In this document: piece by piece, positions 1-64,000 of the stretch | Layout of the letters: each line of letters opens with the position of its first letter | Position numbering within the stretch: the first letter of the stretch is position 1 | Assembly: GCA_015501055.1 (NCBI GenBank) | Contig: JADNYV010000183.1 | Span: 1 to 64,000, forward strand | Length of the DNA stretch: 64,000 nucleotides | Direction: 5' to 3' | DNA from: Mucidula mucida | Lineage: Eukaryota; Basidiomycota; Agaricomycetes; Agaricales; Physalacriaceae | Position numbers and translations under genes: made by a program | Notes under the pieces: model-generated | Seen by the model: the letters and a program-made list of their open reading frames with translations, nothing else | Told to the model about the DNA's origin: nothing | The model's database searches: none

Positions 1-2576
1 TTCAAAGTCGCGAGTACGTTCTTGGTACCAAGCTTCGTGCATGAAACGAATACGGATTGCGATCATCAAATGGTCCCAACTCTGGCAATAGAATTCTTCT
101 GCGCATTAGGCGTGTTAACCCACCATGCGCGCGCGTTTCCTTTCCAGCGTCGAGGGGCTATCCTAGCTATGCCGGTGTGTACTTCCGCACCAACAAGAGC
201 GAGGTCGTTCATCTCAATAAGGTAGGCTATGAGGGAAGATCCCTTCCCATCCCATTCAGGTACCTCGCTGCTAGGAATTTCTTGTTGATCTGCCACTGTT
301 CCAGGAATCTGAAGAAATTCGCGTTCGGCCATTGACCAGCTGGGGGATTAGCTCCTGGATCGGGAGGACCTCCTGCTCCGGCGCTATTAGCAGCCGGGGA
401 ATTGGGGGTCCCCCTCCACCTCCTCCGGCGCTACTAGCAGCCAGGGGGTTAGGGAACCCTCCTCCACCTCCGCCCATACCACTGCCGAGTCCTCCTCCAG
501 CGCCTCCCATTCCTCCAACGGGGGGATTATTCCCATTCCCTGAAGGGCCTGTACTTCCCGGATTAGGGGGAATAAGAGGCTGGCCGTTTAGAGGGTTGAG
601 ATTGGGGAGTAATCCTGGAGTCGGTTGGTTCGGAAGAGTCGTGGCTGTGCGCGATGCGAGAGCTTGCTGTAGCCAGTCGGGAGCTTGTGAACGATTTAGT
701 GGCCCCCATATAAGGGATCATGACGAGCTGATGGATTAGCAGTAGACGGATTATTCGTGACGTGATGAAGCATAGCAGATATAGACGCTGGTATAGGCAT
801 GAGGGCCTGCTGTACGAGATTGGTGGCGGGTTGAGGAGTCTCTGCGAATGGATTGCTTTCGGCACTAAGAGTTGGTTCCGGTGCGAAGGCGACATGACGA
901 GGAAGTTGGAAGTCGCGGGGCAATAACCGATGTGCCGCAGACAGACGTTCTCGGTAGTATTGATTATCGGGCTTATAGGCGGATCCCAGATTCTTTACTA
1001 TCTGCGGAATGTTCTCTCGTAACGCCGGGTCTACCGTTAGGGCTTTCTGTATGTAGCCGGGACGGAGGGCATACGCCCAAACGACATCCTCCCCTGCACA
1101 AGCATTCACCTCAGCACGTATCTCCGGGAGGGTGGAATCGTAGGATGATACTTCACTCAGACTCTTCTTCGGCGCATACATGGCGCGTAGGGCATTTATG
1201 TACTGTCTAATGCGATTCCGTGCCAATTTCAGCCTGAGAATTAGGTCGGACATGGCCACGACAATAGTCGTCTTATCCTCATGCCCTTCGAGCGTTCGAA
1301 TCAGGGAGAACTGCTGGTCTAATACGAATGGAGGCTCCTTGGTAGACTTAGATCCCAATTCCTGCTGAAACACTTCTAGAATTTGGGTAACTGCTTGAAC
1401 CAAATGACCCCAGTATCCTATGTCGTTATTGCCCTTGCCAATAGACCAAACCCTTCGTTCTCTCCCGCCCTGCAGCTTAACTTTGAAGTTCTGCCAACGA
1501 ATCTCCTTTCGTTCATAGTCGATTCGATCGTCGATAGCAGACGAGACGTCCTCCCAAAAGTCCTCTAGCGGCCAGGACCAACGAACCAGAGCTTCTCTAA
1601 TACGCATACTTTGCTGATGAGATAGGCCACGTAAATGTCCGCCTGCCGCGCCGAATTCTGCTAGGGGGTCTTCGTCTTCGAGGAGCCGGTAATTATACGA
1701 TTTATTGACGGTGATACCGATATCCTCGTCGTAGAGCTCGAAGTGTCGGCCGACGTTGAGGAGGATTCTGACGTGCGGGTGGCTAGAGCGCTGCCACATC
1801 CGGTTTAACGAGTCGATAGACAATGATTCGGCGTCACTGAGAGTGTTCGACCGTACCGAAGCCGTTTCCGCCACCACCGACTCTTTTGTTGACTGAACCT
1901 TGCCCGACGCTTCAGAATGAACGGCGCTATGAGCAGCCGTTTTTCCTTTGTCAATGGGCACGCTACGATCAGGAGGGACGGCGCTATTAGCAGCCATCCC
2001 TTCGTTGGCAAGAGGAACGGGAACGGCGCTATGAGCAGCCATTCCTTCGTCGTTAAGAGGAGCGCTATGAGCAGCTCCTTCCTGAGGGTTCACAGTCTTG
2101 GAAGTGGACGGGGGGTAGTCGTGTGTCGAAGGACCAGGATTAGAAGTAGAAGAAACCAATTCGATAGTGTTATTCGCCTTGACTTCTCTAAGGTCGAATG
2201 GTTGGCGGGGATTGGCGGGTTGACTGAGCGAAGATGGGGCTGGGAAAGTCCTAGAAGGCGAGTCCGAGACGTCCTGCGCAGAGACAGATCGTGCACGAGT
2301 TTGCATTTGGCGAGGAGTCGGGTGTAAATAATTGAGAGCGGGATTAGTCGTGTAATCCGGGTTGGAACGCAACCCCGTCTGTGTCCGCTGGGAAGGGTTG
2401 CTACCGCTAGCTGTCTTCGAGGTGCCGGGATCGTTGACGGCGGGACCGGTAGTGTTGGGACTTTTCGAGCCCGTGGCGTTGGAAGGGGGGTCGGTCGCCT
2501 GCTGTAAGCTCGTACGCTGCTTCCTGTTGGACATGGAAGGAGAGCGAGAAGGCGAACGAATAGTCAAGCCGCCCAT
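1..2576 (-). CDS. Ty3 Gag polyprotein, partial, with four apparent frame breaks
   Basis: The open part (2576-696, 626 codons) starts at a Met followed by a Ser/Pro/Asn-rich tail, then a helical region around residues 310-560. Beyond the stop at 696 the protein continues in other frames: a Gly/Pro-rich linker, then the agaric Ty3 Gag core with VPEWDGKGSSLIAYL at about 260-216 and the ARAWW region near 125, then a segment like RFMHEAWYQERT at the window edge. The breaks lie at or near C5 703-707, G5 404-408, T3 278-280 and around 72-76. Restoring one base at each gives a single frame, so I treat them as probable undercalls rather than decay. The zinc knuckle and pol would be further left. The role is capsid formation and RNA packaging. 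Confidence 0.75.
380..442 (-). repeat. Hairpin repeat copies 1 and 2, in gag linker
   Basis: Cores lie at 380-395 (minus strand GGCTGCTAATAGCGCC) and 427-442 (GGCTGCTAGTAGCGCC). Each folds as GGC, bulged T, GCT, three-base loop, AGC, GCC. Each stem extends two further pairs (C-G, C-G in copy 1; U-G wobble, C-G in copy 2). In the restored gag frame they encode AANSA and AASSA. Confidence 0.7.
1923..2075 (-). repeat. Hairpin repeat copies 3 to 6, in gag N-terminal region
   Basis: Cores lie at 1923-1938, 1980-1995, 2025-2040 and 2061-2075/2076, all read on the minus strand. They encode AAHSA or AANSA in the open gag frame. The stem extends beyond the core by three pairs (copy 3), six (copy 4), five (copy 5) and three (copy 6). 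Copy 6 has A...T where the others have G...C at the core ends, a compensatory change. Spacing between cores is 57, 45 and 36 bases. Confidence 0.75.
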
Positions 2577-2745
2577 TAGTATAAGCGGAAATTTGCTGGC
2601 ATTTCCGAAATGGCAGCGCGAAATTGCAGCGTGTTCGTCCCTGATAATCCTTGGCCACGGGGACTAATTGGAGAGATCTTGAAACGTTCTGGAGGCTTTG
2701 AAGGTCGGAATTTGAGGATTAGAAGGGCTATTGACGGGGTCCGGC

Positions 2746-2879
2746 GGCGCTATGAGCAGCCACCCGGGACATCTTGTCGTCGTAGGAGGGAAAGTCGTTC
2801 CGGCAATTGCCGATCAACGCGTCCATGTTTGGAAATGGCGCGGTAATGTGAATGAGGTCCGACGGCGCTATGAGCGGCC
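2746..2879 (-). repeat. Hairpin repeat copies 7 and 8, in the untranslated leader
   Basis: Cores lie at 2746-2761 (GGCTGCTCATAGCGCC on the minus strand) and 2864-2879 (GGCCGCTCATAGCGCC). The one substitution in copy 8 falls on the unpaired bulge. Flanks add three pairs to copy 7 and five, including two G-U, to copy 8. Both lie between the primer-binding site and the gag start, where retroelement packaging signals usually sit. That role is inference. Confidence 0.7.
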
Positions 2880-2923
2880 ATCGAGGACGAATGAGGTTGA
2901 CTCCACCGGTTTGGTGAAGTCCT

Positions 2924-2937
2924 GGGTGACCCCACCA
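2924..2937 (-). other. Primer-binding site of the Ty3 element
   Basis: The minus strand reads TGGTGGGGTCACCC, one base downstream of the LTR. Its complement, GGGTGACCCCACCA, has the form of a tRNA 3' end with CCA. Position and form are those of a minus-strand primer site. The tRNA species was not identified. Confidence 0.6.
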
Positions 2938-2938
2938 C

Positions 2939-3256
2939 TGTGAATCGGTCACGGTCCGGGACTTCTCACCAGAGGAGTCAACCTGTAAGAATACATAGAC
3001 GCGTCAAGGCTCGCGTCTTAGCCCCACGGTAACCCAGTGAAGGGAGTGTGTGACCCTCACTCGGGGAGCCGTTAACACGGGTGCTCAGCGGGCCTGGCGT
3101 GTCTGTTATCGAGTTACAACATGGGACTTGTAGTCCGCCGTAGAAAGTAAAGCAAACGAGATGATAATTCAAAGACAAGTTAATACAGGGTCCGATCAAC
3201 TACTATAACGAGGATTTTACGTAACGCGACTAGTGAGATAACTACTCCATATCACA
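2939..3256 (-). repeat. 5' LTR of the Ty3 element
   Basis: On the minus strand this starts TGTGATATGG and ends GATTCACA, giving 318 bases with the canonical TG...CA limits and a five-base terminal inverted repeat. The outer edge coincides with the point where epoxide-hydrolase homology ends, and the inner edge is one base from a primer-binding site. The second LTR is outside the window, so the limits rest on these two independent edges. Confidence 0.7.
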
Positions 3257-4250
3257 AATCTTCTTCTTCGGATGAATAAAACGGAATGGGCGGAATCTGC
3301 GATCCATTATAGTAAATGAACCAGGAACGCCGCTAACACTATTCACCTCCACGACATCCTTATAAGCACCCAAAAAGTCATTCTCGCTGGTCAAGAATGT
3401 GGGAGGCGAAACACTCGACTTTGATCGAAGTGTCGAGCGAAGAGAACGTCTAATGTCCGCATCCAGCTCTTTCACAGCTTCCGCGGTCTTCTTGTCAAAG
3501 TAAAGCTGGTACGTCAACTTTGGGAACCACGGCGTGAGGTCCTTCATAGGGACAAAAGAGCCGGCTGCAGGGATATACTACAACGACGCGTCAAACCTGT
3601 TTGGTGACCTTGTCCAAAGAGTCGAGGACTCACTGGCACAACCACCCCAACGACGCCGTTAAACACGTCTGGCCGTGACCTACCAGCTTCGTAACAGACG
3701 GACGAGCCCCAGTCGTGCCTGGCATCTAGGTTAGGAATAGTGAGGTTGGAGAAAGAACGCGAACGTACCCCACACAGATAGCCGGAGTCGCTTTGGCATG
3801 CTCAAGGACACAGACGAGATCCCCAACGTGGTCGAAAAGCGTGCCGGAACTCTTGACATCGCCTGGATGAGTGGACCTCCCGAAGCCGCGTAAATCAGGC
3901 ACAATGAGATGATAATCTTTCTGTAGATAACGCTTGAGTACGCCGACCGCGAAAAGACGCTAGTACCTCGAACGCCTCGATTTGGCGCGCCCAAGTCGAC
4001 CAGATACTAGGCCATCCGTGCACAAGTATCAGAGTCGTCTTCCCCGTCGGGTTCACATCGATATAGCCTGGCGAGATGTCAACGAAACGCGCATGAATTC
4101 GAGATGGTGAAAACGCGAACTGAGTTCAATGTCGACTTGCGTGTTCGTGGCTCTGTTCAGGGCTTTGCACGTCGCGGTCTGTCGATTATATGCTCTGTGA
4201 TTGAAAGCGAGCGTAAGCGGCGCGAGGAGAAGGGCGTAGAGAAAGCGCAT
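3257..4250 (-). pseudogene. Secreted epoxide hydrolase (alpha/beta hydrolase), truncated by Ty3 insertion
   Basis: The gene starts at 4250 with a signal peptide (MRFLYALLLAPLTLA). Four short introns can be placed, for example 53 bases ending near 4072 and the last ending just before 3294. The spliced protein shows the oxyanion motif HGWPSIW, then PDLRGFGRSTHPGD, the nucleophile motif HDWGS, and a lid region with LTYQLYFDKKTAEAV and IPPIPF. Homology ends after three Glu and an Asp, in the middle of the next codon, where the retrotransposon LTR begins. The rest of the lid and the acid and His of the triad are missing from the window. The family hydrolyses epoxides or related substrates; the substrate here is unknown. 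Splice sites are otherwise good, so the loss is probably recent. Confidence 0.85.
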
Positions 4251-4799
4251 TGGCGTTACGGTGGTGGTGGTCTGGATTCAAGCGGCGTCCGGTGAGAGGA
4301 TGAATGGTACCGCCTTAACAGCTGTAGTGATGACACGTGCAAAGGTTATGTAGACCGGTTCCGGTCGGTCTATATCGCGACGGTGATGTCCTGTCGACTG
4401 CTCCAAGATTTGAATCGTATCCTGGAATAGAGAGCTATGGTAGCATTCGGGCCAGCAAATGGCAGTATTCGGTAGAACGGAACAAGTCAAAACATCAGGA
4501 TCCCTCAGATATCCGTCCATCGTAGTTCCATCCGTAGGATCAAGTCTCCGCTTGACATGGCAGCTGACAGAAGCCAAGGGGGAGTATGGTTCGAAGATGC
4601 ACAGTAAATGAGGTTTTGAGCATCTCTTCTTCTTCCTTACGGAGGGTATGACTGACAAGTACACGAACACGAAGTGATGGCATCAAACCAGCAACTAAAG
4701 TATTGATGCTGGATGATGTAATCGCAAATTCGCTTGCCTCCCGACCACCACCATCTCGGTTTCGACCACGATTGTCATCGTCTCCTCACAGCCACCACG
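4251..4799. other. Intergenic, divergent promoters
   Basis: This lies between the epoxide-hydrolase start (minus) and the TMA46 start (plus). Short frames on both strands show no recognisable protein and no good splice structure. I see no TATA box or repeat. It presumably holds both promoters. Confidence 0.4.
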
Positions 4800-6119
4800 A
4801 TGCCTCCGAAAAAGCAACAAGCGAGCGGGTCGGCCAACAAGGTCAAAGATGACAAGGTGACTTGACCAGCACTGTCCGCATAAATTCACGCTAATAGACT
4901 AAGATGTGCAGACCTTTGGAATGAAAAATGTCTGTTGCGCCCTCTCTCCAACGCTGTATCCCTAAATGATCTCGGTTATAGAAAAACAAGTCATCCAAAG
5001 TCCAAAAAGAAGTACAGCGTATCCAGGCCCAGACCGCTACGGCTGGCAAATCTCGCGCGGCGCTGGAGAAGGAAAAGGAAAAGGCGCTGCGCGAGAAGGA
5101 AAAGGCGGATGCGGAAAAACGCAAAAAGGAGGAAGCAGAGTTTTTCAAGCCCGTGCAGTCGCAAAAGGTGCCGCTCGGCGTCGACCCCAAGACTGTCTTG
5201 TGTGTCTACTTCAAGACCGGGACCTGCGACAAGGGGACCAAGTGCAAGTTTAGTCACGATATCAATGTGGGGCGAAAAGTCGAGAAGAAGAATTTGTACG
5301 AGGACTCTAGAGAGGAAAAGATGGCTGGTGAGTTGTCTCCCGGATGCCTGTGGACATGGCTGACGCAGGTGATGTAGATACGATGGACAAGTGGGACGAC
5401 GAGAAACTGGCCAAGGTTATCTTATCAAAAGGCGGCAATCCCAAGACTACGACAGATGTACGAATACATGTTTTCCTGACTGATGAAAGCTAATATCTCT
5501 GCAGATCGTATGCAAGTTTTTCATCGAAGCCATCGAGTCGGAAAAGTAGGCTTCTTCAACTCTCTTCGGGATGTATCGATTGACACTCTTAGGTTCGGTT
5601 GGTTCTGGGAATGCCCTAACGGCGAGCGATGCATGTACAGACATGCACTGCCGCCCGGATTCATGCTCAAGTCGCAGCGTAAAGCGGCGGAAGCTGCGGC
5701 CAAAGCCAATGTCATCTCGCTTGAAGAGTTTTTGGAAGTCGAAGTGAGTGTTCGAACTATATTTTGTCTTGACTTGTATCCCTAAACCTTGGGTTTAGCG
5801 CCATAAACTGGGTTCCAACCTCACACCGGTGACTCCCGAAACGTTTGCTCATTGGAAAAAGACACGGATGGACAAGAAGGAGGCCGAGGCTGAAGCGTTG
5901 CGCAAGGCGAAAGATACGCAGGCTGCTGCAGGCAAGAACAGCGGTATGAGCGGGCGAGACTTGTTCCAGTATAATCCCGAATGGTTTATCGACGAGGACG
6001 AGGAGGGCGAAGAGGACTGGGAGTTTGAAAAGTATCTCAGGGAGAAAGCTGATGCTGATGCGGCTGAGGAGGGTTTGATTACACGACAGTTGAACGTGAG
6101 GGGCGGATGTGGATGTTGA
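4800..6119 (+). CDS. TMA46: CCCH zinc-finger protein, DRG-family regulatory protein (Tma46/ZC3H15)
   Basis: Seven exons: 4800-4856, 4912-4929, 4982-5327, 5369-5457, 5505-5545, 5593-5743, 5799-6119. The protein opens with a basic MPPKKQQ stretch and TFGMKNK, a Lys/Glu coiled coil, and a first CCCH finger ([19 protein letters not shown]). A second CCCH finger follows ([25 protein letters not shown]), and the DFRP region near the end contains FEKYLREK. The family binds DRG-type GTPases and associates with translating ribosomes in the cytoplasm. The printed frame ends in GGCGC at 6119. Removing one base of the G run near 6101 would instead give an acidic tail ending at 6165, more like relatives. 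RPF2 lies tail to tail downstream. Confidence 0.9.
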
Positions 6120-6247
6120 TGTCCCTCCAGACACGCCGGAGGCGAGCGGTAGCGATGATAAATGAAATGTACATTGACTACAAATTCATCGCTGTACGCC
6201 ACCTTTGAAATCGCCATTAACCAAGATACTGAACAAGTGAACAAGTA

Positions 6248-7364
6248 CTATGATTCTGTTGTGGTTTTGCTTCGCTTTCTCGGATGCTCTTCGTCGTCCT
6301 TGAGACCCTTCATCTTCCTCGTCTGCAGCTTGCTCAATCCTGGCTGCCAACATGTACCCGTCCGCGCAGGTCGCCCATCTCGTCTACTTCCAAATTCTTG
6401 CGCTTCTTGCCCAAACCCGACTCGACGTCCTTCTTTTTGAGCTTTGGGCGCTTCATGGCCTGCTTGAGCATCTCCTCGTCGGCGGGCTCGTGTCTACGCA
6501 TCACGAGATCCAGAGAGGGGCCCATCGGGGTAAGCTCGACACGCGGGACTTTGGTACCAGAGGCGAGAAGCGGGTGGTGAATGCGCGGATGTGGACTTTT
6601 GGGAGGGAGGAAGCGTTGTCGGCGGTGCTGTTGAGCGAGGGCGGTGTCGGCGCGCAGGATACGCTGATGACGTGTTCCAAGCCCGACAGGCAGATTTCGT
6701 CGACTTGTTCGCCGTTGAAAAAGGACATGAGCATGGATTTGAGCTGTATGAAGCGCGGGTGCGTGCTGAACAGTTCAGAGGCGAAGTGTAGCATTGGTTT
6801 GTGGCCCGGGGTGGATTTTGGTGTCTAGTTGGTGGTTGGAAGGAGAGTGGGGTGGTGTTGGGGAACGTACTTTTAGTTCGGCCATGGAAACACATCCTTC
6901 GACGCCGACTTCGAGCATATCGAGTACCCGGCCGTCGTACATGCGGACAAAGTGAGGCCGTTGGGGCGTTTTTGTTGCTTTGTCCAATCAAGAATAATGA
7001 GGCGTCATTTTTTGATGACCAGAACTCGAGGGAAGCGGTGGATGTTGATGCAGAAGCAGCGTCGAATGGATGGATGTCGTTTTTCTTGTTGAATGCAATG
7101 GCGGCTGAGCGTTTTAAAGCCATCTAAAATCCAAAGGTAAGCTGGATCTGGGTGATGGTTATACCACATACGAGATCCTTCATGACTTTATTCACAACTT
7201 CGCCAGTATGTGTGCCCTTGACGAATATTGCGGTCCGTTCGTCTTCAATTTCCTTGGGCATGCGGGCATCCATGACCCGTTTGGAGCGCGCATTTTTTGG
7301 TTTCCTATAGCGACTAAGCCAGGGATTTTCATCTATGTTTGAATACTCACACTGTCCGAAGCAT
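6248..7364 (-). CDS. RPF2: Ribosome production factor 2 (Brix domain), with four apparent frame breaks
   Basis: Four exons: 7364-7351, 7304-7172, 7123-6871 and 6824-6248. The start MLRTVKPKNARSKR is the usual RPF2 N-terminus, recovered only after splicing a 46-base intron. The Brix domain follows: TAIFVKGTHTGEVVNKVMKDL, FNKKNDIHPF, SLEFWSSKNDASLF, VRMYDGRVLDMLEVG, LSGLEHVISV, and the C-terminal VELTPMGPSLDLVMRRHE with a Lys-rich tail. RPF2 pairs with RRS1 and recruits 5S RNP to pre-60S particles in the nucleolus. The frame breaks at T5 6969-6973, AAA 6949-6951, GGG 6545-6547 and AA 6336-6337. Each is repaired by one extra base of the run. The factor is essential in yeast, so sequencing error is the likely cause. 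Confidence 0.88.
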
Positions 7365-7638
7365 GATGATCGCGAAAAATGAAAATAAGCCGTGATGTGT
7401 GATGTCACATTGGGCAAGGCTGGAGCCGGGCCGAGATCGGCAAACGCCACAGCAACGCTGTTACATCAGCGACCTTTTTTGACTCTCGACCGTAGCGACC
7501 CCGCTTTTGCATAGACTCCCACCAAAGTTATTCATCGCGCTCGCAGTCAACTACAGCGGTTCCATTGCCGCAGCTATCTAATACTCGCTGGATCCCAGCA
7601 AACAAATCATCAATAATATTCGACAGCCGTGCTCAATA
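7365..7638. promoter_or_regulatory. Divergent promoter region RPF2 / FZO1
   Basis: This 274-base spacer separates the start codons of two divergently transcribed housekeeping genes. No TATA box is evident. Shared control is possible but not shown. Confidence 0.35.
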
Positions 7639-10217
7639 ATGGCACAAACATACATGACAACTTTGCCCGTCGCCTCTGGAGAGAAGCAGCTCAAGGTGGA
7701 GGACGTTCAGGAAGCGTATCTCGAGCACAAGGACCGGTGAGTTCGCCACTGCCATCTCTTCCGACTTTCTGCTCAACTTTTCTTCGCGATAGGCTCGTGA
7801 ACGCCATCGACGAGACAAAGTCCATCCTCGACAACATCAGGACGTTCAACAAGGACGAATGGGTCGTGCGCTACCCGCAGCTCCGCGAGAACGACGCGGC
7901 TGCCCCCGAAAAGACCCGTCGCGGCATGCGTCGCTCGCTCTCGTTTGCCGACGACCCAACCACCGAAACGGACGTGCTGGTCTCGACGGAACGACAGGGC
8001 CTCTCCCGTTCCATCACCCTTGCTTCCATCTCGGATGCTGCCGAGGATACCGAAGAGCCTGAGGAGCAGAAGGAAGAGGGCGAGCGTCTCCTTCCCTCGT
8101 CCGATTTCCAGGTCCTCCGCCTCGACCTCAAGCTCGGCGCCACCGGCTCATCCGCTTCCGCGTCATCCCTCGTCTCCCAGCTCGAAAAGGCGTCCATTGC
8201 CAATTTGCTCGACGAGCGCATCACCGCTGCTCTCAAGCACATCGACAAGCTCCGCGCCCGCGTCGAGGACACTTCGTCCAAGGTCCTCGTCACCGGTGAT
8301 CTCAATGCCGGCAATCCACCTTTGTCAATGCCCTCCTCCGTCGCGAGGTCATGCCCGTCGACCAGCAGCCTTGCACTACCGCCTTTTGCGAAGTTCATGA
8401 CGCAGCGGAGAACAATGGTGTGGAAGAGGTCCATGTAATTGCCGATGGTGTTACTTATAACATGAACGACGAGTCCACCTTTAACCGCGCCAAATTGCAG
8501 GCTTGGAGGATATGTTGGGGAGAACGAGAACAATGACAAGATGCTCAAGCTTTACCTTGCCGACTCGCGTGCTCCGCAGAGTCGCTTCTCAACAACGGTG
8601 TCGTCGATATCTCACTCATCGACGCGCCTGGTCTTAACGCGACAGCTTGAAGACCACTGCCCTCTTTGCTCGCCAGGAGGAAATCGACGTTGTCGTCTTC
8701 GTCGTCTCGGCGAGAATCACTTTACTCTCTCGGCCAAAGAATTCCTCTGGAACGCTAGCAATGAAAAGGCATATCTCTTCATTGTCGTTAACAAGTACGA
8801 TCAAATCAAGAACAAGGACAAGTGCCGACGACTTGTCCTTGAGCAGATCAAACAACTCAGTCCTCGCACCTATGAAGATGCCGAGGACCTAGTTCATTTC
8901 GTCGATTCTGCTCTGCCCTTCAGCCCTTCACCGCAACCCCTCTTCGATGACCTCGAATCTTCCCTCCGGTCATTCGTTCTCGTGAAGCGCTCCAAGTCCA
9001 AGCTCCACCCCGCATCCACCTACCTCGTCAACCTCCTCTCTGATGTTGACTTGCTGGCGGGTGCCAACGCCCTCGTCGCTGATGCCGAGATTCGTCAGGC
9101 CAAGGAAGAGATTGAGCGCGCCAAGCCGGTTTTGGAGAAGATGCAGAGCAACAGGGAGGCTTTGGAGGAGAGCCTGGAGATTGTCGAGGAGACAGGCGCC
9201 AACGCTACTGCTTCCAAGACCAGGAACGTTTTGACCGATGCCTTGGAGCGCGTCGGCCAAGGTAAACTCGGCGTCGATGACATGGCCATGCCGTCCTACC
9301 CTGGTTTGTTGGGCATCTGGAGCTACGCTCGCGACGTCAAGAAGGCTCTGCTCACGAGTCTCGACATGGCTGTCAAGGTAGCCGAGGATGAAGCTCGCGT
9401 TGTCACCAGCAACTCTGTTGACCAGATCAAGAACCTGGCCGAGGAGCACCTCCCTGCTGGGGTTGAGCGCAACAGACGCGTCTTCATGCCGGAGGCCATG
9501 TTCTCCGCTGTCCGCAAGAACGGCAAGGGGCACAAGGGCCGGCGGTCGTCCGTGTCTGGCGCTATCGTCGCCGGCGGCGTTCACGGTCTCGGTATTGGAT
9601 TGGCGCAGCGCACGGACATGCTCGAGACGACGTTCCTCGACCTGTTTGATATTCATCACGCCATGTACGTGCACTTGGGCGATGGAAAGTCTGACGAGGA
9701 GGCGTCCACGCCTACAGCGCTCGGTCTTATCAGCGTGGGTGTCGGTGCGCTGACGATGGTCGGCGGCCAGGCTGTCGGTGCGCGTGGAATCATCGAGGGC
9801 ATCATCCGGGTCACTGATCTCTTGGGCAACGAGACTGCCAAAAAGTGGGCTGCGCCTGTGCTGGGCGCGTTCACTATCGGTCTTACTGCGTATCTGGTGC
9901 TCGAGCTGCCTAATTCGATTCCCAAGACTGTGGGTCGGCGCGTCAAGGCGTCTGTCATCCGGTCGGACGGGGAGGAGGAGGATACGTTTATCGATATACA
10001 CGCTGGGAGGATTAGTCGGGAGACGAGGAAGGTGTTGCGGTTGGCTTCGTGGGATCTGAGGGGGAGGTTTACGAATGCGATGGAGGAGAGGGGGAAGGAG
10101 GTGAGGAGTGCTGAGGAGACGGAGAAGCGGGCTGTGCGCGCCAAGGAGTGGTTCACGGATGTGTCCAAGAAGACGGCGGAGGTTCGGGTTACGGCGGAGC
10201 TTGGAAAGGATTTGTGA
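7639..10217 (+). CDS. FZO1: Mitofusin, mitochondrial outer-membrane fusion GTPase, with six apparent frame breaks
   Basis: Exons 7639-7736 and 7793-10217. The protein is about 840 residues, usual for fungal Fzo1. The N-terminal part is charged and Ser-rich. The dynamin-type GTPase domain has the P-loop GDLNAGKST near residue 200 (its Lys is lost to a one-base gap at 8313), DAPG and NKYD near 366. Heptad-rich stretches follow, then two hydrophobic segments (TALGLISVGVGALTMVGGQ and WAAPVLGAFTIGLTAYLVL) near residues 675-745 and a charged C-terminal coiled coil. It tethers and fuses mitochondrial outer membranes. Six one-base losses at about 8313, 8500, 8518, 8575, 8640 and 8708 move through all frames and return exactly to the original one, which argues for sequence errors. 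Confidence 0.9.
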
Positions 10218-11533
10218 GGTGATGAATGTTGTCTTGTATCATCTGGTTCTGGTTCGTGTTTTCTTCGTTCAAAACAAGTCGACGTACACCTTCGTTAATT
10301 TAAACCACCAGTCGACTCTCTATGCCCCATTCATGATGTCTCTCCTATTCTTATTGTTAACGACACTCCTTCGCATACATTTTTTTTTACATACTAGTAT
10401 GAAACTGATGATTGAACTACTCAAGTGTAATAATACGAGCTTTTTTGTAATGATGACGAGTATATGAACGTTGTCAATTGTGGAATGGGAGTACCTAACG
10501 CTCACAAGCAGGTGTATCACAGTTTCTATGTCACGCATTCCATTGAGCTCGAGATTGTTACTGCTGCAGGCATGAGATGTCATGATTGTAGTAGAAAGCA
10601 GATATCTTAGTATACGTTGAGATTAAGACTCAAGGGAACAAGGGATCCCACGATCACTCAACAAGCGACACCGTGACCATCGACAATATGAAGGACCCAT
10701 GCTGGTTTCCTGTGCCAGGCTGCGTGCTCAATCGATGCGAGAATTCGTAGCGCCGACTTTCTCTTGGCGTGAACTTCCCCATCCAGTGACATGTCGTGCT
10801 TTTCGGACTTCATTTGATTCCGAGAGTACTCGGCATAAACTTGTCGACAATTACCGAAGGAATACGAGCTCTGACGTAAGTCTTACTAGGTCTTCCGGTA
10901 CGCTGCTTCTAACATCTTTATTGTGAGTGTTGATTCGGGCTTGGTTCCACCAGCCGTTCTCCCGTGAGTTTGACACACCTCACATGGCTTGCCATTGAAT
11001 TCTACCATGCTAACATATGGACCACCAGGCTGTGTACTGAGTCATACGAACGTGATATTTGTCTTAAAACCATCGCCTGAGCCTCCTCTTGAACACAATC
11101 GGACGCTTCGGACTCGTGTTCTACGATTAATGAGCAGTGACTGTCTTTGGGCTTTCTGACGGGCGCTACATGTCACCTTTTCGCTAACTCCATTGTCAAA
11201 CGCTTGCTCAACCTAGAGGACTTCGTACAAAGCCAAAAATCCACAAATACAGGCTCCTGATAGCGACATGAAGATCATTCGGAATAGTAATTATTTGTCT
11301 ATCAGGAACCGTGCCCATCAAACTTCTCCTCCCACTGACAAAAAAAATTCAACTTTTCAGGCTCGTTTCAGAACTGTGCACCCAGTGGTCCTTGTTCTCT
11401 TTTCGTCCAACGACGCGAACGCGAATCCTTTTTACATTTGTATAAAACCACGACGCGTCCGATGCTCCAACTTCAGTTGCCGCATTCGATCGACATCCCT
11501 CGCCTTCCACGAAAACCTCTCCTTCCTTTTACG
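10218..11533. other. Intergenic, 1.3 kb, nothing recognised
   Basis: It begins with the FZO1 3' untranslated region. Short frames (for example 10699-10926) show no known family and no consistent splicing. It ends with the promoter of the DUF6593 gene. Confidence 0.4.
11441..11447 (+). promoter_or_regulatory. TATA box of DUF6593 gene
   Basis: TATAAAA lies about 93 bases upstream of the chosen Met at 11534, a plausible core promoter distance with a short leader. Confidence 0.45.
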
Positions 11534-12258
11534 ATGCACTTCAACCCATACGCACAAGGTGGCTGGGCCAACCCCCAGCACCAGGACAATGTGCCGTGGA
11601 GTCTATCGAGCCCGCCACAACCCTCGTCTATGGCGCGCTGCCGTTCTCGTACCAGTCTCAGGACACGATGCACCGCTTCGGGTTCAAGTACGAGGAGACT
11701 ATCCTCAGGTCTATCGTATTCGGTCCCAAGAGCGTCCATACTTCCGTGTCGCACACGACCTACCAAGGCATGGAATGACCACGTTCACTAATACTGAGGG
11801 GCACGACTTTGCTGACGTTGACTGGCACGAGTCCCTGAGGTGGAGATGAAGGGTCTTCTGGAAAGGCAAGCGGTGTCGTCCTGGATGCCGTTGAGCTCGG
11901 ATGGAATGTACGTTTTGCAGTAGTAGTCGACATTGATGCTCAAACTCGAATTTTTGCAGGTCGCGTTCCATCTATGCGCGTGGTATATTGTTTTCCTGGA
12001 TCCCGAACCAGAATTGCATCGCAGTGGGTTACCAAGTTCCTCGTCACCCGCCTTGTCCAGGCTAATACGCCGGCTATATCTCAGCTATTCGTCTCTACTC
12101 ACGGATCCATGACCCCATGTCTTTACGCCAAGATTTACCGAGATTCCAGGCTCAAGGCCGTCATACTCGAGATTTCCACAAAGGCCATTCAGATTGGTCT
12201 TTTGGAATCCTGCGTTGTGGCGGCTGTGTTGCTTCAGTCCGGCCACAATATCGACTAG
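11534..12258 (+). CDS. DUF6593 domain protein, with at least three apparent frame breaks
   Basis: The start gives MHFNPYAQGGWANPQ, followed in another frame by LVYGALPFSYQSQDTMHRFGF, SIVFGPKS, PYFRVAHD and GHDFADVDWHE. An intron of about 53 bases ends near 11960. The C-terminal exon finishes with IQIGLLESCVVAAVLLQSGHNID, the hallmark end of this agaricomycete family. Breaks lie at CCC 11621-11623, near 11733 and at CCC 11833-11835, with another shift around 12030. The first three are cured by one extra C. These proteins are small, intronic, lack a signal peptide and have no assigned function. The family is often expanded in mushroom genomes. Confidence 0.75.
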
Positions 12259-12593
12259 AACGCATTTCAACATCATCATTAACGACTCATTGCATTACAT
12301 CTTTCATCATCATTGTATCATTAGCCTCTTTCTCTCGTTCTGCCTACTGTATTACCACCACCATAGATTTTCTCGGAACCATGATATCCCGATTTTAGCC
12401 ACTAGAACTTTTCTGTCTTTCTCATGGCACCTATAATGTTCCTCACCTGAACTGTAGCTTTGATTTCTCTACTGTATCGACTAGCTTTAGACTTATTTAT
12501 CTGCCGTCTGTCTCATTTTGGGTTCTTGAACCCGTGGGATTCGTTTCTCGTCCATCCATGGCTCAGTGATCCGAGCGGTTTCCTTTCTACAGC
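12259..12593. other. Intergenic, nothing recognised
   Basis: T-rich spacer holding the 3' end of the DUF6593 gene and the presumed promoter of the decayed cytidine deaminase. Confidence 0.35.
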
Positions 12594-13210
12594 ATGCCTA
12601 TGATCTGTCTTTCGGATGAACAGCAGGCCGCTTTGATCATAGGCGCTTTTGAAGGTGCGGTCTTACCGCATGCGGTTTGGTGTGCAGTATGTGAAGTACC
12701 TTTGGTAGGAAAAGAGAACGCATACTGCCCATACTCCAAGTTTCCTGTTGATGCAGCCCTTCTCACAGCAGATGGGAGGATTGTAAGCCGGTGGCGATGG
12801 ATAGGTGGCGCGCCTGATCTTGATGCTCCTTAGAAGGCGAAACGATTTGTGCAGAAAGGATAGCGATTGTCAAAGCCGTTGTCAGTTATCTCAATTACCA
12901 AGCGTCGAGTGCCGTCAGACTGATTATTTGGTTCCTACTAGAGTGAAGGTGTCCGCTCGTTTATCGGACTAGCCGTCACTTCGTAAGTACAAAAGTCATC
13001 AAGTCCGTCTCTTACTGTCCCTCGGAATCTAAGTGTACCTATAACACCGTGTGGCATATGTCGCCAGGTCATGCGCGAGTTCTGTGCGTCGGACATGCCT
13101 GTTCTGTTGATTTCAGGTGATTGAGACAAGGACAATATTAGGACGGAGGCTGATGTCAAAAAGACGACGGTGTTCAATCTGTACGGCTCCCAAGCGAAGC
13201 AACACTCGTA
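12594..13210 (+). pseudogene. Cytidine deaminase paralogue, decayed
   Basis: The exon order matches the intact gene at 15977. LSDEQQAALIIGAFEG is followed by an intron, then AYCPYSKFPVDAALLTADGRI, the zinc and proton-shuttle motif TICAERIAIVKAV, SEGVRSFIGLAVTS, and the second zinc motif PCGICRQVMREFC with SDMPVLLISGD. The segment that should read [11 protein letters not shown] (substrate binding) is missing or scrambled around 12784-12835, where the frame instead runs to a stop. A TGA at about 13122 interrupts the C-terminal exon, which continues in frame to 13210. Zinc ligands survive but the substrate loop does not, so I call it a relic. An unusual splice form cannot be excluded. Confidence 0.75.
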
Positions 13211-13292
13211 AGGCTTCTTCTGTGCATTTCTAAATATCCTATGTACAAACCCCAGCCAACAGGGCTATTTCACCCATTCTTGAGCTCCCGAC

Positions 13293-15177
13293 TTAGTAGA
13301 CAGGATGCTTGAACGCATCGAACTCATACGTCCAATTATCAATGGCCTCTTGGTCGTATACGCAGTCAAACTCGCTGGTGCTGTTGTCGCTCCACTTGGG
13401 GCGCAGAGGCCATTGGCACAGCATTTGCGTCTCGCCGGCGTACGAGCCAGAGCTGACTGAGGCGTTGAGGCGCTCGGGCGCGACTCCCTGCTCGACCCAG
13501 GCGATGATGGTGTCCATGTTGGTCTGCGGGTACGGGCCGGGCTGCAGGCTGTTGACGCCGCAGTGCGCCGCGCCGGGCACGAGGAAAAAGCGGTACCAGT
13601 CGCCGAGAGCTTCGACCGACTCGTTGTACGCCATTTCGGGGTACATGGTCTTGCGCACGCTGTCGAAGTAGTGCACCGAGGAGCCGGATGGGATGGACGG
13701 GTCTGACTCTCCATGGTAGTGGAGAAGTTTGCCTAATTTCAAAGTTAGCGATTTGTGTATGTTATCTTAAATGGTCAAGACTTACCGCCAGAACTCTGGA
13801 AGGGAGTCAAGTCCGGAAGGGTGGTCTGAAGGCTGTCGAGGTAGCGGACCATGGCCGTGTTCATCCAGTCAATCAGGGTGTCGTAGGTGACATTGTCCAA
13901 GCTGGACAGGTTGTCAAGGTCTTGCAGCTGGATGAACTTGGTCACAAACTCGCCGCCGGTAGACGGGATGCTGAGCTCCCACTGACCGGTGGTGTCGTCA
14001 TACGTGGTCGCGGCGTCGTCAAACGTGCACGCAGTTTGGTAAGACAGGTAGCCGCGCTTGCCGTCAGAGCCAACGAGGCCATCGTAAATGGCCTGGGCAA
14101 CAGCCACGGCCTCAGCCGACACGGTGCCGCTCTGCTCGGGAGTAGAGCTGGTTGTCGAGCCGGTTGTTTGCTGGCGCTTGACCTTGGCGCCGCTGTAACC
14201 GAAGCCCAGCGAGGTGCTGTTCTCGGCTGCGCAGTAGTACGACTCGCCAATGGTAGAGTTGAGATTGAAGTTCATCTTGCACAGGTCAGTGCGCGAAACG
14301 ACGCCGTCGGTGCGGCCGTCGAGCGGATCGCAGGCGGCGATGGTCAGATTGACAATCTTCTCGAGCTCGCAGGGAGGCGGGTTGTACTCCAGAGTGTGGA
14401 GAACGGTGGCCGAGAAGACGTGGTTCTAGAAGGTCAGTTCATCGTCCGTCAGGGATTGAAAGGACTGACCACTTGCTGCTGAGCGTATCTGAAGGCAGGT
14501 GCACCAGCAACGACACCATCATACTCCGCGCCCCAGCGCTGGACCTGACTCATAGCCTCACGTCCACCATCAGAGCAGCCTTCGAAGTAGGTGTAAATCT
14601 TGTCGCTGGTGCCATAGAAGTTCTTAGTGAGCGCCTTGCCGATCAACGTCGTCTCGCCGAGCGCCTGGTAGGCAAACATATATGTGGCGTCCCAGTTGAT
14701 CGAGCCATTTCCATACAGAACAACCTCGTCGTAGCTCTTGCTGAAGCCATCGTATCCGACATCGGTTGTGCCGGTGACGGCGCCGTAGGGCAAACCGCCT
14801 GTCGCGCTGGTGCTGATGGTGTAACCACCACCACCGCCGACATAGAAGCGGTTCTTGAAATCAGTGGGGCTGGGGAAGCCGTACCAGACAACGACACTGT
14901 CGTCCTCCTTGCCGGGGCGAGTGTAGGTCACCGTGACGTTGCAGTAGGAGTAGGTCGCCGAGCTGTTGGTTGTGGACGTCATGCTACCGCTAATCGTGGC
15001 GTTGTAGACAGGACTCGCCGTCACGGTGGACGGAAGAAGTTCGATGCCGAGCAGCGTGCCATTGGCGGGCAGCAATGATTGAATATTAGAGACGGAGCAG
15101 ATATCCTCGAGGGATGTAGCACTTGCAGCAGCGGCCGCTGCCAGCGCGGTCCCAGCCGTGCGAGATAATTTGACCAT
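13293..15177 (-). CDS. Secreted tannase / feruloyl esterase family protein
   Basis: Three exons: 15177-14470, 14425-13786 and 13732-13293, giving about 595 residues with no frame break. The first 20 residues form an Ala-rich signal peptide. The nucleophile lies in GCSDGGREA near residue 203, preceded by Cys. GESDPSIPSG holds the likely acid and PGAAHCG the catalytic His followed by Cys. This is the CS-D-HC arrangement of fungal tannases and type B feruloyl esterases, in which a disulfide brackets the active site. The enzyme hydrolyses ester bonds of phenolic acids or gallates outside the cell. Substrate choice cannot be read from the sequence. It is framed by two cytidine-deaminase copies facing the other way. 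Confidence 0.92.
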
Positions 15178-16679
<1,502 letters not shown>

Positions 16680-16992
16680 TTGCAAGTGCTCATAATGTAT
16701 CACTATTAAATATTCAATACTAAAGCATCCTCCAAGTACCTGACTCGTGAGCTGCCGCCTGCGGGGCTATTATGTCCCAGAAGAGGCGCACACGGCTGGT
16801 GGGTTATCCAAAGACTGAAGGGACTGCAGTTGACGGCTAGGGATCCTGAGGCTCCAGTTATCGAACGCTTATTGGACGATGATAAAGGGGGAGCTTGTGG
16901 ATGGGCAGAGGGAAGAACTGGCATATGGCGCGTTGTTGTTATAGTTGACCATGCTGTTCATTGGTTCTTGGGTGGCGGGTTTATCGTGATAG
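16680..16992. other. Intergenic, nothing recognised
   Basis: Cytidine-deaminase 3' region up to the start of the inverted-repeat arm. No gene seen. Confidence 0.35.
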
Positions 16993-19631
16993 GGTAATTG
17001 GAAACTTCTGAAGGACATAATCCTTGCGATAGCTACTCTTCATCCCCTCGGAGCCGCGATGCGTGCGCGCCACAGCTAGTACAGAAACCGTGCTTGTGAA
17101 AGGCGAATGCATCGGTACTACTTAGGGAAAGGGCAGGAATTTTGCCACACAGGAACGTTCGTAGACGTTGCATCCGCCAAGGGAAGGGAAACATGAAAGA
17201 GACTCGCGTTCAAGAATGGCTTCAGTGCAAGCGGAACAATCACAGGTGAGGCTATCTTGCAGGCTAGAATTGTGTACTCGAATGCACGTCTTCGGCTGCA
17301 TGCTTTTTGAACTCAGCTCCGACGCAGACAGAAATCTTCAAGCTCATCTAGGCGTGTCGCAGGAAATGGACATTGGACGCAGGACAAGAACCTGGATTCA
17401 TTGTCAAGATCATCACCCCCCCACAAAGGAGCATACGGCGTCGCTAGCAGATTGAGCTGTAGGGGCATCCGCTTGGCAAGTACTCGCATACTTCAATTCC
17501 AGACGTAACAACCATTCCCATCTTCTAGTTTGCTTCTGGTTGCCCTCAGCTGAGATCACGATGCAAGCGGCCTTATCTGATGTTTTTGCATCTGGATACC
17601 TTTCTGTGGGTAGCATTATTTACAGTATGAAAGAGGTTTCTTCTCGTCTTCAGACTCCACAGCCCACTGCTCTCAATGGTCAACTTCGCCTCTGTCTTCA
17701 TCGCTGTGTCCCTCGCTGTTCTCGCGGCAGCGCAGTCTCCGAGTCGCATCCTGGCGGCCCACCCGGGCGCCGTCATGCTGGGCTCTGACCCCAACAGCAA
17801 TTGGACTATCGCCTATGACCGTGACTTCAAGGAAGTCGCGCGCATCTATACGCCGCCTCAGCAGGTGTTGAACGGTACTGCCGCTGCTCCGAGTCCTGCT
17901 CCTGCTGCTCTGGGCGGAAATTGCAGAGGGATGAGCGTGGCGGAGCTTCAACGCCGTTCGTATTTCTATTACTTGTCTACGTTCCGTCTTCTTAACACAA
18001 TTGCTTTTCAGTTCCTGCTTGGACTGCTATAGCCCAGTATATCAGGACCACATGGGGCGGGGGTAGCTATAATCTTTGGACCGCTTGGGTCAGTAGACGA
18101 GTCATACTACGCATTGTAGTATCTACTGAGTCGCGTCGATTGACAGGAGGGCGCGACGGAAGCGTGGATGTGTGTCGGGGATGATATCGTTGATTTGCAG
18201 GCCACCGGTAAGCTTCGACGTCAACCCCCGCCCACCGAAAACTGATCCCCTCACAGCAAGTCCCGTTTGCACGATCAATACACTCTCTACCGGCGGTACC
18301 CTTACCGGTACCAACGGCTCTGTGACTATTGGTGTCACATCGGGCTTCGCCTCCTCAGCTTCCTACACCGTCACGAGTACGTCGCTGCTCTTTTGACTAG
18401 TGTCTGGCATCTCATTTCTTTCCACAGAAAGCGCGACCATCGGACTAAGCTACACGGCTTCTATCTCGGTAGGTGTTCCCGATGTGCTCGGTGCCAGCGC
18501 GTCGTGGACGGCCATGGCACAGTTCACGAATGAGAATCAATACAGGTGAGAGCGCTACTACCGCCAGGCGGTGTATGACTTGACGCCTTTTCCATCGGTA
18601 TAGCTTCACAACCCAGATCAACAACGAAGTGCAGCAGACCGTCATGTTGAATGCTCCGGCTGGAAGCACCTGCTCTCTCGATGTAAGTCTACATGCTGTC
18701 ACTGCTAGTACGTTTTCTCAACACCTGGACTGTCTATGTAGTACCAGTCCAAGACGTGCCATGAAACTGTGAAGGGCAGAGTTCCATACACCGGATCTGG
18801 CTGGGTCCTGGTCGGGTTTAACGAACGGACGCAAGGTCATTACTACTGTGAGTGAAGATGGCACTTCTCAAAAAAAATGAAATTGATTGCCCCGGACCAT
18901 TGCAGGGTGGGTTCAGATTGACGATCAGCCGTACGACACCAGGACCTCCTACAGCGAGTTCACGGGGTCCGTCAATGCCCACAGCAAAGGTCGTTACATG
19001 GGTCATTGCACCTAAAGCCACTTTGCGTGAAACTTGATACTTAATCGAAGGACTTTTTTTTCTCGTTGGTTTTTGCTGTGCTAGGATGATTTGAGTACCG
19101 TTGTCCCGATATGATGTTTTGTAGTCTTCAGTAAATTTGTGCTTTTGAATCTTTCTCCCATTGGGATCACCTCGGAAGGCCTAAAGGCTCTGTAAAGATT
19201 CGTAGCATGACAATCGTTGAGTAAGAGTTAAGCACTATGATACTTATACTCTCCCGTTGCAGATCTCATGTCACATAGTATAAAGAGCTGACAGTGTGTG
19301 TCCATGAGCAGAGCCAGCAGGATAATACTACCTCTGAAGAAACTCTAACTCAATTTGATGTAGAGCTTCAGACTCAGAGTATAGGTCGAATCGCAATCTA
19401 CGCGAGTCTGAAGATAATGGTGGTCAGTGACTTGGTCGCGCCGGCCCGATCATCCATCAAACTGCCTTTTCCCTTAACGTCGATGACCACGAAGATACCT
19501 GCGCCATCTCCAGCTCAGTCAGAGAAAGACAAAGTGAGCAAACGTCTCAAAGTTAGAGTCATTCATTCATGTATGTTATAGGGCGATGGCGCCTTCAAAG
19601 CAGGCAATTTCCCTCAAGCTATCGGACATTA
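16993..19631 (+). repeat. Large inverted repeat, left arm (2.6 kb)
   Basis: This arm matches the reverse complement of 38435-41066 almost base for base, with scattered substitutions and small indels. Homology starts at GGTAATTGGAAACTTC and ends at GGACATTA within RPAP3 exon 2. It carries a complete secreted-protein gene, a 600-base upstream region with a short conserved open stretch (17168-17455) that I do not call a gene, and the promoter plus first exon of RPAP3. Confidence 0.93.
17676..19015 (+). CDS. Secreted beta-rich protein of unknown function, left copy
   Basis: Eight exons: 17676-17955, 18012-18088, 18147-18207, 18257-18376, 18428-18545, 18604-18682, 18742-18847 and 18906-19015. MVNFASVFIAVSLAVLAAAQ is a signal peptide. 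The mature part has a Trp-rich segment, then a long Ser/Thr/Val/Gly-rich region of alternating beta pattern (TIGVTSGFASSASYTVT, IGLSYTASISVGVP), and a C-terminal region with TCSLD and KTCHETVKGRVPYTGSGW. An amphipathic beta-hairpin-like region of this kind occurs in aerolysin-type pore formers, but no family signature is clear, so that is only a suggestion. Splice sites and frame are intact. A near-identical gene lies in the other arm. Confidence 0.75.
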
Positions 19632-20937
19632 TTCAGCGGCCATCGTGCACGACAGAAAGGACTACAGATTACCTCTGAATCGTGCAGCGGCATACCTCAA
19701 GCTAGGCAAGTACGTTCCTCGCGTGCTGGCTGGCGTTTCGCGTGTCGTTCTTATCGTGTTCTGAATACAGAAATGAAGATGCTGTCAGAGATTGCACAAC
19801 AACGCTTGCGTTGAGTCCGAATAACGCGAAAGCTTTGTTTCGGAGATCGCAAGCCAGGGTTGCTATCGGTGACTTGAAAGAGGCAGAAGCAGGTCTGTCT
19901 ACTTGCCATCTCATTCTTGCAGATATTCATTGTTAGACCTAAAAATACTTGTCAAGCTGCAAGCATCAGACGACGCTATGAAGAAAGAGTTGGAAAAGGT
20001 GTCTGGAATGCTCAAGAAGGCTTCTGAACCAAGAGTGCGCGTTATAGTCATCTCGAAGAGGATATTCCTCCTCATTCTATCCAGAGCAAACAGCCGATCT
20101 CTGTGTCTTCTACCCCACCAGTCGTCCGTCGAAGAATACCGATAACAATCGTGGAACCAGAAACTAGTTCTGTCACCGTTCCGCCGACCGACCAAGCGCC
20201 CAAGGCAGTACCGAAATCTATTTTAAAGAAGAGTTCTCCGATGATAGAAGAAATATTGGTCAGTTCAAAATTCCATCCATCCCCGATATGAGGAATCTCA
20301 GAACTCGTTAGAGTCCGTCGCTTACAGCGTTACCTGTCAATTCGACGCGTGAAGCTGCACCGCCTAGTGAGAAACCTCCACCACCACCCGTTCAGCCCGC
20401 AAAGCCCGTTCGAGTTGGCGGTGGGATTTTCAGGGCGAATGGATCACAAACTGTGTTTCCGGTACGAGAGGTAACACCCTCTACGGATTCCGCCTCGACC
20501 CCAAAACCAAAACCCAAGGCACCACTCGTCACGAAGATGCCTGCCAACCTGTTTGATCTGAATAAAGTTTGGGACATCTGTCCGACGGCAGACGACAGGT
20601 TCCATTTGCTTACGGTGAGTTCTATGCTTTTTCGTGGGATTGTCCTCCTTATGCTTCAAAGACGATCCCGCCATCCCAGTTTCCGGCGTTCTTCCAAAAC
20701 TCGCTTGAACCTGGGCTCTTGACATCAATCATGCAGACGTTCTTCGATGTCGTGACAAGTAGAGGTGATGATGCGACGAAAGGGAAGGTCAGGGAATACC
20801 TCAATGCGCTGAGCACGGTGTCGAGATTTGTGACGTTACTGCTTTTCCTGAGTCCGGCGGAGCGAGATGTGGCTCGAAAGCTACTTTCTGTTTTGAACAG
20901 TGAAGGCCTCAGTCCTATATGGACGAAGACGCTGTAG
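19483..20937 (+). CDS. RPAP3: RPAP3-like TPR cochaperone of the R2TP complex
   Basis: The start MTTKIPAPSPAQSEKDK ends exon 1 (19483-19533). From 19582 a TPR block follows: GDGAFKAGNFPQAIGHYSAA, LNRAAAYLKLGK, RDCTTTLALSPNNAKALFRR. Then come a Pro-rich linker and the RPAP3 C-terminal domain: FDLNKVWDICPTADDRFHLL, PPSQFPAFFQNSLEPGLLTS, FVTLLLFLSPAERDVARKLL. Introns lie at 19534-19581, from 19710, near 19893, near 20258 and from 20614. RPAP3 proteins link HSP90 and R2TP to assembly of RNA polymerases, snoRNPs and PIKK kinases. One C seems lost near 20040. The first exon and part of exon 2 recur, cut short, at 38435-38572. Between this gene and the secreted-protein gene (19016-19482) I see only promoter sequence. 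Confidence 0.85.
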
Positions 20938-21152
20938 GATACTGTTGACGCTTGCGTGTATACATACTCTACGTGGAGGCCACTTTGTTATTACAGAAAC
21001 AATCAGATGTGTCCAAGTAATTTGACAATTGATCGACAGATCGGGGTACATAAACAAGCGCCTGCATCTACCTTCACAAGCTTCAGCTTGTACTCAACGC
21101 ACACACCCACTTGTTACTTGCATTCACTCTAACTACTAACTGCAAGCGCGGA
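20938..21152. other. Short intergenic spacer RPAP3 / RNA15
   Basis: Two co-directional genes are separated by 215 bases holding the 3' end of one and the promoter of the next. Nothing else was recognised. Confidence 0.35.
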
Positions 21153-22403
21153 ATGAGTAAAGTCGTTTTCGGTGCGATAGCTCTTTGCATATTTACATAT
21201 AATCACTAATTTTTCATCAGTCGGCAATGTTCCCTACAATATGGGCGAGGCAGGTGGCCCCTTTGCCTTGCTATCGAGGGAGCTGAGCATTGCCAACAGG
21301 ACCAATTGACAGACATATTCAGATCGGTTGGACAAGTTGTTGGCTTCAGGTGCGTCCTGCTCTTCATCATCGCTTCCTCTCTGATCGTGGCTCGCCAGAC
21401 TGGTTTTTGACCGCGAAACAGGAAAACCGAAAGGATACGGCTTTTGCGAATTCGCAGGTGCGTCGCCATTATAGCGGTCTACTCTTTTTCTCACTGCTTT
21501 TAGACCACGAAACTGCCGCGTCTGCTGTCAGAAATCTCAACAATGTAGACGTCGGAGGACGACCGCTACGCATTGACCTCGCGGATTCGGATCCGTTTCT
21601 CGAGGGAAAAACGACTGTTCGAGGAGAACTCGTCGATGGCGGCGAGCCTGGTCCGAATGAGAGACTCGGACGTGGTGGAAAGCGCGATGAGATGGAGGTG
21701 TTTATGGCTTCGTTGCCCCCAGGGATCAAAGTACCACCTGGGACATCGCCGATGGACACCATAAGCCACACTCTGGGCACGATGAATCCCAGTCGCTTAA
21801 CAGAAGTCCTAGCCCAAATGAAGGTTCGTTCCCCACTTTGCGACGCCACAATCCTCTCATTACTGACACCACAACCCAGGCGTTTGTGATAACCCACCCC
21901 GACCATGCTCGCAAAGTGTTACAGACAAATCCGCAATTAGCATATGCCCTTTTTCAGGCGCTTGTTCTGAACAACATCGTTGACCCGAGTATACTCCAAA
22001 GAATGAGAGAAGCCTCAGGCATGTCTGCGCCTGCGCCACCGCCACCGCCACCTCCCGCTGTGCCAACAACATACCCGCCGCCGCCCATGCAACAATATCC
22101 GGGATATCCTCCCGTGCCGCCTGCATCTATGATGTACCCACCACCGCCAGCTCCAAATTCGTATTATCGTCCTCCTGTGCCGCCCCGCCTCAACTACCTC
22201 AAGCGCAGATGCTCGCGGGTGTCAGTGAAGAACAACGTGCCGTGCTGCTTCAAGTCCTCAACATGACGCCTGACCGCATCAACGCCCTGCCAGATGGAGA
22301 ACGCGCCGCCATTCAACAATTAGTGAGAACTTTGACGCAGCCGGCTGTTCCCTCCCGCTTACCGTTTTTTCTATTATAGCGTGCACAATTTGGTGCGGTA
22401 TAG
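21153..22403 (+). CDS. RNA15: Cleavage stimulation factor 64 kDa subunit homologue (Rna15/CstF-64)
   Basis: MSKVVF joins across a 46-base intron to VGNVPYN, giving RNP2. RNP1 KGYGFCEF appears after further introns. The RRM ends with VGGRPLRIDLADSDPF. The hinge region follows (SRLTEVLAQMK, ARKVLQTNPQLAYALFQALVLNNIVDPSILQRM), then a Pro-rich, Tyr-rich stretch and the C-terminal CstF-64 helices (EEQRAVLLQVLNMTPDRINALPDGERAAI), ending QLRAQFGAV after a last intron. It binds the GU-rich downstream element in mRNA 3'-end formation. One C seems missing in CCCC 22183-22186. The junction near 21250-21300 also needs one base, or an odd splice. Confidence 0.88.
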
Positions 22404-22941
22404 CTGTGTGATTGTCGTTCGGATTTTCTTCCACGGTTGTTTACTTCTTGGCTTGAACCCTTTGTAAATGATATTCCTTCCACGTAGTTGCACCGAGACA
22501 TTACGACTTTGGAATTTGGAACTCCTGGTGTAGCTAATAGTGAGGTCTTTCTAGTACTCGCAACTTCAGGTAATTTGAGGATGTTTATTGCGAGCGCGCC
22601 CAGCCCGCACATGTCTGACAGCTTTGTGAGTGCCGGAACGTCAGACTACTTAGTTAATACAAGAGAGGGACGTCTACCAACAGAGATAAGGTTACGCAAA
22701 AACAAATGACTTGGGAATGTAAGTGGCGTTGAGACCATGTGATTGAACATGGATTCCAACTTGAAAGCAATACTCGTGTCGACTTGTAGCAGGAAGATAT
22801 ACCAGGACGTTCAGTGCTGACATATAGTGCCGACAAGGCATGCGCGCCCCCAGCGCCTTTCGCCCGCATCACCCCTTTTTCTTTCTGTAGAAAGACTATC
22901 TTGCTTGTATCACGTCGACTCATAATTGAAACCGACTAGCC

Positions 22942-22949
22942 TATATAAA
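22942..22949 (+). promoter_or_regulatory. TATA box
   Basis: TATATAAA lies 37 bases upstream of the Met at 22986. Its position supports that start. Confidence 0.55.
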
Positions 22950-22985
22950 GCTCACAATTTCGCCACCGGAATCCTCAATCTCACC

Positions 22986-23584
22986 ATGAACACACCCGTC
23001 GCTTCACCGCCTATCGAGGCGCTTGCTCTTCTCAAGATTAATCCCTCTGACACCGTGCGTCTACAGTCTGGCTTCAATCTGAACTTTTACCATTCCCTAC
23101 TAGTACTAGGACTCGGTGCAAGCTCCTCACAGCTCCGTCCCCCATGTTGACGGCCTCAACGCCCAAGGGCCATCATCTACCCTGGCGTGAACAATCTCCT
23201 TGATGCGCATCGCAACTTCATGGCCAATCAGTAAGTATTGTTGCTGTATCAATATCATCTCAATCTAATGAGGTTGAAGATTCCTGATGGTCTCCATTCG
23301 TTTCCCGAACGGACTCGCTAGGAACTCTCAAGCTCCCATTCGATACCCAGAGCCATTTACGTCGGGTGGTGCGCTACCGCACACGCTTGCGGAGGCTCAA
23401 AGTCTTGATGGTAATACATTTCATCAGTACTAATTTCATTATGCTATTTGCTGATTGTCTGCAAGACTCGTTCGCTGCGCTCACGGCTCTGCAAGGCGCA
23501 CCATGCCTGTTACCATTAGTGCCTGAAGCCTCAGATGCTGAGTACAAAGCTCAATTCCTGTTTTATTTGGGTATTCGAGCGTAA
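22986..23584 (+). CDS. Small hypothetical protein
   Basis: MNTPVASPPIEALALLKINPSD is followed by an intron (gtgcgt near 23054). Then, after at least one frame shift near 23170, come YPGVNNLLDAHRNFMANQ, an intron, FLMVSIRFPNGLARNSQAP and GGALPHTLAEAQSLD, another intron, and DSFAALTALQGAPCLLPLVP with a stop at 23584. Good donor and acceptor sites and a TATA box suggest a real gene of about 150 residues. I do not recognise the family. There is no signal peptide. It borders the mobile-element island. Between RNA15 and this gene (22404-22941) I see nothing. Confidence 0.5.
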
Positions 23585-24046
23585 TGATTCAGCATCGGCC
23601 TGTTGTAATTATAGATTTCTTCATGCTGTGAATTTAGATTTGTAGTTTAGCTCGAACCAGCCGTCCGACACCGGTTCTTTGGAGCCAACAATTGAAGCCG
23701 CGGCAAGTTTACTTTGATTACATTGAAATGGTGCTCAATACAGTACGTGATACAAGCACCCCTCCACCTGCATAGAGTACACAAGAACATATTTGAAGCT
23801 ACCTAGCGCTTCCCCTCTCGCGCGTCGTGTCCGGACCGTCATGATTGAAGGTCAATAATGACTCTGAGGCGCAACACCACGCACAAACAAGAGAGACATC
23901 AGATCACTGACGTCCTTGCGGACTTGGCACTCCGGAGTCCGTTGCGCCACACTTCTTTGCATTCACTCAACTTCTCCGCTGTATCATTCTGTAGCGGCGA
24001 CCCATAGCTCGTGATACATAATTATACTTGACATATCTGACAACTA
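23585..24046. other. Intergenic, nothing recognised
   Basis: Transition from gene-rich sequence to the AT-rich mobile-element island. No frame or repeat was identified. Confidence 0.35.
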
Positions 24047-24239
24047 CCATGGCGACCGCGCCACAACTAGCACCTGGCTTGTGCACTTCTGCACTCACTT
24101 CCGCCTCAACAAGGCCCATTATACCACCGGCAAAGAACAGATATCATTATTCCTCAGCTACCTTAAGGGTCCCATTGCAGGCAAATGGGCAGAGAGGCAC
24201 ATAAAGGAGTACAATGCCAATCAGGCGGATAGCACTATC
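24047..24239 (+). pseudogene. Ty3-type gag fragment
   Basis: One frame reads GDRATTSTWLVHFCTHFRLN, then SLFLSYLKGPIAGKWAE, the pattern of a gag capsid core. It is cut off abruptly at an LTR (24240). No start, zinc finger or pol is attached, and it does not come from the same gag as the element at 26880-27414. Confidence 0.6.
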
Positions 24240-24661
24240 TGTTAAGGACAGAGTCCGGTGTAAACCAAACAACCACCTAAGTCGCACAGAGACGGGGGAA
24301 CAATGGAGACGAGAGGCAAAGATGATGATAAGGTGAAGTAGGAGCAGGTCAGGCTCAATACAGTGCAGGGGGCTACCGAACAGTGTAGAGACAAAGTTGA
24401 CAAACTGAGGAATCTACCTAGAAAGGCCGTGTATATATATAAAGAGTCCGTGGCTGTGTAAACAAGAGACAGTGTGGATCACATCATTGGGTGATGTACA
24501 GGTGACAGGCTATGCTGATGGGCTATACCTGAATCAGGCCTGGGCCAAGGCAGTGCGGACCGGACCCGGAGCGTATGATATGTAATAATGGAAGAGTGTG
24601 GCGTTGACACAATAATGAGGTGGACCGAGGTGGGGGCAACAGAATAGAGGCAATTTGTGAC
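24240..24661 (+). repeat. LTR plus 50 bases of internal sequence, inverted relative to its own element
   Basis: 24240-24611 matches the reverse complement of the LTR at 27425-27819, for example CTGAGGAATCTACCTAGAAA in both. The match runs on for 50 bases into the gag start (GGTGGGGGCAACAGAATAGAGG) and stops at 24661, where reverse-transcriptase sequence of the opposite strand begins. LTRs of one element should be direct repeats; these are inverted. Confidence 0.8.
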
Positions 24662-24751
24662 AATCGGCTTCCAGTTGCACCAAAATTCCCCTGGTTGCGT
24701 AATCGGAGGCGTCAACTTCAACGCGATAGGGTTTGTCAGGATTGGGCATGA

Positions 24752-25931
24752 CTAGAACAGGAGAAGAGGCGAACACATCTTTAAGTACCTCAAATGCAGC
24801 TTAGCACTCAGGTGTCCATGCCCAGGTCTTGCTCTTCTTGGTAAGGTCAAAGAGCAGATGGGCAATCTTAGAGAAACCTTAGATGAACCAGCAACAAAAG
24901 TTCCTAAAGCCAAGGAAGGACTGAACGTCCTTGACGTTTCAAGGTTCTGGCCATTATACAACACCAGCAACCTTAATGAGGTCCATGCAAAGTGTGTTGT
25001 GAGAGATGATAAGTCCCAAGAATTTAATTGACTCAGCTTCAAAGATACACTTCTCTAGCTTGGCATAGAGATTGTGCTCCTAAAGCCGCTGTAAGACTTG
25101 CCAAACCTATTTTGGTGTTCCTTGAGTCTTTTTGTAAATATCAGGATGTTGTTCATATTTACCACAACTTTTCCCAAGTCAATAGGGTTTATAAAAATGG
25201 TATTCATCATTGCTTGAAACGTGGCAGAGAAATTTATAAGACCAAAAAACATCACCGTAGGTTCAAACAGGCCGTGATTTGTCTTAAACGCGCCCTTCCA
25301 CTTGTCTCCTTTGTTGATCCAAACGTTATTGTAAACCCAACACAAGTCAATTTTAGAGAAGATCCTTGCGCCCTTAAGCTTGTTGAGTAAGCTCAGGTAT
25401 AAGGGAAAGGGGGTACTAGTTCTTGATGGTTCCCTTGTTGAGCTCGCGGTAGTCCTGAACAGGGTGTAGCTTTCCGTCTTTCTTTTTAACAAAGAAGAAG
25501 GGACTCGCCATAGGGGATTTAGATGGGCGGATATACCCTTTAGCCAAGTTCTCATCCAGGAACGCGTTAAGTTCAACTTGTTCAACGGGCAACAGAGGGT
25601 AGGTCTTGCACAGTTTGAGTTCAAATCCAGGAGTAAGGTCAATAGTGTGATTCCAGGAGGTGTGTGCGGGGAGACGTTTGGACATGTGTAGATGTAGTAG
25701 GGTGCTGGGATCTGCAAAGATAGGGAATAGCTGTTGGTTGGTTTTTTGTTTTCTTCTGCAAGTTGCTGAGCCTTTGTAAACCCCGTGCAAATATGAACAG
25801 AGGGGCTGTTTAAAGGATTTGAATTTTAACCGGGCGGGGATAATTATCCCAAAAAATTTATTCAAACATCTGCTCTTTCCACTCCCTCGGTACCTCCTCC
25901 TTCTCCTCTTTGTCTTCGGTGAATAAAACAA
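24752..25931 (-). pseudogene. Ty3 reverse transcriptase, catalytic residues lost
   Basis: Recognisable blocks are FLDENLAKGYIRPSKSPMAS, FFFVKKKDGKLHPVQDYREL, FSKIDLCWVYNNVWI, FGLINFSATFQAMMNTIF and the catalytic box, read here as VNMNNILIF where active enzymes have Y/F-x-DD. A YRVEVDASDYATRGILVQLE stretch marks the start of RNase H near 24730. Several frame shifts separate the blocks. Both catalytic Asp are Asn, so the enzyme would be dead. Confidence 0.8.
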
Positions 25932-26110
25932 CCAGGACTTGTAGTTTGTTAAAACTTTGCATGCGGGCTAAGCGCCTATAGATTTGGTGCATGCACACAC
26001 ATTAGTTATGGGAGGATTCTTGAGAACACAGGTTTTTGGACATCGGTTAAAGTCAACCTGGGTGCCGGCCCAGTTAATAGAGGGATTGTGCTCATTCAGC
26101 CAGTTTGTTC

Positions 26111-26413
26111 CTAGAATGATGGTGTGATCCCCAATATCTGTAATGTGTAAAGCTCTATGAGCTCCTTGTGGTAGGACTGGCCGTCTCGGCTATAGATGCA
26201 GACATGTTGGATGGTATAGTATTGCACCCAGCCCATGACGTTCTTAAAGCCGTTGACATTACAAACAGGGAATGGGGAGGATAAAGAAATGAGGGTAAAA
26301 TTGTAAAGGTTAGCAAAGCGGGCGTTGATAATAATTCCTTCAGCACCGCTGTTGATTAAGGCATGTGCAACAATTTTTCTGCCAGTGACTTTGCCAATGA
26401 ACTCAAGTTCCAA
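26111..26413 (-). pseudogene. Ty3 aspartic protease, active-site Asp changed to Asn
   Basis: The block HALINSGAEGIIINARFA corresponds to the usual LIDSGA protease motif, with Asn in place of the catalytic Asp. The surrounding frame is open for about 100 codons. Confidence 0.7.
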
Positions 26414-26621
26414 GGTGATAAAGGGTGTCTGTTGGTTTTGGAGGACTGTAAATACTCAAAATTCTAAGGGATGGACATGCTTACACAAAGAAGATAATAC
26501 AGCATATTAATTGGCAAAATTCTTGGCAAAACATGTTACGGCTCCGCCTAATGTTGTGGTAGGGAAGCACTCCAAAAATTCAAATTGGCAACATCCTTCA
26601 AATATGCCATTGCCTGCTCTT

Positions 26622-27414
26622 TTACTTCTCCCTGCAACGTCTGAAGGAGATTGGCCACCACACTAATCTGCTGGATGATGTCAACCTGGGTTGAGGTAGA
26701 AGTGTTGGACATAGAGGTAAATGGAGCATTGGGCGCAATGACCTCGGTAGGGCAAACATTCCGGCCAGGAATGGGGCCACGTGTGGGACAGTCATGGGAA
26801 ATGTGGCCGATCTGGTGGCATTTGAAGCAGGCACAATGCTGAAGGATCTCTCATTCAAAGGCAGTTAGTCTTAGAAGAGCGTGAGGGTTCAATTATGCAC
26901 CTGGGCGTCTAGACATGTTCACATCCATGGGGACCCCCATGTCAGGAGCCAGAGCACGGGCAGCTGGAGTAGGCTGGGGCACCAATGTTAAAGTTGTACC
27001 CCAGCCATTGGAATACCAAATGGCCTTCTCGTGTTGTTGTGCCTTCCATGTGTTCTGCATTACAACTGCACATTGCTTATAGTCCGCAAGGTTGGTGAGA
27101 ATGGGAAGCAAGGTGGAGATGTGATCAACCAGGCTCGGGTTGAGACCCTTTTTGAAGTAGTAAAGCAAGGAGATCTCATCAAAACCAGACTCGTCAGTAT
27201 GGGTATCAAATGCAGTGATGAACTTATTAAGGTCTGCTAGCTTTCCTGTTATGCGGATTGTTTCCACCATCTGACAAGCAGTGGTAATGGGGTCTAGAGC
27301 GGCAAAGTCCAATTTGAACTGATTGATGACAACATCCATGGTGATCCATTGCTTATCAGTGGGGGCGATAGTGTCACAAATCACCTCTATTCTGTTGCCC
27401 CCACCTTGGTCCAT
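26622..27414 (-). pseudogene. Ty3 Gag with CCHC zinc knuckle
   Basis: The frame 27414-26893 starts MDQGGGNRIEVICDTIAP only ten bases inside the LTR. It contains FDEISLLYYFKKGLNPSLVD and the LADYKQCAVVMQNTW region of fungal Ty3 Gag. In a second frame the knuckle CFKCHQIGHISHDC follows near 26810-26770. The shift between them breaks the protein. Confidence 0.8.
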
Positions 27415-27424
27415 CTCATCATTA

Positions 27425-27819
27425 TGTTAATGCCATACTCTTCCATTATTACATATCACATGCTCCGGGTCCGGTCCGCACTGCCTTAGCCCAGGCCTGA
27501 TCCAGGTATAGCCCATCAGCATAGCCTGTCACCTGTCTATCACCTTATGATGTGATCCACACTGCCTCTTGTTTAACTTTGAGCCATTCTATTGTTTACA
27601 CAGCCACAGACTCTTTATATGTATACATGGCCTTTCTAGGTAGATTCCTCAGTTTGTCAACTTTGTCTCTACACTGTTTGGTAGCTCCCTGCACTGTATT
27701 GAGTCTGATCTGCTCCTACTTCATCTTATTATTATCTCTACCTCTCTTCTCCATTGTTCTCCCGTTTTTATGCAACTTGGGTGGTTGTTTGGTTTATGCC
27801 GGACTCCGTCCTTGACACA
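27425..27819 (-). repeat. LTR of the decayed Ty3 element
   Basis: 395 bases running TGT...ACA on either strand, with a TATA-like TTTATATGTATAC stretch near 27616. Its inverted partner is at 24240-24611. The five bases outside the two LTRs do not match, so no target-site duplication is visible. Confidence 0.75.
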
Positions 27820-27839
27820 TGCTGTACAATAGATCATGT

Positions 27840-29132
27840 AGATAACAATGAACTATTGCTTTACATCACTGTGATGGACCTCAGCAATAATGAGTTATAT
27901 TGTAGGAACCTCCTGCTACTCTCAGCAGTTGTTGTTATTCAGGCTGCTGCTGCTGCTACCCATATATATGCTGAGGAGCATTATCTTAGCCAGGCCTACC
28001 ATACCTCTATGCTGACCGGGTAAATGTGACTCAACAAGCTCATCCATGGATATCCAAAGCGGATAAAGATAGAACTTGTAGTCAGTTTGTATGTGTTCCC
28101 GCTCCTTGTAGCCCAGCTATATGTCCTTGGACTGACAAATGCCAACAACTTTGTCAAACTTGACAAGCAGGTTTGTCTGTGAGCAGTTTCAACCTACTAG
28201 TGCATGCAAAGTATGTGCTATCATCTAGCAGCCAACCATAGCACAACTGATCTGTGTTAACCAATAATAGATACTTTTGTAAAATCTGTCTTGAACTTTC
28301 AGACCCTGCCTTCTACAATATGTTTGTTGTACTTTCCTCCATCAATGATCCCCCATCTCTATATCTCCGTAATAATCTCAAGCTTTGGCCTTTAAGGGCT
28401 GTGTTGGAGCGCTTAATGATACATACATTATGTCAGCACTATTAGTCACAGATTGTCACAGTGCAAATGCTCGCAACAGGAAGGGCTTTATCTCATAAAA
28501 TGTCCTAGCATACTGTGACTTTACAATGCGCTTTTTGTATCTGTTATGTGGTTGAGATGGATCTGTCACCAACTCACATCTATACACTGATGCACATTTA
28601 TTGAATTTTCCCGTTCCCAATGAGTGTTTCTATTTAGGAGATGCTGGCTTCAATATATATAATGCAGTTCTTATTTGCTATTGTGGTGTTTGTTACCATT
28701 TTGCAGAGTGGGTGCGTGCAGTGCAAAGCTGAGTGTGTTATAGCAACATCTTTATATATATTGATATACTCATTTCTGATAAGGCCAAACAATTGTAAAG
28801 AGCTCTTTAATCTTTATCATTTACAAGCTCGCAATGTGATTGAACATATCTTTGGTGTTATTAAGAACCACTGGTGTATTTTAATTTTTTTGCTTCACTA
28901 TGACATGAACGTACAGGCTTGTATTCTTACAGCTCTTGGTGCCCTCCACAACTTTATTCTTTTCCATAATTCTACCAATATTGCAGAGTGGAACGCGCTA
29001 TCAGGAGAGCCTGGTATTAGAGACGTTGCAAAGGGTTATGTACCTGCAGAAGAAACTGTATATATTGTTGTAGCCCACCATAATCCTCCTCTAAATTCAC
29101 ACCTTCTGGTCTTCCTCATCCCAAATGCATAA
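27840..29132 (+). pseudogene. PIF/Harbinger-type DDE transposase, decayed
   Basis: The N-terminal pattern YHTSMLTG, then WLNKLIHGYPKRI and LYVFPLLVAQL, and the C-terminal block LFNLYHLQARNVIEHIFGVI with VQACILTALGALHNFI match fungal DDE_Tnp_4 transposases. Stops and shifts interrupt the part between (28020-28640), and the catalytic acid residues could not all be placed. Terminal repeats and target duplication were not found. Confidence 0.7.
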
Positions 29133-29216
29133 ATAGAAGTCCGCCTTGTTTATGTTCTCCATAACATTCATAAGATCTGCTTGTTTGTTAGCTGTTAGCC
29201 ATTTCTCCTGCTTTTA

Positions 29217-29960
29217 AATCTGTCGCACAACAGCTATGCAACAAATAGAGCTTGCTTGCAATAATATACTCAAACCCAAACCAGATGCAGATTGCAGCGC
29301 AAGTGCCTTTTTAATCATCTCGCTCATATTGTTGACAGAGGTTCCCAGTAAAAAGATGGCATCTACACCGGTACGGGGCTTTTTGGCACTGACATCTAAA
29401 AGCAGAGTAGGTGTACTCTCACACTTGCGTTGGATACGTGCTGGCATGACAAGTGGCATAGGAACCTGATAAGTGTTAGTACACATTAATAATAAAAGAT
29501 TCATAAGCTACATTATCTTCACAACTCTGAGGATTGTCCTCATTGTTGTCTGGTGCGGGACTCAGCTTGCAGGAGGGTCCATTTCCATTGAGTGGCTAAG
29601 ACTGCAATCATTGCATAAGAGGTTGAAACTGTGATTAAGATTTTGGCTAAGATGGCGATTGCAATAATAAAAGGGTAGGCTGGTAAACGTAGCTTCCCTT
29701 CGCCTTTGAGGGCTGTAGTGGCTGCATATCCTGGTATAGCTTTCAACCTACATTTTTAAATGAACCAATTATGGGGTGCTTATTAACGAGTGCCTTTTAG
29801 ATCAGCTCCTCCTCAGGAGATAGGATGTTGCATCCATACTTGTTGCTGTATGTTACGCCAGAGAGGTTGACCAGGTAGTCAATGACCAACACAATGAACT
29901 TGAGCTGATGGCGCGTTAGCGTTGCGTCAAACAAATCAGAAAGACCTTATAGCGCTCAAC
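29217..29960 (-). pseudogene. Myb/SANT-like DNA-binding protein relic
   Basis: The minus strand reads LKFIVLVIDYLVNLSGVTYS, then ILSPEEELI, a stop, ALVNKHPIIGSFKNVG, a stop and KLYQDM, the pattern of Myb/SANT-like proteins in agarics. The tail 29504-29214 is open (VPMPLVMPARIQRKCESTP). PIF/Harbinger elements usually carry such a second gene beside the transposase, so it may belong to the element at 27840. The opposite orientation and decay leave this open. Confidence 0.5.
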
Positions 29961-30419
29961 TTGTTCCAAATACTTTTTTTATCCTTTTTACCACCTTTAA
30001 CACATTATTTATTCAGGTGCTTTGCAGCAGCAATGAGCTCAGGTGATTTGAACTTTACATTGTCCCCCGCAGTAGGGACAAGAGGTGTCATAAACACAAT
30101 GAGGTGTTTAGTACAAAATGACCAGAATGTCTTGCCTGCACCTGATACAATGAACATATCCTTTAAGAGTGCAAAAAAGAAATATTCAATGCTCAATGAT
30201 TTTTTCTACGGTGCGGTGCAATAGCAGGTTGTGCAGCAGATTTGTCTTCATTGTCCAACACATGTTGTAATTTTAGGAGGGCAGGTTGCAGCGATTAAAC
30301 CAATCATTCATGGACAACCACAGCCGCTACCAGGTACCAAACAGGCTTTAAGCATATTTAGGATATGTCTTCCCAGACTGTCTTCTATGCCGCAGAACAT
30401 CATCCATTTATAAAGTTGT

Positions 30420-31800
30420 GCATGCTTGACAAAGAGTTCTGGGAAAGCCTTATGGTTGTACATGGTGTCCTCACACTTTATACCACCTTATTGGTCTAAA
30501 TATGTATCCAGGGTGCTAAGATAGCTTAGCACTTTTAGCTTAAAGCAACAATTATGATTGCAAAAGGCAAAGATTTGGATGTTAATATTAAAACGGGATA
30601 TGACAAGACATTCTACATACTCATCCCGCAACTCCTTTATCCGCTTGACATTACTATTATTCTCTCATCCCTCTACATTCTGCTTAAACTGCCAGCTTCT
30701 TGCAGTATGGAATCTCAGCTATGTGTATCAATGAAGACATGCCTGAGGATGATGAACTCTGGACGATAGGTCACCATTTATTACAACAGCCTATCACTTA
30801 CGTATCATATAGAACATCAGTGCTGCCTTCTATCATGTACTGATTATTGCATCAGAACAGTTTATGCTGTTTAAGGGCAAGACAACATGACTTTTGTAAT
30901 TGCTTAATAATATCAAGCCTTGTGCACTGGTCCATTATATAAAGTATGTGTTTATTGATAAGGCACACAATATACATATGATAGAATTGAATCTCTACAG
31001 CATTCCTGTGTTTTGCCCCGCATATCAGAAGATTGATCACTTTTGACTAAAACTTAATGGTTTTGTTCCGTTCTAAGCCCTATTCAAGATGCAGCTACCA
31101 TATGTAAAAAGGACCATTATTGAAAGCCTGGACATGAAGAAAGACTTTGTTTCGATCACCTTAAGCAGCAATCAACTAATTATTATCTACACCATTTATC
31201 CAATCATTAGCACCAAGAAGGATTTGCATAATTTGGACTTCCTTATTGCAGATAACGGATCAGCCCCCTTTAAAAAAGGTCCTCATCTTCCATGACAGCA
31301 CAGAGGAGAGTGTCTCTACAGCAGTGTACATTAATTGTCACCTTTGTCCTAATCTTTAAGGAACTGGCATATGTCGCCACTACCACAATTCAATGTCAGC
31401 TGCATATTGCATGGCACTATACACTAATTTCAGTGATCCAAAGGGCATTTGCAAGCTCCTATTTACAATAGAAGGTGCTTCTGAAGTATGTGACTTTGTA
31501 ATTTAAAGAATATCTGTACTTATAACTCTTAAGGGTCTCAATATCTGTGAGATCTTTGCCGTGATTATGTTTGGTTGTTTACATGAGGCATGTAAAGCAC
31601 TTCAGTGTAGAGGTCGTGTCTGATGCATAGCTGAAGGCTATAGAATTGTGCTTTTTATGTACAAGTTATGGGCAATGCACACTAATCTTTCGGACCATCC
31701 GCTTAATGAAAGAGATCCTGACCAGCCACGGGAACAGCCACTGAGTGCAAAGTCTAAAAAGCCCAATCAAACAAGTATAGTGATGCTTCATCTGATTTAA
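30420..31800 (+). pseudogene. RecQ-like helicase relic
   Basis: The block at 30554 reads DLDVNIKTGYDKTFYILIPQ, matching the RecQ-type motif I of many agaric helicase copies, but with Asp for the second Gly of GxGKT. Further blocks fit motifs downstream: a SEQFMLFKG stretch near 30850, RTIIESLDMKKDFVSITLSS at 31101, KKVLIFHDSTEESV near 31275, CRHYHNSMSAAY near 31370 and NFSDPKGICKLLF near 31430. Many stops and shifts lie between. Such helicases are often multicopy in mushrooms, so I treat it as part of the repeat island, not a host gene. Confidence 0.65.
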
Positions 31801-33095
31801 GACATATCAGTATATATTCAAGCATTCTATGCTAAGTACCTAGGTGATACAGCATTAACAGGTATGAGAAGTTCAATGAGTATGTCACAAAGAATTGATA
31901 TTACCTTTTAGCACTTGTGTTTGTTACATTCTAGTGCTGTAACCACCATCCTAATAATGGCTTCAACATAACACATTATTTTGATGGTTCATTCCTTAAG
32001 TGTGATAACACAAAGCTCTTTTATTATAACTGCACATCACGATATAAGATTGTTTCTCCCAATATGGAGAAACATAAATGTAGTGTGAAATATCTTCTAG
32101 TCAAGTATTGGGATGCCTTGGCCTTATGTCTTTAGCAGTGGTGTTCAAATCTTTTTACTTCCTCACATCTTTGTGCTGTATCCTTATTACCTGAAGTACT
32201 TAGCACACAGGCTATTAAAACTTTTGCACAAATTCATTCCTCAGGTATGACATCTGAACAAGTTCTTAGATGGATTGGACAGTTCATGGACATTGTGGAA
32301 GGAATCAGAGAGCAGTAATGAAGAAGCATGTACTATATTAGGTACTATAGCACTTGACACAATACACATCCAGAGAATTATACTAAAACTTCTGGATCTG
32401 TCACTAATGTAGCATTATCAACCTCTGCTTCCTCATACTTGGGTATCCCAACAGTATTCAATTCCTCTTCTGTGACCAGGCCTACTTGTGCATCATTCAT
32501 CTTCTTACAAAACATCAGAATTATTAATAACTGAATCTGTTTGTGTCCCTTCTTAATAACATTAGCTGTTTTCTTTGCTCTTAATTGCCCAGGTTGATTG
32601 AGAACACAAGATTAAAGACACTTGTTACATGCTTTGTTTGTAACCTTCCAGGCCAAAGGATTTGTATTCGGGATGATGTGGGATGTACCTTAATATGCAG
32701 TACTGATTTCTGACGCGAACTTCTTTATGATCCTTTGGAAGTACTCAATTGCGGTAGAGAGATCATCAATCCGTTCCCATATTGTTACAAGATCTTTAAT
32801 AATTAGAAGTTTCTAGACATCAGTGAGCATGATAGTATGATAATGAAAGAGTTATACTTGCTTTGAGCTTCTTAATGAGATGCTCAATGTTTATGTTGAT
32901 TTTTATTGCTTCTCCCTTTATGCCAGTAAGCAAAATAATCATGTTATTGCACATGATATTGCTACAGAAGTAGGCTTTAGTAGGGCAGTGTATGGCTTTG
33001 ATTGGACCTACACAAACTTGGGGGTTCAGACATGCTTAAAATTGTATACAATGTGAAGCACTTCTATTGCGTAGTTTGCACTGTCAGTGCCGCAA
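31801..33095. other. AT-rich degenerate sequence between helicase relic and copia element
   Basis: A few blocks suggest the helicase tail (YLGDTAL near 31840). Both strands are full of stops and no family could be named for the rest. Probably old mobile-element remains. Confidence 0.4.
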
Positions 33096-33352
33096 TGCTG
33101 AAGTCCAAGCCAGACATCTTGTTTCCTTCATACTTAATGAACACGGACCCAATTTGCTTCTGTATGTACTGACTTGTTTGTTTACTTACCAACTGCTCAT
33201 ATCTTCTCCAAATGACATGTACTTACTTTTTACTTACTATGCCCAGATTTCCCTTTAAATATTGTTTTTACTTATATTATATATAAACCATAGTCTATCA
33301 TAATCTACAGTGTGCTTTCTCCTCTTTATTCAAGTTCTTTTAAGTTCTAACA
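33096..33352 (+). repeat. Copia 5' LTR
   Basis: It starts TGCTGAAGTCCAAGCC, aligns with the 3' LTR start TGTTGAATAACAAGCC, and ends TTCTAACA just before the primer region. It contains a TATATATAAA stretch near 33282. Confidence 0.6.
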
Positions 33353-33442
33353 GGTTGTGGGCCCTGCCTGTGCCTAATCTATTCATCAAAAGTTTACTTG
33401 CTTGCAAATTGTTTCATGTACCTCTTCACATTGTATCCCACC

Positions 33443-36400
33443 ATGTCCACCAGCACAAAACTCATTAAGTTCTTTGCCCGTGTTCCGCAGTGCAAAGCGG
33501 ACGGGATGAACTGGATGTTCTATTGAGACCACTTTATATTTGCCGCCAAAGCAGCACAACTTGACAACTACCTTGTAGAGACAGCCGCACCACCATCTGT
33601 TTCAGTCCTCACTGATTCCGCCAATTCCACCAAGAAGGAGACCAACTCCATTAATCACCATTCAGGCATTGTTTGGCTTTGGAGTCCAAAAAGCAAACAA
33701 GGCCATTGAGAAGCAAGCATTGGCTTCAACAATCCCTAACTCATTATTCCTAAAAGTAAAGGGGAAGTCATCAGCAGGGAAAATGTAGAAAGAAGTAAAG
33801 GAGGAGTTTAAAAAGAGGTCAAAGATGATGACTGTTGACCTTAGAAGGAAGCTCCAAAAAGAGAGGTGCCCCAAGAACAGCAACATCAAGGCTCACCTTT
33901 CGAAACTTGAAGCTTTACGCGAAGAGCTTACCGCAATGAGCGCAGACCTCGGCAAAAACAATTTTATCATTATTTTGCTTAGTTCCCCTCCTGCCTCATA
34001 TAACCTCTACCTTGCAGTGCTGACAGCAATATCAGCCCTGCTCAGCCAGACCATCACGCCTGACGTATATGTACACGGCATCAGTAATAAGGCTGATCGC
34101 CGGCAAATCAAGAATTGCGCCAAAAAAGAGAAGAAGGCCGTGTTTAACACAAACGGTGGCTTCTCAAGGCACGGTGAATGGTCCTAAGGCAGCAAACATA
34201 GTAGCACAGTTGAGTGCTATAACTGCCACAAGAAGGGACACATCAAAGCAGAGTGCTAAGCAAAGGGAGGCGGAAAGGAGGGACAAGGCCCAAAAGGAAA
34301 GGGTGAAGGAAGAGCATTGCCAAACAAGGCAGTCAATGATAATAACAATGGCGTGTGGTATGCCCACACATGTTTAGAGTCAGGAAACTCCAACAAGGAC
34401 TGGCGCAACCTTGCAGAAATGAATCTTGGCGGCTACAATAAGCTGTGGTCTGAATATCTGCGCAACAAGGGAAAAGAGAGGTTGAAAGAATTGGCAGGTT
34501 TATACCTCAACAACAAGGTAGCCCAGTTATATGCAGAGGCATCAGAGAGCGCACTCAAGGCTGCTGAGGCAGCATTATCTATTTTTATCTCTGATAAGAC
34601 TAAGTTGGACTCTGACTACAACATCCCACCACTTCTCAAAACATCCAACACAGAGTCAGACAACAAAAACAACCTTTCAATGCTGTTGAGTGTAACAAGT
34701 TCATTGGAATGCTCCAATGAGGGGGGGTATCCTATGGCAGAGGAGGAAGAAAATTTCAGCAAATTTAATCCTGGCAAGGAGATTCCTAACATAGAAGATT
34801 ATTTAGATATTGAAGCAGAAGAAGATGTGTACACACATACCTTTAATACAGTATTTCTTGCTGCCGCCGCCATACTCCCAAACAAGCCCAAAGTCAACAT
34901 CTATGACTTTGGCGTGTTTCGCCATATGATGCTGTATCGCCTCTTCAATTACACCACCATTGAGCCCAGGTTCATTACTGCCACCAACAAAGGAAAGTTG
35001 CAGGCCATCGGCAAAGAAGACATGTACCTTTCTGGAAAAGCTGGCAAAAGAACGTGGTTTCTAGTTCTTAATGTCCTATATGTGTCACAGTTGGGTGTAT
35101 TGTTGCTGTTTGTCTTAAAGATTACTACTGCTGGGTACAGCACATTGTTTTGTGGCTCCAAATGCCAGATTTATGGTCCAAAAAACAAGCTAATGGGAAA
35201 GGTACCTGTTAAAGAAGAACTTTATAAAACAGAAACCAATGTACCTCATGCAAGCGCCGCATACAACACTCCCATCATCATATCCCTTGATGACCTCTAC
35301 TAAATGATGGGTCATATTGTGCCCAATGCAGTGAAGTGTCTCATTAAGGACCACATTATTGAAGCAATTATCCTTGATAAGTCAAAACCACCGCTAAAAT
35401 CCTGTAACTCTTGCGAGTATGGGAAGAAGACTCAAAAACCTGTCAGCAAGGTCAGTGAGCGGGCGGGTGCCAAAGAACTAGGCAAAATCATCCACTCAGA
35501 CCTTTGGGGTCTATCTCCCATCCCCATGCCTTAGCACAAAGAGTACTATGTGTCGTATGCGGACAATCATATACATTATTTAGCCATATTCCTCGTCCGC
35601 CAGAAGAGTGAGACATTCAAAATCTACCAGCAATACGAGGCATGGCTCAGCATGCAGTTTTAAGTAAAAATTAAGGAATCACATACCGACAAAGGCGGCA
35701 AGTACAGTAGCAATAAGTTTTGAGCTCATCCTTGCTGCACAAGAAACCAAGCACACAACCACCATCCATAATACTTCTAAGCACAACAGTATTGCCAAGC
35801 GTCTGAACCAAACATTTCTTAAGAAAGTCTGCACTATGCTTTACGCGTTAGGATTGCCCAAGAATTTGTGGGGCGAAGCGTTGAAACATGCTGTTTGGCT
35901 AAAAAACCGGATATTAAAAACCGGATATTAACATGTGTGTTAGATGGAAAAACACTATACAAAATGCTTCACGGCAAGAAGCCAAACCTGCGAGACCTGC
36001 ATAAATTTGGGTGCAAGGTCTGGGTCCACGACACCAAAGGATTCAAGCTTGACAGACGTGCACACATTGGTTGCTGGCTTAGTTTTGACAGCAAGACCAG
36101 TGGACATTAAATTTTCTGGGAGGATAATCATGGCCTTGGAGTTGAGAGAAGCATTAAATTTGACAAAAGAAAGGACACAAAAGTAAAAAAAAAGTATGCT
36201 GAATGAGGGGAAGAGGGAAGAAAGCATTCAGCCAACTTCCAGTATTCAAAACACAAAAAACATACCTAATTCTGCCTTCATACCTCTCTTGCCATTACCA
36301 GCACCCACTATGCCACCGTCTAGCATGCCTATTCCAACCATTTCTATGTTATTGTCTCTATCCCAGTTCACAACCGCACCCAAGACGTCTCAACTTCCTG

Positions 36401-37870
36401 ACTTCCTTGGTGGCTTGCTCCACCGCAAAGGACTTGACCCAGCAAATATATGTGAGGGCAAACACGCCCAAAAGTCATCCCAGTTGTTACAAGAATTGTC
36501 TGCAGCATTGCCCAAGGCCGGCTACGTCAAAATACCGGCAGAACAGCTAGAAATGGCTATGGCTGCAGCCACAGCAGAGTCCGAGGGCATAGAGCCCATC
36601 TTTAAGGAAGCAAAACAACGTGCTAACTGGCTGTTGTGGCAGAAAGCAATTGAAGAAGAAATTAAAACACTTACCTAAGCAGGCACATGGGAACTTGTAC
36701 CGTGTTTGACAGATTGGAATGTCATTGGATTGAAGTGGGTCCTCCGGATCAAGAAGAAAGCTGGAGGTATCATTAACAAATACAAGGTGTGACTTGTTGC
36801 ACAAGGAATTACCTAAGTTGAAGAAGTTGATTACTTTGTAACATTTGCCCCAGTTGCAAAACTTGCCTCACTCCGCATCATTCTTGCCATTGCTGCATGT
36901 AATGATTGGGATATCAATGTCTTCAATTTTCACAGCATGTTTCTCAATGGAGAATTTGACGATAAAGAGGAGTTGTATATAAAACAGCCTCCAAATTTTG
37001 AGTTTGCGGATTAATGGCAGTATGTCCTATGTCTACATAAGACCATTTATGGATTAAAGCAGAGTTCTTGTAAGTGGTTAGAGAAACTTACTGCCGCTTT
37101 CGCCACACTTGGATTCACCGCACTTGAGAAGGATTATGTGGTCTATAAACTTGTTATCGGATTGTACATCATCATTCTCGCGATCCACATCAACAACTGC
37201 ACCATTATGGGCAGTTCACCCGCTCTCATCACCAAGACCCAAGAGTGTATTGGACAACCATTCAAGATTACACTGCTAGGGCCTATTAGTTGGCTACTTG
37301 GTATAGAGATTATATGTGACAGGGCTTCACGCTCCATTTCCATTAATCAGATGTCCCATATCAACTCTGTGCTGCAGCGCTTCAACATGGAAGACTGCAA
37401 GCCGGCCGCAGTACCCATGGATCCAAATGTCCAACTCTCACGCAATCAGTATCTAATCAATGCATTAGAAATTGCATATATGCAGCGCTATCCATACAGA
37501 GCAGTGGTCAGATCCCTGATTTGGATCACGACCGACATATGTCCTGACTTGGCTTACGTGGTCACCATCCTCTCACGCTTCAATAACAACCCTGGACCTG
37601 TACACTGGCATGCAGCAAAATGTGCACTGCAATATCTTAAGGGTACTTGCAGCTGGAGACTCACCTTTGGAGGAAAAGGATCAGGCAGAGGATTGAAAGG
37701 ATACGCTGATGCAGACGGGATGTCTGTGAAGAATCACAAGGTGATTTCTAGGTACGCGTTTCTCATCAATGAGGAGCTGTTTTATGGTTGTCTAAACAGC
37801 AGGATATTGTCGCACTCTCAACCACTGAGGCAGAGTACATTGTGTTGACATCTGCAGGCAAGAAAGCCTT
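33443..37870 (+). pseudogene. Copia Gag-Pol polyprotein, decayed
   Basis: From a Met at 33443 (MSTSTKLIKFFARV) the blocks run as follows. Gag is broken by several stops. Protease appears as YDFGVFRHM where DSG is expected. The GAG-pre-integrase MGHIVPNAVKCLI and the Cys motif CNSCEYGKK follow. Integrase has IIHSDLWG (first Asp kept), HTDKGGKY (second kept) and a third site with Lys for Glu (TSKHNS, near 35775). RT contains WVLRIKKKAGG, FNFHSMFLNGEF and the catalytic box as HINNCTI for YVDD. RNase H contains GYADADGMSVKNHKVISRYA. Only 34317-35303 is open for more than 300 codons. It could not make an active transposition complex. Confidence 0.85.
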
Positions 37871-38169
37871 ATAAACGTGTCAATTCATCTCTGAACTTTT
37901 TACACTGCTCAACAATGCCATCATCATCCACAACAACAACCAGTCAGCAGTCGTTCATGCTCATGCTGAACTTGGTCAGTTCCACGTGCATACCAAGCAC
38001 ATTAATATTTAATACCACTTTATTTGGTATGTGATTGCAAACAGTGACATCTGACTCGTCTATTGTCCTACGGACAACATGCTTGCGGACACACTCCTCA
38101 AAGCCCTTCCCAGTGCGAAGGCCAAACACTTTGCCCAAAGCCTTGGACTTGTTCCGGCTTGAGGGGGAG

Positions 38170-38434
38170 TGTTGAATAACAAGCCGGACTTCTTGCTATT
38201 CCTTACTTGATGGACCCGCTGCTTTACTTATCAAACCGCTCCTGTATCTACCGACCCGCTACTGTTTCCACCAACACCACTTACTGCCTCATTTGTATGT
38301 ACCATAGTTCTCATTATCCCCAAGTTCCCCTTTAGATACATGTATTATTTATGGTATATATACTATGTACTTTTGGTCTATACACTGTGTGCAGTTTCTC
38401 CTCCTCGTTGTTTGACCTTCTTAAGTTTCAATAT
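38170..38434 (+). repeat. Copia 3' LTR
   Basis: It begins TGTTGAATAAC directly after the purine tract and ends TTTCAATA (TTTCAACA expected). The next base is inside an RPAP3 exon fragment of the opposite strand, so the LTR edge is also the edge of the inverted-repeat arm. Confidence 0.7.
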
Positions 38435-38572
38435 AATGTCCAATAGCTTGAGGAAAATTGCCTGCTTTGAAGGTGCCATCGCCCTGTAACATACATGAAT
38501 GAATGACTTGGATTTTGGGGCACTTGCGTACTTTGACTGAGCTGGGGATGGCGCAGGTATCTTTGTGGTCAT
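38435..38572 (-). pseudogene. RPAP3 5' fragment
   Basis: It holds exon 1 (MTTKIPAPSPAQS), an intron and the start of exon 2 up to the codons for IGHY, then stops at the copia LTR. In the full gene the next residues are SAAIVHDRK. The remainder is not found on the other side of the copia element. Confidence 0.85.
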
Positions 38573-39040
38573 GGACGTTACGGGAAAAGGCAGTTTGATG
38601 GATGATCATCGGGCCGGCGCGACCAAGTCACTGACCACCTTCAGACTCGCGTAGATTGCAATTCAAGCTATACTCTGAAGCTCTGCATCAAATCGAGTTA
38701 GACTTTCTCAGAGGTATTGTTATCCTGCTGGCTCTGCTCATGGACGAACACTGTCAGCTCTTTGTACTACTATGCGACATGAGATCTGCGACAGGAGAGT
38801 ATATCATAGTGCTTAAACTCTTACTCGACGATTGTCATGCTACGAACCGTGACAGAGGCCTTAGGCCTTCCGAGTGATCCCAATGGGAGAAGTTGTTATA
38901 AGATCTTAAAACACAAATTTACTGAAGACTACAAAACATCACATCGGGACAAACCGTACTCAAATCATACTAGCACAGCAGAAAAAACAACGAGAAAAAA
39001 TAGTCCTTCGATTAAGCATCAAGTTTCACGCAAAGTGGCT

Positions 39041-40382
39041 TTAGGTGCAATGACCCATATAACGACCTTTGCTGTGGGCATTGACGGACCCCGTGAACTC
39101 GCTGTAGGAGGTCCTGGTGTCGTACGGCTGATCGTCAATCTGAACCCACCCTGCAATGGTCCGGGGCAATCAATTTCATTTTTTTTTGAGAAGTGCCATC
39201 TTCACTCACAGTAGTAATGACCTTGCGTCCGTTCGTTAAACCCGACCAGGACCCAGCCAGATCCGGTGTATGGAACTCTGCCCTTCACAGTTTCATGGCA
39301 CGTCTTGGACTGGTACTACATAGACAGTCCAGGTGTTGAGAAAACGTACTAGCAGTGACAGCATGTAGACTTACATCGAGAGAGCAGGTGCTTCCAGCCG
39401 GAGCATTCAACATGACGGTCTGCTGCACTTCGTTGTTGATCTGGGTTGTGAAGCTATACCGATGGAAAAGGCGTTAAGTCATACACCGCTTGGCGGTAAT
39501 AGCGCTCTCACCTGTATTGATTCTCATTCGTGAACTGTGCCATGGCCGTCCACGACGCGCTGGCACCGAGCACATCGGGAACACCTACCGAGATAGAAGT
39601 CGTGCAGCTTAGTCCGATGGTCGCGCTTTCTGTGAGACAAAATCAGATGTCATACACTAGTCAAAAGAGCAGCGACATACTCGTGACGGTGTAGGAAGCT
39701 GAGGAGGCGAAGCCCGATGTGACACCAATAGTCACAGAGCCGTTGGTACCGGTAAGGGTACCGCCGGTAGAGAGTGTATTGATCGTGCAAACAGGACTTG
39801 CTGTGAGGGGATCAGTTTTCGGTGGGCGGGGGTTGACGACGAAGCTTACCGGTGGCCTGCAAATCAACGATATCATCCCCGACACACATCCACGCTTCCG
39901 TCGCGCCCTCCTGTCAATCAACGCGACTCAGTAGATGCTACAATGTGTAGTATGACCTCGTCTACTGACCCAAGCGGTCCAAAGATTATAGCTACCCCCG
40001 CCCCATGTGGTCCTGATATACTGGGCTATAGCAGTCCAAGCAGGAACTGAAAAGCAATTTTGTTAAGAAGACGGAACATAGACAAGTAATAGAAATACAA
40101 ACGGCGTTGAAGCTCCGCCACGCTCATCCCTCTGCAATTTCCGCCCAGAGCAGCAGGAGCAGGACTCGGAGCAGCGGCAGTGCCGTTCAACACGGGCTGA
40201 GGCGGCGTATAGATGCGCGCGACTTCCTTGAAGTCACGGTCATAGGCGATAGTCCAATTGCTGTTGGGGTCAGAGCCCAGCATGACGGCGCCCGGGTGGG
40301 CCGCCAGGATGCGACTCGGAGACTGCGCGGCCGCGAGAACAGCGAGGGACACAGCGATGAAGACAGAGGCGAAGTTGACCAT
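39041..40382 (-). CDS. Secreted beta-rich protein of unknown function, right copy
   Basis: Near-identical to the gene at 17676-19015, with the same start, signal peptide, eight-exon plan and stop. Amino-acid changes are few (for example PPQPV for PPQQV near residue 60), and all splice sites I checked are kept. Both copies therefore look functional, which suggests a recent duplication or ongoing gene conversion. Function and the possible pore-former resemblance are as uncertain as for the left copy. Confidence 0.75.
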
Positions 40383-41066
40383 TGAGAGCAGTGGGCTGTG
40401 GAGTCTGAAGACGAGAAAAAACCTCTTTTATACTGTAAATAATGCTACCCACAGAAAGGTATCCAGATGCAAAAACATCAGATAAGGCCGCTTGCATCGT
40501 GATCTCAGCTGAGGGCTACCAGAAGCAAACTAGAAGATGGGAATGGTTGTTACGTCTGGAACTGAAGTATGCGAGTACTTGCCAAGCGGATGCACCCTAC
40601 AGCTCAATCTGCTAGCGACGCCGTATGCTCCTTTGTGGGGGATGACGATCTTGACAAAGAATTCAGGTTCTTGTCCTGCGGCCAATGTCCATTTCCTGCG
40701 ACACACCTAGATGAGCTTGAAGATTTCTGTCTGCGTCGGAGCTGAGTTCTAAAAGCATGCAGCCGAAGATGTGCATTCGAGTACACAATTCTAGCCTGCA
40801 AGATAGCCTCATCTGTGATTGTTCCGCTTGCACTGAAGCCATTCTTGAACGCGAGTCTCTTTCATGCTTCCCTTCCCTTGGTGGATGTGACATCTACGAA
40901 CGTTCCTGTGTGGCAAAATTCCTGCCCTTTCCCTAAGTAGTACCGATGCATTCGCCTTTCACAAGCACGGTTTCTGTACTAGCTGTGGCGCGCACGCATC
41001 GCGGCTCCGAGGGGATGAAGAGTAGCTATCGCAAGGATTATGTCCTTCAGAAGTTTCCAATTACCT

Positions 41067-42079
41067 ACAAAAGAGTGAGTCTGGATGTGCATATCGGCTG
41101 GACGAGAGGTCACCGGTCCCCATCACTATCCATTGCCATCTTCGGTGATCCAGCGTACACTCGACCGACCCTGTGAATCCCTACATCGAATGAAGTTAGA
41201 AGTACTTTCCCAGAAGTAATGCTAACCTGCTGGTTCTGCTAAAGGACGGGACAACATGGCGATCTCGGTGTATTTTGCGACACTAGACTATGTTTCGATG
41301 CCTGCTGACTCTCAGTCATAGCACCTATCCTTCTCGAGGCCCTATCAATTTCACTTAGAGCGCATCTGCTATGTTCAGCACCTTCTATACTCCGACATCG
41401 GGCATGGTTGTTGAGCGTGCTTGAAAGACAAGCGCGCGCGTAACAAGCTGAACAGCAAGAGAAGTCATCACGTGCAGTTCGAGCCCGGCGCGTTATGTGA
41501 GTTTACGACGCGACCAGGGCGATTAGATAGAGGCAGAGGGATCTGCTGATGAAAATCTGAACGCCGAAAAATATTGAGATGTATAATTTGCGGGCCATAG
41601 AGGATGATGAAAGACTTGGACAACTCAAAAGACGGTGTTGATTTATTTCCTGTCGCCGGCATAAGCAGAGTGCCTACGGGAGACTACCTGGTAACCTACG
41701 CATGGCTCACCAGATGATGTAGGGACAGATGTCGTCGGTCTTGAGGTGTAAGTTAGGGCGTCTTCAGGAAGTTTAATGGTTTGGTATACATGGCTCATTT
41801 GTGACAGTATACAATGCACACAGTGCTGGCTTTCATGGAAACGAACGAGGCTCTTAAGTAGATTATAACGAACCGTAAACCTTTTGCTTGCGTAGCGTTA
41901 TTCAACTTGATGCTCGCAATTTGACGCGAAAGCGTTCTCTACGTATCATTCATTGAAAGCACGGAATTAAAGGGGTTGTCCAGACCTTGAGGCAGCCAAT
42001 CAGCTGTCATATATTTGGCCGGTTTTCGCCGGCGCACCTCGGGAAAGTTCTTCTGTAACATCATCTTCACCAACTGGCA
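41067..42079. other. Intergenic, 1 kb, nothing recognised
   Basis: Outside the right arm. Short frames on both strands lack family features. It presumably holds the QCR2 promoter at its right end. Confidence 0.4.
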
Positions 42080-43475
42080 ATGCTTGCCTTCAAGTCGTCG
42101 ACACGCAATGCGCACCGCATAGCGCGCTCCTTTGCCACCGTCGTCGACAGTGCTGGCTACAAAGTCGCCTCGGTCGACGCCAACCAACCCACATCGTCGG
42201 TAACATTTCTCGTGAACGGCGGCACCCGATTCGAGTCTAAAGCTGGTGTTGCCCATGCTCTCAAAAACTTTGCTTTCATGGTAATTTCGAGTTCATCAAG
42301 GGTATTGTTCGTCTCATAGCATCACAGAGCACCAAATCTCGTTCCGCCTTAGGGAGCATCCGGGAGAGTGAATTGTACGGTGGTGTGCTGTCGGCATCCT
42401 TGTCGCGCGAACACCTCGCCTTGACTGCCGAATTCCTGCGCGGCGATGAGTACGTCGTCCTTGCATTCCTGTCTGTCGTCCTCTCATCGTTTACAGGGAG
42501 TTTTTCGTCAAACTCCTTACCGAGTTTGTTCAGTCCGCCAAATTTACCCGTCACGAATACGAGGAATACGTTGCACCCGTTGTCGAGAGCGAAACCGCCG
42601 AGGCTGCCGGAAACCCTGGTGTCACAGCTGTTGACCTCGCTCATGCCCTCGCCTTCCGCAACGGTCTCGGCGCGTCCCTCTTCGCCAACCACCGCGTCAC
42701 TGTTGACGATGTTTCTGCATTCGCTCACAGCGCTTTCGGCAATGTCGCTGTCCTCGGTACTGGTATCGACCAGGGCGTCCTCTCTGAGCTCGTAAAACGC
42801 TATAGCCATAGTGCCCAGCCATCCACCTCCTCTACGCCTCCAGCTTCATCCTACTTTGGTGGTGAATCTCGCGTCGCGGCCCATGGCACCCCTACCGTGT
42901 TTCTTGGTTTCGGTACTACAGGCGCGACGAGTTCTGACATTGCTGCTTTGAACGCGTACTTGTCACCCACCCCCTCCATCAAATGGTCAAACGGAATTTC
43001 TCCCATCTCTCCCGCCATTTCTGCAGGCACCACCGTTCAGACCGTTTACCTTCCCTACACCGATGCTACCTTGTTTGGTTTCCTCATCCAAGGCAGTGAT
43101 GTGAAGGCCGCTGGTACCGCCGCCGTTGCAGCGCTCAAGGCTGCTGCCAAGGGTCTCTCGAAGGAAGACTTTGCTAAGGCTTCAGCCAAGGCCAAGTTTG
43201 CTGCTGCTTCCGCTGTCGAAAGCAGGGAGGGTCTCTTGAACGTGTTAGGATCCAAGGTCTGCAGTGTCTTTCGATCGTGACTATCCCAAACTCAAAGTTG
43301 TTTTTAGGTTCTCTCTGGATCTGATGCCTCTGTTGAAGGTTTGTTGAAACCATTCGACGCTGTCACCAGTGCCTCTGTTTCCAAAGCAGCATCTGCCCTC
43401 GTTGCAGCGAAGCCCACGTTTGTGGCGGTCGGCGACGTTGCTTCCCTTCCTTACGCTGATGAGCTAGGACTATAA
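42080..43475 (+). CDS. QCR2: Ubiquinol-cytochrome c reductase core protein 2
   Basis: Four exons: 42080-42280, 42328-42449, 42497-43256 and 43308-43475, with no frame break. MLAFKSSTRNAHRIARSFAT is a basic, Ser/Arg-rich mitochondrial presequence. The M16-peptidase-like fold follows: SSVTFLVNGGTRFESKAGVA, SELYGGVLSASLSREHLALT, then an Ala/Ser-rich second half with NVAVLGTGIDQG and LNVLGSKVLSGSDAS. The zinc motif of active M16 peptidases is absent, as expected for this subunit. It is a structural core subunit of respiratory complex III on the matrix side of the inner membrane. Confidence 0.9.
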
Positions 43476-44250
43476 TGTATTACATCAACGGTGGGATGTG
43501 ATACCGAATAAAACTTATATTCCATTACGAAGTAGCATCCAAAGGCGCACAACGACGCGACGCATTCAATTCGCGCACATCACTTGAGGATTCCTCCAAT
43601 TCATCTGTTTGTTTGCGCGCCTGAGGTTCTATGCTTCATCTCTAGAGGTTCAGAGTGCGCCTGGACGGTATTCAGAGGATCGATTTGCCAAAGAGTACGG
43701 AGTTCATTTACAAGTCGCCATCATCGTATTCAGATTGTGGAGTCATGTCGCCAGCGAGTACCGCATTGCTGTTTTTCGCGTTCGCGGCTCATCACTGTGA
43801 CCATGAGTTCACAGGCCGCCTAACGAAGGTATAGTAAGATTCATTAAACTCATACACCAGCCCTCTGGTCCAAAGTTTGACTGCGTCCATGCGACGGGCA
43901 GCACTCCAGATTTCTTGGCCCTCCTTTTCATCTGCATGGATTCACAATTGTTTAGTGGTTATATGTTCTAGTTGAGACAATGTTACTATACTAAATTGAA
44001 ACTTCTCCTATTTGACATCGACGTTTTTAATCAGGTATCATAGAAAAGTTGTCGAAATCCTTGGTGTACGACGCGCGAGCTTCAGGACCTACCGCAGTCT
44101 CATCGAGGTTCTCCGTGAGTCGGCCGTCGCGTATCTCACCATCTACATTGCTCTTTCAACGAAGGACAGACGAAAATATAGATTTCGTTCAACGTTTACC
44201 TACAAAGCCGAATATACCCGGGGTAACTGATTTTGTCGCGAACCACCATT
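43476..44250. other. Intergenic, nothing recognised
   Basis: QCR2 3' region and RFT1 promoter. Short frames only. Confidence 0.4.
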
Positions 44251-45934
44251 ATGTCAACACCGACCGCGTCGTTCGGGTCTGCGTTACCGCTGATAGCACT
44301 CCAACTAGGCTCTCGCGTGTTCTCCTTTGTTCTGAATCAGGCGCTCCTGCGGATCGCCACGCCAAGCGCATTCGGTACTGCCGCCATCCAGTTTGAGCTG
44401 CTATTGAACACCATCCTCTTTCTCAGCCGGGAGGGCGTCCGTACTGCTCTCTTACGTGTCAATTCGCCTGAATCGCAACATAGTAACGTCGCTTTCATTC
44501 CATTTCTTTTGGGATGCCCGATTGCTCTGACGACGTCGTATCTGTATGTCGCGTATGCTAGCGAGGAGACAAGCGTTCAGCCGTACTTCCGCGAGGCGGT
44601 ACTGCTGTATGTGGTCGGTGCTTTGATAGAGCTCATGAAGGAGCCTATGCATAACGCGTGAGTTGAACCGTTTCAATCACACCAGGATACCGACACGTAG
44701 ACGTGATAGCATCATGGCTGGATTAAGAACCACTATACGATTACGCGCCGAAGGCGCTGCTGTCGTTGGCAAATCTGTCCTGACATTCCTTGTCATGTTT
44801 TACGATCCCCATAAAGACGATCCTCGAAAACATTGCGCGCTGGTAGCATTCGCCTTAGGACAGGTCTTTTACTCCGTCTGCGTTCTGGTCATCTACCTTT
44901 ATTACTTTGGTATCTCCAGCCTTGTACCTAGATTCCCGAAAGCCAATTCAAAGTACGCCTTTCCTTGTTAATATCTCTTTAACGCCGTCTGATGCATCCA
45001 TCTTCTTCGTACAGAGGTAAAAGCCCACCACCTTTCTTCGACCCTCAGCTTTTGAGGCTGTCCGCGACCGTAACCTCCCAGTCGCTCATTAAACACTTCC
45101 TAAGCGAAGGCGACAAACTCATGCTATCCTGGTTTAGTCCCTTGGAAGACCAAGGTGGCTATGCCATCGCGCTCAACTACGGCTCTCTCGTCGCGCGCAT
45201 CCTTCTCCAACCCCTCGAAGAGACATCCCGCTCGCTCTTCTCCCAACTGCTCTCAAAGAACGACCTCAACGCCGCCGCCGCCCGTCTCACATCCCTTCTC
45301 GCCATCCAGATCCCCATTTCCCTCCTCTTACCGACTTTTGGCCCCCCTTACATCGGGCTGGCATCTCAGATTTTTTACCCCCGAATACGTAGGCACCAGT
45401 GCACCGCGCGTGCTCTCTGCGTGGTTGTGGTACATCCCGTTCTTGGCGCTGAACGGCCAGCTCGAGGCGTTCCTAGCGAGTGCCGCGGACACGAGCGAGT
45501 TGAACGGGCAGAGTACGTGGATGGCGATCTTTTCCGTGCTCTATACGGGCTCTGCAGCTCTAGCGTACAGGCTTCACCTCGGCGATACATCGCTAGTGTA
45601 CGCGAATGTGATCAACTTGGGTGCGCGCATTGTGTACGCGGCGGTTTGGATATCCAAGTATTTCCGCCGGAGAGGGGGAGGAGGCATCTTCAGTTGGAAG
45701 ACTATGCTTCCGAGCGTGGGACTGTGCTCCTGGATGGTGGTATGTGGATTGGTAGTCCGTGATGCGGAGAGGCGGTCAGATATTCGGGATGTTATTGCTC
45801 GCGATGGGCGGGCTGCGTTGCTTTCTGGTGGAACTATTATCCATGTCGGGATCGGTGCTGTCTTTGGTCTGGCAACATTATGGCATATTATGAAGTACTC
45901 ATACCGACCTCACTCTCACATGAAGGCTCAATAA
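44251..45934 (+). CDS. RFT1: Oligosaccharide flippase RFT1 family, two apparent base losses
   Basis: The Met at 44251 begins MSTPTASFGSALPLIALQLG, with the family core SRVFSFVLNQALLRIATPSAFG and LSREGVRTALLR. Introns at about 44657-44698 and 44952-45016 join MHNA to RDSIMAGLRTTIRLRAEGAA and to the third exon (SQSLIKHFLSEGDKLMLSWF, YGSLVARILLQPLEETSRSLF). The C-terminal part (LSAWLWYIPFLALNGQLEAF and later hydrophobic segments) lies one frame away. The gap is at T6 45371-45376 and C5 45378-45382, and one extra base in each run restores it. It is a multi-pass ER protein linked to flipping of Man5GlcNAc2-PP-dolichol for N-glycosylation; its direct flippase role is debated. Confidence 0.88.
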
Positions 45935-46614
45935 AGTCTTTGCCCATTGCATTGCATTGCGCTTGCTCGGTCCGGTGATGCGGTAGCGTTACATCCCTGT
46001 CTTTATCCCATCATTATCTCTCTGAGGATTATCCCCAAGCGATAATCGGTATTTCTACCTTTGCAGGGTCTATGATGCGTACTATCGTCGTCCGTGTTAT
46101 GCGTCCGGACGTCGACTCGTGGATACTCCCTTCCCTTCCGAGTCCTCACATGCAACGCTCTTTCAAGTTCGCATATTCGTTAGCGTTGGGATCATAAAAA
46201 CTGCAGGATCAACTCTAGTACGATCGATTTGGAGCGGTACAGAGGATGAACAAGCGGACGACGGAGAGCAAGACATGAAGCTGAGTTGACATTGCCTCGT
46301 GACAAGCGTACCAGTAGCGTACCGATGCCATCTATTTCGGGGAGAAGGTTTGAAGTAGTGGTCCTCAATTCAGAATTTATGTGGCACATTATACAGGTAC
46401 AAAAACCAAGCATCCTGGCCTCACTCGGACGCATTAAATGGAGGCTCTTCCTCGTGTTACATTTACCGCGGTTAAATCTACGACGCGTATGCAAAAACAC
46501 GGTCCGGTGACGGAACGAGGCAGCCTGGTCTTCGTGACGAGATCTCCGCATGCTTCATGGGGCACAAGACCTGGATGTGAATTAGTATTACATGTTTCTT
46601 CGGACTATTTCTGC
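45935..46614. other. Intergenic with a dispersed repeat at its right end
   Basis: Mostly unremarkable. 46378-46590 shares blocks with 55853-55955 on the opposite strand (see the repeat entry). No gene recognised. Confidence 0.4.
46378..46590 (+). repeat. Dispersed repeat, copy A
   Basis: It shares GTGGCACATTATAC at 46381, a GGTACAAAAA stretch, and then GCACAAGACCTGG with GTGAATTAGTATTACA near 46550-46590 with the reverse complement of 55853-55955. The middle of this copy is about 100 bases longer. There is no coding potential. It lies just upstream of the first GH43 gene. Confidence 0.4.
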
Positions 46615-46624
46615 TACATAAAGG
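46615..46624 (+). promoter_or_regulatory. TATA-like element of GH43 copy 1
   Basis: TACATAAAGG lies about 50 bases before the Met. The second GH43 gene has GTATAAAGGT at the same distance. Confidence 0.4.
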
Positions 46625-46668
46625 ATGCGCCGGGCTCGAACGCTGGAGTACAGACTTTTCAACCTTCA

Positions 46669-48275
46669 ATGCAGAAATCATCGCGTTCCTGCTCTTATTC
46701 GTGGCGCTCTGCGCCGCACAGGTTGGTCCGGGACGGTGACCGGCAACACTGCTGTTCACGATCCCACGATGTGTAAAGATAGCAGTGGGACGTACTTTGT
46801 GTTCTGTGGGCATTTAATCTATGAATCCCAACATTCAATGATTAATTTTCTTCTAGCGACGGGAGTTGGCATCGAAATTCGTACGTCCCCCGACAGAACT
46901 GCGTGGACCTATCGAGGCCTTGTTTGGCCCAACGGTGCGAGTTGGACCGACACCTACACTGGTGTATCTAGCGGGTTAGTCACGATTCATACCGTTTGGT
47001 GCTTTTTTTCGTTTAGCTCAATGACACTTTACAGGTCCTTGTGGGCTCCTGATTGTTATTATGACGGGAGCACATTCCACGTACCTTTGATCGTTTTTCC
47101 TCAAGGGAATTTTCGGGGCTCATTTCATTCCAGTTGTATTATTCGGCTTCCACCTTTGGTTCATCGCACGTACGCATCGTCCGTTTTACCTACGAATAAT
47201 CCTGATGTTGATCTCTTCGTTTCTCAGTCGGCCATATTTTATGCGACTTCCAGCACTGGCCTACCAGGCAATTTAATCTTCAATCTGGGAACTATTATAG
47301 TTGTCTGATTGAATAACAGGGAGTTTTACGAACAAGGGTCTCGTCACTTCGACGACGACTAGCAGCGGTTATAATGTTTGTTTCTCTCTATACATTTTCG
47401 TCCAAGAACTCACGAACTTTTCCCTTTAGGCGATCGACCCCAAGTACGTATGTATTCGCAAGTCTAAAAAGACTGACATTCGTATTTGTATAGTCTTCTC
47501 GTCGGCGAGTGTTATTTTCACATCATGCTTTCGTATCGTTGACTCGAAGCCTTATCTCAGACGGCTCGAACTGGTATCTTTCATTTGGGAGCTTCTGGAC
47601 GGGAATCAAAATCGAATCGTGAGTCCTGCATGAACTACCACATACTGTATCCTCATAACAAGGTCCAGTGTTTCTCCCTCTACTGGCCTTGTTACGGGTG
47701 GCATAACAGGTATCGCTCAACGTACTGCTAACAGCGGCGCCATCGAAGCTAGTGCCATCTATAAATTCGGAAGCTTTTATTATCTGTTCACTTCCTGGGA
47801 TACATGTTGCCAGGGCACCTCGTCGACGTACAACATTCGTGTCGGCAGGTCTACATCGTGCGTATATGCTGTGTCTTACTCAAGGACTGAGCTATATAGA
47901 TGTTTGATAGGCCGACTTCCGGCTACGTGGATGCCAGTGGCGTCGCTCTCACGGCAGGTGGAGGCACGCTTGTCCTCGGGACGCATGGCAATGCGAGTAT
48001 GGAATAAACATTGTTGGATTACTCTGATCCTCCTCCCAGATTTTTGGACCCGGTGGTCAGGATATTATGACCGATGGCGATGGTCCCATACTTGTATATC
48101 GTGAGGCTTCCAATTGTTACTTGTGTTCGCATTTCATACTTCTTAACAGACTATTACACCTCATCTGGCAGCTTTGTAGGTCGTTACGCTTCTTTAGAAG
48201 ATTCGGGTGATGACTGCTCTATAGTTGGGCATCAATCGCCTAGATTTCTCGAGTGGATGGCCGGTAAGGGTTTAG
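46669..48275 (+). CDS. GH43 endo-arabinanase-like protein, copy 1, possibly decayed
   Basis: A Met at 46669 is followed, after restoring one A at 46675-46677, by a strong signal peptide ([15 protein letters not shown]). Another base seems lost at GGG 46730-46732. Then come [21 protein letters not shown] (catalytic-base Asp), [56 protein letters not shown], and [20 protein letters not shown] with the likely acid Glu. [19 protein letters not shown] and [15 protein letters not shown] end the protein. About ten introns match copy 2. The exon around 47280-47320 (NLIFNL, then a stop) has no clear donor, so this copy may be partly decayed. The family cuts alpha-1,5-arabinan in pectin. Confidence 0.75.
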
Positions 48276-48356
48276 GAACTTCAGTTCACTATCTTCGATT
48301 ACTTATTCAGACCGCAGGTTGTTGTGTAAAGCATCCTTTCTACTATCCCGCTGTTT

Positions 48357-49939
48357 CTACTGTTTCCAGGGATCAAATAAGATCTTGCCTACTTCTCCCT
48401 TGTCAAATGCACTGTATAGATCTACGGCTTGTTCGAAACCAACGATGCGGTCTACGAGACTTGATTCCCCGCCTACACCTCCAAATACGTCTTGCCGTTT
48501 CACTTTTGTTTTCGGTGTCAACCGGGGTACGGTCAAAAGGAATCAACCTTACCTAGTAAATCGAACGCCATTGGTAACATGGATCGAGCTGGGCAACGGC
48601 CAAAGTCCAAAGAAACGTTCTTGTCGTAAAGATTACCGCCAGTTAATGGAAAAGGCCGTTCGCCATGCACACCAACAGAGGAAATCACACCAAACGGACG
48701 CACAAGGTCGTATGCCAATGCAAGCGCACTGTTGTGACCGACAATCTCTAGAACAGCGTTACAGCCTACTCCAGAAGTCCATTCCTGAACAGTCACTTTG
48801 GCTTCGTCGACGCCTTGGGCAACAAAGGTGCCCAGAGTGTAGTTTTCGGCTCTGTTGACCATCTCGTAAATGGATGTCATCTTTTCTCTCCTCGATTGCA
48901 AGAGATCGATCCCAACAATGCGGTAGCGAAGCTGTTTCTTCGCCAGTTGGTCGAGCAGAGCGATGACTGTACATACGCCGACCGGACCCAGACCAATAAC
49001 AGCAAAGGTCAGGATCGTATCGTCAGATTGGATAGCAGACGAAGGATTCGCCTCAACAAGATGGTCTGGCCAAGGTGTACCCAAAATGGCGGGTAAGAGC
49101 TTTGGGTGATGGAGGGCTTGAACAGCTGCAAAGAGGCCAGTTGGGAGGATATCGCCGAGGAAGAGAAGGGAGCTATCGGTAATGGAAGAAAGGTTCGCAT
49201 ATTTCTCCTCGAGGGCGGGGTCGGACAGATTGAAGAGTGTTCCGCCAGCCATCGGTACACGCACATATTGTGCTTGCGCGCCCTCCAAAGAAGGAGAACC
49301 AAACAGTTTGCTCTGCAAGCAACGGCAAGTGATGCCTAGCCGGCAGAATCTACAGGAGCGCGTCATGTTAGCGAAGTATGAGATGAACATCCAATAGGAC
49401 CTACTGGCATTCGCCACAGTTGATTGTGAATGGCGACACTACCTTGTGACCGACTTTCAGCGTCGAGTATAAGCGAGGACGATCATTCAGGGCATTCTCA
49501 TCAAAGTTGGATCCAAGCTCGACAATTTCTCCGATGAACTCGTGCCCACAGGTATGTCTGCGGGGCGCGCGGGTTAACATAACGGTCCGGCTGGCGGAGT
49601 GAGTGTTCCATCTCACATTTGATCAACTGCTTCATGTCCGCGGTAAACATGTAGGTCACTTCCTGCGTCAAGAATTCAACAAGAGCCATCATTGTCGAGG
49701 AGATGAAGCCTAGTACCGCATAATCCAGCAAACTGCGCTTCGATTCAGCTGATTTAGTTCCCGGATCGAGGGACTTACTTGAACTTTTACGATGGCATCG
49801 TCTGGATCACAGATCCTGAAAAGGCCAGTCAAATGTCAGGTAAGGCTTGATCGTAGACGAAACGTGTTCACTTTGGGGCGGGAATTTGCTCGACACGGAT
49901 GTCGTAGGAGGGTGGGTGAAATCGGATGGCGGTGTGCAT
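48357..49939 (-). CDS. Zinc-type alcohol dehydrogenase family protein (formaldehyde-dehydrogenase-like)
   Basis: The start at 49939 gives MHTAIRFHPPSYDIRVEQIP. Small exons yield DDAIVKVQ, FAGLCGTD-like and DLHVYRGHEAVDQM (zinc Cys and His region), then TCGHEFIGEIVELGSNFD (GHE motif), VVSPFTINCGEC and CRFCRLGITCRC (structural-zinc-like Cys cluster). The NAD domain has AVIGLGPVGVCTVIALL (GxGxxG), RIVGIDLLQSRREK (Asp, NAD preference), GCNAVLEIVGHNSALALAYD and RPFGVISSVGVHGE. The last exon ends FEQAVDLYSAFDKGEVGKIL, stop 48357. The gene is tail to tail with GH43 copy 1 (82 bases between) and shares a 614-base upstream region with GH43 copy 2. Substrate unknown. Confidence 0.85.
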
Positions 49940-50553
49940 GGTGAGGTTGAGAACAGGATTGAAAGTTGAACAAAGTACAAAACGGATTTCGGGTCGGGTT
50001 ATCGGGAACAGAATCCGAGTGCCTTATATCTGCCGGGGCGAACGCGCTGTGGCGGCGAATTATGCACCCGTCGTCTTCCTTCCTTGGTACTTAGAGTAAG
50101 AAATCTCGTCAAAGCGTTGCAATAATATATCGAAAAAAGGCTGGAGTCAGCTGGATGTCGGAAGACCATGTGAGGCCATGTGGCAACAACGGGCCGCCGG
50201 GTAACGAAATAGACTCACATCCTTCTTACAAGAACCCGTTCATTGTCTCTGAGGCTCAGTGAATACTGACCACTTGATTGAGCTTCGCTGCTCTGTATCT
50301 TTCTCTCGTTTCGCGCGACAAGAGATCAGCTCAATATGTACTCAATGAAGAGCGTCTTCTGGGTAACGAATAAGACTGTGCACAACTCACCGTCCCCATG
50401 TCGACGCACGTTTTTCCAGCAATTATCCTGAACATGCCTTCCAGAAATTGATTTGGAGCAAGAAAGGCCGTAAAAGACTTAAGGGTTCTACTTCCGCGTC
50501 GTATAAAGGTCCAGACGAGTGAAACGAGCGGATATCGACTTGCGTTCCTTTAC
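49940..50553. promoter_or_regulatory. Divergent promoter region ADH / GH43 copy 2
   Basis: 614 bases between two start codons pointing away from each other. GTATAAAGGT at 50501-50510 serves the GH43 gene. No TATA was seen for the dehydrogenase. Confidence 0.45.
50502..50508 (+). promoter_or_regulatory. TATA box of GH43 copy 2
   Basis: TATAAAG lies 46-52 bases upstream of the Met at 50554. Confidence 0.6.
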
Positions 50554-52152
50554 ATGGCATTCTCATCGCGCTTTCTTGTCCTAGTGGCTGGCGTAGTCGC
50601 GTCCGTCAACGCGTATGTTGGCCCAGGCGTCGTCACAGGCGACACCGCCGTTCACGATCCTACGATGTGCAAGGACAGTTCCGGGACATACTTTGTATTC
50701 TGTGCGTCCGGAATCGCGCACACTGGTAGCTGCCGGCTAATATGTTGTCGTATTCAGCGACTGCCCCGGGCATCGCTATCCGCACGTCTACGGACCGTAC
50801 GGCATTTTCTTACCTTGGCGAGGTCTTCCCCGATGGTGCGACTTGGACCGATGAATACACTCTGACGAGCAACGGGTACGCATGTTCCTCGCGCTGAATG
50901 GTGATAGCTTATAAGGAGGGTCATATGTAGCAATCTTTGGGCCCCCGAATGCCACTATGATGGCTCGCAGTTTTGGGTACGCGCGTATTCTCCGATCTCA
51001 ATTGGAGAATGATTATCCAATGCTGCACTAGCTCTACTACGCTGCGTCAAGCTTCGGGTCTCAGAACGTTAGTCTCGCGAAAGGATAGTGTGATCAAACA
51101 GCTAAAACTATACATAGTCGGCGATCTTTTTGGCGACCTCATCGACCGGTCAACCAGGTGCGTGACTTTGAACTCGAGGTGGCGCGTCTTTTTCAACGAG
51201 AACTGTGAAGGTGACTGGACCAACAAAGGCCTCGTGACTTCTACGGCTAGCGGTGACAGCTACAACGTAGGTCTTTTCCCCGTTCAAAAATACCTCAAAT
51301 GAATGTTGTTCTTAGGCTATCGACCCCAAGTGAGCGATAACGACCATTCCTCTGTGCACTGCTAACCGTCTGGGGAATCGTCCTAGCTTGATTATTGGTG
51401 CGTCCCAAACTTCAAACTCGCCAGTACATCTGAAAACTAGGCCATTCCATTTTAGATGGCAGCACCTGGTTCCTTAGCCTTGGAAGCTGGTGGACCGGTA
51501 TCAAAGGAACAACGTTTGTTCAACTCTTTTTGCTTTATCGGCATTCGCTGACTGCATTTTCAGAGTCTCCTCGTCCACCGGTTTAGGTGCTGGCTCTATC
51601 ACAAATCTTGCGACACGCACCGAGGCAAGCGGCGCAATCGAAGCTAGCTCGATCTACAAGTATGGGAATTACTACTACCTCTTCACTTCATGGGATGTTT
51701 GCTGCCAAGGAACCTCGTCGACTTACAACATCCGCGTTGGGCGAGCGGATAGTGTTTCTGGGACGTACTATGATGCTGACGGCGTTTCGCTTTTGGAGGG
51801 TGGAGGCACTCTTGTTTTAGAAACTCACGATGCGGTACAGTCTCACCATTTAGTATGTCCTTTTGGGTACTTAAACACAATTAGATCTATGGTCCCGGAG
51901 GGCAGGACATATTTGAAGATGGCGATGGCCCTCTCCTCATATACCGTACGAATTCAGTTTTTATCTGTGGCCTTTGCTGACTGCCTATCACAGATTATTA
52001 TACCTCGGATGGGAGCTTCGTACGTTACTAATTGCGCGTGAAAACTCTATATCTCATTCTGCAAATCCTGACAGCTCGGAATCAACCTTCTTGATTTCTC
52101 TACGGGATGGCCTGTGAGCAACATGAATTGCGTTATCAGAGGTGTTCACTGA
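50554..52152 (+). CDS. GH43 endo-arabinanase-like protein, copy 2
   Basis: MAFSSRFLVLVAGVVASVNA is a signal peptide. The mature chain opens [20 protein letters not shown]. After introns follow [139 protein letters not shown] and a stop at 52152 (or earlier if GTGAGC near 52110 is a donor). HDP carries the general base and IEAS the general acid of GH43 arabinanases. Intron positions equal those of copy 1, so the pair arose by duplication. Secreted, acting on arabinan. Confidence 0.85.
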
Positions 52153-52569
52153 CCTTCCTTCAAGGTTGTGGCTTAATAGGCGGCGATACGTGAACATATG
52201 CTCATTCATATCTATATACCTCTCGAAGAATACTATCATTTCACAGTCCGTGGCGTGGCCTAAATCCCCAAGGAGTGTGAATCTTTCCGAGTCGGGTTAT
52301 GCGCTCATGCGATGTTTGATTTGCACCTCAAAACCAGAACTATATAACCCTCCCAGTCTTGCAATACAATGAAAATCTCTTTCGCCTGACATTCTCGACT
52401 GAGAGGTCTGGATCCAGGGTTTGAAGAACTGGTTCCGTCGAGTCCTGCATCTCGGTCGTTGCCGATAAAAGCCCCTAACTATTATTTTGTGGGCCGACTT
52501 GCTACTCGTCTACTTATACATGTCCTTGGAGTGGTCGCCCCGACCAACCTGCAGTCACCCTCCTCAGAC

Positions 52570-54311
<1,742 letters not shown>

Positions 54312-54584
54312 ACTAGAAAGAAGGACTGCGAAGTTGGGTTTATTATTGGGGAGTAGTTTATGATATGTATTATACTTGTTAGCGGTTCCTAATCAGTGGA
54401 TAATTCAGCACGCAATGAAAGCTTTTCAAAGTTTCTACAGTCTTGATGAGAGAGCTGTATCATACACTGGCAGTGTTAGTTAGACTGTATGATACTGCAT
54501 AGACGAAAGTCCGGAAACTGCCGTTGTCGGTGTTACGGACCGATAGGAAATGCTGATTTCGTCACTTGGCCAACAACCGTCACA

Positions 54585-55653
54585 ATGAGCTTTCAAGATA
54601 TTGAGGCGGGGTACTCGCGCCCCAACAATGCTCCGCCATCATCTGTACCGCGCTCGGGCGAGGATGCCTCTTTCCTATCACTGCAGTCGTCGCTGTCTCT
54701 CCAAGTCTTCAAGATGAATGCCAACGTGCAGGGCATCCTAAAGCTCGTGGATCAGCTCGGGACAACGAAAGACTCTGATACGCTGAGGAAGAGCCTGTGA
54801 GTCGCCTATTCAATACTGCGGTTCTATGCTTATCTGGATGTTAGCCATGACCTGACGGAAACGACAAGAGCAATGGCCAAGCGGGGGTCTGAAGATTTGA
54901 AGAAACTAGCTGCGCAACAATCATCGCTCGTGCGTTCAAATCAATTATACGAGATGCCGAAATGTTCATGCATATCCGTTAGCCCCACCAGCGGACATCC
55001 CTCCAGAAGACATCGCATGATTTCCAAATGTCCCTAGCGGCTTTCCAGCGTGCGCAACAAGTCAGTGCAGAACGCCAACGGAGCGTCGTGGAAGGTGTCA
55101 AACTAGCTGTTGAAGATGAGCACGAGTACGGATACCTTTCGTTATTCCAGCATCGCCATGTTCACGTTCCATAGGCATGACGAGGAACCGCCTAGTTCTC
55201 CGCAACAACGGCAGGCGCAGCTCCTGCAGCAACAGTTATCGCCTCATGAGCTAGCATACCAGGAATCCCTGATTCAGGAGCGTGAACAGGACATTCGTGA
55301 AATCGAAACTGGAATACACGAACTCTCCGAAATATTTAGGGATCTTGGAACATTGGTGGAGCAGCAGGGCGGCATGCTGGGTGCGTCGTGTGATTGATGT
55401 TCTTCGCGCCCTCTAATCGGGCGCCTTGTTTTCTAGACAACATCGAGTCCAACATGTCTTCCATTGCGGTAGACACGTCTCGAGCATCTGAAGAGCTGAC
55501 AACTGCTGCGGAGTATCAAAGACGTGCAGGCAAGAGAGCCGCGTGTCTGATGATCATCCTTGTGATTGTCGTGGCCATCGTCCTTCTTGCTGTAGGCCAA
55601 ATTCCCTGTCTGCGTTGCGCGCGTACTGATCCTTGCTCTAGGTTCTCTCATAG
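54585..55653 (+). CDS. Syntaxin-type SNARE (Pep12/Vam3-like)
   Basis: Exons start at 54585; introns run 54797-54844, from 54930, from 55124, from 55382 and from 55595. The protein begins MSFQDIEAGYSRPNNAPPSS. It has an N-terminal helical domain (FLSLQSSLSLQVFKMNANVQ, TETTRAMAKRGSEDLKKLA, FQMSLAAFQRAQQVSAERQR) and then the Qa-SNARE motif (YQESLIQEREQDIREIETGI through FRDLGTLVEQQGGMLDNIES, with the central Gln). It ends in one membrane anchor (MIILVIVVAIVLLAV) and Leu-Ser. This is the plan of endosomal or vacuolar syntaxins. No frame break. Confidence 0.88.
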
Positions 55654-55852
55654 TTGTGAAATATACCTGCTCCTACTATTATTAGATAACTTCATGATTC
55701 ATGCCGCTATATTTATGTTCATTCAGTGACTGGGACACTTCTCTCTAAAGACTATTTAGATTGTGGGTTGTTCGTAATTTTGTGACCTTCAGCCTGTTCA
55801 TAATATGTGGCAAAGCATTCATGTATTCGGGTTTGAAAACCGCTGGCTGAAA

Positions 55853-55955
55853 CTTGTAATACTAATTCGCATCCAGATACCAGGTCTTGTGCAATGCATC
55901 CAAGTGAGGCGGGATGGTGCCAAAATGCTTTTTTTGTACCGGTATAATGTGCCAC
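55853..55955 (-). repeat. Dispersed repeat, copy B
   Basis: The reverse complement contains GTGGCACATTATACCGGTAC, GCACAAGACCTGG and GCGAATTAGTATTACA in the same order as 46378-46590, within about 100 bases. Confidence 0.4.
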
Positions 55956-57472
55956 TTCAAACCTTCTCCACATAGATGGCCTCGGTACGTCGGACGGTCA
56001 TCTCTGAGCGGTCTATCAGGATGGAATACAGCCGTATCATGCCCGAAGACTCTGGTTTTATTCCTGGAACCGCCCCTTCCCTTGAGCAATGTTCACGGCC
56101 AGAACGGGACTCGCCACATATGTGTGCGCCATCCTGTTGGACATTGGTTGGCTTTGACGTGAGACGCGTCGAGTGCGCCACGTAATGCCAGAAAAATGGC
56201 GTTGGGATTGGAATCGATGAAAATGAAAGATTCGAGAGAGCAGAAGCGAAAGCCGCCGTGAGAAAAGATAACACGTCTGAGATGATGCAGATGTCTCAAA
56301 GTCGATTCACAGTGGCAAAAAGCTGAGTGCATACATGTCACTTGCAGGACAGGTTGTGTTGCCTGCCGTCAACGCGGTGGTCAAGTCCATTCAATTAGAC
56401 TTACAACACCGCGTAACACCCATAAACAGGCCACGTCCTTTGTCCCTTGAGTAAAATAGAGGCTCAATCTGGCTAGGGTTTTTGTCTTGTATTTTTCGCG
56501 ATGAGGAGAGTAGGACTTGCCACACAGGTCACGAGGGAAGAAACTTGAAAGGTCCGAGGCCATATTAAGGACCTAATCTAATCTAATCGAGACTATCGCC
56601 TTACGCCACACTCCGTCCTTACGTTCAGCTGGATGGTCGGACATTGCTGGATTCCTTCATAAGAGTAAAGAGGTTGAAATGGAGCTTCTTATTAAGTGCG
56701 TAAACGGGTTGAATGACTGGTAAGAGAGAAAGCCGTGGTGCATTACGCCACTTGTCGTAAAGCTCGGCGATGGCAAGCATGCCTACAAATATGTGTAAGA
56801 GAGCGATGTAGCTTTGTGCCGTAGGATTGACTGTACCGTATGCTACAAATACACAGGCTTATATACTAAACTACTGTGATACTGGAAGGTTCTATCTGAG
56901 TCAAGGATGTGGGGAGGCGGGGCTCAGTCTTGGGGCGGATCTACGAGCTACGAGCTACGAAGGTGCTCGAACCTTCCAATAGATCTCACAAACCCATCAA
57001 CACCAAGTTTGCGTCCCCGAGTGCATGACGCGTCTATTCGCGTGTACTCTTCGCTGGGATCTCCCAATGCAAGAGGGAACACAAACCGATCACGGTATCG
57101 TCGCCGTTAACCCGACGCGTTCATCGCCGCTTTCACGGCTGACTCATGCTAGTAGAACACAGGATTAGAATCTCTAGTACAATGTAGGTAGTACAAATAT
57201 GAGGTGAATACCCGTGGTAGGGCATCGGTTTGCCCTAACACGAGCCTTCCTAACCGAATAGCGCGATTGCAAGCCGCTTTTCTAATCGGGCCTTAACCGG
57301 GCCCGTTATCTCAACAGTAACACAGAAGCCGTACGCCATGCTCGCGCGACCAGCTGGTACGCCCACCGAATATCCGTGGACTTTGGGGCAAATTTTGGGG
57401 TACTTACACCTGAGCCTTCCAATGATGACTTCCTGAGAGTTTTCTTCTTACTGCGATCCACCAACGTATAGC

Positions 57473-57480
57473 TATATAAA
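57473..57480 (+). promoter_or_regulatory. TATA box of GST gene
   Basis: TATATAAA lies 50 bases upstream of the Met at 57530. Confidence 0.6.
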
Positions 57481-57529
57481 CGCGCACGAATATCGCCTAT
57501 TAAACCACCGTCGCCGTTCTGTTGCAACC

Positions 57530-58340
57530 ATGTCGTCCACGATTACCTTCTACGATAGTCCTGGTTCTCTTCCAGGCAGCCCACCGGGTCCTCACAATTG
57601 GAAGATAAGGTCAGGTTCAATGATAAACAAATTGAAGACAAGAGCTCAAGGCAAATGCAGATACACGTTGAACTTCAAGGGCCTCCCATACACTACGGTT
57701 TGGGTTGAAAAACCCAGACATCAAAAGTCTCTACGGGAAACTTGGAGTTTCCGCAGTTTTCACTAAAGCCGACGGCAGTCCATACTACACACTTCCTCTG
57801 ATTCGCGACACATCCACCGGCGCCATCATCTCCTACTCTCTCGCTATTGCCGACTATCTCGACAAGACCTATCCCAACACACCACAGCTCTTCACTCTCG
57901 GCCCAGATTCTTACACCCTTCTCGCCGCCTTCTCCGATGCCTTCATCTCGAAGCTTGGGCATCTATGGCAGTTCGTTCTCCCCGCGATGCACCGCGCGTT
58001 GAATCCCGCAAGTCAAACTTACTTCGAAACGACCAAGTCGGTGGTGTTGAGAACATCGACCTTGGAAGCTGCGGATCCGAAAGGTGCGAAGCGCGCAGAG
58101 GAGTGGAACAAGGTGAAGGCGGACTTTGACAGAGTCGCAAAGTGGTACTGAGAGGGCCAGAAGTTTGTTGTTGGTGACAAGCTGTCGTGGGCAGACATGG
58201 AGGTCGGTGGGGTCGTGCTTTCGTTGCGCATCATCTTGGGTGCTGAAAGCTCGGAATGGAAGGCGATGACGGCGTGGAATGGGAGACGCTGGGCTCAGCT
58301 GTTGAAGGATTTGGAACCATATGAAGTTGTGAAGGTTTGA
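57530..58340 (+). CDS. Fungal glutathione S-transferase (FuA-like), interrupted by a TGA
   Basis: MSSTITFYDSPGSLPGSPPG joins, across an intron at about 57610-57660, to YTLNFKGLPYTTVWVE. One A seems missing in A5 57708-57712. NPDIKSLYGKLGVSAVFTKA, YTLPLIRDTSTGAIISYSLA and IADYLDKTYPNTPQLF complete the thioredoxin-like half. The helical half reads SDAFISKLGHLWQFVLPAMH, EEWNKVKADFDRVAKWY, then TGA at 58149-58151, and goes on in frame with EGQKFVVGDKLSWADMEVGG to the stop at 58340. The reading resumes in the same frame, so the TGA is a point change, not a shift. The family conjugates glutathione to electrophiles or reduces them in the cytosol. Confidence 0.8.
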
Positions 58341-58854
58341 GTTTTTGATACAGCCTTTTACAATCTTGTACTGAGCGACCTTCTGGGGATCATGCATGAG
58401 ACTTTCTCCCCGATTCTTTCAATGCGAGAATAGCCACCCGTCTTACTCCTTATAACCCGATCCATCTGGTAATTGCAGGCTGGCCGTCGCCAGCAAAGCA
58501 GATCAATATGAGTTTTGCCAGAGAGCCCGTTAAGAGGAGACGACGAGCACAACGTGATCGACTGCACCGACAGCCCGAGCACCTTCAGCCCACATCCGTG
58601 TCACGACGCGACAAATCTCTCTATTTGTCTCGTCTATGGCGCGAAGAAGGTGCTCCGATTCGGTCATGAGCGCAAGCAATGTCCGCGAGGAATGGATATG
58701 CTTCGTGTCTATTTTCCAGGGGGCAAGAAAGTACCAATGTCGTCGCACTAACGAGAGGTATATAGGTACTAAAATTAAAAGGTCCATCCTCTGCCCAAGA
58801 ATGTACGAAATTGTCTAGTATGTCCGTGAAAGGTATCGTAAAGTGTGCCACGAA
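58341..58854. other. Intergenic, convergent 3' ends
   Basis: Between the GST stop and the glycoprotein-gene stop. Nothing recognised. Confidence 0.4.
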
Positions 58855-60262
58855 CTAATGAAGGACAACAATAGCAGCAGCACCGGCGATGAGAGCTACC
58901 AGTGTCACACCATCATGGAAGTAAGACTTTAAGGATAGAGCACCATCACTGTCTGAGCCTCCAGATGATGAAGATCCGCTGGCAGAACCTAGTAGAACCA
59001 ATGAGTATCCTACATGAAGACGAGATAGATGAAAGTGCACGTACCAGTATGCGACGCTGCAGTGCCCACGACACTGACGGAGCCCGCGCTGTTCGTCGCA
59101 AGGGCGATTCCATTGCTGATACTGCCGGTGGTCTTGCAGTTGCTCGAGGTCGGTGTCATCTGCACTGTCGAGGGCGTGACTGTCGTGCCGACAGTGTACG
59201 ACACAGCCGAGCCATCCTGCGTCAACACGCCTGTGAAGAATTGCGCAAAAGTGGAGTAGCCGGTTGAGCTGCCCTCGATGGAGGTGATGTATACACCAGG
59301 AGGATCTTTAATGAGCATGAGCACCGATGATATATAGATCGAAAGACCGGAATACAACATACATGCGACTTCGCCGTCACAGCTCTCAAAGGTCCCGTTG
59401 AAGTCATAGTTTCCGGGCATGACAAAGTTGCAGCCCATCTCGTCGAGCTTGTGTTCGCACATGACGCCCGCGGACCAGGTGTCGTTCGCGTTTGTGCAGA
59501 TACGGAAACAGACCTGGTTGTATGACTGTGGAACGTGTGAATTTGTCGTTCCTAGTCTACGAGGAGACTAGTGGGCTTACGATGAAAGACTAGGAGACAA
59601 GTCAGTAACGCGGTATACTATCACGGAAGAGATACCACATACCATCCACTCCTCGAAGCTCTGGTCTTCTCCAGTGACGGCGTTAGTGGTTACATTACCA
59701 CCAACTGGGTTACCGTCTCCAGTCGCACCGTGCGGGTCGAGCTCACCTCCAAAGTCTTGATCTTGGAGGTTGAGCTTCGTAAAGTCTCCGTAGGCTTTGA
59801 GCTCCACGTAGAAGTCTACATCATCAAATCAGATTCACACATACGCCAAAGTGGAGCCCTTTCCCCAGCGTGAGAATCAGAAAAAACACACATACCCGTC
59901 TTGATGAAGGATGCCCCAGTGACGACGCCGTCTGGGATCACACGGGCGTTGTTCCGCGCTTGCGTGCACCACGCCACTCAAAGGCCTCGATTCGCCGATG
60001 GTAACCCCTGCGTCGGGAGGCGCGAAGATGCACCAGTCCTTGGAGGCTGTGTTAATTCAGTTTTCAACGTAGTAACGCGAGAGGTACGAACATCAACAGA
60101 ATTCAGTGAGATGAGTCTGGCCATGGACGTCTGGTTGACAGCCGTGCCCATGGTCGCTTGCGGTGGGTTGGTAGTACCCATCGTTCCCGTGGCTATTACG
60201 CCGGGAGACTGAGCAGACGCGCCACCAGCGGCGAGGGCGAGCAAGGCCAGTGGGACAGACAT
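58855..60262 (-). CDS. Macrophage-activating-glycoprotein-like GPI-anchored secreted protein
   Basis: The Met at 60262 starts MSVPLALLALAAGGASAQ, a signal peptide. After introns the family blocks appear: DWCIFAPPDAGVTIGE, IPDGVVTGASFIKT, DFYVELKAYGDFTKLNLQDQ, DFGGELDPHGATGDGNPVGG, CFRICTNANDTWSAGVMCEH, LDEMGCNFVMPGNYDFNGTF, ESCDGEVA and PPGVYITS. A Ser/Thr-rich stalk and a C-terminal hydrophobic segment after Ser/Gly residues (SGSSSSGGSDSD, then GVTLVALIAGAAAIVVLH) indicate a GPI signal. It is probably a cell-surface glycoprotein; its role is unknown. TTTATAAA at 60403-60410 may be its TATA box, about 140 bases upstream. Confidence 0.82.
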
Positions 60263-61324
60263 AGAGTGAGTAACGAGTGTAGGGATGGGGTGGTGGGTGG
60301 TGGTGGTTGTAAAGCTGAATGTTGTTGGAGTGAGAAGAGGGCTGTCCAAAATTTAACAAATCGAGCTAGAGAGGTTTTGCTCCAACATTAAGTAAACCCA
60401 GGTTTATAAATAGCACGCCACTTTCATAAACGCGCTGAAACGGGGGTTTCGGAGACCGGGTCGGTTTGACGTGCTCTGATCGTCAAGTGAGTATTCAGTC
60501 ATGTTCTGATAGAGCGCTAATCCGTTTATTGGACGAATTATTGAGAGCATTCTAGCGCTGGCAAGACCTTGAGAAATGTTAACGCGAGTGGATCCTGAGC
60601 TGTGGATTTCGTTGGAGCTCGAATCTGATGGAAATTTCAAAAAATGGTGAGCTCGTACCGACGAGCTGAATTTGGGGTGTGTTGCGATGGCGCTTTCGTT
60701 CTATTTTGGAGTCGTCCCGCCTCTGATGATTTCCGTGTTTCCTCCGCCCGGATGGTGGAGTCATTTGGAGGCGAGCAGTCGCAGTACGTCAGAGTAGAGT
60801 TCAAGGCACACGAAAGTTGAACGAAAGACGTAGAAGCGTGAGAGTCTCGATTCGTCAGCGGCATTTAACGTGCATCACTATTCCTCTCTTCGTCGCCTAG
60901 CGCTCTTTGAGGTGGGATCACCGAAAATGAATGCTCGCATGTATGCAATACTACTTTTTCTTTGATAATCATCCTCTAGCACCATTCAATCAGAATGCAT
61001 ATTCTTTCTACAGAGCAAACTCGGTAACGCCACAAGGCTCGGAATTTCATGACTAGATGGATTGATTCTGAATGTATATGACAGCTTCTTCGGTCGTCTC
61101 GTCCTCTAGTCCCAGCTCGTGCCCTGCCGCGAATGAATGATAACAAGGCAGTCACCCCAAATGTGCATTTTGGTCTACGAGGTCGGAGGTAGCAGCATCC
61201 ATCCCCAAGCGAATTACAGTATCGTAAAATAAGTTATAGTTTTGTCCGTGAGTTATGAATGTGAATGTATGCTTTACTCTTCTGCCACTAAAGGAAGATC
61301 ACGCATGGAACGCATAGAGGACCT
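60263..61324. other. Intergenic, 1 kb, nothing recognised
   Basis: Promoter of the glycoprotein gene and 3' flank of the GT61 gene. No gene, RNA or repeat found. Confidence 0.4.
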
Positions 61325-63029
61325 CTAGTCGTCATCCTCCATCGTGAGGCTCAGACGATCTCTAACTAATCTCGCGACTGCTTCGCCATCTATGGGAATC
61401 GCATTCCCTGCAGGACGCATTTAGGAATTAAAAGGTAAAGTCAAGTGCCACGAACCTTGGAAGCCTTCGACATAGGCAGGAAGAGGCACGCCTGGACTGG
61501 TAAATGATCTGAAATGCGAGATCAGGAACTGGATGATGGTAGAATATAAAGGTACGCACTCAGAGTTCCAGAATCCGTAATGTGTCATTCCCAATGCTCG
61601 AGTAGTGTATTCGTAATCGTGGGCAAACCCGCCCGGGAAGAAGAATTCTATCACAGTCGACCGTGGCGTCGGATTCATCCAAAGAAGGGCGGTCAATCCA
61701 TTTCCATGTACACCCATCATGACCTAGAGAAATGAGGAAGGGAAATAATGATAAACAAGGAGCTTACAGTAGTTCTGGCCGCAAGTTGTATTTGCTCCTT
61801 ACGAGATAGCTTGTCCATACTTACGACATTGACTTCCCAGCCGAATTCGTCGCGGAGTTTGAAGAGTTCCGCAACAAGTCTTTCGTGATGCTCAGGAATG
61901 AGCATACGACGTCCCCACTCCTGACGAGAAATGTATGTGATGACGGGATTGCCAGTGGTACCACCGCCAACGTCAGCGTCTAACCCGGCGGCCTTGACAA
62001 CATTGTTACGAATAGGCATCCACCAGTATGCATTGCCAGGTAATCCGAAGGCCGCGGCGGCACTTCTTTGGTAACGTTGATAGTTGTAGGATATCATGGA
62101 AGAAGAGCGGTCGGCAAGAAGAACACGTTCGAAAACGAAGGGGACGTCGAGGTCGATGTGGTCGCGCCAGTCATCCACAAACTCCATAGTAAGAGAGGGG
62201 AAGGATGCTCTAATGACCCATTGATTCATGGAGGCATAATCACGCCAATGTTGGGCGTCGATGCGGTTGAACATGAGGCGGCGAGGAGGAGGAAGAGAGG
62301 TGGTGCCATTAATGGTGATATGACGGTCTAGAGAACTGTAAGTCCGCCACAGACCAAACCAGAGCTCTGCAGACCAATGATAGTAATGTGTGATGCTATG
62401 AGGAGCGCGGTGAGCGAAGAACAAGGACATGTGTATGCCTTACTATTGTTGCGGGTCGTTGATGAAGAACTAGACAGTGTTGTGAGTAGATAATAGATAC
62501 AGAACGAGTCAACTCACAGTCACTCCATCGATGATTTGAGCGCCCGTTCCAAAAAGAGTTTTTGCTTGTTTCGTTGAGATAATTTGGATGTCGTCTGAGG
62601 TAGGGAGACGAGAATCCTCTGCCTCTTTGCCTTCTTTGATCTCTATTCCTTTTGAATACATGGTGGACACGTCTGGGAGTGTCTCAGGGTGGTCAGACAC
62701 AACATAGACGATGCCCTTGTAGATATACAATTTGTCGAACAGCGTCCATCCTAGTAGCCTTTAAGCAGAAAGAAGAGTCGGTTGTGGCCGGACACACCTG
62801 GAGCATGGGATATCAGCTGAGTCGCAGGCACTGGAGACGGACCCCATGTCAGTCGAGAATGCAGAACATCTGGGATACTTTGGGGTTGCTGTGTGAGAGA
62901 TTCGCGGTCGGCGGCGAGAAGAGACGGCTGGTATGTCGATGGCGGGGACGAAGCAAAGAAGTACAGAACAATGAGGGCGAGTACGCCGACCAGCAGTACT
63001 TCCCGTCGCGTGGGAGGAGGAACAGACAT
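61325..63029 (-). CDS. GT61/EOGT-like glycosyltransferase, type II membrane protein
   Basis: The start at 63029 gives MSVPPPTRREVLLVGVLALI, a short cytoplasmic tail and one membrane anchor (residues 11-26). A Ser/Pro stem is followed by LFDKLYIYKGIVYVVSDHPE, FFINDPQ, HYYHWSAELWFGLWRTYSSL, LMFNRIDAQHWRDYASMNQW, the VLLADRSSSMISYN region, NPVITYISRQEWGRRMLIPE and VNVVSMDKLSRKEQIQLAAR. The motif MGVHGNGLTALLWMNP, matching the GxHGxGL signature, comes next, then VIEFFFPGG. Introns fall near 62755, 62515, 62440, 61745, 61560 and 61455. The stop is at 61325. The layout is of a Golgi or ER sugar transferase; donor and acceptor are not predictable. No frame break. Confidence 0.82.
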
Positions 63030-63313
63030 TGTTCAAGGGAGCTTAGACAGGAGCGTGATGCAGATTTGCCGTTGCGGAGTTCGGCCCGAGCTTGCCGATC
63101 CTTCGTTCGGTCCTGGTCGAACCGCAATATCTGGAAACGGCTTTTCTCCTGCTATCTCTAGTGGAGAGGCTCTTAAACTGCCGTTGAACCAGTAAACACC
63201 TGACCTTCAAGGCTGTCACCACATTGTGACCTGTGACTGACGCGATAAATTAAGGCTTGTCCACGAACGGCGTGCACCCAAGGACTCACAAGTCATCGTC
63301 GCCGGCCGCCGCC

Positions 63314-64000
63314 ATGGACAACAGCGACCAATGGTACCAGGATCCCAATAACACACAGGGCTCGGCCAACTCTGTTCGTGACGCCCACCGTCTACTAGGC
63401 GCTTACCCGATGGCGTCTGCTACGCCATCTACACACGGTCAGTCGGCCATATATATGGTTTCCAATAAACCTTATATTATCTCTAGTCGCGCGTCATCTC
63501 AATGGTTTCGCCACGACAGCCGCGCCGCCCTCGTTCGTCCAACCGGCCTACTATGTACCATACCCTCCTGGTCCTCCACCCCGGTACACCGAATATGCAC
63601 CAGAATTGTCCTATTTAGCCTCCTCAAGCGCGTCTGCGGATGATTCTGGATACTGGGAAAGCTCGCGTGATACTGCAGTGACGCTGATAAACGAGCAGGC
63701 AGGACCGTACGTGCCTGACCTCAACCTTAACTCCTCTCCTCATCAGCGCATTAGATCGTACCCATATCCTTCCGAAACGCATTGGTCCCCAAGCGTAAAT
63801 CAACCTTCAACGTACTCGACAGGAGCCTTCGCGCACTCGATTTTTCAACGGACAACACCAACGGCTGCCTACCCCACACCACCACCTCCGCCAATTTCTT
63901 CATCTTCATCGTCTCTGGCATTCGCTCTAGGGAGACCAGCCGCACAACCACCGCCATCGCCATCAAAAGTTTATACCCCCGACGAATCTACAGCTTTTGT
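63314..64000 (+). CDS. Hypothetical proline/serine-rich protein, 5' part only
   Basis: The Met at 63314 gives MDNSDQWYQDPNNTQGSANS through a donor near 63438. After a short intron ending at about 63487, the frame stays open to the window edge: FVQPAYYVPYPPGPPPRYTE, PDLNLNSSPHQRIRSYPYPS, a Pro/Ser-rich run and KVYTPDESTAF. No signal peptide or known domain is visible. It lies 284 bases from the divergent GT61 gene. The Pro/Tyr/Ser-rich make-up resembles unstructured N-termini of regulators, but that is a guess. Confidence 0.55.

What the first reader, a model, noticed from the sequence alone, without database searches (positions are those of the whole stretch)
380..2879. Eight covarying hairpins in one Ty3 element, six in gag and two in the leader
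On the minus strand a 16-base core (R-GC-Y-GCT-NNT-AGC-GC-Y) recurs at 380, 427, 1923, 1980, 2025, 2061, 2746 and 2864. It folds as a six-pair stem with a one-base bulge and a three-base loop. Variation is confined to the loop (CAT, AAT, AGT), the bulge (T or C) and one compensated pair (G-C to A-T in copy 6). Beyond the core, every copy has extra flanking pairs of different sequence: +2, +2, +3, +6, +5, +3, +3 and +5. Simple codon repeats would not keep the flanks complementary. Gag copies encode AA-H/N/S-SA; leader copies are outside the gag frame, just past the primer-binding site. This fits an RNA signal for packaging or dimerisation, or a small mobile hairpin colonising the element. I know of no described equivalent in agaric Ty3 elements.
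Basis: partly seen in the sequence, partly recalled or inferred. Interest (0 to 1): 0.87.

Follow-up and report, generated by a model that had tools for sequence, protein, structure and literature searches.

The report
Repeated RNA hairpins tiling a fungal retrotransposon
A low-copy Ty3-type jumping gene of the porcelain mushroom carries nearly the same tiny RNA hairpin 22 times along its length, inside and outside its genes, with flanks that co-vary so that most stems stay paired, which suggests a repeated binding site on its RNA.

Summary
All eight cores exist (0 expected). The window holds only the 5' end of a Ty3-type element of Mucidula mucida, cut off at the contig end. A long copy with both LTRs (contig C243) has 22 hairpins, all sense, none antisense: 2 in the leader, 18 in coding linkers, 2 after pol, the last two with a loop one base shorter. 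Eighteen of 18 coding copies read AA[H/N/S/D/Y]SA in frame.

Between clusters, sequence identity drops to near background outside the 16-base core. The flanks are nevertheless complementary copy by copy: 66 contiguous flank pairs against 23.6 when permuted, p<2e-5; one copy per cluster, p=0.00025. The pair next to the core is kept in 22 of 22 copies through four pair types. Five comparable hairpins changed less than random windows between two lineages about 9% apart (p about 0.01). Of the 120 homologous polyproteins listed none has the array, nor do three related elements at 58% identity in the same genome.

Best reading: an array of sequence-specific RNA stem-loops, binding sites on the genomic RNA, probably for packaging or handling. 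The ligand is unknown. A self-spreading coding palindrome is the main rival.

The parts
2939..3256 (-). 5' LTR, 318 bp, TGTGA...TCACA
   Evidence: BLAST match to both LTRs of the C243 copy; ends read
2909..2938 (-). sequence just after the LTR; primer-binding-site-like stretch with TGG after one base (primer tRNA not identified)
   Evidence: assignment is inference
2864..2879 (-). leader hairpin 1, loop CAT, bulge C, 5 flank pairs
2750..2881 (-). 43-codon upstream ORF: ATG overlaps hairpin 1, stop TAG inside hairpin 2
2746..2761 (-). leader hairpin 2, loop CAT, 3 flank pairs
696..2576 (-). ORF1 (Gag N-terminal part), 626 codons in this copy
   Evidence: matches protein CPB85DRAFT_1441394 of Mucidula mucida
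2061..2076 (-). ORF1 hairpin, A-T in place of the outer G-C pair, reads GAAHSAP
2025..2040 (-). ORF1 hairpin, 5 flank pairs (A-T at the third), reads MAAHSAV
1980..1995 (-). ORF1 hairpin, 6 flank pairs (G-C at the third: two-sided change against its neighbour 2025), reads MAANSAV
1923..1938 (-). ORF1 hairpin, 3 flank pairs, reads TAAHSAV
427..442 (-). hairpin of the second (Gag-Pol) frame, loop AGT, LAASSAG as read in the C243 copy
380..395 (-). hairpin of the second (Gag-Pol) frame, loop AAT, PAANSAG as read in the C243 copy
1..379 (-). start of Gag-Pol; element cut off at the contig end, the C243 copy has 14 further hairpins beyond this point

Best explanation
The element carries an array of short RNA stem-loops on its own genomic RNA. 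Each has a sequence-fixed core (GGC-bulge-GCU-NAU-AGC-GCC) that offers a protein-recognition surface, set on a lower stem of free sequence that only has to pair. In the C243 copy the array covers the element, with no hairpin-free stretch over about 2 kb between the LTRs. The most likely role is as multiple binding sites for an element-encoded protein (the Gag zinc-knuckle region, or the RS-rich ORF3 product), helping select, condense or package the genomic RNA, in the manner of dispersed packaging signals of RNA viruses. In coding regions the array is confined to stretches between recognised domains, where its forced peptide AAxSA is tolerated. Shown here: recurrence, sense-only orientation, copy-specific complementarity, presence in coding and non-coding parts, and reduced change between lineages for five hairpins. 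Inferred: that RNA is the acting form, that a protein binds it, and that the purpose is packaging.
For: Twenty-two sense and 0 antisense cores in the 13.2-kb C243 copy. In the twenty 16-base cores, stem positions changed in 4 of 240 cells (two compensated G-C to A-T pairs) against 15 of 80 in bulge and loop, Fisher p=5e-7 (cells are not independent events). Flank pairing: 66 contiguous pairs against 23.6 permuted, 0 of 50,000 permutations as high; one copy per cluster (8 clusters), p=0.00025 contiguous and 0.003 for the first five positions. The flank pair next to the core is paired in 22 of 22 (T-G 13, G-C 6, C-G 2, G-T 1). On 20 copies, paired cells 84.5% against 71.4% shuffled, cells with a two-sided change 33 against 14.4 and covariation score 0.310 against 0.101, 0 of 500 shuffles as high for these three. 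Neighbouring copies with similar flanks differ by a two-sided change: 3894 A-T / 3939 G-C, and 3055 A-T / 3173 G-C. Between clusters, flank identity is near background (10.98 of 40 against 10.07), so inherited flanks do not explain the pairing. Two post-pol copies have a one-base shorter loop, cannot encode AAxSA, and still have 4 and 5 flank pairs. C243 against C870: core changes 1 of 78 against 7.0 expected, p=0.011; core plus 5 flanking bases 3 of 128 against 11.4, p=0.0085. Clusters are spread more evenly than 8 random points, p=0.002.
Against: No binding, structure-probing or packaging data. None of the 120 listed homologous polyproteins has the array, so related elements manage without it. 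Core invariance could also reflect recent copying, or the joint demand of peptide and stem. Only 5 of 22 hairpins could be compared with a truly diverged copy. In the CpG-decayed copy C1004 the cores show no clear protection, and C192 has one altered core with 4 of 6 pairs. Over flank pairs 1-5 of 20 copies, G-T cells (18) hardly outnumber A-C cells (14), so a preference for the sense strand is clear only at the first pair. RNAfold gives mean core-pair probability under 0.5 for 4 of 20 copies in +-60 contexts and 4 of 20 in +-150 (two, L021:5540 and L022:3977, in both). Even spacing may follow from the spacing of protein linkers. Two of the five measures (pairs with changes on both sides 75/500; pair types 106/500) are not beyond the shuffles. 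With one copy per cluster, total pairs (p=0.035) and Watson-Crick pairs alone (p=0.08) over eight flank positions are weak. The five PR-RT copies of type CGGGC...GCCCA have only one contiguous flank pair.
Confidence: 0.55

Rival explanations
1. A self-spreading coding palindrome: a 16-base hairpin is copied to new places within the element (for example by template switching of reverse transcriptase at hairpins) and survives where it is in frame in a linker. It has no function for the element, like Rickettsia palindromic elements.
For: Exact 16-base unit with identity falling to near background at its borders; coding copies confined to stretches between domains; not found in relatives; local tandem copies within clusters.
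Against: Flanks are complementary copy by copy and differ by two-sided changes between neighbours, which a neutral insert does not predict unless it selects pre-existing inverted repeats. 22 sense and 0 antisense although, by reading the core, the reverse orientation also has open frames. No spread outside this one element: 35 of 38 exact matches in the genome lie in its copies, the other 3 at C64 and at C218/C450, probably one locus. Slower change than surroundings for the five hairpins tested.
Confidence: 0.2
2. Same RNA array, other use: binding sites for nuclear export, translational control or ribosome pausing between protein domains, with the RS-rich ORF3 product or a host protein as ligand.
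For: ORF3 (RS-rich, 504 aa) is found in this genome only in hairpin-bearing copies. A protein of the LTR element Cer1 is required for nuclear export of its genomic RNA (PMC10309623, title and start of abstract seen). Many hairpins sit between domains.
Against: No direct evidence for any of these; ribosome pausing does not explain leader and post-pol copies; presence of ORF3 in hairpin-free relatives of other species was not tested.
Confidence: 0.15
3. A protein-level repeat: AAxSA is selected as a peptide (flexible linker or protease site) and the hairpin is a by-product of codon choice and recent duplication.
For: Eighteen of 18 coding copies can be read in the same one of the two stop-free frames; they lie between domains. 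In C870 and C1004, cores with AGT for AGC keep the serine; in C870 and one of two in C1004 this leaves only wobble pairs, in the other C1004 core a pair is broken.
Against: Four of 22 copies lie outside the coding frames, two of them unable to encode AAxSA. In the 18 coding copies of C243 the second Ala is always GCT and the Ser always AGC, though the element uses every Ala and Ser codon. Residues on both sides vary while their bases stay paired. No homologue seen has the peptide array.
Confidence: 0.06
4. DNA-level site: a palindromic binding site for a host or element DNA-binding protein, or a cruciform.
For: The core is a near-palindrome in DNA. G-T and A-C cells are similar in number over flank pairs 1-5 (18 and 14), so strand preference is not strong overall.
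Against: The one-base bulge breaks the dyad; orientation is fixed in 22 of 22; T-G is the commonest innermost flank pair (13 of 22), a wobble in sense RNA but a mismatch in the other strand.
Confidence: 0.04

Closest known systems
Dispersed packaging signals of RNA viruses (MS2 TR-like stem-loops and others; PMC6281560, abstract and passages seen)
   Same: Many stem-loops along one genomic RNA share a short recognition motif. In MS2 the motif is also a 5' bulge plus an apical loop motif.
   Different: Here the core is nearly identical in all copies rather than varying around a motif; the carrier is an LTR retrotransposon; binding is untested.
Rickettsia palindromic elements (PMC10969869, passages seen)
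   Same: Palindromic unit repeated in frame inside protein genes.
   Different: RPEs are about 150 bp, in ten families, in unrelated genes. Here 16 nt, one orientation, one element, flanks that covary.
Coding palindromes of Nematomorpha mitochondria (PMC6649704, abstract seen)
   Same: Strong stem structure and protein coding kept together.
   Different: Those are perfect inverted repeats of up to 284 bp, not a repeated short motif.
Yeast Ty3 genomic RNA (PMC11381356 passages; PMC4974528 passages and conclusions seen)
   Same: Ty3-type element. [quoted passage not shown]
   Different: In the passages seen, the Ty3 5' end has six different short palindromes, one of them a dimerisation site; no repeated hairpin is described there.
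Chromodomain-type Ty3/Gypsy elements of Agaricomycetes (e.g. Hypsizygus marmoreus Hypma_014481)
   Same: Related polyprotein with RT, RNase H, integrase and chromodomain families; 69% identity over the best-matching 39% of the query.
   Different: Single long ORF, no AAxSA array.

Membership tests
Ty3/Gypsy LTR retrotransposon | LTRs with TG...CA ends | tested here: met
   318-bp LTR, TGTGA...TCACA, two copies in C243, 97.8% identical
Ty3/Gypsy LTR retrotransposon | RT and RNase H followed by integrase | tested here: met
   PF00078, PF17919, PF17917, then PF17921 above cut-off; rve 21.4 bits, below its cut-off of 32.6
Ty3/Gypsy LTR retrotransposon | target site duplication | tested here: not met
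   C243 copy only: flanking bases differ, so this copy may be rearranged; other copies not checked. The class rests on LTRs and domain order
Dispersed packaging signals | many stem-loops with a shared motif along one genomic RNA | tested here: met
   22 in the C243 copy
Dispersed packaging signals | stem supported by covariation | tested here: met
   permutation and shuffle tests (two of five measures not beyond shuffles), no phylogeny-aware test
Dispersed packaging signals | recognised by the capsid protein and needed for assembly | not testable with these tools
   needs binding and particle assays
Rickettsia palindromic elements / MITE-like | spread through unrelated genes of the genome | tested here: not met
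   35 of 38 exact matches in copies of one element, the other 3 at C64 and C218/C450; with a looser pattern and one mismatch the count (265) is below the reversed control (463)
Rickettsia palindromic elements / MITE-like | in-frame fusion in proteins | tested here: met
   18 of 18 coding copies
Rickettsia palindromic elements / MITE-like | empty sites in relatives | tested here: inconclusive
   closest hairpin-free relatives are 58% (same genome) to 72% identical in their best-matching Pol part; linkers judged by eye too diverged to align, no alignment run
Kissing-loop dimerisation site | self-complementary loop | tested here: not met
   20 of 22 loops are three bases (CAT, AAT, AGT, GAT, TAT); the two post-pol copies fold with a four-base TATA loop, a short AT-only palindrome

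The most novel reading that the evidence does not exclude
A retrotransposon that has recently evolved a uniform hairpin code along its whole genomic RNA: about 22 near-identical bulged stem-loops with free but pairing lower stems, read by one of its own proteins, as a natural counterpart of MS2 hairpin arrays that marks the RNA for packaging or export and forces a matching peptide into its protein linkers.
Probability: 0.35. Interest if true: 0.9.

Novelty: new variant of a known kind. Interest (0 to 1): 0.76.

Why it matters
How LTR retrotransposons choose their genomic RNA is not well defined; a review of yeast Ty1 and Ty3 says that packaging sites are not clearly defined and that scattered sites probably contribute (PMC4974528, conclusions). 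An element that shows such candidate sites openly, as 22 near-identical hairpins, makes this directly testable with one short RNA probe. If the hairpin is instead self-spreading, it would be a coding palindrome evolving inside a eukaryotic mobile element.

Tried and rejected
Rfam: no family reaches its gathering score in L021 or L022. Peptide hypothesis: tested in homologues and rejected as the main cause. Wider genome spread: exact cores outside the element are few; C64 lies in a region whose translation looks like an Hsp70 gene (by eye), and C218/C450 are 98.8% identical stretches over more than 9 kb, probably two haplotypes of one locus. Of 66 listed exact matches to the looser pattern, 15 lie outside the element and were not examined further except C64 and C218/C450. 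Homology between the leader pair and the post-pol pair of hairpins: they share a hairpin plus a few flank bases, score 37 against a null maximum of 49, so no larger shared module is claimed. The apparent compensatory change between C243 and C1004 at the first post-pol hairpin is not used as evidence, because C1004 is decaying by CpG to TpG/CpA changes (139 of 232 CpG in its larger aligned stretch, 72 of 133 in the other). Literature searches that gave no description of a repeated hairpin in an LTR element: and for M. mucida (listings and starts of abstracts; five papers were opened, for abstract, passages or one section; subscription papers are not held).

Full report
WHAT IS THERE. The host is Mucidula mucida (Agaricales, Physalacriaceae): the ORF1 search returned, as its only match, the protein CPB85DRAFT_1441394, on a contig as long as the window's own contig C142 (72,265 bases). 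The window begins at base 1 of that contig, so the element is cut off. In the 59.9-Mb genome the pattern GGCTGCTNNTAGCGCC has 38 exact matches and its reversed control 0. Thirty-five lie in copies of this one element (C243 14, C109 6, C142 6, C192 6, C870 2, C1004 1); the other three are C64, C218 and C450. With the looser pattern RGCNGCTNNTAGCGCY there are 66 listed exact matches, 51 of them in the element and 15 elsewhere; with one mismatch the total (265) is below the reversed control (463), so only the exact core is specific.

ANATOMY OF THE LONG COPY. On C243 the LTRs (97.8% identical, TGTGA...TCACA) bound a 13.2-kb element. Twenty 16-base cores were found by sequence. A covariance model of these found two more after pol, with a loop one base shorter (L022:1924-1954 and 1983-2013), also present in C192, C870 and C1004 (one C1004 match is weak, E 0.14). 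Total 22: leader 2; ORF1 4; start of the second frame 2; between zinc knuckle and protease 1; between protease and RT 6; between RNase H and integrase 2; post-pol 2; ORF3 3 (protease and zinc knuckle named by eye from the translation, RT, RNase H and integrase from Pfam). All 22 are sense, 0 antisense. Eighteen of 18 coding copies read AAxSA; two of these also lie in the overlapping end of ORF1, where they read otherwise.

STRUCTURE VERSUS SEQUENCE. The core is fixed in 11 of 16 positions in all 20 sixteen-base copies. What varies is the bulge (T 16, C 3, A 1), the first two loop bases, and the outer pair, which changes from G-C to A-T on both sides in 2 of 20. Outside the core, copies from different clusters are nearly as unlike as random stretches (10.98 of 40 identical against 10.07), though a few single positions stay above 0.25 (0.38 and 0.46 next to the core, 0.50 at left 13, 0.44 at right 13). 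Yet each copy's two flanks pair with each other: 66 contiguous pairs, permuted mean 23.6, none of 50,000 permutations as high; with one copy per cluster p=0.00025, and 0.003 for the first five positions. An earlier version with 20 copies gave 57 against 19.5 (none of 20,000), and per cluster 0.0018 for contiguous pairs, 0.035 for total pairs in 8 positions and 0.08 for Watson-Crick pairs alone in 8 positions; pairing fades beyond the third to fifth flank position. The independent count on alignment A1 gives 84.5% paired cells against 71.4%, with two of five measures not exceeding the shuffles. Neighbours with alike flanks show two-sided changes: 3894/3939 and 3055/3173. G-T cells (18) barely outnumber A-C cells (14) over flank pairs 1-5, so only the first pair, T-G in 13 of 22, speaks clearly for the sense strand. 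These tests are permutations and not a full phylogenetic covariation test.

CONSTRAINT. Against C870, which differs by both transitions and transversions (489 substitutions in a 5.8-kb alignment), the five comparable hairpins have 1 change in 78 core bases (7.0 expected from random placements, p=0.011) and 3 in 128 with five flanking bases (p=0.0085). C1004 is a CpG-decayed copy and shows no clear protection; C192 has one altered core. Predicted local folding favours the stem (mean probability at least 0.5) in 16 of 20 copies in +-60 and 16 of 20 in +-150 contexts (the two post-pol copies were not in that test).

ABSENCE ELSEWHERE. Of 144 homologous polyproteins with E<=1e-10, the 120 listed were examined: 0 have three or more AAxSA, and the maximum is 2. 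A search with residues 1-260 of L021:3361-5205 (ORF1) found only the own protein among 2789 candidates; a search with the spacer holding six copies found nothing at E<=1 among 204 candidates. Three related elements of the same genome, at 58% identity in RT, have no repeated hairpin in the parts held. DNA of relatives in other fungi could not be searched, so the young age of the array is inferred from proteins.

MECHANISM. A fixed core plus a free but paired lower stem is what a sequence-specific RNA-binding protein would impose; the 5' bulge and short loop recall the MS2 coat-protein site as described in PMC6281560 (passages). The most likely use is packaging or condensation of the genomic RNA. 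Export or translation control by the RS-rich ORF3 product is a serious alternative. The mobile-palindrome reading explains the sharp borders but not the flanks, the single orientation or the confinement. The peptide reading fails on the four copies outside the coding frames. Dimerisation through the loop is unlikely, since 20 of 22 loops are three bases long.

VERDICT. A real, unusual and well-supported structured repeat. The function is inferred. I rate it a new variant of a known kind (dispersed cis-acting stem-loops), in a setting where I found no description in the searches listed under Tried and rejected.

Noticed in passing
L022:4135-5649 (C243), absent from the window: A 504-codon ORF rich in RS dipeptides lies between pol and the 3' LTR, with no Pfam match at E 0.01; in this genome it is found only in hairpin-bearing copies.
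   Followed up: partly
window 1; C109:1; C192:57375: Three contigs end at the same place of the element (L021:5936/5937), so the assembly breaks there and C192 probably continues one of the two 5' pieces.
   Followed up: partly
L029 (C1004): This copy shows strongly one-sided C>T and G>A change, with 139 of 232 CpG sites altered in its larger aligned stretch, like methylation-linked decay.
   Followed up: partly
window 2750-2881 (minus): A 43-codon upstream ORF starts at leader hairpin 1 and stops inside leader hairpin 2; whether it is translated is unknown.
   Followed up: no
L021:2668-2677 and L022:5960-5969: The C243 copy has no matching target site duplication, although both LTRs are present.
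   Followed up: no
L026 and L027 (C218, C450): 98.8% identical stretches of more than 9 kb, probably two haplotypes, each with one exact core (L026 with five flank pairs, L027 with one) and no recognised element nearby; taken as chance.
   Followed up: partly
L022:1312-1847: The end of pol, including a chromodomain-like stretch read by eye, is split over two frames in the C243 copy.
   Followed up: no
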